Of a stretch of 64,000 nt of DNA, positions 1 through 64,000 are shown piece by piece. The position numbers and the translations under genes are program-made. The notes beneath the pieces are model-generated. The model was not told the DNA's origin, searched no databases, and saw only the letters and a list, made by a program, of their open reading frames with translations. Numbering within the stretch: position 1 is the stretch's first letter; each line of letters begins with the position of its first letter. The stretch comes from Defluviicoccus sp. (GTDB lineage Bacteria; Pseudomonadota; Alphaproteobacteria; MPNO01): assembly GCA_028821395.1 (NCBI GenBank), contig JAPPGP010000222.1, forward strand, positions 1-64,000, in the 5' to 3' direction.

Positions 1-1176
1 TCATGGATCGCTCCGCCCCAGGATCGCCGCCGAGGTGCAGAGGCCGCGGTCGTAGTTGATCATCCCGAAGCAGGATACCAGCCCGTGCCGCGCGCCTTCG
101 ACCTCGTGGCCGTGGGTCCGGCCGGTGAGCTGGCGGAGCGTCTCGACCAGGCCGACGAAGCCGCCGCCGGCGCCCGCCTGCCCGGAAGAGAGCTGGCCTC
201 CCGAGGTGTTGAACGGGAAGTCGCCGCCCGCCCGGAGATCGCGTTCGCGGACGAATCGGGGCGCCTCGCCCTTGGCGCAGAAGCCGAGATCCTCGATCTG
301 CATGAAGCAGATGACGGGATAGTCGTCATAGGCCTGCACGAGGTCGATGTCGCCGGGGCCGAGCCCGGCCTGGTCGTAGAGCTCGGGCGCATCGACCGCC
401 CAGCCGCCGCGATACTGGATCGGATCGTCGGGGAAGGCGTTGTGGCGCTCGATGGTCGCCAGCACCGAGGCGAAGGGCAGGCCGAGCGAGCGCGCCCGGT
501 CCTCGCTCGTCACCAGGCAGGCCTCGGCGCCGGCGCACGGCATCACGCAGTCGAACAGGCGGAGCGGCAGCGCGATCGGCCGCGCGTCGAGATACCGCTC
601 CATGGTGAGCGGGCGCTTCATCATGGCGTGCGCAACGGGGAGCGCGTTGTCGCGCTGGGCGATGCAGAGACGGCCGAAATCCTCCCGCCTCGCGCCGAAC
701 GCCTTCATGTAGTGGTCGGTGAGGAAGGCGAAGCTCGCATTCGGGCCGCCGGCGCCGTAGGGGTAGACCGCGTCGTTGGCGAACTGGCTGAAGGTCGCCA
801 CGGTGCGGCGGAACGAATCGACGTGGTTGGTGTCGGCGCCGATCAGGGCGACGATCTCGGCATCGCCCGCCTGCACCGCCCGCGCCGCGCGCCTCAGCGC
901 CACCGCGCCCGACGCGCCGCCCATCGGGATGTGGTCGAGCCAGCGCGGCGAGACGCCGAGATGCTGCATCAGCCCGACCGCCGAATCGGGGTAGAGGGTG
1001 AAGCTCGCGACGCAGAACCCGTCGATATCGGACTTTTGGACGCCGGCCTCGCGGATCAGCCCGGCCAGCGCGCGGCCGCAGAACCAGTGCGCGCTGCGGA
1101 TCGAGTAGCGGGCGTACGGCACGGTGACCGGCGCCGCGACGACGATACCGTCATAGCCCCGGCGCCCTTCCGCCAT
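1..1176 (-). CDS. thiolase-fold protein (SCP-x/Ltp2-like), catalytic Cys and His absent
   Basis: A 391-residue thiolase-superfamily protein, complete in the window (stop at 1-3). The fold is recognisable from the GGASG segment (87-90 region) and the NTSGG segment at 323-327. A true thiolase has the nucleophilic Cys where Gly87 stands, and the active-site His of the GHPxG motif is replaced by Gln333. Degradative thiolysis or Claisen condensation is therefore unlikely. Family knowledge: Ltp2-type proteins with this loss act as retro-aldolases in acyl-CoA side-chain cleavage, with a DUF35 partner. That partner would lie off the left edge. It starts 2 bp after the racemase-fold gene, so the two are probably one transcript. 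Fold sure, reaction uncertain. Confidence 0.85.
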   Translation of the reverse strand: MAEGRRGYDGIVVAAPVTVPYARYSIRSAHWFCGRALAGLIREAGVQKSDIDGFCVASFTLYPDSAVGLMQHLGVSPRWLDHIPMGGASGAVALRRAARAVQAGDAEIVALIGADTNHVDSFRRTVATFSQFANDAVYPYGAGGPNASFAFLTDHYMKAFGARREDFGRLCIAQRDNALPVAHAMMKRPLTMERYLDARPIALPLRLFDCVMPCAGAEACLVTSEDRARSLGLPFASVLATIERHNAFPDDPIQYRGGWAVDAPELYDQAGLGPGDIDLVQAYDDYPVICFMQIEDLGFCAKGEAPRFVRERDLRAGGDFPFNTSGGQLSSGQAGAGGGFVGLVETLRQLTGRTHGHEVEGARHGLVSCFGMINYDRGLCTSAAILGRSDP

Positions 1177-1178
1177 GC

Positions 1179-1961
1179 TCAGAGGCCCTTCGGGTTGGTC
1201 ATGAACTCCTCGATCACCTCGGGCGGCGGCTTCTCGAACTCGCCGGTGCGGCTCGCCGACAGCCCGGTCAGCCGTTTCAGCTTGACCGCCATCTCGGCCG
1301 CCTTGACCAGGATCGGGATGCCGTTGATGACCGGCGCGCCGCCGATATTGTGGTCGAAGATCCTGGCGAACAGCAGCATCGCGATACCGCCGCCCGGGAT
1401 CAGCACGTCGATGCCGCCCTCGACCAGCGGCGCCCCCTGCTCGGCGAAGCTCGCCACCGTCTCGTCGAACCGGGCCGGATCGTCGAAGCCGGCGAGGATC
1501 GCGCCCGGCTCGAAGCTCATCGCGTGCACGCCGGTCACCCGTTCCCTGAGCCCGTACTTGCCGATCTGGTGGTGGAACCAGGAGATGTAGCGCGGGTTGA
1601 TGGTGACGATGCCGATCTTCTGGCCGAGCTGGCAGGCATGCAGCATCGAGACCTCGCCGAGCGACAGCACCGGGATGTCGACCACGGCGCGCGCCTCGTA
1701 GAGCCCGGCATCCTGGAAATGGCCCATGGCGAAGACGTCGTAGCCCTCGCGCTCGGCCGTGACCGCGTTGCAGATCACCTCGCGCGCGCAGCGGAACTCG
1801 GACAGCGCATGGGCGTAGGAATCGGGCGGGGTGATGCCCAAGATGTCGACGGTCGTGCCCTCGTCGACGATTCTCGCGAGATATTCCCGCAGATTGTCCC
1901 AGTAGCTGCCGGCCTGCGCCTCGTCTGTGTAGCTCTGGTAGGCGATCCTGATTGGTTCCAT
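1179..1961 (-). CDS. Asp/Glu/hydantoin racemase-superfamily protein lacking both Cys
   Basis: A 260-residue protein of the aspartate/glutamate/hydantoin racemase superfamily, cytoplasmic. The two pseudo-symmetric halves are visible, with loops FAMGHFQDAG (77-86) and VLIPGGGIAM (186-195) where active members carry their two catalytic cysteines. Here those positions read Gly80-His81 and Gly190-Gly191, so two-Cys racemisation is not supported. Arylmalonate decarboxylase and maleate isomerase show that the fold also does decarboxylation or isomerisation, but those still need at least one Cys. It is first in a two-gene unit with the thiolase-fold gene and diverges from aapJ across 249 bp. The substrate is unknown. 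Confidence 0.82.
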   Translation of the reverse strand: MEPIRIAYQSYTDEAQAGSYWDNLREYLARIVDEGTTVDILGITPPDSYAHALSEFRCAREVICNAVTAEREGYDVFAMGHFQDAGLYEARAVVDIPVLSLGEVSMLHACQLGQKIGIVTINPRYISWFHHQIGKYGLRERVTGVHAMSFEPGAILAGFDDPARFDETVASFAEQGAPLVEGGIDVLIPGGGIAMLLFARIFDHNIGGAPVINGIPILVKAAEMAVKLKRLTGLSASRTGEFEKPPPEVIEEFMTNPKGL

Positions 1962-2155
1962 TGCACCCTTCTCCCCTCCGCTCGCGGGTCCAACTTATAG
2001 GACTTTCATTGGCGCTGTCCGGACCCCGGAAATGTCGAACCGAAGCGCGATCTGCAACGAAGCGGCGCTTGTTACCCGCCGCCCTGCTGCCCTACAGTAA
2101 CCTGCCGCCGTGCGCTGGACGGATCGACGACCATCGCTGGCGCCAGTGACGCCGC

Positions 2156-2175
2156 ATACCACGAATGGAAGGTAT
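2156..2175. promoter_or_regulatory. dyad upstream of aapJ, possible operator
   Basis: A perfect ATACC-N10-GGTAT dyad ends 35 bp before the aapJ start codon. The position suits a repressor site or part of the 5' leader. No convincing -10/-35 pair was found, and the half-sites are short enough to occur by chance. Confidence 0.25.
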
Positions 2176-2210
2176 CGACGGCATCCACACATGGGAACTG
2201 GAGGACAGGA

Positions 2211-3239
2211 ATGACCCTTAAGCAAATAGCCGGCGCCGTCGCGGTCGCCGGTGCGCTGGCGGCCATGGGCGCATCGCCCGGCCAGGCGGCCACGCTCGAC
2301 GACGTGAAGGCGGCCGGCACGCTCAAATGCGGCATCAACACCGGCCTGCCGGGCTTCGCCTACACCGACGACAAGGGCAAGTGGACGGGCTTCGACGTCG
2401 CCTATTGCCGGGCGCTGGCCGCCGCGGTGCTGGGCGACGCCAACAAGGTCACCTTCGTCAACCTGACCGGCAAGACCCGCTTCCCGGCGCTGGCGGCCGG
2501 CGAGATCGACGTGCTGTCGCGCAACACCACCTGGACGCTGTCGCGCGACGTCGACCTCGGCTTCACCTTCATCGGCGTCAACTACTATGACGGCCAGGGC
2601 TTCATCGGCCGCACCGCGCTCGGCGTGAAGAGCGCCAAGGAGCTCGGCGGCGCCTCGGTCTGCATCCAGACCGGCACCACCACCGAGCTCAACCTGGCGG
2701 ACTTCTTCCGGGTCAACAAGATCAAGTACGAGCCGGTGCCGATCGAGACCAACGCCGAGGCCCGCGCCGCCTACGAGGCCGAGCGCTGCGACGTCTACAC
2801 GACGGACGCGTCCGGACTGGCGGCGACCAAGGCGACCTTCCCCGACCCCGGCAAGCACATGGTGTTCCCGGAGATCATCTCCAAGGAGCCGCTGGGGCCG
2901 CTGGTGCGCCAGGGCGACGACCAGTGGGCGGATATCGCGCGCTGGACGCTGAACGCGCTGATCAGCGCCGAGGAGCTCGGGGTGACCCAGGGCAACGTCG
3001 CGAAGCTGGCCGAGGGGACCGACAATCCGGAGATCAACCGGATGCTGGGCAAGGAAGGCTCGATGGGCAAGATGCTCGGCCTCGACGCGCAGTGGGCGCT
3101 CCGCGCGATCGCCGCGGAAGGCAACTACGCCGAGATGTTCGAACGCTATATCGGGCCCAAGACCCCGCTCGGCCTGGCACGGGGACTCAACGCCCTCTAC
3201 AAGGACGGCGGCATCCTGTATTCGCCCCCGTTCCGGTAG
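2211..3239 (+). CDS. aapJ: general L-amino acid ABC transporter, periplasmic binding protein
   Basis: A 342-residue periplasmic solute-binding protein. A signal peptide covers about residues 1-27, ending GQAA. The mature part begins with the TLDDVKAAGTLKCG pattern of AapJ/BztA, followed by the family segments WTGFDVAYCRA, IDVLSRNTTWTLSRD, YYDGQGF, TGTTTELNLADFF and SKEPLGPLVRQGDDQW. Length matches rhizobial AapJ. A GGAGG Shine-Dalgarno precedes the ATG. It delivers a broad range of L-amino acids to the AapQ/AapM permeases. First gene of aapJQMP, separated from aapQ by a strong hairpin that probably keeps aapJ mRNA in excess. Confidence 0.96.
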   Translation: MTLKQIAGAVAVAGALAAMGASPGQAATLDDVKAAGTLKCGINTGLPGFAYTDDKGKWTGFDVAYCRALAAAVLGDANKVTFVNLTGKTRFPALAAGEIDVLSRNTTWTLSRDVDLGFTFIGVNYYDGQGFIGRTALGVKSAKELGGASVCIQTGTTTELNLADFFRVNKIKYEPVPIETNAEARAAYEAERCDVYTTDASGLAATKATFPDPGKHMVFPEIISKEPLGPLVRQGDDQWADIARWTLNALISAEELGVTQGNVAKLAEGTDNPEINRMLGKEGSMGKMLGLDAQWALRAIAAEGNYAEMFERYIGPKTPLGLARGLNALYKDGGILYSPPFR

Positions 3240-3252
3240 AATCGACCGCGTA

Positions 3253-3282
3253 CCGCCCTGCCCGCATTGCCGGGCAGGGCGG
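3253..3282 (+). promoter_or_regulatory. 12-bp intercistronic hairpin between aapJ and aapQ
   Basis: A perfect inverted repeat: arms 3253-3264 and 3271-3282 (CCGCCCTGCCCG and its complement) with a 6-base loop, starting 14 bp after the aapJ stop. No T-run follows, so it is more likely an mRNA-stabilising or partial-attenuation hairpin than a full terminator. It also contains a TTG at 3267 that would otherwise open the aapQ frame, which argues against that start. Confidence 0.7.
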
Positions 3283-3317
3283 CGCTTGTTCCGGTACCCG
3301 ATAAGAGTGCGACGGCC

Positions 3318-4508
3318 GTGATCGACAGAGCGCCGCCCGTCGGCTCCGGCGGGTTCGACGTGAGCCGCCTCTGGACCGACGAGCGCTTCCGCGGCGTCGT
3401 CTTCCAGGTCGCGCTGGTTCTCGGCCTGGCGGCATTCGCCGCCTTCATCGTCGTCAACACCATCGCGAACTACGAGGAGGCCGGCCTCTCCTTCGGCTAC
3501 GGCTTTCTGTTCGACACCGCCAACTTCGACATCAACCAGCGGCTGACCGAGTACGCGTCCACCTCGACCTACGGGCAGGCGCTCGTGGTCGGCGCGCTCA
3601 ACACGATCCTGGTCGCGGTGATGGGCATCGGCTTCGCCACGGTCATCGGCTTCGTGACCGGCGTGCTCAGGCTGTCGAACAATTTCCTGGTGAGCCGGAT
3701 CGTCGCGGTCTGGGTCGAGTTCACCCGCAACGTCCCGGTGCTGCTGCAGATCATCTTCTGGTGGCTGATCATGCTGGCGCTGCCCAAGGTGCGCGCGAGC
3801 GTATCGATTGGCGAGACGGTGTTCTTCAACAACCGCGGCGTGCGCCTGCCCTCGCCCATCCTGGAGGACGGATCGGCGATCGTGCTGGCGATGGTCCTGG
3901 TGGGCATCGTCGCGGCGTTCGCGCTCAAGCGCTGGGCCAAGCGGCGCCAGGACGCCACCGGCCAGACCTTCCCGGTCGGCTGGTCCGGGCTCGGGCTGGT
4001 GCTGGGCATTCCGCTCGTCGTCTTCTTCGCCCTCGGCCAGCCGCTCGATTTCGACATGCCGGTGCAGAAGCGGTTCAACCTGCAAGGCGGCGTCAGCATC
4101 ACGCCGGAGCTGGTGGCGCTGTGGCTCGCGCTGTCGACCTACACCGGCGCCTTCATCTCCGAGATCGTGCGCAGCGGAATCCTGGCGGTGTCCAAGGGGC
4201 AGACCGAGGCCGCCGGCGCGCTCGGGCTCAGGCGCAACCTGATCATGCGCCAGATCGTCCTGCCGCAGGCGCTGCGCGTGATCGTTCCGCCTATGACCAG
4301 CCAGTATCTCAACCTGACCAAGAACTCCTCGCTCGCCGTCGCCATCGGCTACCAGGACATCGTCTCGGTCGGCGATACCACCCTCAACCAGAGCGGCCAG
4401 GCGATCGAGGTGATCTCGATCTACATGGCGTTCTACCTGGCGCTGAGCCTGATCACCTCCTCCTTCATGAACTGGTACAACAGACGCATCGCCCTGGTGG
4501 AGAGATGA
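3318..4508 (+). CDS. aapQ: general L-amino acid ABC transporter permease AapQ
   Basis: A 396-residue inner-membrane permease of the His/Glu/Gln/Arg/opine family. A first membrane segment lies near residues 24-48, then a cluster of helices. The EAA-type loop is near the C-terminus (EAAGALGLRRNLIMRQIVLPQALR) as in AapQ. The length is close to rhizobial AapQ (about 400). I chose GTG 3318, because the upstream in-frame TTG at 3267 sits in the loop of the intercistronic hairpin. Its TGA overlaps the aapM ATG (ATGA at 4505-4508), indicating translational coupling. It forms a heterodimer with AapM, energised by AapP. Confidence 0.94.
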   Translation: MIDRAPPVGSGGFDVSRLWTDERFRGVVFQVALVLGLAAFAAFIVVNTIANYEEAGLSFGYGFLFDTANFDINQRLTEYASTSTYGQALVVGALNTILVAVMGIGFATVIGFVTGVLRLSNNFLVSRIVAVWVEFTRNVPVLLQIIFWWLIMLALPKVRASVSIGETVFFNNRGVRLPSPILEDGSAIVLAMVLVGIVAAFALKRWAKRRQDATGQTFPVGWSGLGLVLGIPLVVFFALGQPLDFDMPVQKRFNLQGGVSITPELVALWLALSTYTGAFISEIVRSGILAVSKGQTEAAGALGLRRNLIMRQIVLPQALRVIVPPMTSQYLNLTKNSSLAVAIGYQDIVSVGDTTLNQSGQAIEVISIYMAFYLALSLITSSFMNWYNRRIALVER

Positions 4509-5617
4509 GCGGGCGCGCCTTCCATCGCAGCCGGGCGGAGATGCTGGCGGAGCGGCCGGCGCCGATCACCAGCGTCGGCGTCATCGGCTGGGTGCGGGCC
4601 AATCTGTTCTCCACCTGGCTGAACGTGGCGCTCACCTTGGCGGCGCTCGGCGTGCTCGCGCTGGTCCTGCCGCCGCTGATCGACTGGACGTTCCTCGAGG
4701 CCACCTATGCCGGGTCGGCGGGCAAGGACTGCACCGGCGAGGGCGCGTGCTGGGCCTGGCTCGACCAGCGCATTGCCCAGTTCGTCTACGGCTTCTACCC
4801 GGAAGAGGCCTATTGGCGGGTGAACCTCGCCGTCATCCTGCTGGTTCCGGCGGTCGGCTATCTCCTGTTCGCCGACCTGCCCTACGCGCGCTACGGCCGC
4901 TGGTACTCGCTCGCCTACCCGGTGATCGCGGCGTTCCTGCTGGTCGGCGGGCTCGGCCTCGAGGTCATTCGTACCGACCAGTTCGGCGGCTTCGTGCTCA
5001 ACCTCGTCTCCGGCCTGACGGGGATCGTGCTGTCGCTGCCCATCGGCGTCCTGCTGGCGCTCGGCCGGCGCTCGCGCATGCCGATCGTGCGCGCCTTCTC
5101 GGTCGCGTTCATCGAGTTCATCCGCGGCGTGCCGCTGATCACGCTGCTCTTCGTCGCCATCATCCTGCTGCCCATCTTCCTGCCCCGCGAGGTCTCGCTC
5201 GACCAGCTGATCCGGGTCATGGTCATCATCACGCTGTTCGCCTCGGCCTACATGGCGGAGGTGATCCGTGGCGGGCTTCAGGCGATTCCCCAGGGGCAGT
5301 ACGAGGCGGGCCAGGCGATGGGGCTGGGCTACTGGCAGTCGATGCGCCTGATCGTCCTGCCGCAGGCGCTGAAGATCTCCATCCCGGGCATCGTCAACAC
5401 CTTCATCGGCCTGTTCAAGGACACCACGCTGGTCATCATCATCGGCCTGTTCGACATCCTCGGCCAGGCGCGCCTCTTGCAGACCAACCAGGACTGGCTG
5501 GGCAAGGTCGATTACGAGACCTTCCTGCTGGCGGCGCTGTTCTTCTTCGTGATCTGCTTCGGCATGTCGCGCTACTCGATCAATCTCGAGAAGCGCCTGG
5601 ACACCACGCGGCGCTGA
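4505..5617 (+). CDS. aapM: general L-amino acid ABC transporter permease AapM
   Basis: A 370-residue inner-membrane permease, partner of AapQ. A long N-terminal cytoplasmic stretch (1-45) and an extra periplasmic region holding [14 protein letters not shown] precede the transport core, as is usual for AapM/BztC. The binding-protein-dependent transport signature is present ([22 protein letters not shown]). The start overlaps the aapQ stop. The ATPase gene follows 10 bp after the stop. Confidence 0.94.
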
Positions 5618-5627
5618 GGGGGGCACC

Positions 5628-6398
5628 ATGGCGGAGTCACAGAGCGAACCGGGCGGCGGCGAGGACCCGATCATCGAGATCGCCGGCCTCAACAAGTGGT
5701 TCGGAACCTTCCACGTGCTGCGCGACATCGACCTCACGGTGGGACGGCGCGAGCGCATCGTCATCTGCGGGCCGTCCGGCTCGGGCAAGTCGACGCTGAT
5801 CCGCTGCATCAACCGGCTGGAGGAACACCAGGAGGGCCGGGTGGTCGTCGACGGCACCGAGCTCACCCACAATCTGAAGAACATCGACGTGATTCGCCGC
5901 GAGGTCGGCATGGTGTTCCAGCAGTTCAACCTGTTTCCGCATCTGACGGTGCTGGAGAACTGCACGCTGGCGCCGATCTGGGTGCGCAAGATGCCCAAGG
6001 CGGAGGCCGCGGACATCGCCATGGAGTTCCTCACCCGGGTCAAGATCCCCGAGCAGGCGGACAAGTTTCCGGGGCAGCTTTCCGGCGGTCAGCAGCAGCG
6101 CGTGGCGATCGCCCGCTCGCTCTGCATGCGCCCCAAGATCATGCTTTTCGACGAGCCCACCTCGGCGCTCGACCCGGAGATGATCAAGGAGGTGCTCGAC
6201 GTGATGGTCGACCTCGCGGGCACCGGCATGACGATGCTCGTCGTCACCCACGAGATGGGCTTCGCCCGCCAGGTCGCCCATCGCGTGATCTTCATGGACG
6301 AGGGCCAGATCGTCGAGCAGAACGAGCCGGAGACCTTCTTCAACGACCCGAAATCGGACCGCACCAAGCTCTTCCTCAGCCAGATTCTCTCGCACTGA
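5628..6398 (+). CDS. aapP: general L-amino acid ABC transporter ATPase AapP
   Basis: A 256-residue cytoplasmic ATPase. Walker [11 protein letters not shown]-loop [10 protein letters not shown], signature [13 protein letters not shown], Walker [15 protein letters not shown] and H-loop [10 protein letters not shown] are all intact, so it should hydrolyse ATP. The close GlnQ/AapP-type match and the gene order identify the substrate class. Last gene of aapJQMP. A 308-bp non-coding stretch with palindromic repeats follows. Confidence 0.95.
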
Positions 6399-6706
6399 GA
6401 GAGGCGCGGCCTCCGGGCTCGTTCCGGGGCCCGGGCGCGGCAGAAAGCGTGGATGGCCGGAACAAGTCCGGCCATGACGTGGGAGGGCCGAAGGACGCAT
6501 TCCGGACGCCGGCGTCCCGACCCCGTCATGGCCGGACTTGTTCCGGCCATCCACGCCGCCCGCGGTCCGCGCGGCATGGAAGCTCCGAAGCAGGACTCTA
6601 GGCCGTTGATTCGGCGCCCGTTTGGCGGCGTCGTCTTGACAACCGATTCGGGATTCCGGCATGCTCGGGGACCGCGAAAAGGCTGAGCCGACAGTGTTCG
6701 ATTCGG
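6399..6706. other. 308-bp non-coding stretch holding an inverted repeat pair
   Basis: Between aapP and the M23 peptidase there is no convincing gene. The stretch holds two exact 30-bp inverted copies of a palindromic repeat (6449-6478 and 6525-6554) and GC-rich unique sequence. Short open frames across the repeats encode MAGTSPAMT-like peptides, a translation artefact of this repeat family. Confidence 0.8.
6449..6554. repeat. paired palindromic repeat, copy A (inverted pair)
   Basis: Units at 6449-6478 and 6525-6554 are exact reverse complements, 46 bp apart. Each unit is a hairpin: ATGGCCGGA-acaag-TCCGGCCAT (9-bp stem, 5-base loop). Related pairs occur at 23494-23600 and 53393-53501. The arrangement resembles enterobacterial BIMEs. 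This pair probably forms the 3' structure of the aap transcript. Confidence 0.85.
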
Positions 6707-8122
6707 GTGGCTAGCGCATCCTCAGGGCATGATCGTGCGAAGCGGCGCCCATGGCGCCGGCGGGCGGGGTCTGCGTCGAGAGCGGTCGTCGTGAGCGGCA
6801 TTGTCGGAGTCCTCGTCGGAGCGGTGTACATCGTCGATCCGTTCCCGTCGGTCGAAGACCGCGCGACGGAGGCGCCAGCCCCGAAAGAGACCCCCTACCC
6901 CCGGCACGCTATCGAGGAATGGGAGCGCGAGGCGGAGGCAGCGGTCGACCTGGCCCTGCTGGCGAGTCCCGGCGTCCGCGACGCGAGCCGCAGCATCGAG
7001 GAGCGGACGCTGGAGGTCGAGAGCGGCGATACGCTGATGCATCTCTTCCTGCGCGCCGGCGTTCCGAGGAACCAGGCGGCGGCCGCGATCGAGGCGATGC
7101 GGAAGGTCTACGACCCGCGCCGCATCCGGCCCGGCCAGAAGCTGACGCTCGCCTATCTCGCGAGCGACCCCGCCTTCGAGGATCGCGGGATTTCCCTGCG
7201 CACGGCGAAGCTCGCCACGGCTCCGGCGACCGCGATCGCCATCGAACGCCGGGGCAGCGCCTTCGCCGCCCGCAAGGTGGACGTACCGACGAAAACCCGG
7301 CTCGCCCGCACCGGCGGGGAGATCTCGTCCTCGCTCTACCGCGCGGCGGAGAAGCAGCACCTGCCGATTCCGGTCCTGCTCCAGCTGGTCCGGATCTTTA
7401 GCTGGGACGTCGACTTCCAGCGCGAGATTCGCGCCGGCGACAGCTTCGACGTGGCCTGGGAGACGCTGCACACCTCGGAAGGCAAGCTGGTCGACCATGG
7501 CGACATGGTCTACGGCTCGCTCACCCTGCGCGGCAAGAAGCTCGAGCTTTACCGCTTCACCGCACGGCACGGCACCGACTATTTCGACCGCAACGGGGCC
7601 GGCGCGCGCAAACCCCTGATGCGCACGCCGATCGACGGGGCGCGGCTGTCGTCCAGATACGGCAAGCGGCGCCACCCGATCCTCGGCTACACGAAGATGC
7701 ATCGCGGGGTCGACTTCGCCGCGCGGTCGGGCACGCCGATCTATGCCGCCGGCGACGGCCGGGTCGCCTATGCCGGGCGCAACGGCAGCTACGGCATCTA
7801 TGTCCGGATCCGCCACAACAGCCGCTACCAGACGGCTTACGCGCATATGCGGGCGCTCAGGCGCGGTATTCGCCGGGGCGCGAACGTGCGCCAGGGGCAG
7901 GTGATCGGCTATGTCGGCTCGACCGGACGGTCGACCGGCCCGCATCTCCATTACGAAATCCTGGTCGACGGACGGCAGGTCAACCCGCTGTCGGTCTCCA
8001 TGCCGCCGCAGATCCATCTCAAGGGGGCGGATCTCGCCGCGTTCGAGGCCTATCGGGGTACGCTCGAGAACCGGCTGGCCAATATCAAGAGCAAGCGCTT
8101 CGCCGCGCTCGACGGGCACTAG
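6707..8122 (+). CDS. M23 peptidoglycan endopeptidase, membrane-anchored
   Basis: A 471-residue cell-wall hydrolase. A single membrane anchor lies near residues 24-44 after an Arg-rich N-terminus. An OapA/LysM-like domain follows (from about 105, SGDTLMHLFLRAG), then a C-terminal LytM/M23 zinc peptidase domain. Zinc ligands are present in HRGVDFAA (HxxxD) and HLHYE (HxH), so it should be active. The layout matches MepM/YebA-type DD-endopeptidases that open peptide cross-links during growth. GTG 6707 is chosen because it keeps the basic stretch before the anchor; a later start is possible. It is a separate unit from aap. Confidence 0.88.
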   Translation: MASASSGHDRAKRRPWRRRAGSASRAVVVSGIVGVLVGAVYIVDPFPSVEDRATEAPAPKETPYPRHAIEEWEREAEAAVDLALLASPGVRDASRSIEERTLEVESGDTLMHLFLRAGVPRNQAAAAIEAMRKVYDPRRIRPGQKLTLAYLASDPAFEDRGISLRTAKLATAPATAIAIERRGSAFAARKVDVPTKTRLARTGGEISSSLYRAAEKQHLPIPVLLQLVRIFSWDVDFQREIRAGDSFDVAWETLHTSEGKLVDHGDMVYGSLTLRGKKLELYRFTARHGTDYFDRNGAGARKPLMRTPIDGARLSSRYGKRRHPILGYTKMHRGVDFAARSGTPIYAAGDGRVAYAGRNGSYGIYVRIRHNSRYQTAYAHMRALRRGIRRGANVRQGQVIGYVGSTGRSTGPHLHYEILVDGRQVNPLSVSMPPQIHLKGADLAAFEAYRGTLENRLANIKSKRFAALDGH

Positions 8123-8223
8123 CCCGTCCTTCGATCCGGCCCGTGCGCCCCCTGGCGTCCCGGGCGGGGCTTCCGTAGGTTCGGTCTCTCCCGCCTTCCC
8201 GCGGCCCACGAGCAGGAGTGGAG

Positions 8224-9039
8224 ATGATCCGTTCGCCGAACGATACCGTCGAGGCCGCCGTCGCCGACGGCGTCTGCACCATAACCCTGTCGCGGCCACA
8301 GTCCCTGAACGCGATCGACGGCGACATGGCGACGGCGCTCCATGCGGTGACCGAAGCGGCGGCGGCGGACGCGGCGATCCGCTGCGTCCTGGTCCGCGGC
8401 GCGGGCGATCACTTCATGGCCGGCGGCGACATCGCCGCGTTCCGCGCCTGGCTCGCGGAGATTCCCGAGGGGGAAGACCGGCGCACCCGTTTCGAGGCCT
8501 TCGTCCACCGCGTCCATCCCACGATCCGGGCGATCCGGTCGATGCCCAAGCCGGCGATCGCGGCGGTGCACGGCGCGGTGGCCGGGTTCGGGATGAGCCT
8601 GATGTCCGCCTGCGACCTCGCGGTGGCGAGCGAGAGCGCGTTCTTCACCCTCGCCTATTGTCACATCGGGGTCAGCCCCGACGGGTCGTCGACATACACC
8701 CTGCCGCGCACGGTCGGGCTCAAGCGCAGCTTCGAAATGGCCTATCTCGGCGAGCGCTTCGGCGCCGAGGAGGCGAAAGAGATGGGGCTGGTCAACCGCG
8801 TCGTCCCCGAGGCCGGGTTCGACACCGCTGTCGACGGGCTCGCGCGGTGCCTGGCGGCGGGCCCGACCCGCGCCTACGCCAACGCCAAGGCGCTCTTGAA
8901 CGCCTCCGCCCGACGCTCGCTCGACGACCAGCTCGACGCCGAAGCCGCGGCGTTCGCGGACTGCGCCGCGGGCGGGGACTTCGCCGAGGGCATCGCCGCC
9001 TTCCTCGACAAGCGCACGCCCTCCTTCGCCGGACGATGA
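8224..9039 (+). CDS. enoyl-CoA hydratase/isomerase family protein
   Basis: A 271-residue crotonase. The oxyanion-hole segments HFMAGGDIAAF and GAVAGFGMSL are present. At the first catalytic Glu position of hydratases (the PEI segment of rat crotonase) Tyr is found (TLAYCHIG). The second Glu is retained (SFEMAYLG) and an Asp sits in SPDGSS, a pattern closer to delta3-delta2 enoyl-CoA isomerases than to classical hydratases. An AGGAG lies 5 bp before ATG 8224, so this is preferred over GTG 8218. It ends 7 bp from the convergent metallo-hydrolase gene. Confidence 0.9.
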   Translation: MIRSPNDTVEAAVADGVCTITLSRPQSLNAIDGDMATALHAVTEAAAADAAIRCVLVRGAGDHFMAGGDIAAFRAWLAEIPEGEDRRTRFEAFVHRVHPTIRAIRSMPKPAIAAVHGAVAGFGMSLMSACDLAVASESAFFTLAYCHIGVSPDGSSTYTLPRTVGLKRSFEMAYLGERFGAEEAKEMGLVNRVVPEAGFDTAVDGLARCLAAGPTRAYANAKALLNASARRSLDDQLDAEAAAFADCAAGGDFAEGIAAFLDKRTPSFAGR

Positions 9040-9045
9040 CGCGCG

Positions 9046-9999
9046 TCAGTGGCCCGCTGGGCGGTCGCGGCGCACCGGCCAGGGCTTGTCGGAGACCGCG
9101 GCGGGCCTGACCCGCATCTCGTCGGCGATGTCGATCACCATCAGGTCGTAGCCGATCTCGACCCGCCCGTCATAGCCCTCCCTGACCTGGGCGAGGGCGG
9201 GGCCGATGACGTCGTCGTTGTTGTACATGTGGTAGATCACGCCGAGCCGGGGCCGGGACGCGGCCAGCACCTCGCCCACCTCGCGCGGCGCGGTGTGGAC
9301 CTCTTCGGCGATGATGCGGGCGAGCTCGATCGGCCTTCCCGCCTTGTCGGCATAGACCTCGACCGGCGGGAACGCCTCGTGGATCAGCAGGTCGACGCCG
9401 CTCGCCCGGGCGATCAGCGCGTCGCATTTCTTGGTGTCGCCGGAGAACACCATCGACCTTCCCCCATGGTCGATCCTGAGGCCGAAGGTGTTGTGCGGCG
9501 GGGTGTGGACGACCTCGAAGGTTGTCACGCGGATGCCGTCCTCTTCCCAGACCACGCCCTCGCCGTAGTCGACGGCCTCGATCTCCGAGCCCTGGAGCGT
9601 GTCGAATACCCGGCGCCTTGTCTCGATGTCCCATTCGTAGATGCCGCGCAGATGGGCGACGATGTCGGCGGTGCCGGGCGGGCCCCAGACTTTGAGCGGC
9701 CGCCGTCGCCCGTAGGTCCAGCCGCCGATCCAGAACTGGTCGAGCCCGCCGATGTGATCGACGTGGTGGTGGGTGAGGAAGATCTTGTCCACCTCGTCGA
9801 AGGGAATCTGCAGCGAGGTGAAGTTGGCCGGCGTCCCCGGACCCACGTCGAGCAGCATCTTGTGCGCGCCCGCCTCGACGAACATGCCGGCCGCCGCCTG
9901 CCCGCGGCGCGGGAACGGCGTGCCGGTGCCGAGCAGGGTCACCCGCATCGCACCCTCTTCCAGGGGTTCGCCGGGGTAGAAGACGTGCCGGTTCTCCAT
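9046..9999 (-). CDS. MBL-fold metallo-hydrolase
   Basis: A 317-residue metallo-beta-lactamase-fold hydrolase of the RNase Z/arylsulfatase-like branch. The zinc motif HHHVDHIGG fits HxHxDH. Later ligands are seen in FSGDTKKCD and in the His of VIYHMYNND. No signal peptide, so cytoplasmic. Substrate unknown; esters, phosphodiesters and lactones are all possible. An ATG at 9999 with GGAGAG 8 bp upstream is preferred over a longer frame that would add 54 low-complexity residues. It diverges from the TRAP binding-protein gene. Confidence 0.85.
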   Translation of the reverse strand: MENRHVFYPGEPLEEGAMRVTLLGTGTPFPRRGQAAAGMFVEAGAHKMLLDVGPGTPANFTSLQIPFDEVDKIFLTHHHVDHIGGLDQFWIGGWTYGRRRPLKVWGPPGTADIVAHLRGIYEWDIETRRRVFDTLQGSEIEAVDYGEGVVWEEDGIRVTTFEVVHTPPHNTFGLRIDHGGRSMVFSGDTKKCDALIARASGVDLLIHEAFPPVEVYADKAGRPIELARIIAEEVHTAPREVGEVLAASRPRLGVIYHMYNNDDVIGPALAQVREGYDGRVEIGYDLMVIDIADEMRVRPAAVSDKPWPVRRDRPAGH

Positions 10000-10078
10000 C
10001 GCTTTTCTCTCCGCCGTCGGGGCCCGGGGCATCATAGACGGACGCGCGGGGCACGGAAAAACGGCCACCCGAGACGGG

Positions 10079-10106
10079 TTACAGCCTTCCGGCCGGCTGT
10101 TAGTAT
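10079..10106 (+). promoter_or_regulatory. candidate promoter with internal dyad, TRAP binding protein gene
   Basis: TTACAG at 10079-10084 and TAGTAT at 10101-10106 are spaced by 16 bp, 77 bp before the start codon. A dyad ACAGCC-N8-GGCTGT (10081-10086 and 10095-10100) lies almost wholly in the spacer, so a repressor bound there would block polymerase. Found by inspection only. Confidence 0.4.
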
Positions 10107-10182
10107 GCGCGCTGGATTCGGGCCCCCGGGCGTGTGGGCGGGCCGGAGACTCGAAGGACAACCGACAGGGAGCAGCTATCCG

Positions 10183-11196
10183 ATGAAACCGACCCTTGGA
10201 TCCTTTGCCGCGGCCGGGGTCGCGGCGCTAACGGCGGCGGCGATCGCCCTTCCCGCCCAGGCGGCGACCGAGCTTACGGTCTCCACCGCGCTCGGCCAGA
10301 AGCACGACCAATCGCAAGCCTTCTTCGAGACCTTCCTGGCGAAGATGAAGGAGGACGAGAGCGAGGTTAAGCTCAAATATATCGGCGGGCCCGAGGTCAC
10401 GCCCAACCGCAAGCAGGGGCCGGCGATGAAGCGCGGCCTGATCGACATCATCATGTCGCCGACCACCTACTACTCCAACCTGCAGCCCGAGGCCCGGCTG
10501 ACCGGCATCTCCAACGTGTCGCCGCAGGAGTGGCGGAAGAACGGCGGCTTCGACATCTTCGCCGAGGCGTGGGCCAAGCGGATGAACGCGATCATCCTCG
10601 GCTGGGGCAATTTCTACACCACCGAGCAGTTCTCCGTCTGGCTGATCGACAAGCCCAAGCTGAGCAAGGAGACCGGGCTCGATCTCAAGGGCATGAAGGT
10701 ACGCTCGACCGCGCTCTACACGCCGTTCTTCAAGGCGATGGGCGCGATCCCGAAGACCATCTCGCCGGCGGAGGTTTACACGGCGCTGGAGCGCGGCGTG
10801 GTGCGCGGCCTCGCCTGGCCGGAGGGCGGCGTCGCCTTCCGCGGCTGGCAGCGTTTCATCAAGTACCGCATCCTGCCGGGGTTCTTCCGCTCGACCACCA
10901 TGGCGACGATGAACAAGGACAAGTTCGAGAGTCTGTCGAAGAAGGCCCAGGACCAGATCATCGCCGCCGGGCTGCACTACGAGAACGCGTCCGGCCAGAT
11001 CCTCAAGAAGAAGGCGCAGATCGACAACGAGAAGATCCGCAAGGAGGGCGTGCAGGACTACCACCTCCCGCCCGAATACGCGAAGGTCTACATCAAGACC
11101 ATCCTGGGCGCGAAATGGGCCGATGCCGCGAAGCGGAAATACACGGTTCCGTTCGAGGTGCTGAAGTCCAAGATGTTCAAGGAGCCGGGAGCCTGA
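10183..11196 (+). CDS. TRAP transporter solute-binding protein (DctP family)
   Basis: A 337-residue periplasmic receptor. Signal peptide about 1-27 (ends PAQAA). The DctP-type ligand segment is present (LKGMKVRSTALYTPFFKAMGA) with the conserved Arg that salt-bridges the substrate carboxylate, and the ALERGVVRGLAW helix follows. The likely ligand is an organic acid. Permease genes lie convergently 1.3 kb away on the minus strand; a strong terminator ends this single-gene transcript, so receptor and permeases are made from separate promoters. The receptor resembles the one at 40083-41078 (shared IGGPE, YxALERG and KYRxxPxF patterns). Confidence 0.93.
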   Translation: MKPTLGSFAAAGVAALTAAAIALPAQAATELTVSTALGQKHDQSQAFFETFLAKMKEDESEVKLKYIGGPEVTPNRKQGPAMKRGLIDIIMSPTTYYSNLQPEARLTGISNVSPQEWRKNGGFDIFAEAWAKRMNAIILGWGNFYTTEQFSVWLIDKPKLSKETGLDLKGMKVRSTALYTPFFKAMGAIPKTISPAEVYTALERGVVRGLAWPEGGVAFRGWQRFIKYRILPGFFRSTTMATMNKDKFESLSKKAQDQIIAAGLHYENASGQILKKKAQIDNEKIRKEGVQDYHLPPEYAKVYIKTILGAKWADAAKRKYTVPFEVLKSKMFKEPGA

Positions 11197-11234
11197 TCCG
11201 GCCGATCCGTCCGGCGGCAACGCCGAACGCCAGG

Positions 11235-11261
11235 CGCCGCCCTCCGGGCGGCGTCTTTTTT
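11235..11261 (+). terminator. Rho-independent terminator after TRAP binding protein
   Basis: A perfect 8-bp GC stem (CGCCGCCC, loop TCC, GGGCGGCG) followed by TC and six T. It begins 39 bp after the receptor stop. The T-run is only on the plus-strand side, so it ends the receptor transcript and not the convergent Rieske transcript. Confidence 0.93.
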
Positions 11262-11262
11262 G

Positions 11263-12435
11263 CTACGCCGGCGCGAGGACCTCGTTGCGCGAGGGGACCT
11301 CGACGACGCGGTGGGCCGGGTCGCGGGCGATGCCGGGCGGGTCCTCGCCGCGCTCCACCGCCTCGACCGCCTCGCGCAGGCGGCGGCGGAACATGACGAC
11401 GCCGCGATCCGACGTCGCCAGGTGTTCGAGCCCGTGGCGCGCGATCGCCCGCTGGCTCACCTGCGCCTCCCAGTCGTCGGGCGCGCGCTGGGTCGCCTCG
11501 TAGTCGCGGACGACCGGCGCGTCCGGCGGCTGGAAGATCTTCTTGTTGGGGTCGATGCGCTCGACATGGAAGCCGATCGTGTGCTCGTCGTCGACCGGGA
11601 CCCACCAGCCCATCATGCGCGCCCGCTCGGTCTCCTCGGGGTCGGTGCCGGTCACCTCGGGCGGCGGCACCGACCGCGCGGTCGGCACGAAGACGGTGGA
11701 GATCCGGGTCAGCCGATAGCCGCTGTCGAGATCGGTGGTGCGGATGTAGGACACGTGGCGGTCGGAATTGACGTAGTCGAAGCGCGGCAGCACCGACATC
11801 ACCTCGGAGAACTCGAACAGGCCGGGGTTCCAGCCGTGCAGGATGTAGGTGTGGACCGGGTCGACGGCGTTCTCCTGGAGCTGCAGCCAGTTGCACGCCG
11901 CGACCTCGCCGCGGCTGTAATTGCGGTAGGCGAGATACTCCGCCTCCGCGTCCTCCAAGATGTCGTAGCGCGGCAGCAGGGGCTTCCTCTCGAGCGGCCC
12001 CATATAGGCGAAGACCAGACCCATATACTCCTCGGCCGGGTACCAGGGCTGGCGAACCTCGTCCCGGTAGCGGCTGTGCGCCGGCTCGCCGGGCTGGTCG
12101 AGGCAGCGGCCCTCGTGGTCGTAGAGCCAGCCATGGTAGCAGCAGCGGATGCCGCCTTCCTCGATGCGGCCGTATTCGAGCGAGGTGCCGCGATGCGCGC
12201 AATGGGCGCCCAGCACGCCGACGCGCCCCGACTTGTCGCGCCAGGCGACCAGCTCCTCGCCCAGGATTCTCGCGAATTTCGGCAGCTCCCCGAGCTCGGA
12301 CGACAGGCAGACCGGGTGCCAGTAGCGCCGCATCAGCTCGCCCATCGGCGTGCCGAAGCTCACATGGGTGAGCCGCGCGTCCTCCTCGGGGACGATCGCG
12401 TTGCGGCCGTAGCCGGACCCGTCGGAAACGTTCAT
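11263..12435 (-). CDS. Rieske non-heme iron oxygenase, phthalate dioxygenase-like
   Basis: A 390-residue oxygenase alpha subunit. The N-terminal Rieske 2Fe-2S site is CAH (in GAHCAHRG) and CxxH (in CCYHGW). The catalytic iron site follows in ENAVDPVHTYILH (D..H....H), with an Asp in DDWEAQ as likely third ligand. The C-terminal SDRGVVMFRRR pattern is shared with the oxygenase at 59299-60573 and is typical of the phthalate 4,5-dioxygenase branch. It should hydroxylate or demethylate an aromatic or heterocyclic acid, using electrons from a reductase not seen here. It lies 22 bp downstream of the TRAP large permease, in the same operon. Confidence 0.93.
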   Translation of the reverse strand: MNVSDGSGYGRNAIVPEEDARLTHVSFGTPMGELMRRYWHPVCLSSELGELPKFARILGEELVAWRDKSGRVGVLGAHCAHRGTSLEYGRIEEGGIRCCYHGWLYDHEGRCLDQPGEPAHSRYRDEVRQPWYPAEEYMGLVFAYMGPLERKPLLPRYDILEDAEAEYLAYRNYSRGEVAACNWLQLQENAVDPVHTYILHGWNPGLFEFSEVMSVLPRFDYVNSDRHVSYIRTTDLDSGYRLTRISTVFVPTARSVPPPEVTGTDPEETERARMMGWWVPVDDEHTIGFHVERIDPNKKIFQPPDAPVVRDYEATQRAPDDWEAQVSQRAIARHGLEHLATSDRGVVMFRRRLREAVEAVERGEDPPGIARDPAHRVVEVPSRNEVLAPA

Positions 12436-12457
12436 CCGCCTCTCCCCCGGCCCCGTC

Positions 12458-13765
12458 TCACATCAGGCTCGGCAGCCACAGCGCGAGCCCCGGGAAGGCG
12501 ACCAGGATCAGGATCAGGATCGTGTCGCAGACCAGGAAGGGAAACGCGGCGCCGGCGACCTGGAACAGGGTCGTGCCCTTGGGCGCGACCCCCAGCATGA
12601 CGTAGAGCAATAACCCGAAGGGCGGGGTGGTCCCCGCCATCTCGATCGTAATCAGGACGAACAGCCCGTACCAGATCAGGTCGAAGCCGAGCGCATGCGC
12701 CAGCGGAAAGAAGATCGGCACGGTGATCAGCATCATCGAGGTCGCGTCCATGAACATGCCGAGCAGGATCAGGACGCAGAACATCATCAACAGGATGATC
12801 AGCCGGTGCAGCTCGTAGCTGGTCACCCATTCGATCAGCCCCCTGCTGGCGCCGGAGAAGGCGAGCATCTGGCTGAACACGGTGGAGTTCATCAGGATCA
12901 GGAACACCATCGCGGCGACCCGGATGGTGGCCTCCACCGAGGTCTTCATCGATTCGAAGGAGAGCGTGCGGAACAGCGCCGCCAGGATCATCACCCCGAG
13001 CACGCCGCAGGCCGCGGCCTCGGTCGGGGTGGCGATGCCGAGAATGATAAAGCCGATCACCATGAAGACGACCAGCCCCATGGGCAGGATATTCGTCGAT
13101 ACCAGCCGGATCTTGGTGCCGAGGCTCATATGGGGCACGTCGTAGGCGGGCGCCGAGCCGGGGTTGCGCAGCAGCTGGAGGGTGATCATCGCGGCGTAGA
13201 GGCCGGCCAGCACGAAGCCGGGCAGGAAGCCCGCCACGAGAAGCCGCCCCACGTCGATCTCCGCGATGGCGGCGAGCAGCACGCCGAGCGCCGACGGCGG
13301 GATGATCATGGCGAGCCCGCCGGTCCCCAGGATCGGCCCCATCGACATCTTCTGGCTGTAGCCGCGCCGGTTCATCTCCGGCACCATCAGCGAGCCCAGC
13401 ATCGCCGTGTTCGCCATCGACGAGCCGGTCAGCGTGGAGAAGATCGCCCCGCCCGCCACGGTGAGGTAGCAGAGCCGCCCCGGCAGGCGCCCGAAGATCG
13501 CGTCCAGCCCGTCGAACACCTTGATGGCGAGCCCGGTATGGAAGAACAGCGAGCCCATCATGATGAACATCGGCACCGGGCCGAGGGTGAAGCGGCTGAT
13601 CAGCTCGGTCGAGTTGTCGGCAACCTGGATCAGGCCGGAGCTGCCGGCGAAGATGAGGATGGCGATCAGGTTGGTGGCGACGAACGCGAAGGCGACGGGA
13701 ACCCCCATCGCCAGAAAGCACATCACCATGCCCAGCAGGAGGGCGAAGGCCCAGTACCACTCCAT
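12458..13765 (-). CDS. TRAP transporter large permease (DctM)
   Basis: A 435-residue inner-membrane protein with about 12 helices. DctM hallmarks: GVPVAFAFVATN near the start, GSSMANTAMLGSLMVPEM, and IIPPSALGVLLAA in the substrate path. It is the ion-coupled translocation subunit for acidic solutes. ATG 13765 is chosen because it follows the DctQ stop by 2 bp; the frame stays open upstream but overlaps dctQ. Operon order: dctQ, dctM, Rieske oxygenase. Confidence 0.94.
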   Translation of the reverse strand: MEWYWAFALLLGMVMCFLAMGVPVAFAFVATNLIAILIFAGSSGLIQVADNSTELISRFTLGPVPMFIMMGSLFFHTGLAIKVFDGLDAIFGRLPGRLCYLTVAGGAIFSTLTGSSMANTAMLGSLMVPEMNRRGYSQKMSMGPILGTGGLAMIIPPSALGVLLAAIAEIDVGRLLVAGFLPGFVLAGLYAAMITLQLLRNPGSAPAYDVPHMSLGTKIRLVSTNILPMGLVVFMVIGFIILGIATPTEAAACGVLGVMILAALFRTLSFESMKTSVEATIRVAAMVFLILMNSTVFSQMLAFSGASRGLIEWVTSYELHRLIILLMMFCVLILLGMFMDATSMMLITVPIFFPLAHALGFDLIWYGLFVLITIEMAGTTPPFGLLLYVMLGVAPKGTTLFQVAGAAFPFLVCDTILILILVAFPGLALWLPSLM

Positions 13766-13767
13766 GC

Positions 13768-14295
13768 CTACATCCCTTCCCGCACGTCCATCCGGCTGCC
13801 GTACATGTCGTCGATCCCGACCAGGAAGCGCAGGAACTCGATCGCCACCAGCCCGAAGCCGAAGGGCATCGGGAAATAGAGCGTCCACAGCCAGAAATCG
13901 GCGCCCCGGTCGTCGATGGCCTCGTCGACGAACGCTTCGATCAGCAGCAGGATCGAGAAATAGGTGAGAACGACGCAGCCGACGATGACCACGCAATAGG
14001 CGAACTTGGCGAGGATCTTGCGCCCCGCCTCCGGCATGAGCTGGGTCACCGCGTCGATGAACACGTGTCCCTTGATCCGCGCCAGCCAGGGGGCGGCCAG
14101 CATGGTGAACCAGAGCAGCCCGTACTCGACCAGACCGTGGGTGCGGTCCCACGGAATCACCGGCGCGCCCCACTTGGCGAGGATGGTCAGCCCGACATCG
14201 AGGACGATGACCGCGAACACGCCGAAGATGATCAGCTGCGAGCCCGCCTTCATGACGTGGATCAGCCGCAGATGGGCCTTGGCGATGACGTCCAC
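13768..14295 (-). CDS. TRAP transporter small permease (DctQ)
   Basis: A 175-residue membrane protein with four predicted helices (first near residues 17-38). It has the DctQ landmarks LAAPWLARIKGHVFID and the C-terminal FPMPFGFGLVAIEFLRFL. It scaffolds the large permease and contacts the binding protein. First gene of the dctQ-dctM-oxygenase operon; the 153-bp gap to the tRNA on its right probably holds the promoter. Confidence 0.92.
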   Translation of the reverse strand: MDVIAKAHLRLIHVMKAGSQLIIFGVFAVIVLDVGLTILAKWGAPVIPWDRTHGLVEYGLLWFTMLAAPWLARIKGHVFIDAVTQLMPEAGRKILAKFAYCVVIVGCVVLTYFSILLLIEAFVDEAIDDRGADFWLWTLYFPMPFGFGLVAIEFLRFLVGIDDMYGSRMDVREGM

Positions 14296-14448
14296 GAGCT
14301 CTCCCCGCGAAGCCGCCGCCCCGGAGATCGGCCGCAGCGGTTGGGCATCGGGAACACTTTACCCCCGCAGGCCGGGCGGTCCAACCGACGGAGGACCGGC
14401 CGGCAGAGGGCGCTTGTCACCGCATCGGGGAAGTGGCAGCTTCGCCCC

Positions 14449-14525
14449 GGGCCCGTAGTTCAGCTGGTTAGAACGCGCCGCTCATAACGGCGTTGTCGCA
14501 GGTTCAAGTCCTGCCGGGCCCACCA
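14449..14525 (+). tRNA. tRNA with CAU anticodon, probably tRNA-Ile2 (CAU)
   Basis: A 77-base cloverleaf with encoded CCA. Acceptor GGGCCCG (14449-14455) pairs with CGGGCCC (14515-14521); the D arm, anticodon stem CGCCG/CGGCG and T arm with GTTCAAGTC are intact. The anticodon is CAT at 14483-14485. CAU reads as elongator Met, or as Ile when C34 is modified to lysidine; the acceptor and the GTTCAAGTCC T-arm resemble tRNA-Ile2 more, so identity is tentative. Its last 16 bases recur at 16589-16604. Confidence 0.93.
14510..14525 (+). repeat. att-like direct repeat, copy in tRNA 3' end
   Basis: The 16 bases CCTGCCGGGCCCACCA at the tRNA 3' end are repeated exactly at 16589-16604. Integrases commonly recombine at tRNA 3' ends and leave such a copy at the far side of the inserted DNA. 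Confidence 0.8.
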
Positions 14526-14584
14526 AGCCCACACAACGGCCTCGCTTTCAATCGGCTACCCCCCCTTCCGGTCGGCCGGCGCGA

Positions 14585-15817
14585 TCAGGCCGCGCCCTGC
14601 CTGGCAACAGGCACGGTCTTCAGGTGCTCGTCGACGGCATCGACGACGCTGTCGGCAATCGGCAGATGCGCCCTTTCGGCGTTCCAGTGCTGGTGGAAGA
14701 GCTCGACGGTCTCGCGGGCGGTGTCGAGCACCAGCCTGGCGGACAGCCGCGCCTTGGCCGCGAGATGGCAGAGCTCGTCTTCGGAGAACCGATCGAAGCG
14801 CCTGGTTCGGCTGAAATTGAGCGCGGCCCCGCTGTCCGGGATGTAGGGAATCGTGGAGACGAAATCGTAGGCCGGCGCGAGCGCGGCATGCCGTTTGTCG
14901 GGATAGATCAACGACCAGTTCTTGAGATGCATGTCGGCATTGCCGATCAGCGTGCCGAAGGTGAGCCGGCGAATGAATTCGGCGGTGTCGTCCTCGGTTC
15001 CTTCGGCGCCGATGACGCGGGCGATGCTGCGGGCGCTCGCCTTCTTGTACTTGTCCTCGGGATAGACACCGAAGATCTGCGCGAAGTCCTCGACATGAAC
15101 GGGGGCGCCGTCCGCGAGCCGGTCGAAGCGCTGGATGGCGAGGGCGGGTCCATCCGGCACACCGATATCCCGGGGCAGGTTCCCTATGGCTCCCGGATCG
15201 ACGAGCTTCAGTGCCGGTACATCCATGCCGATCATTCGGGCGAGCGTCATCATCGCGAATTCGTTCTCGGGCACGCCTTCGAATTCGCGTGACGGCAGCT
15301 TGACGATCCACGATCCGCCCATGCCGCGCGCCGGGATCGTCAACCCGCCGCGCGCCGCCTCGATCGCGGAAAACTTCAACTGGACGCCGGCCAGCGAGAA
15401 GCGCAGCGCGTTGTCGTGCCCGCGGCGGTCCGGCTCATCGCGATCGTCGACATCGTGTGACCATGCCTCGCCCCCGGCCGGCACGACGGTAACGGCCCCC
15501 GGCAGGTCGCTCCCCAGCGCCCGCAGCAGGAAGAACTCGCGCACCGGATCAACGCCGGCCCGCGCGGCCAGGTAGTCGCGCATTCGCCCCTCGGGCAGAA
15601 GATTCGAGAAGAAGGGCGGTAGCCTGACTCGCCTCGGCCTGAATTCCGTAATGAGCTCCCCGAACCGGTCCTTGAAGGCGAGCCCGAGAACGGGCCGGTC
15701 TTCGTCCGCCACGTAGTCCTCGGCGAAGGCGAACAGCGTGCGCTCCCCCGCCACATGCGTGAGCGTGCCGACCAGGCCGCCGTGAAGCAGGACGTCGAGG
15801 ACGCGAACGTCAGCCAT
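14585..15817 (-). CDS. hipA: HipA-family Ser/Thr kinase toxin
   Basis: A 410-residue HipA kinase, full length for the family. The ejectable P-loop is at 142-149 (LAGVQLKF) preceded by Ser141, the position autophosphorylated in E. coli HipA (Ser150). The ATP lysine is K173 (WIVKLP). The catalytic loop GNADMHLKN (292-300) supplies D295, and the metal Asp is D318 in AYDF. All key residues are intact, so it should be active. E. coli HipA phosphorylates glutamyl-tRNA synthetase and causes persistence; the target here is inferred. ATG 15817 overlaps the hipB stop by 8 bp (coupled translation); an in-frame ATG at 15826 is an alternative. Confidence 0.93.
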   Translation of the reverse strand: MADVRVLDVLLHGGLVGTLTHVAGERTLFAFAEDYVADEDRPVLGLAFKDRFGELITEFRPRRVRLPPFFSNLLPEGRMRDYLAARAGVDPVREFFLLRALGSDLPGAVTVVPAGGEAWSHDVDDRDEPDRRGHDNALRFSLAGVQLKFSAIEAARGGLTIPARGMGGSWIVKLPSREFEGVPENEFAMMTLARMIGMDVPALKLVDPGAIGNLPRDIGVPDGPALAIQRFDRLADGAPVHVEDFAQIFGVYPEDKYKKASARSIARVIGAEGTEDDTAEFIRRLTFGTLIGNADMHLKNWSLIYPDKRHAALAPAYDFVSTIPYIPDSGAALNFSRTRRFDRFSEDELCHLAAKARLSARLVLDTARETVELFHQHWNAERAHLPIADSVVDAVDEHLKTVPVARQGAA

Positions 15818-16415
15818 CGTCGTCGTCATCCAGGCTGTAAGCGGGCCGGGCCGTCCCGACGTCATCGGCGGCAGGCGGAGCATGGGCGAGCGCGTTGCGC
15901 AGGTCGCGCAGCGGCGCGAGCGCGTCCTGAAGCGCGCCGAGGCCCGTGGCGTTCTCATGGAAAGCCTGCACCGCCGCCGTTGCGGCGCGGATCGCGTCGA
16001 GACGGTCTGCGGGAATCGCGAAATGCCGAAGGCCGCGAACCTGCCGCTGGATCTGGGCCAACTCGACCACGGCCGGGCGGGCCCGCGCAGCGCGGGCGGC
16101 CAGGTCCTGAAGCCCCTTGAGCGCGTTGAGCGAGCGCCGAGAGGCCCGCGCGGGCTCAAGCGCCGTTGCGTCGCTCCGCCCGATTATGGCGTCCACGGCG
16201 GGAACCGCCTTGCGGGGCACCAGCACGAGGTCCAGTTCCAGCACACGGGCGAGCTCGACCAGGCTCGAGAGCCGGAGATCCACCGCACCGTTCTCGATCT
16301 TCGAGATGTGTCCCTGAGCTATCCCGGCTTTGGCGCCGAGCGCGCGCTGGCTCAGCCCGCGGGCTTCGCGGGCGTTTCTGAGCGCGCGGGCGATATGTTC
16401 GGTGGCATAGGTCAT
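15810..16415 (-). CDS. hipB: HipB-type XRE antitoxin/repressor with long helical C-terminal region
   Basis: A 201-residue protein, more than twice the usual HipB length (about 90). An XRE helix-turn-helix covers roughly residues 8-62 (LSQRALGAKAGIAQGHISKIE). A helix-rich region at about 92-180 follows, ending in LRNALAHAP, then an acidic tail (DDDDD). It should bind the operator at 16418-16437 and neutralise HipA. The motif R173-N174-x3-H178 matches the RX4H of HEPN ribonucleases, but one motif does not prove such a domain. First gene of hipBA. Confidence 0.9.
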   Translation of the reverse strand: MTYATEHIARALRNAREARGLSQRALGAKAGIAQGHISKIENGAVDLRLSSLVELARVLELDLVLVPRKAVPAVDAIIGRSDATALEPARASRRSLNALKGLQDLAARAARARPAVVELAQIQRQVRGLRHFAIPADRLDAIRAATAAVQAFHENATGLGALQDALAPLRDLRNALAHAPPAADDVGTARPAYSLDDDDDG

Positions 16416-16417
16416 TT

Positions 16418-16437
16418 CGATACACTTTTTTCTATCG
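16418..16437 (-). promoter_or_regulatory. hipBA operator candidate
   Basis: A dyad CGATA-N10-TATCG lies directly upstream of the hipB ATG, across the ribosome-binding region. E. coli HipB binds a TATCC-N8-GGATA dyad, so the geometry is similar. A further CGATA half-site is at 16524-16528. Autoregulation by HipB is inferred. Confidence 0.55.
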
Positions 16438-16459
16438 CAAAGCCACTCTGATAAATCTC

Positions 16460-16488
16460 TCTATATTCTTTCAGCGGATGCAGATCAA
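16460..16488 (-). promoter_or_regulatory. hipBA promoter candidate
   Basis: On the minus strand, TTGATC (16483-16488) and TATAGA (16460-16465) are spaced by exactly 17 bp in an AT-rich stretch. The expected transcription start falls just upstream of the dyad at 16418-16437, so a bound repressor would block elongation or initiation. Confidence 0.5.
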
Positions 16489-16588
16489 AGTATGATATTC
16501 TAAAGTAGATCAATTGGTTGTTTCGATAGAGTTAAAACGATCGAGCGTGATCTGACCGCCCAGACACGGCCGCGTCGAGCGCCCGGCC

Positions 16589-16604
16589 CCTGCCGGGCCC
16601 ACCA
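16589..16604 (+). repeat. att-like direct repeat, distal copy of tRNA 3' end
   Basis: An exact copy of the last 16 tRNA bases (14510-14525), including CCA. Upstream of it the sequence no longer matches the tRNA, so it is a 3' fragment and not a second tRNA. It lies 4 bp before the hydrolase stop codon. Confidence 0.8.
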
Positions 16605-16608
16605 CCCG

Positions 16609-18036
16609 CTAGCCGGAGGTGCCGAGCCGTTCGAGCAGCTGCTTGAGGCGGTCGAGGGGGGTTCGGTCGCGCATCATCTGCAGCGGCACCGAGAAATGGC
16701 CGCGCCGCCAGATGAAGCGGTTCTCCGCCGGCACCCGCCAGTCGTCGATCAGCGCCTTGCCGGTGGCGAACGGGGTCACGGTGTCGCGGCTGCCGAGCAC
16801 GGTGACGATGTTTTCCGGGTCCATCGCGGGGGGGCCGCCCTGGGGGTCGAGCAGGGGGAGCCAGCGCACGGCTTCGTCCCGGGTCCAGCCGCGCGCGGCG
16901 ATGGCGTCCGCCACGCCCCACAGCCGGGCCATGCTGCCGCGCAGCGCGGCGTCCTCGTGATGCCCGCAATGGGTGACGAGGAACAGCGCGTCGGGCCGGA
17001 CCCCGGCCGGCCAGGCGCTCGCCCTGACCGCGAGCAGCTGGGAGAGCAGCGCGCCGAGGCTGCTGCCGCCGACGGCGACCGGGCCGCGGCTGGTCCGCCG
17101 GCTCCAGTCGATCAGCACCGGCCATTCGAGCAGCTGGGCGGAAAACGTGTCCAGCGCGCCGCGCGGCGCGCGGGCGATGAACATCTCCCCGCCATAGCGC
17201 CCGTCGGGGACCCGCCTGCCGTGCCACGGCGCTTCCGGCCGGACCACGCGGATCCCCATCTGGCACATCAGGAACACCTCGTCGACCAGCCCGTGCCAAT
17301 GGTCGAACTCGACGCAGATTCCGTGGCCGAACACCAGCGTGGGCGGATCGGCGACGCCGACCGGCTCGTAGACCCGGGCGAACACGTCGTCGTCCATCAC
17401 CGGGCTCGGCGAGCGGAACCTGAGCCAGTACTCCTCGCCCACCGGCCCCGGCACGCGCTGCGACTCGAACACCTCCGGAAACGGCGGTATCGGCGCGAAG
17501 GCGGCGGCCGGGTTGGCCAACCACGCGCCGTAATCCGCCTCGACCTCGTCCACGCCCGGTACGTCCCAGCGCACCGGCAGGATCGGCCGCCGGCGCCTGA
17601 GATAGGAAAAATGCCGCCTGGTCGCGTTGTAGGCGTTGCGCCGGTCGCGCCGCGCGGCCTCGATCGCCACCAGTCGGTAGAGCTCGGTCCCCGCTTCGCC
17701 GAAGAACACCTGGCGCCAGCGCGCTTCGGTCGCGTTCACCGCCTCGCGGGCGGTCTCGAACCGGTCGAGGGTCTTGCGCAGCCTGGCCCCGATCCCCGGG
17801 ATCGGGTCCATCGGCACCTCCTCGTAGAACTTGAGCAGCGACCCGTTGGCGGCCCGCGCCGCCGCCCACAGCCGCGACAGCGGGAAGTACCAGCGCCCCA
17901 GCAGCCACAGCGCCACGGGATCGAACCACGGCCGCGCCAGCCCCGCGCCGACCGGCGAGCGCAACCATCTCTCGCTGAAATCCTCGGCGGTGAGACGCGG
18001 TTCCCAGCCCTCGGGAACAACCGGGCCAGCCTTCAA
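16609..18036 (-). CDS. alpha/beta hydrolase
   Basis: A 475-residue alpha/beta-hydrolase-fold protein. The nucleophile elbow is GGSSLGAL (GxSxG), with an oxyanion HG in FGHGICVEF. The acid is likely Asp in GSRDTVTPF and the base His in RRGHFSV, so the triad appears complete. The N-terminal 200 residues are an extra region of no recognised domain. The TTG start overlaps the stop of the acyltransferase gene (TTGA at 18033-18036), so the two are co-translated; an ester or thioester in lipid metabolism is a reasonable guess. The stop codon abuts the mini-island. Confidence 0.8.
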   Translation of the reverse strand: MKAGPVVPEGWEPRLTAEDFSERWLRSPVGAGLARPWFDPVALWLLGRWYFPLSRLWAAARAANGSLLKFYEEVPMDPIPGIGARLRKTLDRFETAREAVNATEARWRQVFFGEAGTELYRLVAIEAARRDRRNAYNATRRHFSYLRRRRPILPVRWDVPGVDEVEADYGAWLANPAAAFAPIPPFPEVFESQRVPGPVGEEYWLRFRSPSPVMDDDVFARVYEPVGVADPPTLVFGHGICVEFDHWHGLVDEVFLMCQMGIRVVRPEAPWHGRRVPDGRYGGEMFIARAPRGALDTFSAQLLEWPVLIDWSRRTSRGPVAVGGSSLGALLSQLLAVRASAWPAGVRPDALFLVTHCGHHEDAALRGSMARLWGVADAIAARGWTRDEAVRWLPLLDPQGGPPAMDPENIVTVLGSRDTVTPFATGKALIDDWRVPAENRFIWRRGHFSVPLQMMRDRTPLDRLKQLLERLGTSG

Positions 18037-19466
18037 GACGCGGCGCCCCGCTCTGGCAGCAGGTGGTTCACGGGCTTGACGTAGAAATCGAGCAATTCGC
18101 GTTCTTCGGGGTTTACCTTGTACCTGCCGGGCGGATCTTCAAGCAGGATTCGGCGCTTCAGCAGCAGCTTCAAACCGTCGCCGACGGCCAGGCTCTCTTC
18201 GCCGAAGGGAACATACACATGCGCGCCGGTGCTTTCGAACGCACCGATGAGCCGGTGCACGCCCGCCTTCAGCTCGAGCTCGTTCAGCGCCCGGTCGGGG
18301 TTTTCCGCCATGGCCGTCGCGATCAGCGAGACCGGCAGCACGGGGATCAGCCTGCCCACCTCCTCCATCAAGCCGGTGACGAGCTTCATCGAGACGCCGT
18401 AGCGGGTCTCGCGGTCGAGCCCCTCGAGCACGACCTCGTTCTCGGCGAGCCACGCCTTGAGGGAAACCGGCGCCCCGAAATTGGCGCAGGCCCGGCCGAA
18501 TCGCTGGCGCCGTCCTTGGATCAGCTCGACGGAGGTGCGGAGGAAGAACGCGACCGTGGAGCGCAGGACGAAGACGGTGCCCCGCTGGCTGAGCATCGCC
18601 TCGTCGCCGTGGCGCAGCAGCGTGCGGTCCTCGACCACACGCTCGTAGTTGATCGCGACCGGGATGAACAGGACGTCGGGCGAGGATTCGACGTCGAAGC
18701 CGCGCATTATGTAGTCGACCAGCCCGGCCTTGGGCGGCCGCAGCCCGCCGTCATGCGACAGCCCGGCCTCGGGAAACAGCGCCTGGGGCACGCGGCCCTC
18801 CACGGCGAGCTGGACGTAGCGCTCGACCACGCGCCGGTAGAGCGGATTCCTGGAATTGCGCCGGACGAAATAGGCGCCCATCGCGCGCAGCAGATTCGCC
18901 ACCGGCCAGAACAGCGTCCATTCGCCCGCCGCATAGGAGAGCGCGGCGCGGCGCGAGGCGAGATAGGTGATGAGCAGGTAGTCGAAATTGCTGCGGTGGT
19001 TCATCACCAGCACCAGGCTGGCGCCGCTGTCGACCCTGTCGAGCGTTTCCTGGTCGGCGTAGCCGAGCCGCACGCGATAGAAGAAGCGGATGAACCGGCG
19101 GGCCAGGCGGTAGCCGAGGCGGAAATAGAAATAGGCATTGAACCCGGGCACGATCTCCTCGGCGTAGCCCCGGATCTCCTCGACGACGATCTGCTGCGGG
19201 ACGTCCCGCTCGGAGGCGGCCTCGGCCGCCGCCCCGAGCACCTTCTCGTCGTAGATCAGGCGGTCGATCAGCGTGTCGCGCTTGGTCAGCATGAACGGCG
19301 GCAGGTCGATCCGCAGCCGCGAATTCACGTCCTCGATGACCCGGTAGACGCGGCGCCGGAGCACCCAGCGCGTGCCCGGCATGAGGAAATGGCCGACAAG
19401 GGAAAGCAAGGCGAGCGCCGAGACCAGCACGACGAGCCAGACGGGCAAGGCGACGAGTTCGCCCAC
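18033..19466 (-). CDS. glycerol-3-phosphate acyltransferase-like protein (PlsB/DHAPAT type)
   Basis: A 477-residue membrane-associated acyltransferase. N-terminal membrane segment near 8-28. All four acyltransferase blocks are present in order: HRSNFDY (H157 and D162 of HX4D), GAYFVRR (198-203 region), [10 protein letters not shown] (231-240, phosphate-binding block) and IPVAINYE (268-275). The blocks fit the GPAT/DHAPAT branch better than PlsC. Much shorter than E. coli PlsB (807 residues). Expected reaction: acyl transfer to sn-glycerol-3-phosphate or a related polyol. Operon with the hydrolase; divergent from the LysM protein across 145 bp. Confidence 0.87.
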
Positions 19467-19611
19467 GAGACCTCCCCGGCGGACCGCAGCCCCGCACCGG
19501 GACCGCCTCGATGCTCGCCGGCGACACCCGCTGTGCAGGGCAGCGATGTATTTTGCCCAGACTGCACCTATATTAGCACAGGCGTGTTGTCGCGATCGGG
19601 ACGGTAGTCAG

Positions 19612-21885
19612 TTGAACAGGAACATCATTCTCGGCGTCGCCGGGATTGCGATCGTCGCGGCCGCGATCCTGCTGCTGTTGTTTGCCGACCGCGAGACGGA
19701 AGACGCCGAGACGGCGCGGGTCGGCGCCACGTCGACGATACCCGCACCCGCCAAGCCGGATCCGGAGGTCGCGCCGCTTCGGCCCACCCAACCGGAAGGG
19801 ACGGGAGAGTCGCCCGCCGGGCCGGCGACCGGGGCCGCGGCAACCGGGCCGGAGACGCCCGAGACTCCGCCAGCCGGGCCTGCGCCGGGGTCAGGCGGGG
19901 CGCAGACCCGGCCGTCGGAGACCGCGGCGCGCGATGAGGTCGCGACGGAGGTTCCGGCGCCCGTGGAGGCCGAACGACCGGCGGCCGCGCCCGGCACCGC
20001 CGCCACTCAACCCCCTGCGCCGAAGAGCGCCGCGCGCGGCCAGACCGAACGAGCGGACGGCGTGGCGGCAACCGAAACACGATCTCCCGCGCAGGCCGAG
20101 CGGCCGGCCGCCGAAGCCGCGCCCGGAACCGCCGCCACCCAGGCCCCCGCACCGGACACCGTTGCGCGTGGCCAGTCCGAACAAGCGGACGGCGTGGCGG
20201 CAACCGAAACACGCTCTCCCGCGCAGGCCGAGCGGCCGGCCGCCGAGACCACGCCGGGGACCGCCGGCACCCGGGCCCCCGCACGGGACACCGTTGCGCG
20301 CGGCCAGTCCGAACAAGCGGACGGCGTGGCGGCAACCGAAACACGATCTCCCGCGCAGGCCGAGCGGCCGGCCGCCGAGACCGCGCCGGGGACCGCCGCC
20401 ACTCAGGCCCCTGCGCCGCAGACAGCCGCGCGCGGCCAGACCGAACAAGCGGGCGACACGGCGGCAACTCCGGCTCGACCCCCCGCGCAGGCCCGGCGAC
20501 CGGCCGCCGAACCCGCGCCTGGGACCGCCGCCAGCAAAGCTCCCGAACCGGAGTCCGCCGCACGAGGCCAGACCGAACAAGCGGGCGGCACGGCGGCGAC
20601 CGCAACCCGGCCCCCGGCGCAGGCCGAACGGCCGGCGGCCAAGCCCGCGCCCGGAACCGCCGCCACCCAAGCCCCTGCACCGGAGTCCGCCGCGCGCGAC
20701 CAGAGCGATACTGCGGGCGGCACGGCGCCAACCGCGACCCGGCTTCCCGCGCAGGCCCGGCGACCGGGCGCCGAACCGGCAGCGAAGACCGCCGCGGCCG
20801 ATAGACGGGCACCCGAGAAGACCGCGGGGACAGAACCGGGATCCGCAGACCGGACCTCCGAGACGGAGGAAGAGAAGCCGGGGCCGCGCTTCGACGTGGT
20901 CCGGGTCAGCCCCGAAGGCAACACCGTGATCGCCGGACGCGCCCGGCCGGGCGCCGAGGTGACGGTTCTCGACAAGGGCGAGGAGATCGGCCGGACCACG
21001 GTGGACAAGCGCGGAGAATGGGTGCTCATTCCGGACCGGCCGCTGGAGCCGGGGGATCACGAGCTGGAGGCGACGAGCCGCACCGACCCGGGCACGCCGG
21101 AGACGGAGGCGAAATCCGACAAGAAGGTCATCGTCGTCGTCCCCGAACCCGGGAAGGATATCGCCGGGCGGCCGACCGAGGGCAAGACGGGCGTGCTCGC
21201 CCTGACCGTTCCGCGCAGCGGATCGGCCGGCTCCGAGGTGATGCAGAAGCCCGGTCTTCCCGCGACGCCGTCCGCCGGGGAAACGGGAGATCCCACCGCG
21301 GCGCAACCGTCCTCCGCCGCCCGGACACCGCAGCCCGCCGCCCCGGAACGCGCGGACGAAACCGCACGCGCGGAGCCTGCCGGGTCGACGCCGTCCGGTC
21401 GACAGGGCCAGGCGGAAGAGCAGGGATCGAACCTCTCGCTGGACACCGTGGATTACGACCGGCAGGGCAGGGTCGCCATCGGCGGCCGCGCGCCGGAGGG
21501 GTCGCGGGTCCTGCTGTATCTCGACGACCGGCCGGTCGGCGGGGCCGATCCCGGGCAGTCGGGGGTGTGGCGGGTCGATCTGGGCGACAGGGTGGAGTCC
21601 CGGCGCTACACCATGCGCGTCGACCAGGTCGCCCCGGACGGGAAGGTGGTGGCGCGCATCGAGTCGCCGTTCTTCCCCGCCGGCCCGATCAGCGATCTGC
21701 CGCGCGACGCCGTGGTGTTCGTCCAGCCGGGCAACAGCCTGTGGCGCATCGCGCGCCGAACCTATGGCGGCGGCATCCAGTACACGCTGATCTACGAGGC
21801 CAACCGGGATCAGATCCGCGATCCGGACCTGATCTATCCCGGTCAGATCTTCCTCCTCCCCGAGGGGCAGCGGCAGGTCAACTGA
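19612..21885 (+). CDS. membrane-anchored LysM protein with Ig-like domains and 44-residue tandem repeats
   Basis: A 757-residue envelope protein. An N-terminal membrane segment (about 5-24) is followed by a Pro/Ala/Thr-rich linker containing six 44-residue repeats (residues 127-390). Two Ig-like segments with matching cores follow ([15 protein letters not shown] near 440 and [17 protein letters not shown] near 623), then a C-terminal LysM domain (about 700-753: [18 protein letters not shown]). Probably a peptidoglycan-binding periplasmic spacer. TTG 19612 is chosen because it puts the hydrophobic segment at the N-terminus; ATG 19546 would add 22 residues. The 3' end overlaps the convergent reductase gene by 8 bp. 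Confidence 0.82.
19990..20781 (+). repeat. six 132-bp in-frame tandem repeats in the LysM protein gene
   Basis: Units begin with the PGTA codons at 19990, 20122, 20254, 20386, 20518 and 20650; a degenerate seventh follows at 20782. The spacing is exactly 132 bp (44 codons) each time. The first four units are most alike ([17 protein letters not shown] shared); the last two have diverged. The period keeps the reading frame, so copy number can change without inactivating the gene. Confidence 0.92.
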
Positions 21886-23380
21886 GCCGGACGTCGCCGC
21901 TGTCGGCGAGCGCGCGCTCCAGGTCCAGCCCCGGCTCCCAGAGCGGCGCGGTGAGCCGCCGTTTGCCGTCCGGGGTCTTCGCGATGCCCGGCTCGTCGCG
22001 CCGCTTGCGGTCCCACAGCTTGCAGGTGACCGGCACGTGTTTCTGGTCCAGCGCCTCGCAGTAATTGGTGTATTCGCAAACCACCACCTCGTCGCCGCGC
22101 CCCAGGCGCACCTTGATGAACCAGTCGGGATCGGCGAGGCTCTGCCGGGCGAAGCCCACGATATCGGCCTTGCCGTCGCGCAGCAGTCCTTCGGCCTGCT
22201 CGAATCCGTGGATTCCGCCGGTGACCACCACCGGCGTTGCGTGTCCGGCCGCCCGGATCGCGGCGCGGATCGCGGCGGCGGGCTCCACGTTGCGCCCGAA
22301 CGGGCCGCGCGCGTCGGACACGTATTGCGGCATGCACTCGTACCCGCTCGGCCCGGTATAGGGGTAGGCGGCGCTGCCCACCGCGGGCTGCTTGGCGTCC
22401 TCGAAGCGCCCGCCGCGCGACAGCGACAGAAAGTCGAACCCGGCCTCGGCGAAGGCGACGCCGAACCGGGCCGAATCCTCCACCGGGTTGCCGCCGTCGA
22501 CACAGTCCTCGGCCAGGTAGCGGCAGCCGACCGCATAGTCCTCGCCGACCGTCTCGCGGACCCGCCGGAACACCTCGAGAGGGAGCCGCGCGCGGTTCTC
22601 GAGCGACCCGCCATAGAGGTCGTCGCGGTCGTTCAGCCGCGACAGGAACTGCGACATGGTGTAGGCGTGCGCGTAGTGCAGCTCTACGCCGTCGAACCCC
22701 GCTTCGCGGGCGCGCCGGGCGGCGTCGGCGAAGAGACCGGGGAGGACCTCCGGCAGGTCGCGGATATGCGGCAGGCCGACATCGGTCACGCGCTCCCGAT
22801 AGCCCATCCGGAGCGCCTCCATCTCGCGCGGCGAGAGGATCTCGGCCAGCGCCGCGTCGTCGAGCTCGGCGAGACGGGCGCGGATGCGCTGCTCGGTCCA
22901 GCCGGCGGCGTCCAGCCGGGCGCGGTGGTCGTCGGTGATGCGCAAGAACTCACCGAGGAACCGCTCGCGGCGCGGGCGCCTTCGGATCGCCAGGAAATCG
23001 ATGATCTGGATCAGCAGGCGGGTGTGCCCGCCGCTCGCCCGCGCGACGGTCTCGACGAGCGTCTTCAGGCCGGGGATGAACCGGTCGTCGCCGATGCGCA
23101 GCAGCGGGCCGCTCGGGATGTCGCGAATGCCGGTGGCCTCGACCACGATCGCGCCGGGCCGCCCGCGCGCGAAGCGCTCGTACCAGCCCAGCACCTCGGG
23201 CGTGACGATGCCGTCCCCGGTCGCCCGCCACGGCACCATGGCGGGAACCCAGCTCCGGGATTCGAGGGAGAGCGGGCCGATGTCGACCGGCCGGAAAAGA
23301 CGCGACGCGGCCGCCTCCTCGCGGGTCGGCCAGCGCCCCGGCTCGGCGGACCATTTGATGCGCTCCGGCGGACGCCACAT
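21878..23380 (-). CDS. Old Yellow Enzyme-family flavin oxidoreductase
   Basis: A 500-residue FMN protein of the NADH:flavin oxidoreductase family. The TIM-barrel signature is clear: [18 protein letters not shown], then [17 protein letters not shown], and VVTGGIHG and ADIVGFARQ for phosphate binding. The Cys group near the end (CEYTNYC..., then Cys 12 later) resembles a remnant of the 4Fe-4S motif of 2,4-dienoyl-CoA reductases, but spacing is off and one Cys is missing. The C-terminal FAD/NAD domain of that enzyme is absent. An insert around 130-200 is longer than usual. Substrate unknown, probably an enone or dienoyl compound. Confidence 0.88.
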
Positions 23381-23493
23381 AAGGCGGTCTCCCGGCTCAA
23401 CCCGGTTCGGCCCCGATCATACTGTCCCGTTGCACGGCTTCCTATCCCGCCGCACCGGTGCGATTCCCCCTGTCCCGGACGCTCTCCCACCAC

Positions 23494-23600
23494 GTCATGG
23501 CCGGACTTGATCCGGGTAGCCATGGGCGCCAGCGCCCGTCCAGACCGGTCGCCTCGCGGGGGGAGGCTGCATGGGTGGCCGGAACAAGTCCGGCCATGAC
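23494..23600. repeat. paired palindromic repeat, copy B (inverted pair)
   Basis: Imperfect unit 23494-23523 and inverted unit 23573-23600 of the family seen at 6449-6554. The second unit keeps the GGCCGGA-acaag-TCCGGCC hairpin. The pair lies just downstream of the rpoD stop (23618), where it may end or protect the rpoD transcript. Confidence 0.8.
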
Positions 23601-23617
23601 GTGGTGGTGGCGACGGC

Positions 23618-25573
<1,956 letters not shown>

Positions 25574-25661
25574 CGCCGCCCCTGTCTTCAAACACCCCGT
25601 GCAGCCGCTGTTCCGGCTGCGCGGCAACCGGGGCATGCCCCCGGCGCCGGCATATCCTGCC

Positions 25662-27464
25662 CTAGCCCGTTTCCCCGGCGGGCACCGCGTCCTCGCCGTC
25701 GAAAACTTCGAGTTCGGCCTTCAATTGGATCAGTCGCTCTACGTTCTCTTCGCTGGGATCGTCGGCCAGTGCCATCTCCGCCGCCGCCAAATCCGCCTTC
25801 ACACTGGACAACCTGAGCCCGTCCAAGGCATGGGAGACGCCCGACCGTGCCGACTCGATTGTAGCGTTCGGCCCGGCAAAACGCCATTGCGTATAGACGT
25901 CGGCACGGATCAGAGCCTCGGCCAGCTCCGCATCCGTCCCGCTCAAGTGGCTCTTGAGACGGTCTTCGTCAAGCCCCGGCGCGTCGTGAACCACCGCCAG
26001 GATTCTCCGCAGCAGGCTGTCCACCTGCCGCTCCGCCACCTCCAGCGAAGCCAGACGTTCGTCGAACTCCTCGATCAGAGGCGGGTGGCGCAGCAGGGTC
26101 GCGACAATATGTCGGACGGTGCTGCGCGGCAGTGTCTCGGGCGACATCTCGGCGCGGATACCGATCCCGTCGGCGCCGCCCCGCCTGCGCGGTCCGCGCC
26201 GAAAGCCGAACCGGTCGTCGAGCCGGCTTCGGAAACGGGTCCGGTACTGGTACTGCACCCTGCGGTTGTCGATCCTGTCGACGGCGCGGTCCAGCACCTG
26301 TTCGAGACCCGCGATCCGTTCGGGCGTATCGAAGCGCCTGCCCTCGGTGTTCATCTCCCACACCAGCTCGACCAGGCCGCGCCGCGCCGCCAGACAGGCA
26401 TCGACGGCGCCGCTGCCCCCTTCGGCGACCAGGCCGTCCGGGTCCTGGCCCGGCGGCAGCGACACGAATTGCAGCGACCGGCCGGGTTCGAGCAGCGGCA
26501 GCGCCCGCTCCGCGGCGCGCCGGGCCGCCCGCTTTCCGGCTTCATCGCCGTCGAAACACAGGATCGGCTCGGGCGCCATGCGCCACAGCTCGTGCAGATG
26601 GCTCTCGGTCAGCGCGGTGCCGAGCGGCGCCACGGCCTCCGCATACCCCGCCCGGTTGAGCGCGATCACGTCGGTGTAGCCCTCGGTGACGATCACCCGG
26701 CGGTTGCGGTGCGCCGCCTCGCGCGCGGTCGCCATGCCGTACAGCACGCGGCTCTTGTCGAATAGCGGCGTCTCCGGCGAGTTGAGGTATTTCGGGGTGC
26801 CGTCGCCGAGGGTCCGGCCGCCGAACGCGATCACCCGGCCGCGCCGGTCGGCGATGGGAAAGATCACCCGGCCGCGGAACCGGTCATAGGGGGTGCCGCC
26901 GTCCGGGCGGATGAGCAGACCGGCCTCGACGAGCAGCGCCTCGGGGTGCTCGGCGTCCATCACCGCGTTTCTCAGCGCGGTGCGCGAATCCGGCGCGTAG
27001 CCCAGCCGGAACCGGGCGATCGTCGCCTCGTCGATCCGCCGATCCGCCAGATAGGCCAGCGCCGCAGCGCCCCGCGGGCTCCGGAGCTCGGCCTCGAAGA
27101 AGCGGCATGCGCGCTCCATCACGTCGTGCAGGTTCGCCCTGCGCCGTTCCGCCTCGCGCTCCGCCGGGGTCGCCCGCGGCACTTCGAGCCCCGCCTCGGA
27201 GGCCAGGCGTTCGACCGCCTCCGGGAAGGACAGCCCCTCCTGGCGCATGACGAAGCCGATCACGTCGCCATGCGCGCCACAGCCGAAGCAGTGGAAGAAC
27301 CCTTTCTCCTCGCTGACCGTAAACGACGGGGTCTTCTCGTTGTGGAACGGGCAGAGGCCGCTGAGCTCGCGCCCGGCGCGCTTGAGCGACACATGGCGCG
27401 CGATGACGTCGCCAAGCCCGACGCGGGCGCGGATCTCGTCGAGGAAATCCGGCGCTATCGCCAT
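25662..27464 (-). CDS. dnaG: DNA primase
   Basis: A 600-residue primase that makes RNA primers at the replication fork. The N-terminal zinc-binding domain has [11 protein letters not shown]...CFGCG (CHC2 type). The Toprim core shows the EGYTDVIAL glutamate and the [10 protein letters not shown] metal-binding block. The C-terminal helicase-binding region is helical and less conserved. Length matches the family. It lies between yqeY and rpoD, the usual macromolecular-synthesis grouping. Confidence 0.97.
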
Positions 27465-27516
27465 TGCGTCTCCCGTCGCGTGCTGGGCGCGGCCAAGGCG
27501 GCGCCGCGCCGGCCCG

Positions 27517-27978
27517 TCACCGGCCGGTAAGCTCGGATTTCACCACCGCGCTGGCGCGGCCGAAATTCATCCGCCCGGCATAGCGCTCCTTCAAGAGCGC
27601 CATCGTGCGTCCCATATCCTTGATGCTGTCCGCGCCGATCTCGGCGATCAGCGCGTGGACCGCGCCGGCGGTCTCCTCATCCGACATCTGCTGCGGCAGA
27701 AAGCTCTCGATGACGCGGATCTCCTCCTCTTCCTGCTGCGCAAGCTCGTCCCGGCCGCCCTGCCGGTAGAGCGCGATCGCCTCCTCGCGCTGGCGCACCA
27801 TGGTCTGCAGGACGCCGAGTATGTCCTGGTCGGCGATCGCTTCGCCCTCGCCCCTGCCGCGCGAGGCGATATCGCGGTCCTTGATCGCGGCCAGGATCAG
27901 GCGAACCGTCGACACCGTGCAGGCGTCCTTCTCCTTCATCCCCGTCTTCAGCCGGTCGGCCAGGCGCTTTCGAAGCAT
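27517..27978 (-). CDS. yqeY: GatB/YqeY domain protein
   Basis: A 153-residue cytoplasmic helical protein of the YqeY family, related to the tRNA-binding tail of GatB. Recognised by RLILAAIKDRDIA, IESFLPQQMSDEE and the C-terminal GRTMALLKERYAGRMN. ATG 27978 is preceded by a GGAG-type site; the nine upstream codons of the open frame are unsupported. First gene of yqeY-dnaG-rpoD. The YqeY role is not settled; the GatB relationship suggests tRNA contact. Confidence 0.93.
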   Translation of the reverse strand: MLRKRLADRLKTGMKEKDACTVSTVRLILAAIKDRDIASRGRGEGEAIADQDILGVLQTMVRQREEAIALYRQGGRDELAQQEEEEIRVIESFLPQQMSDEETAGAVHALIAEIGADSIKDMGRTMALLKERYAGRMNFGRASAVVKSELTGR

Positions 27979-28233
27979 CTCGGCTCCCTGCTCGGTGCCA
28001 ACCACGCCGGATTACAGACCGCGGACGCGACGCCGTTTCGCCGGGCGGAGACCCCGGCCGCAGCTTGCGGCCCGCAGCTTGCGGCGGGCGCCGGCGGGGC
28101 GCCCATGGGGCTCGGCGCTTGAACTTGACATCCGGCGATCCTACATTCAAGGGCCTGACAAGTCCCCTCGCATCGGCATCGGGTTCGCGTGGCCGGCGTC
28201 GCGTCGGGGCGGTTTTGGTACGGTGGTCGGAAG

Positions 28234-28707
28234 ATGGACAGAGTGCCCATGACCGCGGAAGGGTATTCGCACCTCGAAGCGGAGCTCAAGCGGCTGAAAT
28301 CGGTCGAGCGGCCGGAGATCATTCGCGCCATCGCCGCCGCCCGCGAGCATGGCGATCTCTCCGAGAACGCCGAATACCACGCCGCGCGCGAACGCCAGGC
28401 GTTCGTCGAAGGAAGGGTGGCCGATATCGAGGACGTGATCCGGCGCGCCGAGGTGATCGACGTCGCCAAGCTCTCGGGCAAGGAGATCAAGTTCGGCGCG
28501 ATCGTCACGCTCTCCGACGAGGACACCGAGCAGGAGCGCACGTTTCAGATCGTGGGCGAGCACGAGTCCGATGTCGATGCCGGGCGCCTGTCGGTCACCT
28601 CCCCGCTGGCCCGCGCGGTGATCGGGCGGACCATCGGCGACTCGGTCGAGGTGACGACCCCCAAGGGCACCAAGTCCTACGAGGTGATGGGCGTCGAGTT
28701 CCGCTGA
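28234..28707 (+). CDS. greA: transcription elongation factor GreA
   Basis: A 157-residue Gre factor, matching the usual 158. The N-terminal coiled coil carries the acidic tip ([17 protein letters not shown]) that enters the RNA polymerase secondary channel and triggers transcript cleavage in backtracked complexes. A C-terminal FKBP-like domain follows. ATG 28234 is preceded by GGAAG; the longer frame adds 15 residues with no family match. Divergent from yqeY across 255 bp; a TTGACA at 28125-28130 could be a -35 but lacks a good -10. Confidence 0.96.
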
Positions 28708-28713
28708 GCCCGC

Positions 28714-29487
<774 letters not shown>

Positions 29488-29494
29488 GGAGCCG

Positions 29495-30196
29495 CTATTC
29501 GGCGGCCGCGGTTTCGACCTCGGGCGCCAGCAGCGCACCGATGCAGTCGTCCACGCTGCGCACGTCGCCGAAGCTCTGCCAGACCGAGGTCAGCCCGACC
29601 AGATGGTCCTCGTCGTAGCGCGCCGCATTGGCATCGGAGACCATGACCACGCGGTAGCCGATCATCATCGCGTCGCGCGCGCTGGTCTCGCAGCAGAAAT
29701 TGGTCGCGGTGCCGGCGATCAGCAGGTTCTCGATGCCGCGGGCGCGCAGCCTCTCGTCGAGGTCGGAAGACCCCTGGATGAAGGTCGAGAACCGCGTCTT
29801 GCGGGCGATCAAATCCGCCTCCTCGACCTCCAGCGTCGGGTAGAGCCGGTGGCCTTCGCTGCCCTCGGTCAGACCGTCCTTGTGCGCCTTCATCTTGGCC
29901 GGGGTGAAGAAGTGATCGTGGTAGATCGGCCAAAGGCTGGGGCCGTCCATCTCCTCCGCCACGGTGAGCAGCACCCAGGCGACCACGCCGCCGCGCGCCC
30001 GGACCGCCGCTGCGAGCCGGTTGATGTTGGGGCAGATGCTTTTCGCGGTGTCGACCTCGGCGACGAAGAAGTTCTGCATGTCGATCACCACCAGGGCGGT
30101 CTTCGACGGATCGAACCTGTCGAAGACGTGCAGACGGCCCCGCTTGGCCATGATGCGTTCGATCACGTAGTCCGGGATCTCGAGCGTATGGGGCAT
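29495..30196 (-). CDS. isochorismatase-family cysteine hydrolase
   Basis: A 233-residue cytoplasmic hydrolase. The Asp-Lys-Cys set is visible: Asp in VVIDMQNFF, Lys in ARKTRFSTF, Cys in ATNFCCETSARDA, with the cis-peptide pattern GTATN. Relatives act on ureidoacrylate, maleamate, N-carbamoylsarcosine or nicotinamide, so an amide or carbamoyl bond is the likely target. It lies between an amidase and an SDR, all minus-strand with short gaps, which supports catabolism of a nitrogen-containing compound. Confidence 0.9.
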   Translation of the reverse strand: MPHTLEIPDYVIERIMAKRGRLHVFDRFDPSKTALVVIDMQNFFVAEVDTAKSICPNINRLAAAVRARGGVVAWVLLTVAEEMDGPSLWPIYHDHFFTPAKMKAHKDGLTEGSEGHRLYPTLEVEEADLIARKTRFSTFIQGSSDLDERLRARGIENLLIAGTATNFCCETSARDAMMIGYRVVMVSDANAARYDEDHLVGLTSVWQSFGDVRSVDDCIGALLAPEVETAAAE

Positions 30197-30213
30197 CCTC
30201 TCCCTCCCTCCGG

Positions 30214-31398
30214 TCAGGCGGTCAGTTTACGGGCCAGCGCCAGCAATTGCATGTCCGCCCCGCGCGGCCCGACCAGCGAGAGGCCGAGCGGCAGGCCGTC
30301 GATCGTCGCCATCGGCAGGCTGACCTGTGGCAGCCCGCCGAGCCCGGCGATGCACAGCAGATGCATCGCCTGGTTTCGGAAGCGGATCTCGATGTCGTCG
30401 AGCGGCGTGTTCTTGAGCGGGGCCGCGCGCGGCGAGGTGGGGATGACGAGCACGTCTCCGTTCCGGAGGACCGAGTCCAGGCGGTTGCGGATCGCCGCGT
30501 GCTCGGCCCGTGCGGCGGCGATGGTGCGCGCGTCGAGACCGGAGGCCCAGTCGAGCCGCATCTTCGCCCCGGGCCCGAGGCGCGGCCGGGTCGCGGTCAC
30601 CCAAGCCCCGAGATTGGACCAGATCGAGGCGGCCTGGACGACGCGGAAGGTCTCGAACCAGAGTCCCAGCCCGCCCTCGGCCAGCGTCATGTCGAGCGCC
30701 GGAGCGACGGCGTCCTCGACCAAGGCAACCGCGTCTTGCAGCGCCGCGGCGACCCGCTCCCCGGCCGCCGCGAAGGCATCGACGCCGCGCAGCAGGCGCC
30801 GCGGCGGAGGCGGCGGCGCGGCGTCGTCGAGCAACACCCGGCCGACGCTCTCCAGCAGCCCCGCATCGCGGGCGAACCAGCCGGCCACATCGAAGGGCGG
30901 GCCGAACGGGATCACGCCGTCGAGCGGTACCCGGTCGACCGTGGGGCGGATGCCGAAGATGCCGCAATAGCTCGCCGGCAGCCGCACCGAGCCGCCGCAA
31001 TCGGTCCCCAGCGCGAAGTCGACCAGCCCGCCGGCCACCGCCGAGGCGGAGCCGTTGGACGAGCCGCCGGGAACCCGGTCCGGGGCCGCCGGGTTGACCG
31101 GCGTGCCGTAATGGACGTTCTCCCCGGTCAGGCTGTAGGCGAGCTCGTCGGTCAGCGTCTTGCCCACCATCCGCGCGCCGGCATCGAGCAGACGCTGGAC
31201 CGCCGGGGCCGTCGCCGGGGCCGCCTCGTGGGTGGCGAGCCATTCCGGGCTGCCGAACCCGGTCTTGTGGCCGGCGATGTCGAACACGTCCTTGACCGCG
31301 AAGCGGAAGCCCTTGAGGGGCCCCGTCCCGCTCCCCGGCGCGGTCGGGCGGCTGTGGGTGCAGAACGCGCCGAGCGGGTCCTCGAACCGGGCGGTCAT
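30214..31398 (-). CDS. amidase signature family enzyme
   Basis: A 394-residue amidase, somewhat short for the family (450-500). The catalytic Lys is in FAVKDVFD, the middle Ser in GTDCGGSVRLP and the Ser-rich loop GGSSNGSASAVA is intact, so the Ser-cisSer-Lys triad is complete. Hydrolyses an amide to acid and ammonia; substrate unknown. First gene of amidase - cysteine hydrolase - SDR, divergent from the UbiD gene across 78 bp that must hold both promoters. Confidence 0.92.
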   Translation of the reverse strand: MTARFEDPLGAFCTHSRPTAPGSGTGPLKGFRFAVKDVFDIAGHKTGFGSPEWLATHEAAPATAPAVQRLLDAGARMVGKTLTDELAYSLTGENVHYGTPVNPAAPDRVPGGSSNGSASAVAGGLVDFALGTDCGGSVRLPASYCGIFGIRPTVDRVPLDGVIPFGPPFDVAGWFARDAGLLESVGRVLLDDAAPPPPPRRLLRGVDAFAAAGERVAAALQDAVALVEDAVAPALDMTLAEGGLGLWFETFRVVQAASIWSNLGAWVTATRPRLGPGAKMRLDWASGLDARTIAAARAEHAAIRNRLDSVLRNGDVLVIPTSPRAAPLKNTPLDDIEIRFRNQAMHLLCIAGLGGLPQVSLPMATIDGLPLGLSLVGPRGADMQLLALARKLTA

Positions 31399-31476
31399 GC
31401 CGCGTGCTCCCGCTGGTGGTAGATTGGCCGTTCCTTACCGGCACCGCGAAGCCGGATCAATCGGGCGGAGGCAAGC

Positions 31477-32880
31477 GTGGGCGATCAATCAATTCGCGGC
31501 TATCTCGATGCGCTGGAAGCGGCGGGCGAGCTGGTCCGCTTCGACCGGCCCGTCGACCCGCTCGCCAACCTCACCGCCATCGGCTGGAAGACCTATGACC
31601 GGCTGGGCAAGGCGAGCCTGTTCACCGAACCGGTGGGCTTCCCGGGCTGGTGGGTGGCGAACCAGATCATCGCCGACCGGCGCAAATGGGGGATCGCGCT
31701 CGGCGTCGCGGAGCGGGACGTGGTGGCAAGCTTCAACGCGCGCGCCCGCAACCCCGTGCCGACGGTTGAAATCCCGCGGGCGGACGCGCCGGTCAAGCAG
31801 GTCGTGGCGCGCGGCCCGCAGGTCGACCTCACCCGAGTCCCCGCGGTGTGGACGTCGGAGGCCGATCCCGGCCCCTACATCGCTGCCGGCATGGCGATCG
31901 TCAAGGACCCCGACACCGGCATCCGCAACATGTCGATCCACCGCATGCAGGTGCTCGGCCCCGACCGGACGGGCTACCTGATCTGCCCGCGCCAGGCGCT
32001 CAGGATCTACCAGAAATACCAGGCCCGAAACGAGCCGATGCCGGTGGCGGTCGCGGTGGGGGCGCACCCGGCGATCTATTTCGCGTCCTCCTACACCGCG
32101 CCCTACGGTACGGACGAGCTCACCGTCGCGGGCGCACTCCTCGGCGAGCCGGTCCGCATGGTGCGCTGCGAGAGTGTCGATCTGGAGGTGCCGGCCGACG
32201 CGGAGCTGGTTCTGGAAGGCGAGATCCCGCCCGACGAGACCACGCCCGAGGGGCCGTTCGGCGAGGGGTCGGGCGGCTATGCGATGGAGGGGCGCACCCA
32301 GATCTTCAAGGTGGGGGCGCTGACGCGCCGCGCCGACCCGATCTTCTATGCCATGCAGTGCGGCGCGCCGATGACCGACACCCAGGCGCTGGTCGCCAGC
32401 GCCATCGACATGCTGCTGTGGCAGCATCTGGAGCGCGTCGAGGGCGGGCTCGACCTGCTCGACCTGCGCTGCCTCGGGATCGCCGGGCTGATGGCGGTGG
32501 TGGTGAAGCTGAGGCCGCGGGTGGAAGGCCAGGCGAAGACCGCCCTGATGGCGACGCTCTCGGGTCCGCAGATGCACCCCAAGCTCGCCATCGCGGTCGA
32601 CGAGGACATCGACTGCACCGATCTGCGGCAGATCTTCTGGTCACTGACCACCCGGGTCGACGCCGGGCGCGACATCGTGAAGATCCCCAACGCGCGGACC
32701 TGGTCGCTCGACAACATATCCGACATCGTGCCGGGCCAGAGCCCGATGTACCGGATCGGCACCAAATGGCTGATCGACGCGACGCGCCCGGTCGGCGCCG
32801 CTTCGTCGGTCCGCGAGCGTTTCGAGCCGGCGATGCCGCTCAACCTGGACAAGGTCGACCTGGCGGATTTCCTGCCCTGA
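31477..32880 (+). CDS. UbiD-family decarboxylase
   Basis: A 467-residue prenylated-FMN decarboxylase. The conserved TTPEGPFGEGSGGY segment supplies the catalytic Glu region; IRNMSIHRMQVL and KWLIDATRP match other family blocks. A strong GGCGGAGG site 6 bp before GTG 31477 fixes the start. Family members reversibly decarboxylate aromatic or alpha,beta-unsaturated acids. The flavin prenyltransferase UbiX that makes the cofactor is not in this window. The quinone-reductase-like gene follows 14 bp downstream. Confidence 0.93.
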   Translation: MGDQSIRGYLDALEAAGELVRFDRPVDPLANLTAIGWKTYDRLGKASLFTEPVGFPGWWVANQIIADRRKWGIALGVAERDVVASFNARARNPVPTVEIPRADAPVKQVVARGPQVDLTRVPAVWTSEADPGPYIAAGMAIVKDPDTGIRNMSIHRMQVLGPDRTGYLICPRQALRIYQKYQARNEPMPVAVAVGAHPAIYFASSYTAPYGTDELTVAGALLGEPVRMVRCESVDLEVPADAELVLEGEIPPDETTPEGPFGEGSGGYAMEGRTQIFKVGALTRRADPIFYAMQCGAPMTDTQALVASAIDMLLWQHLERVEGGLDLLDLRCLGIAGLMAVVVKLRPRVEGQAKTALMATLSGPQMHPKLAIAVDEDIDCTDLRQIFWSLTTRVDAGRDIVKIPNARTWSLDNISDIVPGQSPMYRIGTKWLIDATRPVGAASSVRERFEPAMPLNLDKVDLADFLP

Positions 32881-32894
32881 CCGAGGAGAGATAG

Positions 32895-33878
32895 ATGCGC
32901 GCGGCGGTGATTGTCGAAGACGGCGGAAGGCGGCGGCTGGAGGTCGCGGGCGACCTGCCCGAACCGTCGCCCGGCGAGGGCGAGCTCCTGGTGCGGGTGG
33001 GGGCGGCGGGGCTCAACCGCGCCGATCTGGCGATGCCGCTCAGGCACCGCCACGGCGCCGGCGCTTCGGGCCCGGCGATCGCCGGCAACGAGTTCGCCGG
33101 CACGGTTGCGGCCCTCGGCCCGGGCGCCGACCGGTTCTCGGCGGGCGACCGGGTGATGGGGTTCGGCGCCTCCGCCTTCGCCGAGCTGACCACGGTCGAC
33201 CAGCGCCACGTCTTCCCGGTACCGGACGGCATGGCGTGGGAGAGCGCGGCGGCTTTCCCCGTCGCGGTCGAGACCATGCACGATGCCATCGTCACCAACG
33301 GCAGGCTCGCGGCGGGCGAGAGCGTGCTGTTCCTCGGCGCCGGGTCGGGCGTCGGCATCGTCGGCATGCAGATCGCCAAGACGAAGGGGGCGTCCTCGGT
33401 GCTCGGCGCCTCGCGCTCGCGCGACCGGCTGGAACGCCTGACCGCGTTCGGCATGGACGAAGGGATCGACGTTTCCGACCCCCTCTGGCCCGACCGGGTG
33501 CGCGCCGCGACGGGTGGCAAGGGCGTCGATCTGATCGTCGACATGGTGTCGGGCCCGGCCGTGAACGCCAGCATGAAGGCGGCGGCGGTTCGCGGCCGGA
33601 TCGTCAATGTCGGGCGGCTCGGCGGGATGACGGGGGAGTTCGACTTCGACCTGCACGCGCTCAAGCGGATCGACTATATCGGCGTGACCTTCCGCACGCG
33701 CTCGGACGACGAGATCGCCGCCATCGTCGGGCGCGCCTGGGCCGATCTTGGCCCGTCGATCGAGGGTGGGAAGATCGAGCTTCCGCTGCACCCCGCCTTT
33801 CCGCTCGAGCGGGTGGCCGACGCCTATGCCGAGATGCGCCGCGATTCCCATCTGGGCAAGATCGCGATCGTGCCCTGA
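32895..33878 (+). CDS. quinone oxidoreductase-like MDR dehydrogenase
   Basis: A 327-residue medium-chain dehydrogenase/reductase. GroES-like N-terminal half (GLNRADLAMPLRH; GNEFAGTVAALG) and Rossmann half with GAGSGVGIVGMQIAK for NADPH. Structural and catalytic zinc cysteines are absent, as in zeta-crystallin-type quinone reductases. Probably reduces a quinone or enone. Operon with UbiD; bioD starts 14 bp after the stop. Confidence 0.9.
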   Translation: MRAAVIVEDGGRRRLEVAGDLPEPSPGEGELLVRVGAAGLNRADLAMPLRHRHGAGASGPAIAGNEFAGTVAALGPGADRFSAGDRVMGFGASAFAELTTVDQRHVFPVPDGMAWESAAAFPVAVETMHDAIVTNGRLAAGESVLFLGAGSGVGIVGMQIAKTKGASSVLGASRSRDRLERLTAFGMDEGIDVSDPLWPDRVRAATGGKGVDLIVDMVSGPAVNASMKAAAVRGRIVNVGRLGGMTGEFDFDLHALKRIDYIGVTFRTRSDDEIAAIVGRAWADLGPSIEGGKIELPLHPAFPLERVADAYAEMRRDSHLGKIAIVP

Positions 33879-33892
33879 GCGCCGCTTGCCCG

Positions 33893-34678
33893 ATGGAACG
33901 CGATCCCGACGCGCGCGCGCTCTTCGTCACCGCCGCCGGCACGGAAATCGGCAAAACGCTGGTGACCGCAGCCCTGGTCCATCAGCTCCGCGAGGCGGGA
34001 CGTCCGGTGCGCGCGCTGAAGCCGGTGATCAGCGGGCTCGACGAGGTCTCGCCCGCGGACTCGGACTCGGGCCGGCTGCTCGCCGCGCTCGGCCGCCCGG
34101 TCAATGCGGACGGGATTGCCAAGGTCTCGCCGTGGCGCTTCGGAGCGCCGCTCTCCCCCCACATGGCCGCCGCGGCGGAAGGGCGGGAGATAGACTTCGA
34201 CGCCCTGGTCGCGTTCTGCCAGGCCGAGGCCGACGCGTGTGCCGCGGCCGGCGAGACCCTGCTGATCGAGGGGGTGGGCGGCGCGATGGTGCCGGTGACG
34301 ACGCGCAAGACCGTGCTCGACTGGATCGCCGCGCTGGGCCTTCCCGCGGTCCTCGTCGGCGGCAGCTATCTCGGGGCGCTCAGCCATACGCTCACCGCCG
34401 CGCGCGCCCTGGAATGCGAGGGCATCGCCATCGCGGCGGCGGTGATCGGCGAGTCGGGAGAAAACGATGTGGGCCTCGCGCCGACCGTGGAGACGCTGCG
34501 CGGATTTCTGCCGACGACGCCCGTCGTGGCGCTGCCGCGCATTCGCGCGGCCGGCGCGGTGTGGCGGGCTGCGCCCCCTCTACTCGGCCCCATCCTGCCC
34601 GGGCAATCGGAAACCGGCTCGCTTACCGCGGGCGATTTCCGAGCTTCCCGCAAACCTTCGCACCATGCCGGGGGGTGA
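33893..34678 (+). CDS. bioD: dethiobiotin synthetase
   Basis: A 261-residue ATP-dependent dethiobiotin synthetase: closes the ureido ring of biotin from DAPA, CO2 and ATP. P-loop TAAGTEIGKT, the substrate Lys in ALKPV and the EGVGGAMVP block are present. It is about 30 residues longer than typical BioD, the excess lying at the C-terminus (GSLTAGDFRASRK...). No other bio gene is in the window and it sits behind UbiD and quinone-reductase genes. Related MinD/BioD-fold activities cannot be excluded. Confidence 0.85.
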   Translation: MERDPDARALFVTAAGTEIGKTLVTAALVHQLREAGRPVRALKPVISGLDEVSPADSDSGRLLAALGRPVNADGIAKVSPWRFGAPLSPHMAAAAEGREIDFDALVAFCQAEADACAAAGETLLIEGVGGAMVPVTTRKTVLDWIAALGLPAVLVGGSYLGALSHTLTAARALECEGIAIAAAVIGESGENDVGLAPTVETLRGFLPTTPVVALPRIRAAGAVWRAAPPLLGPILPGQSETGSLTAGDFRASRKPSHHAGG

Positions 34679-34736
34679 CTTCGACAGCCATGAGTCTATG
34701 CTGGGTCGCAAGGCGACATGAAAACGGGAGGTACCG

Positions 34737-35741
34737 ATGAAGAGGGTTCTTACGGTTCTGGCGGCGGGCGCCGTTTGGCTGGCCGTCGCGCCGGGTGCAC
34801 TGGCTGCTTGCGGGTCGGTGGTGATCGCGAACATGAACTGGGCCTCGGCCGAGCTGATGGCCAATGTGGACAAGATCGTCCTCGAGAAGGGCTATGGCTG
34901 CGACGCCTCGCTGGTCCCGGGCGACACCATGCCGACCTTCACCTCGATGAACGAGAAGGGCGCGCCCGATGTCGCGCCCGAGCTCTGGATCAACGCGGTT
35001 CGCAACCCGCTCGCCATGGCGACCAAGGAAGGGCGGCTGCATTCGGTGAACGACGGGCCGATCACCGGGCTCGGCGAGGGCTGGTGGGTTTCACCGCACA
35101 CGGCGAAGAAATACCCGGAGCTGAAGACGGTGCTCGACATCCTGAAGCGCCCCGACCTGTTCCCCTACCAGGAGGACAAGTCGAAGGGGGCGTTCGTCGG
35201 CTGCCCGGCCGGCTGGGGCTGCCAGTTGACCAACGCCAATCTGTTCCGGGCCTTCAAGATGAAGGAAATGGGCTGGGTGCTGGTCGATCCCGGTTCCGCC
35301 GCGGGTCTCGACGGCTCGATGGCCAAGGCGGTGGAGCGGGGCCAGAACTGGTTCGGCTATTACTGGTCGCCGACTGCGCTCGTCGGCAAGCTCGGCATCG
35401 TGAAGGTGCCGTTCGGGGTGCCGTTCGTCGGCAGCGAGCACTGGGACGGCTGCATCGTCAAGCCGGAACAGGAATGCGCGGACCCGAAACCCTCGGCCTG
35501 GACCGAATCCGAAGTGCATACCGTGGTCAGCGACAAGTTCATGAAGAGCGGCGGCGTGGCGCTCGACTATCTGAAGAAGCGCGTTTTCCCCGGCGACATC
35601 ATGAACGCCATGCTGGCCTACATGCAGGACAACCAGGCGAGCGGCGAAGACGCGGCGGTGGAGTTCCTGCGCAGGCACGAGGGCATCTGGACCGGATGGG
35701 TTTCGCCGGAAGCCGCGGCCAAGGTGAAGGCCTCGCTGTAG
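34737..35741 (+). CDS. glycine betaine/proline-type ABC transporter binding protein
   Basis: A 334-residue periplasmic receptor of the OpuAC/ProX group. Signal peptide 1-23 (ends GALA-A). Family blocks NMNWASAELMAN, PELWINAVRN and GWWVSPHT are present; Trp-rich pockets of this family bind quaternary ammonium compounds. GGAGG precedes the ATG. First of a three-gene importer; a hairpin at 35757-35788 separates it from the permease gene. Ligand could be betaine, proline betaine or choline-like. Confidence 0.9.
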   Translation: MKRVLTVLAAGAVWLAVAPGALAACGSVVIANMNWASAELMANVDKIVLEKGYGCDASLVPGDTMPTFTSMNEKGAPDVAPELWINAVRNPLAMATKEGRLHSVNDGPITGLGEGWWVSPHTAKKYPELKTVLDILKRPDLFPYQEDKSKGAFVGCPAGWGCQLTNANLFRAFKMKEMGWVLVDPGSAAGLDGSMAKAVERGQNWFGYYWSPTALVGKLGIVKVPFGVPFVGSEHWDGCIVKPEQECADPKPSAWTESEVHTVVSDKFMKSGGVALDYLKKRVFPGDIMNAMLAYMQDNQASGEDAAVEFLRRHEGIWTGWVSPEAAAKVKASL

Positions 35742-35756
35742 GTCCCGGCCTGTCGA

Positions 35757-35788
35757 GGGTCCGCTGACCGCCGGTTGTCGGCGGACCC
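35757..35788 (+). promoter_or_regulatory. intercistronic hairpin between receptor and permease genes
   Basis: Arms GGGTCCGC (35757-35764) and GCGGACCC (35781-35788); the inner bases add a T-G wobble and GAC/GTC pairs, giving a 12-bp stem. It begins 15 bp after the receptor stop with no T-run. Same placement as the hairpin in the aap operon, consistent with protecting receptor mRNA. Confidence 0.65.
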
Positions 35789-35815
35789 GGCGGCACCGCG
35801 CCAGGGTTTCCGGCC

Positions 35816-36706
35816 GTGGAACTGTTCGACAAATTCCCCACGCTCGGGGACCAGGAGCTTCGCGACCTCAAGAAGGCCATAGACCGCGGCTTTCGCGACT
35901 TCTCCCGCAGCCACGGGGAAGCGATCGAGAATTCCTTCGATCCGCTGCTCCAGTTCCTGGTCTGGTTCGAGAGACTGTTGCAGACCAGCCCGTGGCCGCT
36001 GGTCATCCTGGCCATCGCCGTTTTCGCCTGGCTCGGCGCCCGGAACTGGCCGGTGGTGGGCGGGACGGTCGCCGCATTTCTCGCCATCGGCTATCTCGGC
36101 ATGTGGCAGGACACCATGGCGACGCTCGCCATCGTGTCCGTCGCCACGCTGATCTGCATCGCGGTGGGGATTCCGATCGGCATCGCGATGGCGCGCTCCG
36201 ACCGCGTCCAGGCGGCGATCACCCCGCTGCTCGACGTGATGCAGACCATCCCGAGCTTCGTCTACCTGATCCCCGTCGTAATGCTTCTCGGCATCGGGAA
36301 GGTCCCCGGGCTCATAGCGGTCTGCATCTATGCCCTGCCGCCGATCGTGCGGCTGACCAATCTCGGAATTCGCCTGGTCGACAGGGAGGTGCTGGAAGCC
36401 GCCGATGCGTTCGGGGCCAGCTACACCCAGAAACTGTTCGGCGTGCAGATCCCGCTCGCCCTGCCCAACATCTTCGCCGGCGTGAACCAGACCATCATGA
36501 TGTCGCTCGCCATGGTCGTGATCGCGTCCATGATCGGGGTCAAGGGGCTGGGCGTTCCCGTGCTGAGGGCGATCTCAAACCAGTATCTCGCGCTCGGGCT
36601 GATGAACGGCCTCGCCATCGTCGTGCTGGCGATCATCTTCGACCGGATCTCGCAGGGATTCGGCAAGAACCTGCAAAAGCACCGGAGGGATGAGCACCAA
36701 CGCTGA
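35816..36706 (+). CDS. glycine betaine/proline-type ABC transporter permease
   Basis: A 296-residue ProW/OpuAB-type inner-membrane permease with a cytoplasmic N-terminus and about seven helices. Family segments LLDVMQTIPSFVYLIPVVML and the EAA loop EAADAFGASYTQKLFGVQ are clear. GTG start at 35816. The 3' end overlaps the ATPase gene by 17 bp, so expression is coupled. Confidence 0.92.
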   Translation: MELFDKFPTLGDQELRDLKKAIDRGFRDFSRSHGEAIENSFDPLLQFLVWFERLLQTSPWPLVILAIAVFAWLGARNWPVVGGTVAAFLAIGYLGMWQDTMATLAIVSVATLICIAVGIPIGIAMARSDRVQAAITPLLDVMQTIPSFVYLIPVVMLLGIGKVPGLIAVCIYALPPIVRLTNLGIRLVDREVLEAADAFGASYTQKLFGVQIPLALPNIFAGVNQTIMMSLAMVVIASMIGVKGLGVPVLRAISNQYLALGLMNGLAIVVLAIIFDRISQGFGKNLQKHRRDEHQR

Positions 36707-37715
36707 CATCAAGGTCGCAATCAGGGACCTCTACAAGATCTTCGGATCCGACGCGGCCGCCATGACGGAGCATGTCCGCGCGGGGATGTCGAAGGACGAC
36801 CTGCTGGAGCGGCACGGCCACGTGCTCGGCCTCAAGGACATCAACCTCGACGTCGAGGCGCGTCACATCCAGGTGGTAATGGGGCTGTCGGGGTCGGGCA
36901 AGTCGACCCTGATCCGCCACATCAACCGGCTCATCGAGCCGACCGCGGGCGAGGTGCTGGTCGACGGCGAGGACGTGCTCGGCATGAGCCAGCAGGAGCT
37001 GCGGGCGTTCCGGCGCGCGAAGGCGTCGATGGTGTTCCAGCGCTTCGCGCTGTTGCCCCACCGGACCGTCGTCGACAACGTCGCCTACGGTCTCCACATT
37101 CAGGGGGTCGACAAGGCGGAGGTCGCCGAACGCAGCCAGCGCTGGATCGACCGGGTCGGGCTCAGCGGCTACGAGGAGTACTACACCGCGCAGCTCTCGG
37201 GCGGCATGCAGCAGCGGGTGGGGCTGGCGCGGGCGCTCGCCACCGACGCCGAGATCCTGCTCATGGACGAGCCGTTCTCGGCGCTCGACCCGCTGATCCG
37301 CACCGACATGCAGGACATCCTGCTCGACCTCCAGACCGAGCTGCACAAGACCATCGTGTTCATCACCCACGACCTCGAAGAGGCGCTCCGGCTGGGCAAC
37401 AACATCGCCATCCTGCGCGACGGCGAGGCGGTGCAGATCGGCACCCCGCAGGACATCGTCCTGCGCCCGGCCGACGACTACGTCGCCGACTTCATCAAGG
37501 ACATCAACCGCGGCCGGGTGATCGAGGTCGCCTCGATCATGGACGCCGGGCCGGCGAACGGCGCGCCGCAGATCGACGCCGCGACGGTGCTCGACGACGC
37601 CCTGCAATCGCTGATCGGCAGCGGGGCGGAGGTCGCGGCGGTCACCCGGGACGGAGAGCCGGTCGGCTCGGTCCGCCTGGAACGCATCGCCACCGCCCTC
37701 GCGCGGCCGGATTGA
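36690..37715 (+). CDS. glycine betaine/proline-type ABC transporter ATPase
   Basis: A 341-residue ProV/OpuAA-type ATPase. Walker A GLSGSGKST, Q-loop VFQRFALLPH, signature LSGGMQQRVGLARA, Walker B ILLMDEPFSALDP and H-loop FITHDLEEAL are intact. The ProV-specific N-terminal stretch (MSKDDLLERHGHVLGL) is kept. The C-terminal part after 260 is a shortened CBS-like regulatory region. Convergent with the vapB gene. Confidence 0.93.
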   Translation: MSTNADIKVAIRDLYKIFGSDAAAMTEHVRAGMSKDDLLERHGHVLGLKDINLDVEARHIQVVMGLSGSGKSTLIRHINRLIEPTAGEVLVDGEDVLGMSQQELRAFRRAKASMVFQRFALLPHRTVVDNVAYGLHIQGVDKAEVAERSQRWIDRVGLSGYEEYYTAQLSGGMQQRVGLARALATDAEILLMDEPFSALDPLIRTDMQDILLDLQTELHKTIVFITHDLEEALRLGNNIAILRDGEAVQIGTPQDIVLRPADDYVADFIKDINRGRVIEVASIMDAGPANGAPQIDAATVLDDALQSLIGSGAEVAAVTRDGEPVGSVRLERIATALARPD

Positions 37716-37727
37716 GGGGTCGCGGCG

Positions 37728-37931
37728 TCAGCCGCCAGGGCCGAGCCGCAATTTCGAAAGATCGCCTTTCCAGCCGGAGCCCCGGAGCCGCCTCGCCTCG
37801 GCGATGCCGAACGGCTCCGCGGCAAGCCTCCGAAGCGCGAAATTGACCGCGTCCCGCCTGGTCGCCAGGCGGAACCGGCGCATGACCTCGGCACAGGCTT
37901 CGTCGTCGATATCGATGTCGATGCGTGTCAT
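37728..37931 (-). CDS. VapB-family ribbon-helix-helix antitoxin, no cognate toxin
   Basis: A 67-residue antitoxin of the VapB type: TRIDIDIDDEACAEVMRR strand-helix-helix for DNA binding, the TRRDAVNFALRRL helix, and the C-terminal GWKGDLSKLR tail that plugs the VapC active site. In intact modules vapC follows immediately on the same strand. Here the next 12 bp are spacer and then the end of the opposite-strand ATPase gene, so no toxin is encoded. It may neutralise a VapC elsewhere, or be a remnant. Confidence 0.8.
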   Translation of the reverse strand: MTRIDIDIDDEACAEVMRRFRLATRRDAVNFALRRLAAEPFGIAEARRLRGSGWKGDLSKLRLGPGG

Positions 37932-38104
37932 GCGCGTCGAATACACCTTCCGGCGAAAGCAGGACAACAGCAAATTGGCACGTGCCGGGCGTGCGCGAAT
38001 ACGAACGAGAGTTCTTCAAGATCGATGTAACAAACGCATCGGCCCGCGTTCCCAGGATATCCGGGAGCCGTCATGTTGGGCGGGTCGGCCGAGGCCGCTC
38101 CTTT

Positions 38105-38150
38105 GTTGCGCGTAGGCTCCTATGCGCAACATAGACCGTCTACGCGCAAC
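38105..38150. repeat. triple GTTGCGC repeat: inverted pair plus direct copy
   Basis: GTTGCGCGTAG at 38105-38115, its near-complement CTATGCGCAAC at 38120-38130, and the exact complement CTACGCGCAAC at 38140-38150. The first two form an 11-bp hairpin with a 4-base loop; the last two are a direct repeat with 20-bp period, about two helical turns. It lies just past the TRAP permease stop (38170) and upstream of vapB. It could be a terminator hairpin, a regulator array or a recombination scar. Confidence 0.75.
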
Positions 38151-38169
38151 CAAACGGGCAATCCGCCGG

Positions 38170-39498
38170 TCAACCCACCATCAGCCCCGGCAGGTAAAGT
38201 GCGAGCCCGGGGAACAGGATCAGCAGCACCAGCACGATCAGCGCGCAGCCGATATAGGGGGCGGCCGCCATCGCGACCTGCCAGAGCGTCGTCCCCCGCG
38301 GCGCGACGCCGATCATCACGAACAGCAACAGCCCGAAGGGCGGCGTGGTCAGGCTGATCTCCAGCGCCAGCAGCATCACCAGCCCGAACCAGACCAGGTC
38401 GAACTGCAGGGTCTGGGCGAGCGGGAAGAAGATCGGCACGGTGATCAGCATCATCGAGACCTGGTCCATGAACATGCCGAGGACCAGGAGGACGCCGAAC
38501 ATGATCAGCAGCATGACGATCGGCGCCAGATCGACCTTGGTCGCCCATTCGATCAGCCCGGCGCTGGCGCCGGTGAAGGCGAGGAGCTGGCTGAAGGTCG
38601 ACGAGGCGAGGATGATCAGCAGCACCATCGCGGTCACCCGGACCGAGCCCGCGACCGACTTGACCACCACGTCCCAGGAGAGCACCCGGTAGAGCGCGGC
38701 GAGGATGAGCACGCCGAGCGCGCCGAACCCGGCCGACTCGGTGGGCGTCGCGATGCCGAGGATGATCAGACCGATCACGCAGAACACCACGAAGCCCATC
38801 GGCAGGACGTTGATCAGGAGCGCGAGCAGCACCCGGCCGAAGGACGTCGACTCCACGACATAGGCGGGCGCCGCGTCCTTGTCGAGCTTGACCTGGGCGT
38901 AGATCAGGATCGAGTAGAGCACCGCCAGCACCAGCCCGGGCAAAACGCCGGCGATCAGCAGCGCCCCGATATCGATCTCGGCGAGGCTCGCGAGCAGCAC
39001 CGCGAGCGCCGATGGCGGGATGATCATCGCGAGCCCGCCGGTGCCGAGGATCGGCCCCATCGACATGTGCTTCTTGTAGCCCCGGCTGGTCATCTCGGGG
39101 ACCATCATCGAGCCCATCATCGCGGTGTTCGCCATGGTCGAGCCCGAGAGCGTGGCGAAGATCGTGCCGCCGACGACCGTGATGTAGGAGAGCCGCCCCG
39201 GCAGCCGGCCGAAGCAGAGGTCGAGCGCGTCGAACACCCGGATGGCGAGCCCGGTGTGGAAGAACAATTCGCCCATGATGATGAACAGCGGCACCGGGAT
39301 CAGGGCGAAGATGGTGACCGATTCCACGGCGTTGACGACGATCTGCGGCATCGCGTCGAGCCCGCCCATGTAGATCATCGCGCCGACGATGTTGGCGGTC
39401 AGGAACGCGAACGCGACCGGGATCCCGAGCAGCATGAAGACCACGACCATGCCGACCAGGAACCCGGCGATGCCGTACCACTCGCCGAGCAGCGCCAT
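38170..39498 (-). CDS. TRAP transporter large permease (DctM)
   Basis: A 442-residue, about 12-helix permease. DctM hallmarks GIPVAFAFLTAN, GSTMANTAMMGSMMVPEM and IIPPSALAVLLASL. It resembles the copy at 12458-13765 more than the other two (same GxxMANTAMxGSxMVPEM core). Start overlaps the small-permease stop (ATGA). Third gene of the dctP-dctQ-dctM operon. Confidence 0.94.
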   Translation of the reverse strand: MALLGEWYGIAGFLVGMVVVFMLLGIPVAFAFLTANIVGAMIYMGGLDAMPQIVVNAVESVTIFALIPVPLFIIMGELFFHTGLAIRVFDALDLCFGRLPGRLSYITVVGGTIFATLSGSTMANTAMMGSMMVPEMTSRGYKKHMSMGPILGTGGLAMIIPPSALAVLLASLAEIDIGALLIAGVLPGLVLAVLYSILIYAQVKLDKDAAPAYVVESTSFGRVLLALLINVLPMGFVVFCVIGLIILGIATPTESAGFGALGVLILAALYRVLSWDVVVKSVAGSVRVTAMVLLIILASSTFSQLLAFTGASAGLIEWATKVDLAPIVMLLIMFGVLLVLGMFMDQVSMMLITVPIFFPLAQTLQFDLVWFGLVMLLALEISLTTPPFGLLLFVMIGVAPRGTTLWQVAMAAAPYIGCALIVLVLLILFPGLALYLPGLMVG

Positions 39499-40010
39499 CA
39501 GAGCGACTCCGAGGAGCCGACCCTGCCGGTGTAGTAGGACCCGAAGCCGAGCAAATAGCGGCCGAACTCGATCGCCACCAGGGTGAAGCCGAGCGGAAAC
39601 GGCAGGAACAGGATCCATTTCGGCATGTCGATCGAGCGCAGGTCGAGCTCGCCGGTCTCCAGCGTCAGCGCCAGCTCGACGAAGCCGTAATAGACGAAGA
39701 GCAGCGACAGCACGATGCAAAGCACGTAGACCGCCTTGGCCATCGCCCATCGCACCGACGGCGGCATCGCCATGGTCAGCGACTCGACGACCACGTGGCC
39801 CCTGAGGCGCACCAGCCAGGGGGCGGCCAGCATGGTCGAGAACAGGAGGCAGTATTCCGCGATCGCGCTGTACCACTGGAGCGCGTTGTAGCCCGCGGTG
39901 CGGATCGCCACGTCGGCGATGATGCCGACGAAGATCACCACCAGCATCAGCCCGGCGAGAATGGCGAGGCCGACGATCAGCCCGTCATAGGCGCGGGATA
40001 CGAGTTTCAT
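39498..40010 (-). CDS. TRAP transporter small permease (DctQ)
   Basis: A 170-residue four-helix membrane protein. The segments LAAPWLVRLRGHVVVESL and FLPFPLGFTLVAIEFGRYLL are those of DctQ and parallel the copy at 13768-14295. It lies 72 bp downstream of its receptor gene and is translationally coupled to the large permease. Confidence 0.92.
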   Translation of the reverse strand: MKLVSRAYDGLIVGLAILAGLMLVVIFVGIIADVAIRTAGYNALQWYSAIAEYCLLFSTMLAAPWLVRLRGHVVVESLTMAMPPSVRWAMAKAVYVLCIVLSLLFVYYGFVELALTLETGELDLRSIDMPKWILFLPFPLGFTLVAIEFGRYLLGFGSYYTGRVGSSESL

Positions 40011-40082
40011 CGCGGCGACGCCCGGGAAGCACCGCCGCGCGTTCCGGAAGCGGCTTCCGGAGCGCGCGGGCGGAGTTGCGGC

Positions 40083-41078
40083 CTACTGGCCGTGATAGAG
40101 CTTGGAGAGCGTCTTCGCCTCGGGCGTGTCGACCTTCTTCAGGCGCTCGATGGGCAGGTTGTTGGCCAGACCGATATAGCGCTTCGCCGCGTCGCCGGTC
40201 ATGGTGATGGTCTTGTGGCCGAACTCCTTGGCGAGGATCTCGGACTCCTTATCCACCAGCGGCTTCCAGTAGTCGTGCGAGGTGTGCTCCCAGTCGCGGC
40301 CCAGCTTGAGCATCAGCTCGCGGCCCTCCGGGCTCAGCTTCTTCAGCGCCTTGTTGGAGATGAAGATGCAGGGCTCGAGCTGGTAGAACCTCGGATAGAC
40401 GCGGTACTTGACGAATTTCGGCCAGCCCATCGGCCGGGTGAACAGCTCGGGGAAGGCGAAGCCGTCGACCAGCCCGCGCTCCAGCGCGTTGTAGATCTCC
40501 GGCACTTGGACGGTGATGGTGGTCGCGCCCAGCGCCCTCAGGAACGCGTCATAGATCGGCACCGAGCGCATCTTGAAGCCCTCGAGCGAGATCATGCCGT
40601 CGGCGTGCCGCTTGGGCTCGCGGCTGAGATAGAGCACGAAGGAGACGCTGGTCGCGGTCTGCGACAGGATGATCCCGTCGAGACGCTTGGTCATCGCCTG
40701 GTTGAGGGCGTCCATCGCGCCGGACTTGCGGGCATCCCACGGCCGGATCATCGTCGCCGACAGCGCGTCGACCTCGGGGGCCACGCCGCGGTGGTAGCTG
40801 GCGGCGGTGAACATCAGGTCGTAGAGACCCGACTTGAACCCCTTGGCCTGGGCCGGCGCCTTGGCGATCTCCGGCCCGCCGATGAACTTGATCTTGAACT
40901 GCCCCGCCCCTTCCTTGTTGGCGTGTTCGATGAAGCGCAGGAAATCGGGGGTGAGCGGGAAGTTCTTGGGCCAGGCGGAAATGCCCTTGAGTGCAACCTC
41001 CGCGGCCTGCACCGCCGGCGCGGCGAGCAGCGCTCCCGCCACCGCCGCGGCGGCGATCGTGAGCAATGATTTCCTCAT
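40083..41078 (-). CDS. TRAP transporter solute-binding protein (DctP family)
   Basis: A 331-residue periplasmic receptor with signal peptide about 1-25 (ends AVQAA). The ligand segment FKMRSVPIYDAFLRALGA keeps the conserved Arg for a carboxylate, followed by YNALERGLVDGFAFPE. It resembles the receptor at 10183-11196, suggesting related substrates. ATG 41078 gives a normal signal peptide. First gene of its TRAP operon. Confidence 0.93.
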   Translation of the reverse strand: MRKSLLTIAAAAVAGALLAAPAVQAAEVALKGISAWPKNFPLTPDFLRFIEHANKEGAGQFKIKFIGGPEIAKAPAQAKGFKSGLYDLMFTAASYHRGVAPEVDALSATMIRPWDARKSGAMDALNQAMTKRLDGIILSQTATSVSFVLYLSREPKRHADGMISLEGFKMRSVPIYDAFLRALGATTITVQVPEIYNALERGLVDGFAFPELFTRPMGWPKFVKYRVYPRFYQLEPCIFISNKALKKLSPEGRELMLKLGRDWEHTSHDYWKPLVDKESEILAKEFGHKTITMTGDAAKRYIGLANNLPIERLKKVDTPEAKTLSKLYHGQ

Positions 41079-41161
41079 GGTCGAGCTCCCTGTGGATTCG
41101 TTTCCCGGACATGTCGGACGGACAGGTTTCCGCATTTGCCGACTTGGCGCAAGCGGCGCGG

Positions 41162-41578
41162 CTACCGCGCCGGCGACCCGGTCCTGGCCCGGGAGCGGCC
41201 GGCGGCGCGCTTTCCGCCGGACGCGGGCTTGCGGGCCCGCCTGCGGGATTTCACGCCGTGCTTCTTCTTGAGCTTGTCGATGTCGAGCTGGATGTCCCAG
41301 GTCAGCGGGTGGCCGGGCGGCAGGTATTCGTTCTCCACCATGACCGCGCAGCCCGGGCAGTAGAACTCGACGATGCGCATCCAGTCGGGATCGAAGGAGA
41401 AGTTGAACTCCTTGCTCGGGCCGATCGGGAAATGGATCTCGCGGGGGTCGCGCTCGCGCACCAGGCAGCCCCGCTTGTAGGATTCGCGCGCATCGCCGAG
41501 ATCGTGGCCGCAGCGATTGCAGCACCAGCGCTCGTCTTCCAGGTCGATGTCGAGATACTCGGTGATCCTGACCTTCAT
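41162..41578 (-). CDS. acetone carboxylase gamma-subunit-like zinc protein, basic tail
   Basis: A 138-residue protein matching the small gamma subunit of acetone/acetophenone carboxylases: WCCNRCGHDLGDARESYKRG, VRERDPREIH and YCPGC, with cysteines at 19, 20, 23, 38, 74 and 77 that could hold a metal. Gamma subunits need large hydantoinase-like alpha and beta subunits, absent from this window. The last 34 residues (105-138) are strongly Lys/Arg-rich (KSRRRARKP..., AAGRSRART), which is not a carboxylase feature and looks like a nucleic-acid-binding tail. It precedes the TRAP receptor gene by 83 bp. Confidence 0.8.
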   Translation of the reverse strand: MKVRITEYLDIDLEDERWCCNRCGHDLGDARESYKRGCLVRERDPREIHFPIGPSKEFNFSFDPDWMRIVEFYCPGCAVMVENEYLPPGHPLTWDIQLDIDKLKKKHGVKSRRRARKPASGGKRAAGRSRARTGSPAR

Positions 41579-41654
41579 CCGGCGCGCCCCGCTCGCCCTG
41601 CCGCCCCCGCCCTTTTCGCAGCGCGGCAAGGCGCGGTCAACCGCACGCCACCGG

Positions 41655-42830
41655 TCAGATCACCGCGTCCCGGCGCAGGCGGCCGATCCCGTCTGCGTCG
41701 TAGCCGAGCTCGCCCAGAATGTCGTCGGTATGCTCGCCGAGCTGCGGCGGCGGCGCCGTCGGCTGGTCGTCGCGCGAGCCGTCGAAGCGCACCGGCCGGC
41801 GCAACAGCGTCATCGTCCCCTCCTCCGGGTGCGCGGTCTCGAAGAAACTCTCCAGATGGCGGACCTGCGGGTCCTCGCGCACCTCGGGCAAGGTGAGGAT
41901 CGGCGCGAAGGGCACGTCCTCGGCCTCGAGCCGCGCCATCCAGTGCGCCCGCGGCATGGTTCCGACCGTCTTCTGGAACTCGGCCTTGAGCGCGAAATAG
42001 TTCTCGATTCGCGACTCGCGCACGGAGAAGCGCTGGTCGGCGCCGAGATCGGGCCGCGCAAAGGCGTTCTGCACGCCCTGCCAGAATTTCTGCGGCGACG
42101 ACAGGTGGAGCGCCAGCAGCTTCCCGTCCGAGCAGCGCAGCGAGTAGGACTGCGACGCCCGGACCCTCGCATGCGGCCCCTGCGGAAACCCGCCCTGGAT
42201 CAGGTTGGACCACGGGTCGGGCATGAAGGCGATGGTCGATTCGAGCATATTGACGTCGACTCGGCGCGCCGTGCCGGTCCGTTCGCGCTCGAACAGGGCG
42301 CCGAGAATGCCGTAGCAGGCGTTGATGCCGGTCATGTTGTCGGCGATGGTGGGGCCGGTGATCTGCGGGTCTTCGGGCTCGATGAACATCGAGGAGACGC
42401 CCGACAGGGACTGCGCGACGGCATCGTAGGCCGGGCGGTCGCGGTAGGGCCCGTCCTCGCCGAAGCCGGTGATCGAGCAATAGATCAGCCCCGGATTGCG
42501 CGTTCTCAGCGCGTCCAGCCCGAGGCCGAGCCGGTCCATCACGCCAGGCCGGAAGTTTTCCAGCAGCACGTCGGCGGTCTCGACCAGGCGGAGCAGGATC
42601 TCCCTCCCCTCCTCCGACCGCAGGTTGAGGGTCATCGAGCGCTTGTTGCGGTTATAGGCGAGGAAATGGGCGCTGTAGGTGCCGCCCCGCCAGCTGCGGA
42701 ACATGTCGCCGCCGGCGGGGTTCTCGATCTTGACCACCTCGGCCCCGAGATCGGCGAGCATCTGCCCGCCGAGCGGCCCGGTGATCATGGTGGTGAGTTC
42801 GAGGATGCGGATCCCGTCGAGCGCCGCCAT
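41655..42830 (-). CDS. CaiB/BaiF family CoA-transferase
   Basis: A 391-residue class III CoA-transferase, somewhat short for the family. N-terminal ILELTTMITGPLGGQMLADLGAEVVKIE, then ENFRPGVMDRLGLG, and the catalytic Asp in RPAYDAVAQSLSG. It moves CoA between carboxylic acids through an aspartyl intermediate. It starts 9 bp after the Rieske oxygenase stop, so the CoA acceptor may be a product of that oxygenase. Confidence 0.93.
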   Translation of the reverse strand: MAALDGIRILELTTMITGPLGGQMLADLGAEVVKIENPAGGDMFRSWRGGTYSAHFLAYNRNKRSMTLNLRSEEGREILLRLVETADVLLENFRPGVMDRLGLGLDALRTRNPGLIYCSITGFGEDGPYRDRPAYDAVAQSLSGVSSMFIEPEDPQITGPTIADNMTGINACYGILGALFERERTGTARRVDVNMLESTIAFMPDPWSNLIQGGFPQGPHARVRASQSYSLRCSDGKLLALHLSSPQKFWQGVQNAFARPDLGADQRFSVRESRIENYFALKAEFQKTVGTMPRAHWMARLEAEDVPFAPILTLPEVREDPQVRHLESFFETAHPEEGTMTLLRRPVRFDGSRDDQPTAPPPQLGEHTDDILGELGYDADGIGRLRRDAVI

Positions 42831-42839
42831 CGCCGCCGC

Positions 42840-43898
42840 CTACTCCGCGGCGATCGACGCGGGGTCGCGCCGCTCGGCGGCGATCAGCTCGCGCAGCAGC
42901 CGGCGGACCTGGATGCCGGGTCCGTCCGCGTTGATGTCGATCTGCGGCGCGTTCGGGTCGGCCGACATCATCGCCTGCTGGGCCTCCAGGATCGCCTTGT
43001 CCTCGAGGAAGACCTGGGTGAAGTTGGTGCGGAACTTCTCGGTCACCTCCTCCTCGCCGAGGCGGAAATTGCGCGTGTGCCCGTAGAAGTAATGCGTCGC
43101 GGTCCCGGTCTCCGGGGTGAGCGCGTTCAGCACCTTGAGCTCCACCCCGCCGTCGCGGCGGCCCTCGTGCATGTCGATCCCGGTCCCGGTATCGACGCAG
43201 CCCGCGTGGTTGACCAGGAAGCACGGCATGTCGATCGTCGTAATCAGCCAGCGGTCGACATTGCCCGCGAAGTTGCCGCACCACTGGTAGAACGGCGCCG
43301 CGGGACGGTCGATCACCAGCCGCGACATGCGGACCGACCGCTCCAGGCGCTCGGTCTTGCAGGGGAAATCGACGATCGCATCGGTGCCGATGGAGGTCGC
43401 GTGCACATAGGACAGGTGGGTGAGGTCGAACAGATTGTCCGAGATCAGCTTGTAGTTGCAGGCCATCGGCAGCGGCTTGCCGCCATTCCCCTCCACCATC
43501 TCCCAGTCGGGCGATTCGAGCCAGTGCCAGTCCGGCAGCAGCGCCGGATCGGCGAGCGCGGGATCGCCCATCCACACCCAGATCCAGCCATAGCGTTCGG
43601 TCACCGGGTAGGATTGCACGGCGGCGCCGGGCGGCACCGTGGTCTGGCCGGGGACCGAGACGCAGGCGCCGTCGGCGGCGAAGACGAGGCCGTGATAGCC
43701 GCAGCGCAGGTTGTCGCCGATGACCGTCCCCATCGACAGCGGCAGCGCCCGGTGGCAGCACGAATCGGCGAGCGCCGCGGCCGTGCCGTCGCTCTTGCGA
43801 TAGAGCACGACGGGCTCGCCGAGGAGGGTCCGGGCGAACGGCGCCGCGCCGACCTCATGGTCGAAGGCTGCGACGTACCAGCTGTTTCGCAGGAACAT
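42840..43898 (-). CDS. Rieske oxygenase, vanillate O-demethylase (VanA)-like
   Basis: A 352-residue oxygenase. Rieske ligands CxH (SCCHRALP) and CxxH (CGYHGL); the mononuclear iron block NYKLISDNLFDLTHLSYVH is that of VanA/TsaM enzymes, which demethylate methoxy-aromatics or oxidise methyl groups. It is a different branch from the two phthalate-dioxygenase-like oxygenases here. No VanB reductase is adjacent. Divergent from the NTF2-like gene across 122 bp; co-directional with the CoA-transferase. Confidence 0.93.
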   Translation of the reverse strand: MFLRNSWYVAAFDHEVGAAPFARTLLGEPVVLYRKSDGTAAALADSCCHRALPLSMGTVIGDNLRCGYHGLVFAADGACVSVPGQTTVPPGAAVQSYPVTERYGWIWVWMGDPALADPALLPDWHWLESPDWEMVEGNGGKPLPMACNYKLISDNLFDLTHLSYVHATSIGTDAIVDFPCKTERLERSVRMSRLVIDRPAAPFYQWCGNFAGNVDRWLITTIDMPCFLVNHAGCVDTGTGIDMHEGRRDGGVELKVLNALTPETGTATHYFYGHTRNFRLGEEEVTEKFRTNFTQVFLEDKAILEAQQAMMSADPNAPQIDINADGPGIQVRRLLRELIAAERRDPASIAAE

Positions 43899-44020
43899 GG
43901 CGATCTCCCGATTCCGCGGCAGCGGATTTGACCACAGGGGCGGGGACCGGACAAGGCGGCGGCCGTCTTCGGATTGCCAAAGCGCGGCGCATGTGCTGCT
44001 GTTCGGCCGGGGGACGCCGG

Positions 44021-44428
44021 ATGTCCGATATCGACAGGCTGCTGTTCGCCAACGAGGCCTTCTACCGCGCTTTCGCCGACCGCGACGCCGAGGCGATGGA
44101 GGCGATGTGGGCGGAACGCGAGCCCATCGTCTGCATGCACCCGGGCTGGGACGTGCTGATCGGCCGCGAGGCGGTGATGCGGAGCTGGGCCGCGATCATC
44201 GGCAACCCCAACTCGCCCGACATTTCGTGCCATGCCGCCATCGCCTACGCCAACGGCGATATCGGGGTGGTGGCGTGCTACGAGGAGCTCGAGGGACAGT
44301 TCCTGCTCGCCACCAACCTGTTCGTGCGCGAGGGCAGCATCTGGCGAATCTGCCACCACCATTCCGGCCCCACCCAGGGACGCCCGCCGACCGACGAGCC
44401 GCCGGGAGAGCCCGAGACCCTGAACTGA
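44021..44428 (+). CDS. NTF2-like (SnoaL/nuclear transport factor 2 fold) protein
   Basis: A 135-residue cone-fold protein: N-terminal helix pair (ANEAFYRAFADRDAEAMEAM), then CMHPGWDVLIGREAVMRSW and strands to WRICHHHSGPTQ. This subfamily is often annotated as a stress or putative isomerase protein; catalytic residues cannot be assigned. ATG 44021 with a GGGGGA site is preferred over a frame opening at 43928. First gene of the plus-strand cluster 44021-48887. Confidence 0.82.
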   Translation: MSDIDRLLFANEAFYRAFADRDAEAMEAMWAEREPIVCMHPGWDVLIGREAVMRSWAAIIGNPNSPDISCHAAIAYANGDIGVVACYEELEGQFLLATNLFVREGSIWRICHHHSGPTQGRPPTDEPPGEPETLN

Positions 44429-44480
44429 TCGGGGTTCGACTCCCTGCCGCCCTCGTACCCTTGACCGAGCGAGGAGAGCC

Positions 44481-45224
44481 ATGCGAATCGTCGACCTGAC
44501 GCTGCCGATCAACCGCGACATGCGCCCGATGCCGCAGCTCGCGCAGTACCGGGACAACCCCACGCGCTGCATCGCCCTGACCGCGCTCAGCGAAGCCCAG
44601 GCCGCGACACTCGCGGAACAACGCATCGAGCTCGCGGACGGGATCGAGATCGCCCATCACATGACCAGCAAGGTCGAGATCCTGACCCATATCGGCACCC
44701 ATATCGACGCGCCGCGCCACTTCATCGACGGCGGCAGGGCGGTCGACGAGATCCCGCTGGAGAGCCTGGTGAAGCCCGGACGCGTGATTCCCCTCACGCA
44801 TATCGAGCCCGGCGGGAGCGTCACCGCGGAGGCGATCCTGGAGACCGGCGTGGCGTTCGACGGCACGGTGATCCCGATCCTCCATACCGCCTGGACCGAC
44901 CGGGCATGGGGTACCGACGCCTACTGGGACGACGTCATCTACATGGACGTGAGCGTCAGCCGGCTGCTGGTGGAGCGCGGCGTCAGCGCGGTCGCCATCG
45001 ACTTCCATCCGGAAATCCCGTTCTGGCGCACGCCGCCGGCGCCGGACCTGCCGCCCGGACCGAACCACCGCACGCTGCTGGGCAACGGCACGACGATCGT
45101 CCAGATGGTCACGAATGTCGGCGCGATCGGCGCCGAACCGTTCCTGCTCGCGGCGATCCCGCTGCGGCTCGAAAGGCTCGACGGTTCGCCTGCGCGCGTC
45201 TTCGCGATGGTCGACGGGCCCTGA
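44481..45224 (+). CDS. cyclase family metal-dependent hydrolase (KynB-like fold)
   Basis: A 247-residue enzyme with the family metal motif HIGTHIDAPRHF (HxGTHxDxPxH) and a later His in VAIDFHPEIPFW. Members include kynurenine formamidase and isatin hydrolase; they open amide or lactam bonds. The context of ring-oxidation genes would suit a lactam or lactone intermediate. RBS AGGAG 6 bp before the ATG. Followed 33 bp later by the SDR. Confidence 0.9.
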   Translation: MRIVDLTLPINRDMRPMPQLAQYRDNPTRCIALTALSEAQAATLAEQRIELADGIEIAHHMTSKVEILTHIGTHIDAPRHFIDGGRAVDEIPLESLVKPGRVIPLTHIEPGGSVTAEAILETGVAFDGTVIPILHTAWTDRAWGTDAYWDDVIYMDVSVSRLLVERGVSAVAIDFHPEIPFWRTPPAPDLPPGPNHRTLLGNGTTIVQMVTNVGAIGAEPFLLAAIPLRLERLDGSPARVFAMVDGP

Positions 45225-45257
45225 GGGACGATCCCCGGCGCACGGGAGGCGGAAGAC

Positions 45258-46103
45258 ATGCAAGACGAATCTCTCACGGGCAGGCGGGCGCTGGTCACCG
45301 GCGGGGCGCGCGGGCTCGGCCTCGCGATGGCGCTCGGTCTCGCGCGCGCGGGGGCGAGTGTGAGCCTGGTCGATATCGACGCCGAAGCGCTCGACGATGC
45401 GCGCGTCCGGCTCGCGGCGGCGGCGGACGCGACAAGGGCGATGGCGCGCGTGGCCGACGTCAGCGACGAAGCGGCGATTCGATCCGCCATCGCGGCGACG
45501 CTGGACGCCTTCGGCGGCCTCGACGTCCTGGTCAACGACGCCGGTATCGGCCCGCCCGCCAATGGCCGCAGCCTGTTCAGCAACCCCGAGAAGTTCTGGG
45601 AAAACGACCTCGGACGGTGGCGCCGCACGGTCGAGGTCAACACGATGGGCAGCCACATGATGGCGGCGCTCGCCGTGCCCCACATGATCGCCGGGGGCTG
45701 GGGACGGATCGTCAACGTCACCACGTCGCTCAACGCCATGTACATGGCCGGTTGCGGCGCCTACGGACCGTCCAAGGCGGCGCTGGAGGCCGATACCGCG
45801 ATAATGGCGAAGGATTTGGAGGGAACCGGCGTCACCGCCAACGTGCTGGTCCCGGGCGGACCCGCCGACACGCGCATGATCCCGGCCGATTCGGGCATCG
45901 ACCGCGCGCAGCTGATTCCGCCCGAGCGCATGGTTCCGCCGGTCGTCTGGCTCGCCTCGCCCGGCTCGGACGGGGTGACCGGGATGCGCTTTCAGGCCGC
46001 GCTCTGGGACCCGGCGCTGGCGCCCGCCGAGGCGGCCGAGCGGGCCGGCGCGCCGGCCGCGTGGCCGCAGCTCGGCGCCCAGGCCATCATGCCGCACGAC
46101 TGA
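45258..46103 (+). CDS. short-chain dehydrogenase/reductase
   Basis: A 281-residue SDR. TGGARGLG cofactor motif, Asp in VDID (NAD preference), NDAG, and active site around TTSLNAMYMAGCGAYGPSKAA with Tyr-x3-Lys. The Ser of the triad lies in TTSLN. Slightly longer than classical SDRs. In line with cyclase and FAH-type genes; its likely role is oxidation of a hydroxylated intermediate. Confidence 0.9.
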   Translation: MQDESLTGRRALVTGGARGLGLAMALGLARAGASVSLVDIDAEALDDARVRLAAAADATRAMARVADVSDEAAIRSAIAATLDAFGGLDVLVNDAGIGPPANGRSLFSNPEKFWENDLGRWRRTVEVNTMGSHMMAALAVPHMIAGGWGRIVNVTTSLNAMYMAGCGAYGPSKAALEADTAIMAKDLEGTGVTANVLVPGGPADTRMIPADSGIDRAQLIPPERMVPPVVWLASPGSDGVTGMRFQAALWDPALAPAEAAERAGAPAAWPQLGAQAIMPHD

Positions 46104-46150
46104 CCGGGCCTGTCGCCCGCTCGGTGCGACCGCTGACGGGAGAGAACACA

Positions 46151-47077
46151 GTGAAGCTCGTGCTGTTTCGGGATGGGGAAGGCGACGAGACCCGGCCCGG
46201 CCTGCTGACGCACCGCGGCATCGTCGACATAGCCGAAGCGGTCGGGGGCCCGGCGCGGGCGATGAACGGCATCATCGACGGCTTCGATGCGATGCGGGGC
46301 GACCTTGCGCGCCTCGAACAAGAGGGCGCGGCGATCCCGCGGGACAGGGTCCGGCTGCGCGCGCCGCTGCCCAGGCCCGGCAAGATCCTCTGCTGCATCG
46401 GCAATTACTGGGAGCATCGGGAGCGCGATCCGCGCCCGCTCAACATGTTTCTCAAGAACCCCGATGCGGTGATCGGACCGGGAGACACCGTCGTGCTGCC
46501 CGAGACCACCGAGCCCTGGGTGTTTCATCACGAGGCGGAGCTCGCCCTGGTCGTCAAGGGCCCGGCCAAGCGCGTCGGGCGGGACGGCTGGCGCGAGGCG
46601 GTGTTCGGCTATACCTGCCTGATCGACGTCTCCGCGCGCGGCGAGGGACGTTCGACCTGGCGGGCGCGGAGCTGGATGGGCAAGTCCTTCGACACCTTCG
46701 CACCGCTCGGCCCGTGCATCGTCACGGCGGACGAGATCGCCGACCCCAACGACCTCGACGTCCGGTTCCGGGTCTCGGGTGAGCTGCGCCACGACTACAA
46801 CACCGGCGACATGGAGCACCCGGTGCCCGAGCTCGTCGAGTGGGCGAGCGCCATCATGACCCTCAACTCGGGCGACGTCATCGGCTGCGGCACAAATCAC
46901 GAGGGGCTGGGGCCGCTGCAGGACGGCGACCGCGCGGAGATCGAGATCGCCGGCATCGGACGCATGGAGGTGGGCGTTGCCGATCCCCTCAAGCGCAGCT
47001 GGGAACGCGGCGTCTACATGGGCCGGGACTCGACCCATCCCGACAACCCGGACCCGGAAGAGCCTTCCTACCGGTAG
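46151..47077 (+). CDS. fumarylacetoacetate hydrolase-family protein
   Basis: A 308-residue FAH-superfamily enzyme. Metal ligands are seen in FHHEAELALVV, and the block SWMGKSFDTFAPLGP carries the catalytic Lys region. N-terminal cap domain of about 75 residues. Members hydrolyse C-C bonds of acylpyruvates or hydrate/decarboxylate 2-oxo-acids after aromatic ring cleavage. GTG 46151 follows a GGGAGA site; the open frame runs much further upstream only as a shadow of the SDR. Confidence 0.93.
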   Translation: MKLVLFRDGEGDETRPGLLTHRGIVDIAEAVGGPARAMNGIIDGFDAMRGDLARLEQEGAAIPRDRVRLRAPLPRPGKILCCIGNYWEHRERDPRPLNMFLKNPDAVIGPGDTVVLPETTEPWVFHHEAELALVVKGPAKRVGRDGWREAVFGYTCLIDVSARGEGRSTWRARSWMGKSFDTFAPLGPCIVTADEIADPNDLDVRFRVSGELRHDYNTGDMEHPVPELVEWASAIMTLNSGDVIGCGTNHEGLGPLQDGDRAEIEIAGIGRMEVGVADPLKRSWERGVYMGRDSTHPDNPDPEEPSYR

Positions 47078-47122
47078 CGGGGGCGCCGCACCGGATCCTC
47101 GCCCACCGATGGAGTGTCCCAA

Positions 47123-48115
47123 ATGACCGCGGCCCCGTCCTGCGTCCTTGTCGCCCACGACCCTGCCGCCGAGGCGCGCAGCGTCTACCGCCACGAGCTC
47201 GGTGCGCGCTCCGAGCTGCTCTTCCGGACCGATCTCGCGCCGGGAGACTGGGAAGCCGCGCGGGCGCGGGCGCGCGTGCTGATCGCCCAAAACCCCCGGA
47301 TCGAGATCGCGGCGGACGACGTCGCCGCGATGGCCTCGCTCGGTTTCGTCCAGCTCCTGACCGCGGGGGTCGACCACGTGCCGCTGCATCTCTTCCCGCG
47401 CGACTTGCCGATCGCCTCAAATGCGGGCGCGTTCGCGGGCCCGATGGCGGAGTTCGCGCTGGCGATGACGCTGGCCGCCGCCAAGCGCCTCCCGGTCGAG
47501 CACCGGGAGATGCGCGACGGGCGGTTCAACCAGTTCGTCGCCAACCGGACGCTGGACGGGGCGGTCTGCGCGATAATCGGCTTCGGCGGCGTCGGGCGGC
47601 AGGCGGCGCGGCTGTTCCGGGCGCTGGGCGCCGGGATCCTCGCCATCAACCGCAGCGGCGAGACCGGCGAGACGGTGGCGTTCATCGGCACCCTGGCGGC
47701 GCTGGAAGACGTGCTCCGCGCCGCCGATGTCGTCCTGGTGTCGCTGTCGCTGACAGATGCGACGGCGGGGCTGATCGGCGCGCGCGAGCTCGGCTGGATG
47801 AAGGACGACGCGATCCTGGTCAATGTCGCGCGCGGCGAGATCGTCGACCAGGGCGCGCTCTATCGCCACCTCGTGGCCAACCCGCGGTTCTTCGCCTGCC
47901 TGGAGTCGTGGTGGGTCGAGCCGGTGCGGCACGGGGAGTTCCGCATCGACCACCCCTTCCTCGACCTTCCCAATGTCATCGCCGCGCCGCACAATTCGGC
48001 CAGCGTGGCGGGCGCGCAGGCCGAGGCGGTGCGGCTCGGCGCGCGCAACGTGCGCCGCTGGCTGGACGGCGAGACGCCCCGCAGCCTGCTGGGCGCGGAC
48101 GAACGCGGCGACTGA
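47123..48115 (+). CDS. D-2-hydroxyacid dehydrogenase
   Basis: A 330-residue NAD-linked dehydrogenase. Rossmann motif GFGGVGRQAARLF, catalytic Arg in VNVARGEIVD, Glu in ACLESWWVEP and His in APHNSASV. Reduces or oxidises a 2-oxo/2-hydroxy acid pair, fitting a ring-cleavage product of the FAH-type enzyme. GGAG at 47110-47114 favours ATG 47123 over GTG 47114. The GST gene follows 10 bp later. Confidence 0.93.
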   Translation: MTAAPSCVLVAHDPAAEARSVYRHELGARSELLFRTDLAPGDWEAARARARVLIAQNPRIEIAADDVAAMASLGFVQLLTAGVDHVPLHLFPRDLPIASNAGAFAGPMAEFALAMTLAAAKRLPVEHREMRDGRFNQFVANRTLDGAVCAIIGFGGVGRQAARLFRALGAGILAINRSGETGETVAFIGTLAALEDVLRAADVVLVSLSLTDATAGLIGARELGWMKDDAILVNVARGEIVDQGALYRHLVANPRFFACLESWWVEPVRHGEFRIDHPFLDLPNVIAAPHNSASVAGAQAEAVRLGARNVRRWLDGETPRSLLGADERGD

Positions 48116-48125
48116 GGGAGGAGAG

Positions 48126-48887
48126 ATGCTCGAGCTCCATCATTCCGGCCTGTCGACCTGCTCCAAGCAGGTGCGACTCGCGCTGGTCGAGAAGGGGTTG
48201 CCCTATGTCAGCCGCTATATCGAGCTCCAGCACCACGCGCATCTGAGCGCCGACTATCTGAAGCTCAACCCCTGGGGTGTGGTGCCGACGCTGGTCCACG
48301 ACGGGCGCCCCATCGTCAACTCGGCGGCGATCGCCGAGTACCTCGAGGACGTATTTCCCGATCCGCCGCTGCGCCCGTCCGACCCCGGGGCGCGGAGCCG
48401 CATGAGGCTCTGGACCTGGGCCGCCGACATGGTTCATCCGGCGTTGCAGAACGCGACCTATGACGGGGTGCTGAAGCAGAAGATGACCGATCTGGAGCCC
48501 GCCGAGATCGAGCGTTTGCTCCTTCGCATGCCCGCGCCCGAAAGACGGGAGCGTATGCGCCGGATCGTGGGCGGCGGTTTCGACCGGAACGAGATAGAGC
48601 ACGCTTTCGAGCGTCTTGGTTTCGTCATCGGACGGGCCGAGGACGATCTTACCGACGGGCCGTGGCTCGCCGGAGAGACATACTCGCTTGCCGACATCGG
48701 CATGCTCGCCATCGTCCACCGGGTGATCGAGCTGCGTCCCGCGATGCTCGACCGAGACCGGTTTTCCCGCGTCAACGAGTGGTACGACCGCCTGATGGCG
48801 CGCCCCGCCGTCCGGCGGGTCTACGCCGCCGGCACCGAGGAGACCCCGCCCCGGCCGAAGCAGCACACGATTTCCGGCATGGCCTAG
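48126..48887 (+). CDS. glutathione S-transferase family protein
   Basis: A 253-residue GST. The N-terminal thioredoxin-like domain has the catalytic STCSKQVR turn, the NPWGVVPTLVHDG cis-Pro loop and the glutathione-binding NSAAIAEYLED; the helical C-terminal domain contains GETYSLADIGMLAIVHR. In catabolic operons such GSTs isomerise or dechlorinate intermediates (maleylacetoacetate type). Strong GGAGGAG before the ATG. The 3' end overlaps the convergent TRAP fusion gene by 4 bp. Confidence 0.92.
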   Translation: MLELHHSGLSTCSKQVRLALVEKGLPYVSRYIELQHHAHLSADYLKLNPWGVVPTLVHDGRPIVNSAAIAEYLEDVFPDPPLRPSDPGARSRMRLWTWAADMVHPALQNATYDGVLKQKMTDLEPAEIERLLLRMPAPERRERMRRIVGGGFDRNEIEHAFERLGFVIGRAEDDLTDGPWLAGETYSLADIGMLAIVHRVIELRPAMLDRDRFSRVNEWYDRLMARPAVRRVYAAGTEETPPRPKQHTISGMA

Positions 48888-50833
48888 ACGAGCGCGAGCG
48901 CGATCCAGGGAAACACGGTGACCAGGATCAGGACGACCAGCATGGTCAGCGCGAACGGCGCGGCACCCCAGAAGATGTCCTCCACCTTGATGCGCCGGTC
49001 CTGCAGGTTGTTGTGGATCACGAAGCAGGCCAGGCCGAGCGGCGGCGTCAACAGCCCGATCTCGACCGCGATGATGGTCACGATCCCGAACCAGACGAGG
49101 TCGATGTCGAACGAGGCGAGCGCCGGCACCGCGAGCGGCACGGTGATCAGCATGATCGAACCGGCATCCAGAATGGTCCCGAGGAGAATCAGCACGACGA
49201 TGTAGACCGCGAGCAGGCCGGCATAGCCGAGCCCCGACGCGAGGATGTACTGCTCCATCAGGTTGGGGACGCCGGACATGGCGATCGTCCGGGAGTAGAG
49301 CTGGGCCGCGATCAGCAGGAAGCAGATCGCCGCGGTCACGTGCCCGGTCTCCGACAGCGCTTCCCAGAAGGTCTTCCAGGTCAGCTTTCGCTTGACCAGC
49401 GTCAGGATCAGCGCGCCCAGCGCGCCGACCGCGCCCGCCTCGGTCGCCGTGAACACCCCGCCATAGATCCCGCCGAGCACGATCAAGATCAAGAGCACGA
49501 TGGGCGCGATCTTGGTCGCGAGCTCGCGAGCGGACATCTCCGAGCGGGTCTCGCGCTCCAGCGTCTCGCGCGAGGCGACGCGGTCGGGAAAGCGGTGCGC
49601 CATGAACCAGATCAGCGCGCAATAGGCCGCCGACAGCAGCAGACCGGGGACGACACCCGCGATGAACAAATCGCCGATCGACGTCTCGGCGAGGATCCCG
49701 AAGAGGATCAGCAGCAGGCTCGGCGGGATCAGCATGCCGAGCACCGACGAGCCCGCCACCACGCCGACGGCGAAGCGCGGCCGGTAGCCGAGCCGCAGCA
49801 TCTCCGGCACCGCGACCTTGGTGAAGACCGACGCGGAGGCGATCGAGGTCCCGGTCACCGCGGCGAAGACCGCGTTCGCCCCCACCGTCGCGGTCCCGAG
49901 CCCCGCCTTGAACCGTCGGAACAGGTGGTTGGCGACATCGTAGGTGTCCTTGCCGATGTCGGAGACGCTGACGAACAGCCCCATCAGCACGAACAGCGGG
50001 ATGACGCCGAACTCGTAGCGCTGCAACCCTTCGGATGCCGCCAGCGCCATCAGTCTCCCGGCGATCTCGAAATTGTCGCGCATGATCCAGACGCAGACGA
50101 AGGAGAGCAGCGAGAGCGCGACCCCGACATGGACGCCGACATAGACCAGGAACAGGACGAAGAGCACCGAAATCACAGCGATCTGCGCCCGGCTGAAGTC
50201 GAACGCGGTGCCGAGGGCGAGGAAGACCAGCGCGACGGCGATGGCGGCGGCGATGCCCGCGAGCGGACCGCCCAGCTCCCGGTCGCCCTCCCGCCGCTGG
50301 CGCGCGATGAACCGGAGATCGACCCGCAGCTCGCGCAGGAACTGGACCGCGCAGAACCCCGCGCCGAGGACCAGAAAGAGCTTGAAGGGCCAGATCGCGA
50401 TCGTCACGTCGCCCTCCAGCCCGGCATAGGTGTTGCGCTCCCAGGCCCGCTCGAAGATCGGCAGGACATAGAGGACGATCCCCGCCATCAGGACGGCGCC
50501 GGCGAGGTGGTAAATCGCCTGCAGGGTATGGCCGAGCATCGCCCGGGAGCTGAGCAGGCGGCCGATCAGGACGTCGGAACGCGTCATCCGCCCGCCCCGG
50601 AGCGCGGCGGCGAGCTGGACGAAGACGATGGCGACGATCGACAGCTCGATCAGCAGCGGCACGCCGCTGATCGGCGCGCTGAACAGGAACCGCGCGAACA
50701 CGTCGGCGTTGATCGCCACCATGATCGCGAAGATCCAGAGCGTGCCGATCGCGTTCAGCCCGGAGATCGCCCAATCGACCGCGACCATGGGGTCGCAGCG
50801 CCGCACCGCGCCGGGGGCGGACCTGTCGGCCAT
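48884..50833 (-). CDS. TRAP transporter fused permease (DctQM)
   Basis: A 649-residue natural fusion of small and large TRAP permeases. Residues 1-190 hold DctQ-like helices (VFARFLFSAPISGVPLLIE), then a linker helix pair, then a DctM domain from about 215 with LGMLIPPSLLLILFGI and GSIMLITVPLAVP. About 16-17 membrane segments overall. Its receptor gene lies 76 bp upstream. The only fused TRAP permease in the window. Confidence 0.93.
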   Translation of the reverse strand: MADRSAPGAVRRCDPMVAVDWAISGLNAIGTLWIFAIMVAINADVFARFLFSAPISGVPLLIELSIVAIVFVQLAAALRGGRMTRSDVLIGRLLSSRAMLGHTLQAIYHLAGAVLMAGIVLYVLPIFERAWERNTYAGLEGDVTIAIWPFKLFLVLGAGFCAVQFLRELRVDLRFIARQRREGDRELGGPLAGIAAAIAVALVFLALGTAFDFSRAQIAVISVLFVLFLVYVGVHVGVALSLLSFVCVWIMRDNFEIAGRLMALAASEGLQRYEFGVIPLFVLMGLFVSVSDIGKDTYDVANHLFRRFKAGLGTATVGANAVFAAVTGTSIASASVFTKVAVPEMLRLGYRPRFAVGVVAGSSVLGMLIPPSLLLILFGILAETSIGDLFIAGVVPGLLLSAAYCALIWFMAHRFPDRVASRETLERETRSEMSARELATKIAPIVLLILIVLGGIYGGVFTATEAGAVGALGALILTLVKRKLTWKTFWEALSETGHVTAAICFLLIAAQLYSRTIAMSGVPNLMEQYILASGLGYAGLLAVYIVVLILLGTILDAGSIMLITVPLAVPALASFDIDLVWFGIVTIIAVEIGLLTPPLGLACFVIHNNLQDRRIKVEDIFWGAAPFALTMLVVLILVTVFPWIALALV

Positions 50834-50909
50834 CGGCTATGCGCTCAGGCGAGCTTCCCCGGGCACGGCCGCGCGGTGCGGGCGCCCGGGGCGGGTCCGC
50901 GAAACGAGG

Positions 50910-51986
50910 CTATTCCCTGTCCCAGTCGCGGACGATCTCGGCCTTGGCGTCGCGCAGGCCCTGCATGTAGGCCGCGAGCACGCGCTGCCCCGGCTGGCCC
51001 TTCTTCTCCAGCCTCTCCGCCCACTGCTTGGCGACGTTGGGCAGGGCCCGCGCCCAGCGTTCCCGCTCCTCCGCCGGGAAGTCGGAGATCTTGGCTCCGG
51101 CCTTGGCCATGATGGATTCGAATTTTTTCGATTTGCCCAGGCTGACCGCCGCGTGGCGGTCCTGCCAGCCAACCGCCACCTCTCGGAAGATCGTCTGCAC
51201 CCAGCCGGGCAGCTTCTTCCAGGAATCGGTGTTGACGCTGAGCCCGGTGGCGGCGATCGCGCCGAAATTGACCTTGGTGAGGTAGGGCGCCGATTGGTAG
51301 ATCTTGTAGGGGAAGCCCAGCCCCCAGGAGACCGGGTAGCCGGAATAGACGCCGTTCTTGATGTGCAGATAGGCCTGAGCCATGCTCGAGCTCACCACCA
51401 CCGCGCCGGTATTGAGCAGGTAGTTGCCCATCGTGCCGCTGGCGCCGAGCTTGCGCCCCTTCAGGTCCTCGTAGCGCTTCACCGGATACTTGGTCATCAG
51501 GTGGATCGTGTCGTTGACCCCGGTGCCGAGATAGACCTGGTTGTAGCCGTGCCACACCTTGCCCATCTCCGGCACCTGTTTGTGGACGTCGCGCATGATC
51601 CGGGTCAGGGCATGGACGTCGGCGGTGCCGAACGGGACGTAGGTGGAGACGTTCTCCAGCGGCAGCTTGGATTCCTCGAAGACGTGGATCTGCACGCCCA
51701 CGTCGGCGATGCCGTCCTCGACCGCCTCCAGCACTTCGTGAAACTTCGCGAGCGTGAAGGAATAGGCCTGGGTCCACTCGATCCTGAAGTCCTTGCCCGA
51801 GGCGGCGATCCGCTTGTCGATTTCGGGGACGAAGTATTCCTTGGTGACCTGGACCGGGGTGACGATCGGCGGCGGCGCGCCGACCACGGTGAGCTTGATC
51901 GTCTTCGCATGAGCCGCGCCGGCGACAAGCGGAATCGCCGCCGCGCCGAGGACGAGGCACGCGTGCATTCGCCGAGTCGAAACCAT
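50910..51986 (-). CDS. TRAP-type solute-binding protein, conserved Arg replaced by Gly
   Basis: A 358-residue periplasmic receptor of the DctP family; signal peptide about 1-27 (ends AHAK). The helix-start block is EDLKGRKLGASGTMGNYLL: the Arg normally following KI/KL, which salt-bridges the substrate carboxylate, is Gly181. The usual GxxDG after it is GVYSG. The ligand may therefore be uncharged, cationic or bound in another way. A GGAGG site before ATG 51986 decides the start. Operon with the fused permease, divergent from the FAD monooxygenase. Confidence 0.9.
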   Translation of the reverse strand: MVSTRRMHACLVLGAAAIPLVAGAAHAKTIKLTVVGAPPPIVTPVQVTKEYFVPEIDKRIAASGKDFRIEWTQAYSFTLAKFHEVLEAVEDGIADVGVQIHVFEESKLPLENVSTYVPFGTADVHALTRIMRDVHKQVPEMGKVWHGYNQVYLGTGVNDTIHLMTKYPVKRYEDLKGRKLGASGTMGNYLLNTGAVVVSSSMAQAYLHIKNGVYSGYPVSWGLGFPYKIYQSAPYLTKVNFGAIAATGLSVNTDSWKKLPGWVQTIFREVAVGWQDRHAAVSLGKSKKFESIMAKAGAKISDFPAEERERWARALPNVAKQWAERLEKKGQPGQRVLAAYMQGLRDAKAEIVRDWDRE

Positions 51987-52052
51987 TTCAATCCTCCCAT
52001 CCGCGGGCTTGGTTCTTGCAGCCAAGCGGAAGCGTAGCACCCGGGCTTCGGC

Positions 52053-53345
52053 GTGCCCATGCATCCCGACCGCGGAGTGTGGTTAACTTGGGCGGGACAT
52101 GCGAAAGGCGGGCGCGCCATCTCGGACAAACCGCATGCGCTGGTGATCGGCGGCTCGGTCGGCGGGCTGCTCGCCGCCAGCCTGCTGCGTCAGGCGGGCT
52201 GGGAAGCGACGGTGTTCGAACGGACCGTGGGCGACCTCACCGGGCGCGGGGCGGGTCTCGGCCTTTCCGCCCAGCTGCTCGAGATCATGGACCGCATCGG
52301 CGCGCGGTTCGAGCCGTCGGCCGGGGTCGCGCATCTCAGCCAGGTCTGGATGAAGCGCGACGGCTCGATCGCCTTCGATCTCCACCGCCCGACGGTGGGC
52401 AGCAGCTGGGCCCGGGTGTACCGGCCGCTGCGCGATGCGGTGCCGGCGGGGATCTACCGCCAGGGGATGACGCTGCGGCGCGTCGAACAGGATACAGGGT
52501 CGGTTACCGCGCTCTTCGAGGACGGGACCCGCGTCGCCGCGGACCTGCTGGTCGCCGCCGACGGCGTGTTCTCCACCGTGCGGCGGCAGCTGATGCCGGA
52601 GACCGAACCGCGCTACGCCAGCTACGTCGCCTGGCGCGGCATCGTCGAGGAGCAGGACGTGCCGCGGGAGACCGTCGCCGGCATCGGCGGCCGGATCGTC
52701 TTCTGCTTCCCGCCGGGCGAGCTGCTCCTGACCATGGCGGTGCCGGGTCCGGGGGAGGACATGCGGCCGGGTCGCCGGCGCATCTACTTCATCTGGTACC
52801 GCCCGGCGGGCGCCGAAGCGCTCGACGACCTGTTCACCGACGAGGACGGCACGAACCACGGTATCTCGATTCCGCCGCCGCTCATACGGCCGGCGCTGGT
52901 CGCCGCGATGAAGGCCGACGCCCGGGAGCGGCTGCCAACCGTGGCCGCGGACATCGTCGAGCGCGTGCCGCAACCGCTGCTGCAGGCGATAACGGACATG
53001 GAATCAGCACGAATGGTGCATGGCCGGGTCGCGGTGATGGGCGATGCCGCTTTCGTCGCCCGGCCGCATTCCATCGGCGGGGTCTCGAAGGCCGCGCTGG
53101 ATGCACAATGCCTCGCGGATACGCTGGAGGCTTTGGGGGATACAGGTGCCGCGCTCGCGCGGTTCGAAACCGAGCAGCTCGAATTCGGGCGCCGGCTGGT
53201 GGCGCATTCGCGCTATCTGGGTGCGTTTCTCGAACACGGCGCGGACGCGCCGCCCGCCGATCCCGAGCGCATCATTCGGGACTACGGCGCCCCCAACCTG
53301 CTGCTCGACGTCGACCCCGCCCGATTCCAGGCAAGGATGCATTAG
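52053..53345 (+). CDS. FAD-dependent aromatic monooxygenase (dihydroxypyridine hydroxylase-like)
   Basis: A 430-residue flavoprotein hydroxylase. FAD motif VIGGSVGGLLAASLLRQAG with ER at the end of beta-2, the DG motif in VAADGVFSTVR, and the GD motif GDAAFVARPHSIGGVSKAA. The VIGGS start and the GDAAFVARPH block are those of 2,6-dihydroxypyridine and 6-hydroxynicotinate monooxygenases, so an N-heteroaromatic or phenolic acid is a plausible substrate. Start uncertain: ATG 52053 or GTG 52077, with the family similarity beginning about 25 residues in. Divergent from the TRAP receptor. Confidence 0.9.
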   Translation: MPMHPDRGVWLTWAGHAKGGRAISDKPHALVIGGSVGGLLAASLLRQAGWEATVFERTVGDLTGRGAGLGLSAQLLEIMDRIGARFEPSAGVAHLSQVWMKRDGSIAFDLHRPTVGSSWARVYRPLRDAVPAGIYRQGMTLRRVEQDTGSVTALFEDGTRVAADLLVAADGVFSTVRRQLMPETEPRYASYVAWRGIVEEQDVPRETVAGIGGRIVFCFPPGELLLTMAVPGPGEDMRPGRRRIYFIWYRPAGAEALDDLFTDEDGTNHGISIPPPLIRPALVAAMKADARERLPTVAADIVERVPQPLLQAITDMESARMVHGRVAVMGDAAFVARPHSIGGVSKAALDAQCLADTLEALGDTGAALARFETEQLEFGRRLVAHSRYLGAFLEHGADAPPADPERIIRDYGAPNLLLDVDPARFQARMH

Positions 53346-53392
53346 TGTCGTGTTTCAGAAATTCCTGTCTCTTCAAATCCCGTCCCCGCTGC

Positions 53393-53501
53393 GTCATGGC
53401 CGGACTTGTTCCGGCCATCCATGCTGCCGCCGCCTCGCCACCTCCGGCAACGTCCGGATTTTGCCCCGACCATGGATGCCCGGAACAAGTCCGGGCGTGA
53501 C
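53393..53501. repeat. paired palindromic repeat, copy C (inverted pair)
   Basis: Unit 53393-53420 (same sequence as 6525-6552) and a diverged inverted unit 53472-53501 with compensating stem changes (GCCCGGA/TCCGGGC). The compensation keeps the hairpin, suggesting selection on structure. It occupies the 239-bp gap between the monooxygenase and VOC genes, which shows no other feature. Confidence 0.82.
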
Positions 53502-53584
53502 GGGTGGAGAGACGGGGCATCGAAAGGCAACGAACTTCGGAACGGGCACACTAGCATCGCAAGACCGACCAAGGAGGCGAATCC

Positions 53585-54019
53585 ATGAGCGAGACCCAAA
53601 CCGACGCCCCGCGTCTCAACTGGCAGGGCTCGATCCACGAAGGCATCCCGGTTGCCACCGAGAAGCTGGACGCGTGCATCGACTTCTACACCAAGGTGCT
53701 GGATCTCAAGCTGCTGCCGCGCCCCAAGGCGCTGGACGATCTCGGCCCCGGCGCCTGGCTCGGCGACGAGAACGACAACGTCCAGTTCCACCTCATCGCC
53801 AACGACGTCGCGCTAAAGCCGGCGGAGGACGCCAATATCGAGCCCGCCGGGCGCCACACCGCCTGGCGCATCGGCGACGTCGATGCGTTTCGCGGCCGCA
53901 TGCGCGCGCTCGGCGTCCATTTCGAGGAGATCTCGAACCTGCTCGGCGAGCCCCAGCTCTTCGTCACCGATCCCCAGGGCCACACCTGGGAGTTCCAAGG
54001 ACCCATTGGCTCGAAGTGA
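53585..54019 (+). CDS. VOC (glyoxalase/dioxygenase superfamily) protein
   Basis: A 144-residue vicinal-oxygen-chelate protein with two beta-alpha-beta modules (HEGIPVATEKLDACIDFYTKVLDLKLLP and HTAWRIGDVDAFRGRMRALG) and the closing FVTDPQGHTWEFQGP. Likely metal ligands are His in EGI-preceding SIHEG and Glu in WEFQ. Single-domain members are lyases, isomerases or resistance proteins; the specific role is unclear. AGGAGG precedes the ATG. Confidence 0.87.
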   Translation: MSETQTDAPRLNWQGSIHEGIPVATEKLDACIDFYTKVLDLKLLPRPKALDDLGPGAWLGDENDNVQFHLIANDVALKPAEDANIEPAGRHTAWRIGDVDAFRGRMRALGVHFEEISNLLGEPQLFVTDPQGHTWEFQGPIGSK

Positions 54020-54076
54020 GGCGCTCCGATCCGGGACGCTCGACCGCCCGCGTCGCCGCTGCAAGGGGGGATCGGC

Positions 54077-55645
54077 CTACGCGCCGTCTTCGCCCCTGGC
54101 CTCGATCCACATCTCGCGCAACGCGTCTCGCCTGATCTTGCCGCGGTCGGATTTGGGGAGCGAATCGGCGAACACCACCGCCTTGGGGCACTTGAACGCG
54201 GGCAGGCTCGCCGCGCAATGCGCGTCGATTTCGGCCTCGCCGAGCGCGCGCCCGGGTCTCGCCACCACGTAGCACACCACCTCCTCGCCGTAGATCGGGT
54301 CGGGCACGCCGACGGCGGCGGCTTCGATTATGTCGTCGTGGCGCATCAGGATGTGGTCGATCTCCAGCGGGGCGATATTGACCCCGCCCCGGATGATCAA
54401 GTCCTTGGTCCGGCCGGTGACCCGCACGAACCCGTCCTCGTCCATGGTCGCGAGATCGCCGGTCCTGAGCCGCGCCAGGCTGTGGTCCTCCCACACCCCG
54501 TCGGGCGAGATCGTGGCGCGGCTGGTCTGCGGCCCGCCGACGGTGACCTCGCCCTCGACGCCCGGCGGGCAGGGCTTGCCGTCCGCGTCGACGATGACGA
54601 ATTCCTGGTGCCTGGCGGGCGGGCCGACGGTGCCCATGCGCCGCCGGTCGTGCCGGTTGCCGCAGATCCATCCCGCCTCGGACATGCCGTAGAGCTGGAG
54701 CAGGGTGACGCCGTACATCTCCTCGAAGCTGCGCCACTGGTCGGGGCTGAGCGGCGCCGTCGAGCAGGTCATCAGGCGCAGCGTCGGCACGTCGTCGGCG
54801 GCGATCCCGGCGGGCTCGTTGAGCAACATGTTCACCACCGTCGGCACGCCGGCGGCGAAGGTGATGCCGCAATCCCGGATCCAGCCGAAGAACCGCCCGT
54901 GCGAGAAGCGCCGGGCGATGTGTAGGGTGAGACCGGTCTGGAGGAAGGGCATCAGGCTGAGGATCTGGGCCGAGTTCCACCCGAAGGAGCGGTATTCGAG
55001 CGTGCGATCGTCCGCTGTCAGCCCCAGCATGTCGAGGGTGGACAATCCGCTCAGCCAATACGCGGTGTGGTCGAAGACGACGCATTTGGGCTTCGACGTG
55101 GTGCCCGAGGTGCAGAAGATCGCGGCGATGTCGGAAATGCCGTTGGCGGTCTCCACTTCGGGGCTCGCCGGCACCTCCCGCAGCCGGGCGAAGAAGCCGG
55201 CGCCGTCCCAGTCCCCGAAGATCTCGCGCGCCGCCGGGCTTCCGGCACCCATCGCCGCCGCGTCGAGGTCCTGGTGAACGAAGGTGAAGCGGGGCCCGAT
55301 ATTGGCGAGGATCTCGCCGACATGGGCCGCGTTCATCTCGACATTGAGTGGGCACACCACCGCGCCGAGACGCCAGATGCCGAGCCAGAGGACCAGCTTC
55401 TCCAGGCTCTCCTCCGACAGCAGCGCGACCCGGTCGCCGTGCCCGACGCCGCGAGTGCCGAGGAAATTGGCGACCCGGTTCGCCGCCGCGTGCAGCGTGG
55501 CGAAGTCGATCCTTCTGTCCCGGTCGAGATCGACGATGGCGGTCTTGCCGGGGTGCCGGTCGCGGTAGCGCGCGAGCAGCGCGGCCACCGGCTCGATGGG
55601 AAGCGCGAGGTCGTGCTCGCGGGTCGCGCGCTCGAAGATCGTCAT
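54077..55645 (-). CDS. AMP-dependent acyl-CoA synthetase/ligase
   Basis: A 522-residue adenylate-forming enzyme. P-loop CTSGTTSKPK, the YGMSE motif, the RTGDLATMDEDG hinge block, GRTKDLIIRGG and the C-terminal Lys in PKSDRGKIRR are intact. It activates a carboxylic acid to its CoA ester. ATG 55645 gives a normal N-terminus and lies 7 bp after the psuG stop, so it is co-transcribed with psuG. Confidence 0.93.
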   Translation of the reverse strand: MTIFERATREHDLALPIEPVAALLARYRDRHPGKTAIVDLDRDRRIDFATLHAAANRVANFLGTRGVGHGDRVALLSEESLEKLVLWLGIWRLGAVVCPLNVEMNAAHVGEILANIGPRFTFVHQDLDAAAMGAGSPAAREIFGDWDGAGFFARLREVPASPEVETANGISDIAAIFCTSGTTSKPKCVVFDHTAYWLSGLSTLDMLGLTADDRTLEYRSFGWNSAQILSLMPFLQTGLTLHIARRFSHGRFFGWIRDCGITFAAGVPTVVNMLLNEPAGIAADDVPTLRLMTCSTAPLSPDQWRSFEEMYGVTLLQLYGMSEAGWICGNRHDRRRMGTVGPPARHQEFVIVDADGKPCPPGVEGEVTVGGPQTSRATISPDGVWEDHSLARLRTGDLATMDEDGFVRVTGRTKDLIIRGGVNIAPLEIDHILMRHDDIIEAAAVGVPDPIYGEEVVCYVVARPGRALGEAEIDAHCAASLPAFKCPKAVVFADSLPKSDRGKIRRDALREMWIEARGEDGA

Positions 55646-55652
55646 GCTCCTC

Positions 55653-56570
55653 CTATCTGCGGCACGCGGCGAGCGCCACCGCGATCCCGGCCGCGACAGC
55701 CGCGTTGCCTTCGAGCAGCGCGGCGTTGGCGGCGAGGCTCTCTCCGCCGGTGATCTCGGCGATCCGGTCGAGCAGGAAGGGGGTGAGCTCCTTGCCGCCG
55801 ATCCCGGCGCGGCCGGCATCGCCGAGCGCATCGGCGATCGCCGCCTCGATTCGCTCCGGGTCCAGCGCCGCCGCTTCCGGCAGCGGGTTGGCGAAGACGA
55901 TCCCGGCGCCGAGCCCGAGCGCGCGCTGGGCCGCGACGAGACGCGCCGCCGCCGCCGCGTCGTCGACCCTGTGCGGCACCGCGATGCCGCTCTCGCGCAC
56001 GTAGAAGGCGGGCAGGACGCCGGTGCGGTAGCCGACGACCGGCACGCCCCTGGTCTCCAGGTACTCCATGGTCCGCGGCAAATCCAGGATCGACTTGGCG
56101 CCGGCGCAGACCACCGCGACCGGGGTTCGGCCGAGCTCCTCCAGATCGGCCGACACGTCGAGCGTCTGCTCCACCCCGCGGTGGACCCCGCCGATGCCGC
56201 CGGTGGCGAACACGGCGATGCCGGCGCGCGCGGCGGCGATCATCGTCGCCGCCACCGTGGTCGCCCCGTCTTGCCCGGTCGAAGCGGCGAAGGCGAGATC
56301 GCGCCGACTCACCTTCATCGCGTCCGGCTGCGACGCCAGACGCTCGACCTCGCGCTGCGCAAGCCCGACGGTCAGCGTGCCCGCGACGACGCCGATGAAG
56401 GCCGGCAGCGCGCCGCCCTCGCGCACCGCGCGGTCGAGCCCGGCGGCCACCTCCAGCGACCTCGGATGCGGAAAGCCATGCGCGATGGCGGTGGTCTCCA
56501 GCGCCACCACCGGCCGGCCCGCGTCGAGCGCGGCCCGCACATCCTCGGAAACCCTGAACACGTCCGCCAT
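55653..56570 (-). CDS. psuG: pseudouridine-5'-phosphate glycosidase
   Basis: A 305-residue PsuG (YeiN family): cleaves the C-glycosidic bond of pseudouridine 5'-phosphate to uracil and ribose 5-phosphate. Diagnostic blocks ALETTAIAHGFPHP, GATTVAATM, FATGGIGGVHRG, CAGAKSILDL and NPLPE are present; the length is standard. The usual partner kinase PsuK is absent here; the next gene is an acyl-CoA ligase. Divergent from the family-5 receptor. Confidence 0.95.
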   Translation of the reverse strand: MADVFRVSEDVRAALDAGRPVVALETTAIAHGFPHPRSLEVAAGLDRAVREGGALPAFIGVVAGTLTVGLAQREVERLASQPDAMKVSRRDLAFAASTGQDGATTVAATMIAAARAGIAVFATGGIGGVHRGVEQTLDVSADLEELGRTPVAVVCAGAKSILDLPRTMEYLETRGVPVVGYRTGVLPAFYVRESGIAVPHRVDDAAAAARLVAAQRALGLGAGIVFANPLPEAAALDPERIEAAIADALGDAGRAGIGGKELTPFLLDRIAEITGGESLAANAALLEGNAAVAAGIAVALAACRR

Positions 56571-56668
56571 GGGCGGAAATTAGCAGCAGCGGCTACCGCG
56601 CCGCTATCCGAGGGCGTGCCGCGCGCCTATAGTTTTCGCTCGGAACCTGACCGGACAGGGGAAACAGG

Positions 56669-58198
56669 ATGTTGAAGCCACGCGCGATCGCCATCGCCGC
56701 AGCCGTGCTCGTCGCCGCCGCGCCGGCGCTGGGCCAGAAGGCCAAGAATACGCTCCGGGTCGGGTTCTACGACCCGATCCCCGGCGTCGACCTGGTATAC
56801 GGCCCCAAGGGGGAGACCGCCTTCACGGCGCGCGCGGTGTTCGACACGCTGATCTCCTACGACGAGCGGACCAAGAAGTTCGAGCCGCTGCTCGCCAAGT
56901 CCTGGAAGACGGTCAACCCGACGACCTACGAGTTCACCCTCCGCGACGACATAAAATTCCATGACGGCTCGCCGCTCGATGCCGACGACGTGGTCTACAC
57001 GCTCAACTTTCTCGCCGACCCCAAGGTCAAGTTCCGCATCAAGTCGCGCTTCCTGTGGATCAAGAAGGCCGAGAAAGCCGGCTCGCACACCGTCCGGGTC
57101 ACCACCAAGGGACCGCGCGCGGTGGCGCTCGCCCGCTTTGCGGTGAGCATCCCGATCTTCCCGTCGGACGTGCACGGGGCGCTCGAGAACAAGGCCGCGT
57201 TCGGCAAGAAGCCGGTCGGGACCGGCCCCTACAAGGTGGTCGCCTACGACCCCAATACCGGCGTCCGCATGGTGCGCAACCCGGATTACCGGCACGGCTC
57301 ACCGTCCCGGCCGGCGGGGTCGATCGAGACCATCCACATCCTGCCGATTCCCGACGTGCAGAACCAGGTCGCGCTGCTGATCACCGGCGGGCTCGACATG
57401 ATCCACAATGTGCCGAAGGACCAGGCCGAGAATCTGGCGCAGAACCCCGATCTCGCGGTCGCCGTCAGCAACGGCATCCTCTACCGCTACATCGCCTTCG
57501 ATGCGATCGGGCGCACCGGTAGCGACGACCTCAAGGACGCCCGGGTCCGCCGGGCTCTGATCCACGCCATCGACCGGGACTCGATCCGGCGCAACATCTT
57601 CGCGGGCGGCGATGCGGTGGAGAAGATGGATTCGATCTGCAAGCCGATCCAGATCGGCTGCGTATTCGACGTGAAGCCGCCGACCTACGACCCCAAGAAG
57701 GCCAAGGCATTGCTGGCGGAAGCCGGCAAGGCGGACCTGAAATTGCAGATCACCACCCTGCCGGAAGCCCGCAAGGTGGCCGAGGCCGTCGTCGGCTATC
57801 TCCGGGCGGTCGGCGTCAAGGCATCGATCAAGAGCGTCACCTTCGGCGCCTATCGCAAGCTGCAGCGAACCGGCAAGATCCAGACGCTGGTGCACCAGTT
57901 CAGCTCCGGCGGGGTGCCCGACACCGACGCTCTGGTCAGCTTCTATTTCGGCAGCAAGGCGCGCAACTATTACGGCGACAAGCAGATCGCCGGGTGGATG
58001 AAGCAGGCCGGGGCGTCGTTCGACATCGCCGCGCGCGAGGCGCTCTACCGCAAGATCTTCAACCGGATCAACGAGCAGGCCTATATCGTGCCGATCGCCG
58101 GCCTGCCCTCGGTGTTCGTGCACGCGAAGAACCTCGAGATCGACAAGGGGATCATCAACCCGTTCGGCGCGGATGTCAGCCGGATACGCTGGAAGTAG
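56669..58198 (+). CDS. family-5 extracellular solute-binding protein (DppA/OppA type)
   Basis: A 509-residue periplasmic receptor for peptides, nickel or similar solutes. Signal peptide about 1-22 (ends APALGQ). Family-5 segments: LLAKSWKTVNPTTYEFTLRDDIKFHDGSPLDADDVVYT and, later, VRRALIHAIDRDSIRRNIFAGGDA. No permease or ATPase genes of this transporter type are in the window, so it must share or borrow them. Single-gene unit ended by the hairpins at 58227-58280. Confidence 0.92.
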   Translation: MLKPRAIAIAAAVLVAAAPALGQKAKNTLRVGFYDPIPGVDLVYGPKGETAFTARAVFDTLISYDERTKKFEPLLAKSWKTVNPTTYEFTLRDDIKFHDGSPLDADDVVYTLNFLADPKVKFRIKSRFLWIKKAEKAGSHTVRVTTKGPRAVALARFAVSIPIFPSDVHGALENKAAFGKKPVGTGPYKVVAYDPNTGVRMVRNPDYRHGSPSRPAGSIETIHILPIPDVQNQVALLITGGLDMIHNVPKDQAENLAQNPDLAVAVSNGILYRYIAFDAIGRTGSDDLKDARVRRALIHAIDRDSIRRNIFAGGDAVEKMDSICKPIQIGCVFDVKPPTYDPKKAKALLAEAGKADLKLQITTLPEARKVAEAVVGYLRAVGVKASIKSVTFGAYRKLQRTGKIQTLVHQFSSGGVPDTDALVSFYFGSKARNYYGDKQIAGWMKQAGASFDIAAREALYRKIFNRINEQAYIVPIAGLPSVFVHAKNLEIDKGIINPFGADVSRIRWK

Positions 58199-58226
58199 CG
58201 CCCCTCGATACGGCGCTTCGCGCCTG

Positions 58227-58280
58227 CTCGGGATGAGGAAAAGACCCTCATCCCGAGTAGCCCCGGACTCGATCCGGGGC
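58227..58280. terminator. double hairpin between convergent genes
   Basis: First hairpin: perfect 12-bp stem CTCGGGATGAGG (58227-58238) with 58246-58257, 7-base loop. Second, 2 bp later: GCCCCGGA (58260-58267) with TCCGGGGC (58273-58280), 5-base loop. No T-runs. Placed between two gene ends, they could act as a bidirectional terminator; the sequence also resembles dispersed alphaproteobacterial repeats. Confidence 0.6.
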
Positions 58281-58306
58281 GTAACGAAGGGCGGGGCGGA
58301 AACGCC

Positions 58307-59203
58307 CTAATGGGCCGCCATGCCGGTCAGCACCGACTCGCGGTAGCCGCCGCTTCCCCGGCTCTGCTCGTCGAACAGCTCGAGCGCCTGCATCCACCGG
58401 TGGGTGCGCTCGAACACCTCGCGCGTATAGGGCTCGAAGACCAGGCGCTCGCCCGGCCCCATGCGGCGCATGTCGACCATCGCGTGGTAGCGCTTGGGCA
58501 GCTCGCGCAGGAAGTAGTGGGTGTAGCGCTCGGGCTCCAGGTCGAGGTCGCGCTGGGCGCGGCGTAGCGCGCGGAAATATTTCTTCACGTCCTCGATGTC
58601 GGCGCCGTCCGTGACCAGCGAGCCGATCATGAAGGTGGTGTCGACGATCTTGCGGAAGCCGAGCTGTTCGAGCACGTAGTAGGGCGCGCCGAAGGCGTTG
58701 CCGGCAGCCGCCTTTCCATCGACCAGAAGCGCGAGGCGGTCCCACAGCACGCCGCCGAAATTGAGGTTTATCCGGTCGCGGTCGAGGAAGCGCAGCAGCG
58801 CCTGGAGGGTCGAGTAGTGGCTGCCGGAGTGGTAGCCCACCTCGACGGGTACGCCGGCGAGGTCTTCCGGACGTCCGATCGGCGAATCGGGCGGCACGAA
58901 GATCGCCGAGGGCGTCACCGAATAGGCATCGCCCCACATCCGGCCGTGCCCGGCGGACGCCGCCATATTGACCGTCCAGTGGCAGGCCGCCGAGACGTTG
59001 CAGGACCGGCCCTCGGCGTAGGACTCGAAGGCGCCGTGCCTGATCTCGCCAGGCGCGTCCTCGCTGCCGGCGACGCCTGCCGACCGTTTCGCCGGCTTGC
59101 CGAGGGAGAGCACGTAGTCGAGCCCCTCCTCGGCAAAGTAGCCGTGCTCCTCGGCGATCCATTCCTGCAGCCGCCCGTGCGACTGGATGACGAATTTCGC
59201 CAT
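58307..59203 (-). CDS. periplasmic-binding-fold (NMT1/SsuA-like) protein without signal peptide
   Basis: A 298-residue protein with the type-2 periplasmic binding fold of nitrate/sulfonate/thiamine-precursor receptors: WIAEEHGYFAEEGLDYVL at the start and PIGRPEDLAGVPVEVGYHSGSHY mid-way. The N-terminus (MAKFVIQSHGRLQEW) is the first beta strand of the fold, so there is no export signal and it should be cytoplasmic. Similar cytoplasmic proteins are enzymes (4,5-dihydroxyphthalate decarboxylase, THI5). Given the divergent phthalate-dioxygenase-like gene, a decarboxylase role is possible but unproven. Confidence 0.75.
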   Translation of the reverse strand: MAKFVIQSHGRLQEWIAEEHGYFAEEGLDYVLSLGKPAKRSAGVAGSEDAPGEIRHGAFESYAEGRSCNVSAACHWTVNMAASAGHGRMWGDAYSVTPSAIFVPPDSPIGRPEDLAGVPVEVGYHSGSHYSTLQALLRFLDRDRINLNFGGVLWDRLALLVDGKAAAGNAFGAPYYVLEQLGFRKIVDTTFMIGSLVTDGADIEDVKKYFRALRRAQRDLDLEPERYTHYFLRELPKRYHAMVDMRRMGPGERLVFEPYTREVFERTHRWMQALELFDEQSRGSGGYRESVLTGMAAH

Positions 59204-59298
59204 TGGCGAACCCTCCCGATCGGCGGGGATGGTCGATCCTGACGCGGCCCCCTGTCAATGCGGCTATACTGCGACCGGGACATCGCGACGGTAGGGAC

Positions 59299-60573
59299 AT
59301 GCTCGACCACGAGACCAACCGCAAGCTCGCACAGGTCGGCGCGGACACGCCGATGGGCCGGCTGATGCGCCGCTACTGGCATCCCATCGCGGGCGCCGCG
59401 GAGATGGCGCGCCGGCCCACCATGGCGGTCCGGCTGATGGGCGAGGACCTGGTGCTCTACCGCGACCTGTCGGGCGGCTACGGCCTCTTGGACCGGCATT
59501 GCTGCCACCGCCGCGCCGACCTGACACACGGCTATGTCGAGGCGAACGGGCTGAGATGCAGCTACCACGGCTGGCTCTACGACGCCCGGGGCGCCTGTAT
59601 CGAGCAGCCCTTCGAGGACATCGCCGACCCGGACTCCCGATTCAAGGACAAGATCCGCATAAAATCCTACCCCGTCGCGGAGAAGGCGGGGATGCTGTGG
59701 GCCTATCTCGGACCCGAGCCTGCCCCGCTGGTGCCGACCTGGGAGCCCTTCGCCTGGGCCAACGGGTTCCGCCAGGTGGTGATCTCGGAAATCCCCTGCA
59801 ACTGGCTCCAGTGCCAGGAGAACTCCATCGACCCGGTCCATTTCGAGTGGCAGCACGAGAACTGGCGGGTGCGCGCGAGCGGCGCCGCCGGGCCATACGC
59901 GCCCAAGCACCTCAGGATCGATTTCGAGGAGTTCGATTACGGCATCACCTACAAGCGCATCCGCGAGAACACCGACGAGAACCACCCGCTGTGGACGGTC
60001 GGGCGCAACTGCCTGTGGCCGAACGCGCTGTTCACCGGCGACCATTTCGAGTGGCGGGTGCCGATCGACGACGACAACACGCTGAGCGTCGGCTGGTTCT
60101 TCAACCCGGTGCCGAAGGACCGGCGGCCCTTCGTGCAGAACGAGATCCCCTGCTGGCGCGGACCGATCAAGGATGCGGACGGTCGCTGGATCACCAGCCA
60201 CGTGATGAACCAGGACTTCGTCGCCTGGGTGGGCCAGGGGACTCTCGCCGACCGCTCGAAGGAGCGGCTCGGACGCTCGGACCGTGGCGTCATCATGATG
60301 CGGCGGCGCTTCCTCGCCGATTTGGAGCGCATAGAGCGAGGCGAGGACCCGAAGGCGGTGGTCCGCGACGCGGCCGTCAACGACTGCATCGCGCTGCCCA
60401 TCTTCGACCGCCACTTCTTCGTCGACGGGTGGATGCGGGAGGACCTCGCGGATGCGGCGCATGTGCGCACGCGGTCCACGCTCGACTTCGTCTTCCAGGC
60501 GGGCCAGCCAGCCGAGGTGCGGGCCGCCTATGTCGAGGCGATGGGGTTCGACCGGGACGGGGCCGCAGGTTGA
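59299..60573 (+). CDS. Rieske non-heme iron oxygenase, phthalate dioxygenase-like
   Basis: A 424-residue oxygenase. Rieske ligands CxH (HCCHRRAD) and CxxH (CSYHGW). Iron site ENSIDPVHFEWQH (D..H....H) with an Asp in NQDFVAWVGQG. The SDRGVIMMRRRF block is shared with the oxygenase at 11263-12435. ATG 59299 is preceded by TAGGGA; a frame from 59203 adds 32 unsupported residues. Its TRAP receptor gene follows 79 bp later, so oxygenase and importer appear to share a transcript. Confidence 0.93.
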   Translation: MLDHETNRKLAQVGADTPMGRLMRRYWHPIAGAAEMARRPTMAVRLMGEDLVLYRDLSGGYGLLDRHCCHRRADLTHGYVEANGLRCSYHGWLYDARGACIEQPFEDIADPDSRFKDKIRIKSYPVAEKAGMLWAYLGPEPAPLVPTWEPFAWANGFRQVVISEIPCNWLQCQENSIDPVHFEWQHENWRVRASGAAGPYAPKHLRIDFEEFDYGITYKRIRENTDENHPLWTVGRNCLWPNALFTGDHFEWRVPIDDDNTLSVGWFFNPVPKDRRPFVQNEIPCWRGPIKDADGRWITSHVMNQDFVAWVGQGTLADRSKERLGRSDRGVIMMRRRFLADLERIERGEDPKAVVRDAAVNDCIALPIFDRHFFVDGWMREDLADAAHVRTRSTLDFVFQAGQPAEVRAAYVEAMGFDRDGAAG

Positions 60574-60652
60574 ACCGCCCGAATCGCGCCGATAGCATGT
60601 CTGCCGATCGATAAAGCCGGTCGCCGCGCGCGGCGCTGGACAGGGAGGAACC

Positions 60653-61687
60653 ATGAGAAACCTTGCCAAGATCGCCTTGCCGCTCGGCGCCGCGAGCCTG
60701 TTGCTCGGCGCCATACCCGCCCAGGCCGAGACCAAGATCCTGTTCAACTACTTCGTGCCGCCCAAGCACCCGCTCAAGGTCGGGATCATCGACAATTGGG
60801 CGAAGCGGGTCACCGAGGGCAGCGGCGGCCGGATCGCGGTGAGCTACCCGGCGAAGACGCTGGCGCCGGCGCCGCGCCAGTGGAAGATGATCACCTCCGG
60901 CATCGCGGATGCGACCGTGATGTACAACAATTTCGAGCGCAAGCGGCTGTCGCTCGACCAGGTGGGCACGCTTCCCTTCAGCATCACCGACGCGGCCTCG
61001 ACCGCGACGGCGCTCTGGCGCACTCACAAGAAGTATTTCGAGGCGAAGAACCAGTACAAGGGCGTCAAGTTCCTCGGCTACATCATGCACGGCGGCGGGG
61101 AGCTGTTCAGCCTCAAGGACCCCATCCTGTCGGTGGCGGACATGAAGCGGATGAAGCTGCGCTCGCCGCCGGGCGACGTCGCCAAGGCGGTCGGCAGGAC
61201 CGGGGCGGCGGTCGTACCCACGCCGGGCGTCAAGGCGTTCGACGTGGTGTCCAAGGGGATCGTCGACGGGCTGGTCTTCCCGATCGGCGACGTCTGGAAG
61301 CTGAAGATGACGCCTTACGTCAAGCACCTCACCAAGGTGCCGGGCAAGGTGTATGGCGCGGTCTTCTCGCTCTACATGAACCAGAAGGTCTGGAACAAGC
61401 TGTCGAAGGAAGACAAGGCGGTGGTGACCGCGGCGTCGGGCGAGAAGATCTCGATGGACTCCAACAACTGGGGCAACGTGGACATCGAGGCCGAGGCGAT
61501 CTACCGCCAGAAGGGGATCGGCATCCACAACGCCAGCGCCGGGTTCACCGCGGATCTCATGAAGCTCTGGGCCTACCAGGACGAGGGGTGGATCGCCACG
61601 GCCAACAAGGCGGGCGTGGACGGAAGAGCGGCGCTCGACTTCTACCGCGCCGAGTCGAAGCGGATCTACAAGGCCAGCCAGAACTAG
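60653..61687 (+). CDS. TRAP transporter solute-binding protein (DctP family)
   Basis: A 344-residue periplasmic receptor; signal peptide about 1-24 (ends AQAE). Ligand block MKRMKLRSPPGDVAKAVGRTG keeps the Arg; the FDVVSKGIVDGLVFP helix follows. It is of a different subgroup from the two receptors at 10183 and 40083. A GGGAGGA site precedes the ATG. First of a receptor-small-large permease set. Confidence 0.93.
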   Translation: MRNLAKIALPLGAASLLLGAIPAQAETKILFNYFVPPKHPLKVGIIDNWAKRVTEGSGGRIAVSYPAKTLAPAPRQWKMITSGIADATVMYNNFERKRLSLDQVGTLPFSITDAASTATALWRTHKKYFEAKNQYKGVKFLGYIMHGGGELFSLKDPILSVADMKRMKLRSPPGDVAKAVGRTGAAVVPTPGVKAFDVVSKGIVDGLVFPIGDVWKLKMTPYVKHLTKVPGKVYGAVFSLYMNQKVWNKLSKEDKAVVTAASGEKISMDSNNWGNVDIEAEAIYRQKGIGIHNASAGFTADLMKLWAYQDEGWIATANKAGVDGRAALDFYRAESKRIYKASQN

Positions 61688-61698
61688 GTCTGCCGCCG

Positions 61699-62217
61699 AT
61701 GTCGGAGGGAGCCGGCGGGCCGGAGGCGGACGACGTCTGGCCCGACGGCTGGTTCGAGGCCGTCCTCATGGGGATCGTCGCGACGACGGTCTTCCTGATG
61801 ATGGCGATCACCTTCGTCGACGTCGCCGGCCGGTACATCTTCAGCGCCCCCATCCCCGGCGGCTTCGAGCTGATCGAGTTCCTGATGCCGCTCTCGATCT
61901 TCGCCGGCCTGCCGATCATCACCCGGCGCCGGACGCATATCGTGGTCAGCATCCTGGACCGCTGGTTCCGCGGCGGTCTCGGCGAATTTCGCCGGCTGGT
62001 CGTCGATGCGGGATCGCTCGCGGTGGTCGCGTTCATCGCCGAGCGCATGTGGAGCCAGGGCGACGGTCTCGCCGAGGCGCAGATCGAGTCGGGCTACCTC
62101 GAATGGCCGGTCGCGCCCGCGGCTTACGCGATCAGCGTGCTCAGCGTCGTGACCTGCGTGGTTCTCGTCCTCATGCTGCTGCGCGACGTGAGGACGATGC
62201 TGGCCCGGAACCCGTGA
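61699..62217 (+). CDS. TRAP transporter small permease (DctQ)
   Basis: A 172-residue membrane protein with four helices; landmarks VDVAGRYIFSAPIPGGFELIEF and FAGLPIITRRRTHIVVSIL. ATG 61699 lies 11 bp after the receptor stop; the frame is open far upstream only as a shadow. The large permease starts 13 bp after it. Confidence 0.92.
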   Translation: MSEGAGGPEADDVWPDGWFEAVLMGIVATTVFLMMAITFVDVAGRYIFSAPIPGGFELIEFLMPLSIFAGLPIITRRRTHIVVSILDRWFRGGLGEFRRLVVDAGSLAVVAFIAERMWSQGDGLAEAQIESGYLEWPVAPAAYAISVLSVVTCVVLVLMLLRDVRTMLARNP

Positions 62218-62230
62218 CGGGGCCGGACGC

Positions 62231-63526
62231 ATGACCGAATCGCTGATCGGCTTCGCCATCCTGCTGCTCATGGTGTTCCTGGGCTTCCCGCTCGGCTTCG
62301 CCATGGTGGCGGTGGGCTTCGTCGGCTTCGGGCTGGTGCGCGGCTGGGAGCCGGCGCTGGAGACGGTGGGCCAGCTCATCCTCGACTTCGCGATGAGCTA
62401 CTCCTTCTCGGTGCTGCCGCTCTTCGTGCTGATGGGGGCGTTCGTCTACCGCGCGGCGCTGTCGGAAGACCTGTACGACGCGTCCAACGCCTGGCTCGGC
62501 CACTACAAGGGCGGGCTCGCGATGGCGACCGTCGCCGCCTGCGGCGGCTTCAGCGCGGTCTCCGGGAGCTCGGTCGCGACGGCGGCCACCATGGCCAAGG
62601 TCGCCATGCCGTCGATGCGGCGCTACCGCTACAACGAGAACCTCGCCGCCGGCACCATCGCCGCCGGCGGCACGATGGGCATCCTGATCCCGCCCTCGAT
62701 CGCCCTGGTGATCTACGGAATCATCGTCGAGGAGGATGTCGGCAAGCTGTTCATCGCCGGCATCGTGCCGGGGATCATCACCGTCGCCCTCTATATCTTC
62801 GTGATCAAGGTGCTGATCACCTTCCGCCCCTCGCTCGGCCCGCGCGGGCCGTGGACGCCGTGGAAGGACCGGTTCATCGCGCTGAAGGGCGTCTGGGGCA
62901 TGATCGCCCTGTTCCTGCTGGTGCTCGGCGGCATCTATCTCGGCGTGTTCACCCCCACCGAGGCGGGCGGGATCGGCGCGGTCGGCGCGGTCGTCTTCGC
63001 CGTCTCGCGCCGGAAGATGGGCTGGCGCGGGTTCTGCGGCGCCCTCATCGAGGCCGGCCAGACCACCGCCATGGTGTTCAGCGTCGCCTTCGGCGCAATC
63101 ATCCTGTCCAACTTCATGAACATCTCGGGCATGCCCAACCAGATCGTCGACTGGGTGAATTCGCTCGAGATCGCGCCGATCACCGTCGTGCTGGTGATCT
63201 GCCTGATCTATATCGCGCTCGGCTGCGTGTTCGAGGGCATCGGCATGATCCTGCTGACGGTGCCGATCTTCTTCCCTGTGGTCCAGAGCCTCGGCTTCGA
63301 CCTGATCTGGTTCGGCATCGTGGTCATCATGGTCACCGAGATCAGCCTGATCACGCCGCCCATCGGCATGAATGTGTTCGTGCTCAAGACCATCATGCCG
63401 GAGATGTCGCTATGGGGCATTTTCGCCGGCATCAGCCCGTTCTTCGTCGCCGACATCGTCCGCCTGGCGCTGATCGTGTTCATACCGGGGCTGACGCTCT
63501 ACCTGCCGGGCCTGATGGGCGGGTAG
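62231..63526 (+). CDS. TRAP transporter large permease (DctM)
   Basis: A 431-residue permease of about 12 helices: GFPLGFAMVAVGFVGF start, GSSVATAATMAKVAMPSM and GILIPPSIALVIYGIIVEE core, and ISLITPPIGMNVFVLK near the end. It completes the third full TRAP set. Its last 47 bp overlap the convergent monooxygenase gene. Confidence 0.94.
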   Translation: MTESLIGFAILLLMVFLGFPLGFAMVAVGFVGFGLVRGWEPALETVGQLILDFAMSYSFSVLPLFVLMGAFVYRAALSEDLYDASNAWLGHYKGGLAMATVAACGGFSAVSGSSVATAATMAKVAMPSMRRYRYNENLAAGTIAAGGTMGILIPPSIALVIYGIIVEEDVGKLFIAGIVPGIITVALYIFVIKVLITFRPSLGPRGPWTPWKDRFIALKGVWGMIALFLLVLGGIYLGVFTPTEAGGIGAVGAVVFAVSRRKMGWRGFCGALIEAGQTTAMVFSVAFGAIILSNFMNISGMPNQIVDWVNSLEIAPITVVLVICLIYIALGCVFEGIGMILLTVPIFFPVVQSLGFDLIWFGIVVIMVTEISLITPPIGMNVFVLKTIMPEMSLWGIFAGISPFFVADIVRLALIVFIPGLTLYLPGLMGG

Positions 63527-64000
63527 CGGCGCCCGTCACCCGCGCCATCAGCGCGTCCGCGTTTTCCGGGGGCGCGTCGCCAGCCCAGGCGACGTAGCTG
63601 TCGGGGCGGACCAGGACGAGACCGGCGCCGCGGCTCTCGGACGCCGGCTCGCGGACGACCTTGAGCGGGATCGAGCGCCGCGCGCAGGCGCGCTCCAATC
63701 GGGCGATCCCTCCGTCGTCGCCGCCCAGCGCGACCAGGGTGAAGCCGCGCCCCAGCTCCTCGAACACGTTGCGCCCGGAGGCGAGCCGCCACGGCGGCAA
63801 ATAGTGGCCTGGCCGGGCCCGCTCGCTGCGCGCGGATGCGGCGCCGGTGACCCCGCCGGGCGGGCCTGCGATCGCGGTCGAACCCACGTAATGTGGCGCA
63901 TAGCTGTTCAAATGCCTGTTCCCGGCCTCGGCATAGGCCGTCCAGCCGCGCGCGAACTCCTCCGCGTCGCGTTCGGGGTGGATCCGCTCGAACAGCTCGC
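63480..64000 (-). CDS. FAD-dependent monooxygenase, C-terminal part (cut by window edge)
   Basis: The last 173 codons of a gene that continues past 64000. The frame is open to the edge (ELFERIHPERDAEEFARGW... near the right end). The visible part matches the C-terminal thioredoxin-like domain of phenol-hydroxylase/MhpA-type flavoproteins: LPPWRLASGRNVFEELGRGF and LVLVRPDSYVAWAGD. Catalysis lies in the missing N-terminal FAD domain. It sits next to a TRAP set, as other oxygenases here do. Confidence 0.85.
   Translation of the reverse strand, partial: ELFERIHPERDAEEFARGWTAYAEAGNRHLNSYAPHYVGSTAIAGPPGGVTGAASARSERARPGHYLPPWRLASGRNVFEELGRGFTLVALGGDDGGIARLERACARRSIPLKVVREPASESRGAGLVLVRPDSYVAWAGDAPPENADALMARVTGAATRPSGPAGRASAPV

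Follow-up and report, generated by a model that had tools for sequence, protein, structure and literature searches.

A hipBA operon between two copies of a tRNA 3' end in Defluviicoccus: a probable CIME-like, integrase-less island

The hipBA operon and its flanking repeats

Our window, a 64-kb stretch of DNA from Defluviicoccus, a wastewater-type bacterium, contains a single tRNA gene, which has a CAU anticodon and is followed by a hipBA operon and a predicted hydrolase gene. ARAGORN assigns the tRNA to Met, and Ile2 may be an alternative. The locus comprises the following features.

14449-14525, + strand: tRNA gene, anticodon CAU (ARAGORN); integration target
14510-14525, + strand: tRNA-side 16-bp repeat CCTGCCGGGCCCACCA, left attachment site, within the tRNA 3' end
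14526-16604, no strand: inserted unit, made up of a 2,063-bp cargo and the distal 16-mer; not present in the related genomes G003 and G004 (blastn, junction sequences)
14585-15817, - strand: hipA, HipA-family kinase toxin, 410 aa, intact; Pfam PF13657 (Couple_hipA) and PF07804 (HipA_C), PDB matches to HipA and HipT
15810-16415, - strand: hipB, HTH antitoxin/repressor, 201 aa; HTH_3, overlaps the hipA start
16416-16588, - strand: AT-rich hipBA control region, 173 bp, 45% GC, next to the distal repeat, with a promoter-like site of its own
16494-16511, - strand: candidate HipB operator, imperfect palindrome GATATTCTAAAGTAGATC (+ strand letters; alignment A2)
16589-16604, + strand: distal 16-bp repeat CCTGCCGGGCCCACCA, identical to the tRNA 3' end; right attachment site
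16609-18036, - strand: resident predicted hydrolase, 475 aa, right chromosomal flank; orthologues in G001-G004

A sequence-only reading of this DNA had reported that the 3' end of the tRNA recurs exactly downstream of the gene. We confirm this recurrence: the two copies are both found on the + strand and start 2,079 bp apart. The repeated 16-mer corresponds exactly to the 3' strand of the T-stem, the 3' strand of the acceptor stem, the discriminator A and CCA. There is no further copy with two or fewer mismatches in the window (the shuffle mean is 0.09), and under a dinucleotide model the 2,064 bp that follow the tRNA should contain 1.7e-6 exact copies, in agreement with the earlier judgement that a chance match is very unlikely. 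The distal copy ends at 16604, 4 bp before the hydrolase stop codon (16609-16611, - strand), again as originally described.

hipB is located upstream of hipA and overlaps it by 8 bp (15810-15817), and the operon is transcribed toward the tRNA from the 173-bp control region. HipA contains both the N-terminal and the C-terminal kinase domain and matches HipA structures in the PDB by sequence, and HipB matches TIGR03070 (couple_hipB) below the family cut-off. By domain content and gene order the pair is predicted to be a hipBA type II toxin-antitoxin module. The palindrome in the control region, a putative HipB operator, has counterparts in G002 and in the hipBA copy of G004 (alignment A2). Pfam searches and an ORF check bear out the claim that hipA, hipB and their control region are the only cargo: no recombinase gene is found in the unit, antisense ORFs between the repeats have no Pfam match, and the 2,063 bp contain no remnants of relaxase or integrase genes. 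The control region is AT-rich as proposed, and AT-richness is confined to it; the island is otherwise ordinary in composition (66% GC versus 69% in the window). The 475-aa hydrolase-like protein has no Pfam or NCBIfam match and gives 49-59% matches to proteins of several alpha- and gammaproteobacterial metagenome genomes.

The tRNA site in related genomes

We compared the locus in five Defluviicoccus genomes, the window's own (G000) and G001-G004, all of them draft assemblies and the latter four metagenome-assembled. The CAU tRNA is identical or near-identical in all five. G003 and G004 contain the empty site that the sequence-only reading had proposed to look for, with the tRNA, a single 16-mer and, directly adjoining, the hydrolase gene, and without hipBA. 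In blastn alignments, window positions 14525 and 16589 are joined at this single 16-mer, precise to the base (loci L039 and L040), and the matched flanks extend over window positions 12000-14525 and 16589-19478. Among the features by which tDNA islands of the site-specific, tyrosine-integrase type are recognized, the far-side direct repeat of the tRNA 3' end (16/16 at 16589-16604) and the single-repeat empty site in relatives (G003, G004) are thus present, and an integrase gene inside the unit is absent.

A third relative, G001, has different DNA at this position: an insert of 1.65 kb that carries a single ORF of 478 aa separates the tRNA from the hydrolase gene. The insert is closed by CCTGCCGGGCCCGCCA, a 15/16 copy of the repeat (one mismatch), and its ORF encodes a metallopeptidase-like motif, HELIHLLGRGH. 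This alternative cargo supports site-specific insertion. Two observations would have spoken against the earlier reading, hipBA at this position in all relatives or a distal 16-mer conserved without hipBA, and neither is made in the genomes compared. Our comparison defines a site-specific insertion at a 16-bp core, with an intact and conserved hipBA operon and no recombinase inside, at a site that has been used repeatedly by unrelated DNA.

The 478-aa protein itself is lipoprotein-like (L037 3322-4758, - strand; G001:C42) and has no Pfam match. It belongs to a multi-copy family present in 5/5 Defluviicoccus genomes and 0/16 others, some copies of which lie near tandem tyrosine integrases (L177, L182). 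A similarity between the G001 cargo and a lipoprotein near hipBA in G004 was considered and is unsupported.

In G002, hipBA again adjoins the hydrolase gene, with 90% DNA identity to the window. The distal 16-mer has been lost there, and the G002 hipBA copy can therefore no longer excise alone. The 16-mer on the tRNA side matches exactly; in front of it stands ABC-transporter DNA instead of the tRNA, which is found on another contig, joined to the opposite end of the same metabolic gene cluster. This cluster, split in G002, is contiguous in G004 contig C185. The simplest reading of this tandem-like arrangement, seen in draft contigs and across the break between contigs C13 and C66, is that a 16-mer-bounded segment of at least 20 kb was later added between the tRNA and hipBA. 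The right end of G002 contig C13 carries a group II intron-like reverse transcriptase at the contig end (L043 15023-15862), which probably broke the assembly inside this segment. Recombination with a tRNA fragment on G000 contig C64 (see below) was rejected as the source of the arrangement: a SnoaL-like gene, not the integrase side, is met first going away from the tRNA.

hipA sequences of G000 and G002 differ with a dS of 0.225 (dN/dS 0.31), and the hydrolase genes with a dS of 0.178 (dN/dS 0.26). The two dS values are close; hipBA and its neighbour have therefore been passed on together from a time before the G000/G002 split, and the substitution pattern indicates one old insertion, common to both genomes, under purifying selection. 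The sequence-only reading had left open whether the module is moving or once moved; the second part is now favoured, because hipBA was present before this split. Between G000 and G004, dS amounts to 0.55 for hipA and 0.47 for the hydrolase gene.

Repeat copies, integrases and hipBA loci elsewhere

Over the five genomes (∼26 Mb), where ∼0.04 exact 16-mers are expected by chance, we located exact copies in the five tRNAs, at the distal position in G000, at the proximal position in G002 and on G000 contig C64. All non-tRNA copies thus lie at the hipBA site or touch a tyrosine integrase gene (contig C64). Copies with one mismatch comprise the G001 distal repeat and CCGGCCGGGCCCACCA, which occurs once in each genome and belongs to a tRNA-Leu in G000. 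A downstream repeat was found at 0/19 equivalent tRNAs outside the genus.

The integrase on contig C64 (L042 7684-8987) is a 421-aa protein with Arm-DNA-bind_3 and Phage_integrase domains. The 3' end of its gene runs into a ∼50-bp fragment resembling the 3' part of the CAU tRNA and ending in the exact 16-mer. The gene is part of a 3.3-kb insert that is absent from G003 and G004; the insert is positioned between an ABC solute-binding gene and its permease gene, and a second integrase fragment follows (L042 9054-9659). A search of IMG/VR returned no relatives of this integrase. Its paralogues were dismissed as extra helpers: among those whose sequence was followed beyond the 3' end, none ends in a tRNA fragment. 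The last 25 bases of the CAU tRNA occur in 65 IMG/VR stretches, 24 of which are fragments, and 5 of these 24, on five viral contigs, have a detectable integrase 93-190 bp away. The CAU tRNA end is therefore a usual target.

The search for hipBA elsewhere or in a larger element, also suggested by the earlier reading, identified a G004 copy (80% HipA identity) at another locus (L044, G004:C9 10-8676), flanked by a TrwC relaxase gene on one side and on the other by a tyrosine-integrase fragment of the tandem-pair type common in the genus. This locus is likely a decayed conjugative element; its hipBA has no 16-mer and is not located at the CAU tRNA. HipA relatives with 60-66% identity are frequent on alphaproteobacterial plasmids. 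We rejected the idea that hipBA recurs as a unit at other tRNAs: a tRNA lies within 1.5 kb of hipA in 0/12 other class-level genomes with strong HipA matches. An origin as a phage gene was likewise rejected, with no match in phage records and only two distant ones (55-56%) in IMG/VR.

Origin of the unit and known parallels

Our preferred explanation, to which we assign a probability of about 0.8, is that the unit is a CIME-like island that lacks an integrase and has shrunk to a toxin-antitoxin operon, located at a tRNA site that has been used repeatedly. Since no integrase adjoins the CAU tRNA in the five genomes, we infer the insertion enzyme: a tRNA-targeting tyrosine integrase would have catalysed the event, and among the enzymes that the genome encodes today, the 421-aa C64 protein is the best candidate. 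hipBA may have been brought in by a larger element that was later stripped of its other parts, or may have been moved in trans as a small unit flanked by att sites; it would now be a stable, vertically inherited remnant. It is plausibly retained by a toxin-antitoxin effect, because its loss would free the HipA kinase toxin.

Between these two routes we lean toward decay, in which a hipBA-carrying conjugative element at the tRNA lost its integrase and transfer genes by internal deletions, because a hipBA element of this type exists in G004 and because CIMEs are described as originating in this way (PMC5704250). The frequency of HipA relatives on alphaproteobacterial plasmids points in the same direction. 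Decay is nevertheless only somewhat favoured, given that the cargo is free of relaxase and integrase debris, that the G004 copy lies away from the tRNA and without the 16-mer, and that no intermediate was found. Mobilization in trans is possible. An actively mobile minimal passenger, excised and inserted by an integrase encoded elsewhere, such as that on C64, would move by analogy like a cassette handled by an integron integrase. The intact 16/16 repeats in G000, the integrase gene touching the same 16-mer in the same genome, the second one-gene, integrase-free unit in G001 and the many integrases of the genus are consistent with it; we nonetheless consider it rather unlikely in view of the single old insertion common to G000 and G002, with a dS like that of its neighbour, and of the 12 class-level hipA relatives without a nearby tRNA. 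Speculative, and doubtful at present, is the proposal that the Defluviicoccus tRNA serves to dock integrase-free single-operon units that are interchangeable and are moved in trans by an integrase encoded elsewhere, namely hipBA and the lipoprotein-like gene with the metallopeptidase-like motif, in a cassette-like traffic over the 16-bp tRNA core in which the toxin-antitoxin unit would secure its own retention.

Alternatively, hipBA could be ancestral at the tRNA, in which case G003 and G004 would have lost it by precise excision and there would have been no gain in the lineage of G000 and G002. The similar G000-G004 dS of hipA and hydrolase would allow hipBA to be as old as the genus, and G001 holds another insert at the site; this scenario requires at least two independent precise losses and leaves the G004 hipBA at a different locus, and appears improbable to us. 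That the repeat is a chance match or duplication beside an ordinary chromosomal operon would fit the near-genomic GC content of hipBA and its age of at least the G000/G002 split. The expected number of copies given above, together with the precise empty sites and the other inserts with the same core, refutes a chance match as the source of the distal 16-mer, and makes this explanation extremely unlikely.

CIMEs (cis-mobilizable elements) are known from Streptococcus thermophilus, where they are related to ICESt1 (reviewed in PMC5704250). As in CIMEs, attL and attR are kept and integration and transfer genes are absent from the hipBA unit, which corresponds to the structural part of their definition, and other elements accrete alongside at the same site, as suggested by G002. 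Unlike CIMEs, the unit carries one toxin-antitoxin operon only, in 2.1 kb, and its parent element was not found. The nearest population-level parallel is provided by the Dehalococcoides ssrA islands, which occupy one tmRNA 3' end with 20-bp repeats between them; 15 of these islands, which are without an integration module, have been proposed as cis-mobilizable (PMC3146451). The overlap between integrase gene and repeat seen on contig C64 is found there as well, but the recombinase is a serine recombinase, the target is the tmRNA and the cargo consists of reductive dehalogenases. Islander-type tDNA islands share the far end marked by a 3' tRNA fragment in direct orientation, of the T-stem crossover class, whereas their definition requires an integrase gene inside, by which the hipBA unit would be filtered out (PMC4383910). 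In Shewanella putrefaciens, HipAB likewise resides on an island in a composite at a tRNA (GI21/CGI48) and was experimentally shown to stabilize the island after excision; CGI48 is however a 48-kb composite with GI21 that encodes an integrase and an excisionase, whereas hipBA is the whole cargo here (PMC8978831).

The novelty lies in how extremely the island is reduced, to one toxin-antitoxin operon, at a site that is empty in some relatives and holds a different single gene in another. tRNA islands are usually detected via their integrase, so integrase-less single-operon islands are missed by searches such as Islander. The hipBA case reveals that such units exist: the site is empty in some relatives and otherwise occupied in others, and the genome that carries the unit also encodes a candidate helper integrase. 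The case further makes it testable whether toxin-antitoxin operons outlive the elements that brought them, and whether they guard neighbouring att sites against loss.

Tyrosine recombinases of Defluviicoccus also form many tandem pairs and one trio (L182 8461-11796; L186, L188, L189, L190), an arrangement that we take to be reminiscent of recombinase-in-trio elements.
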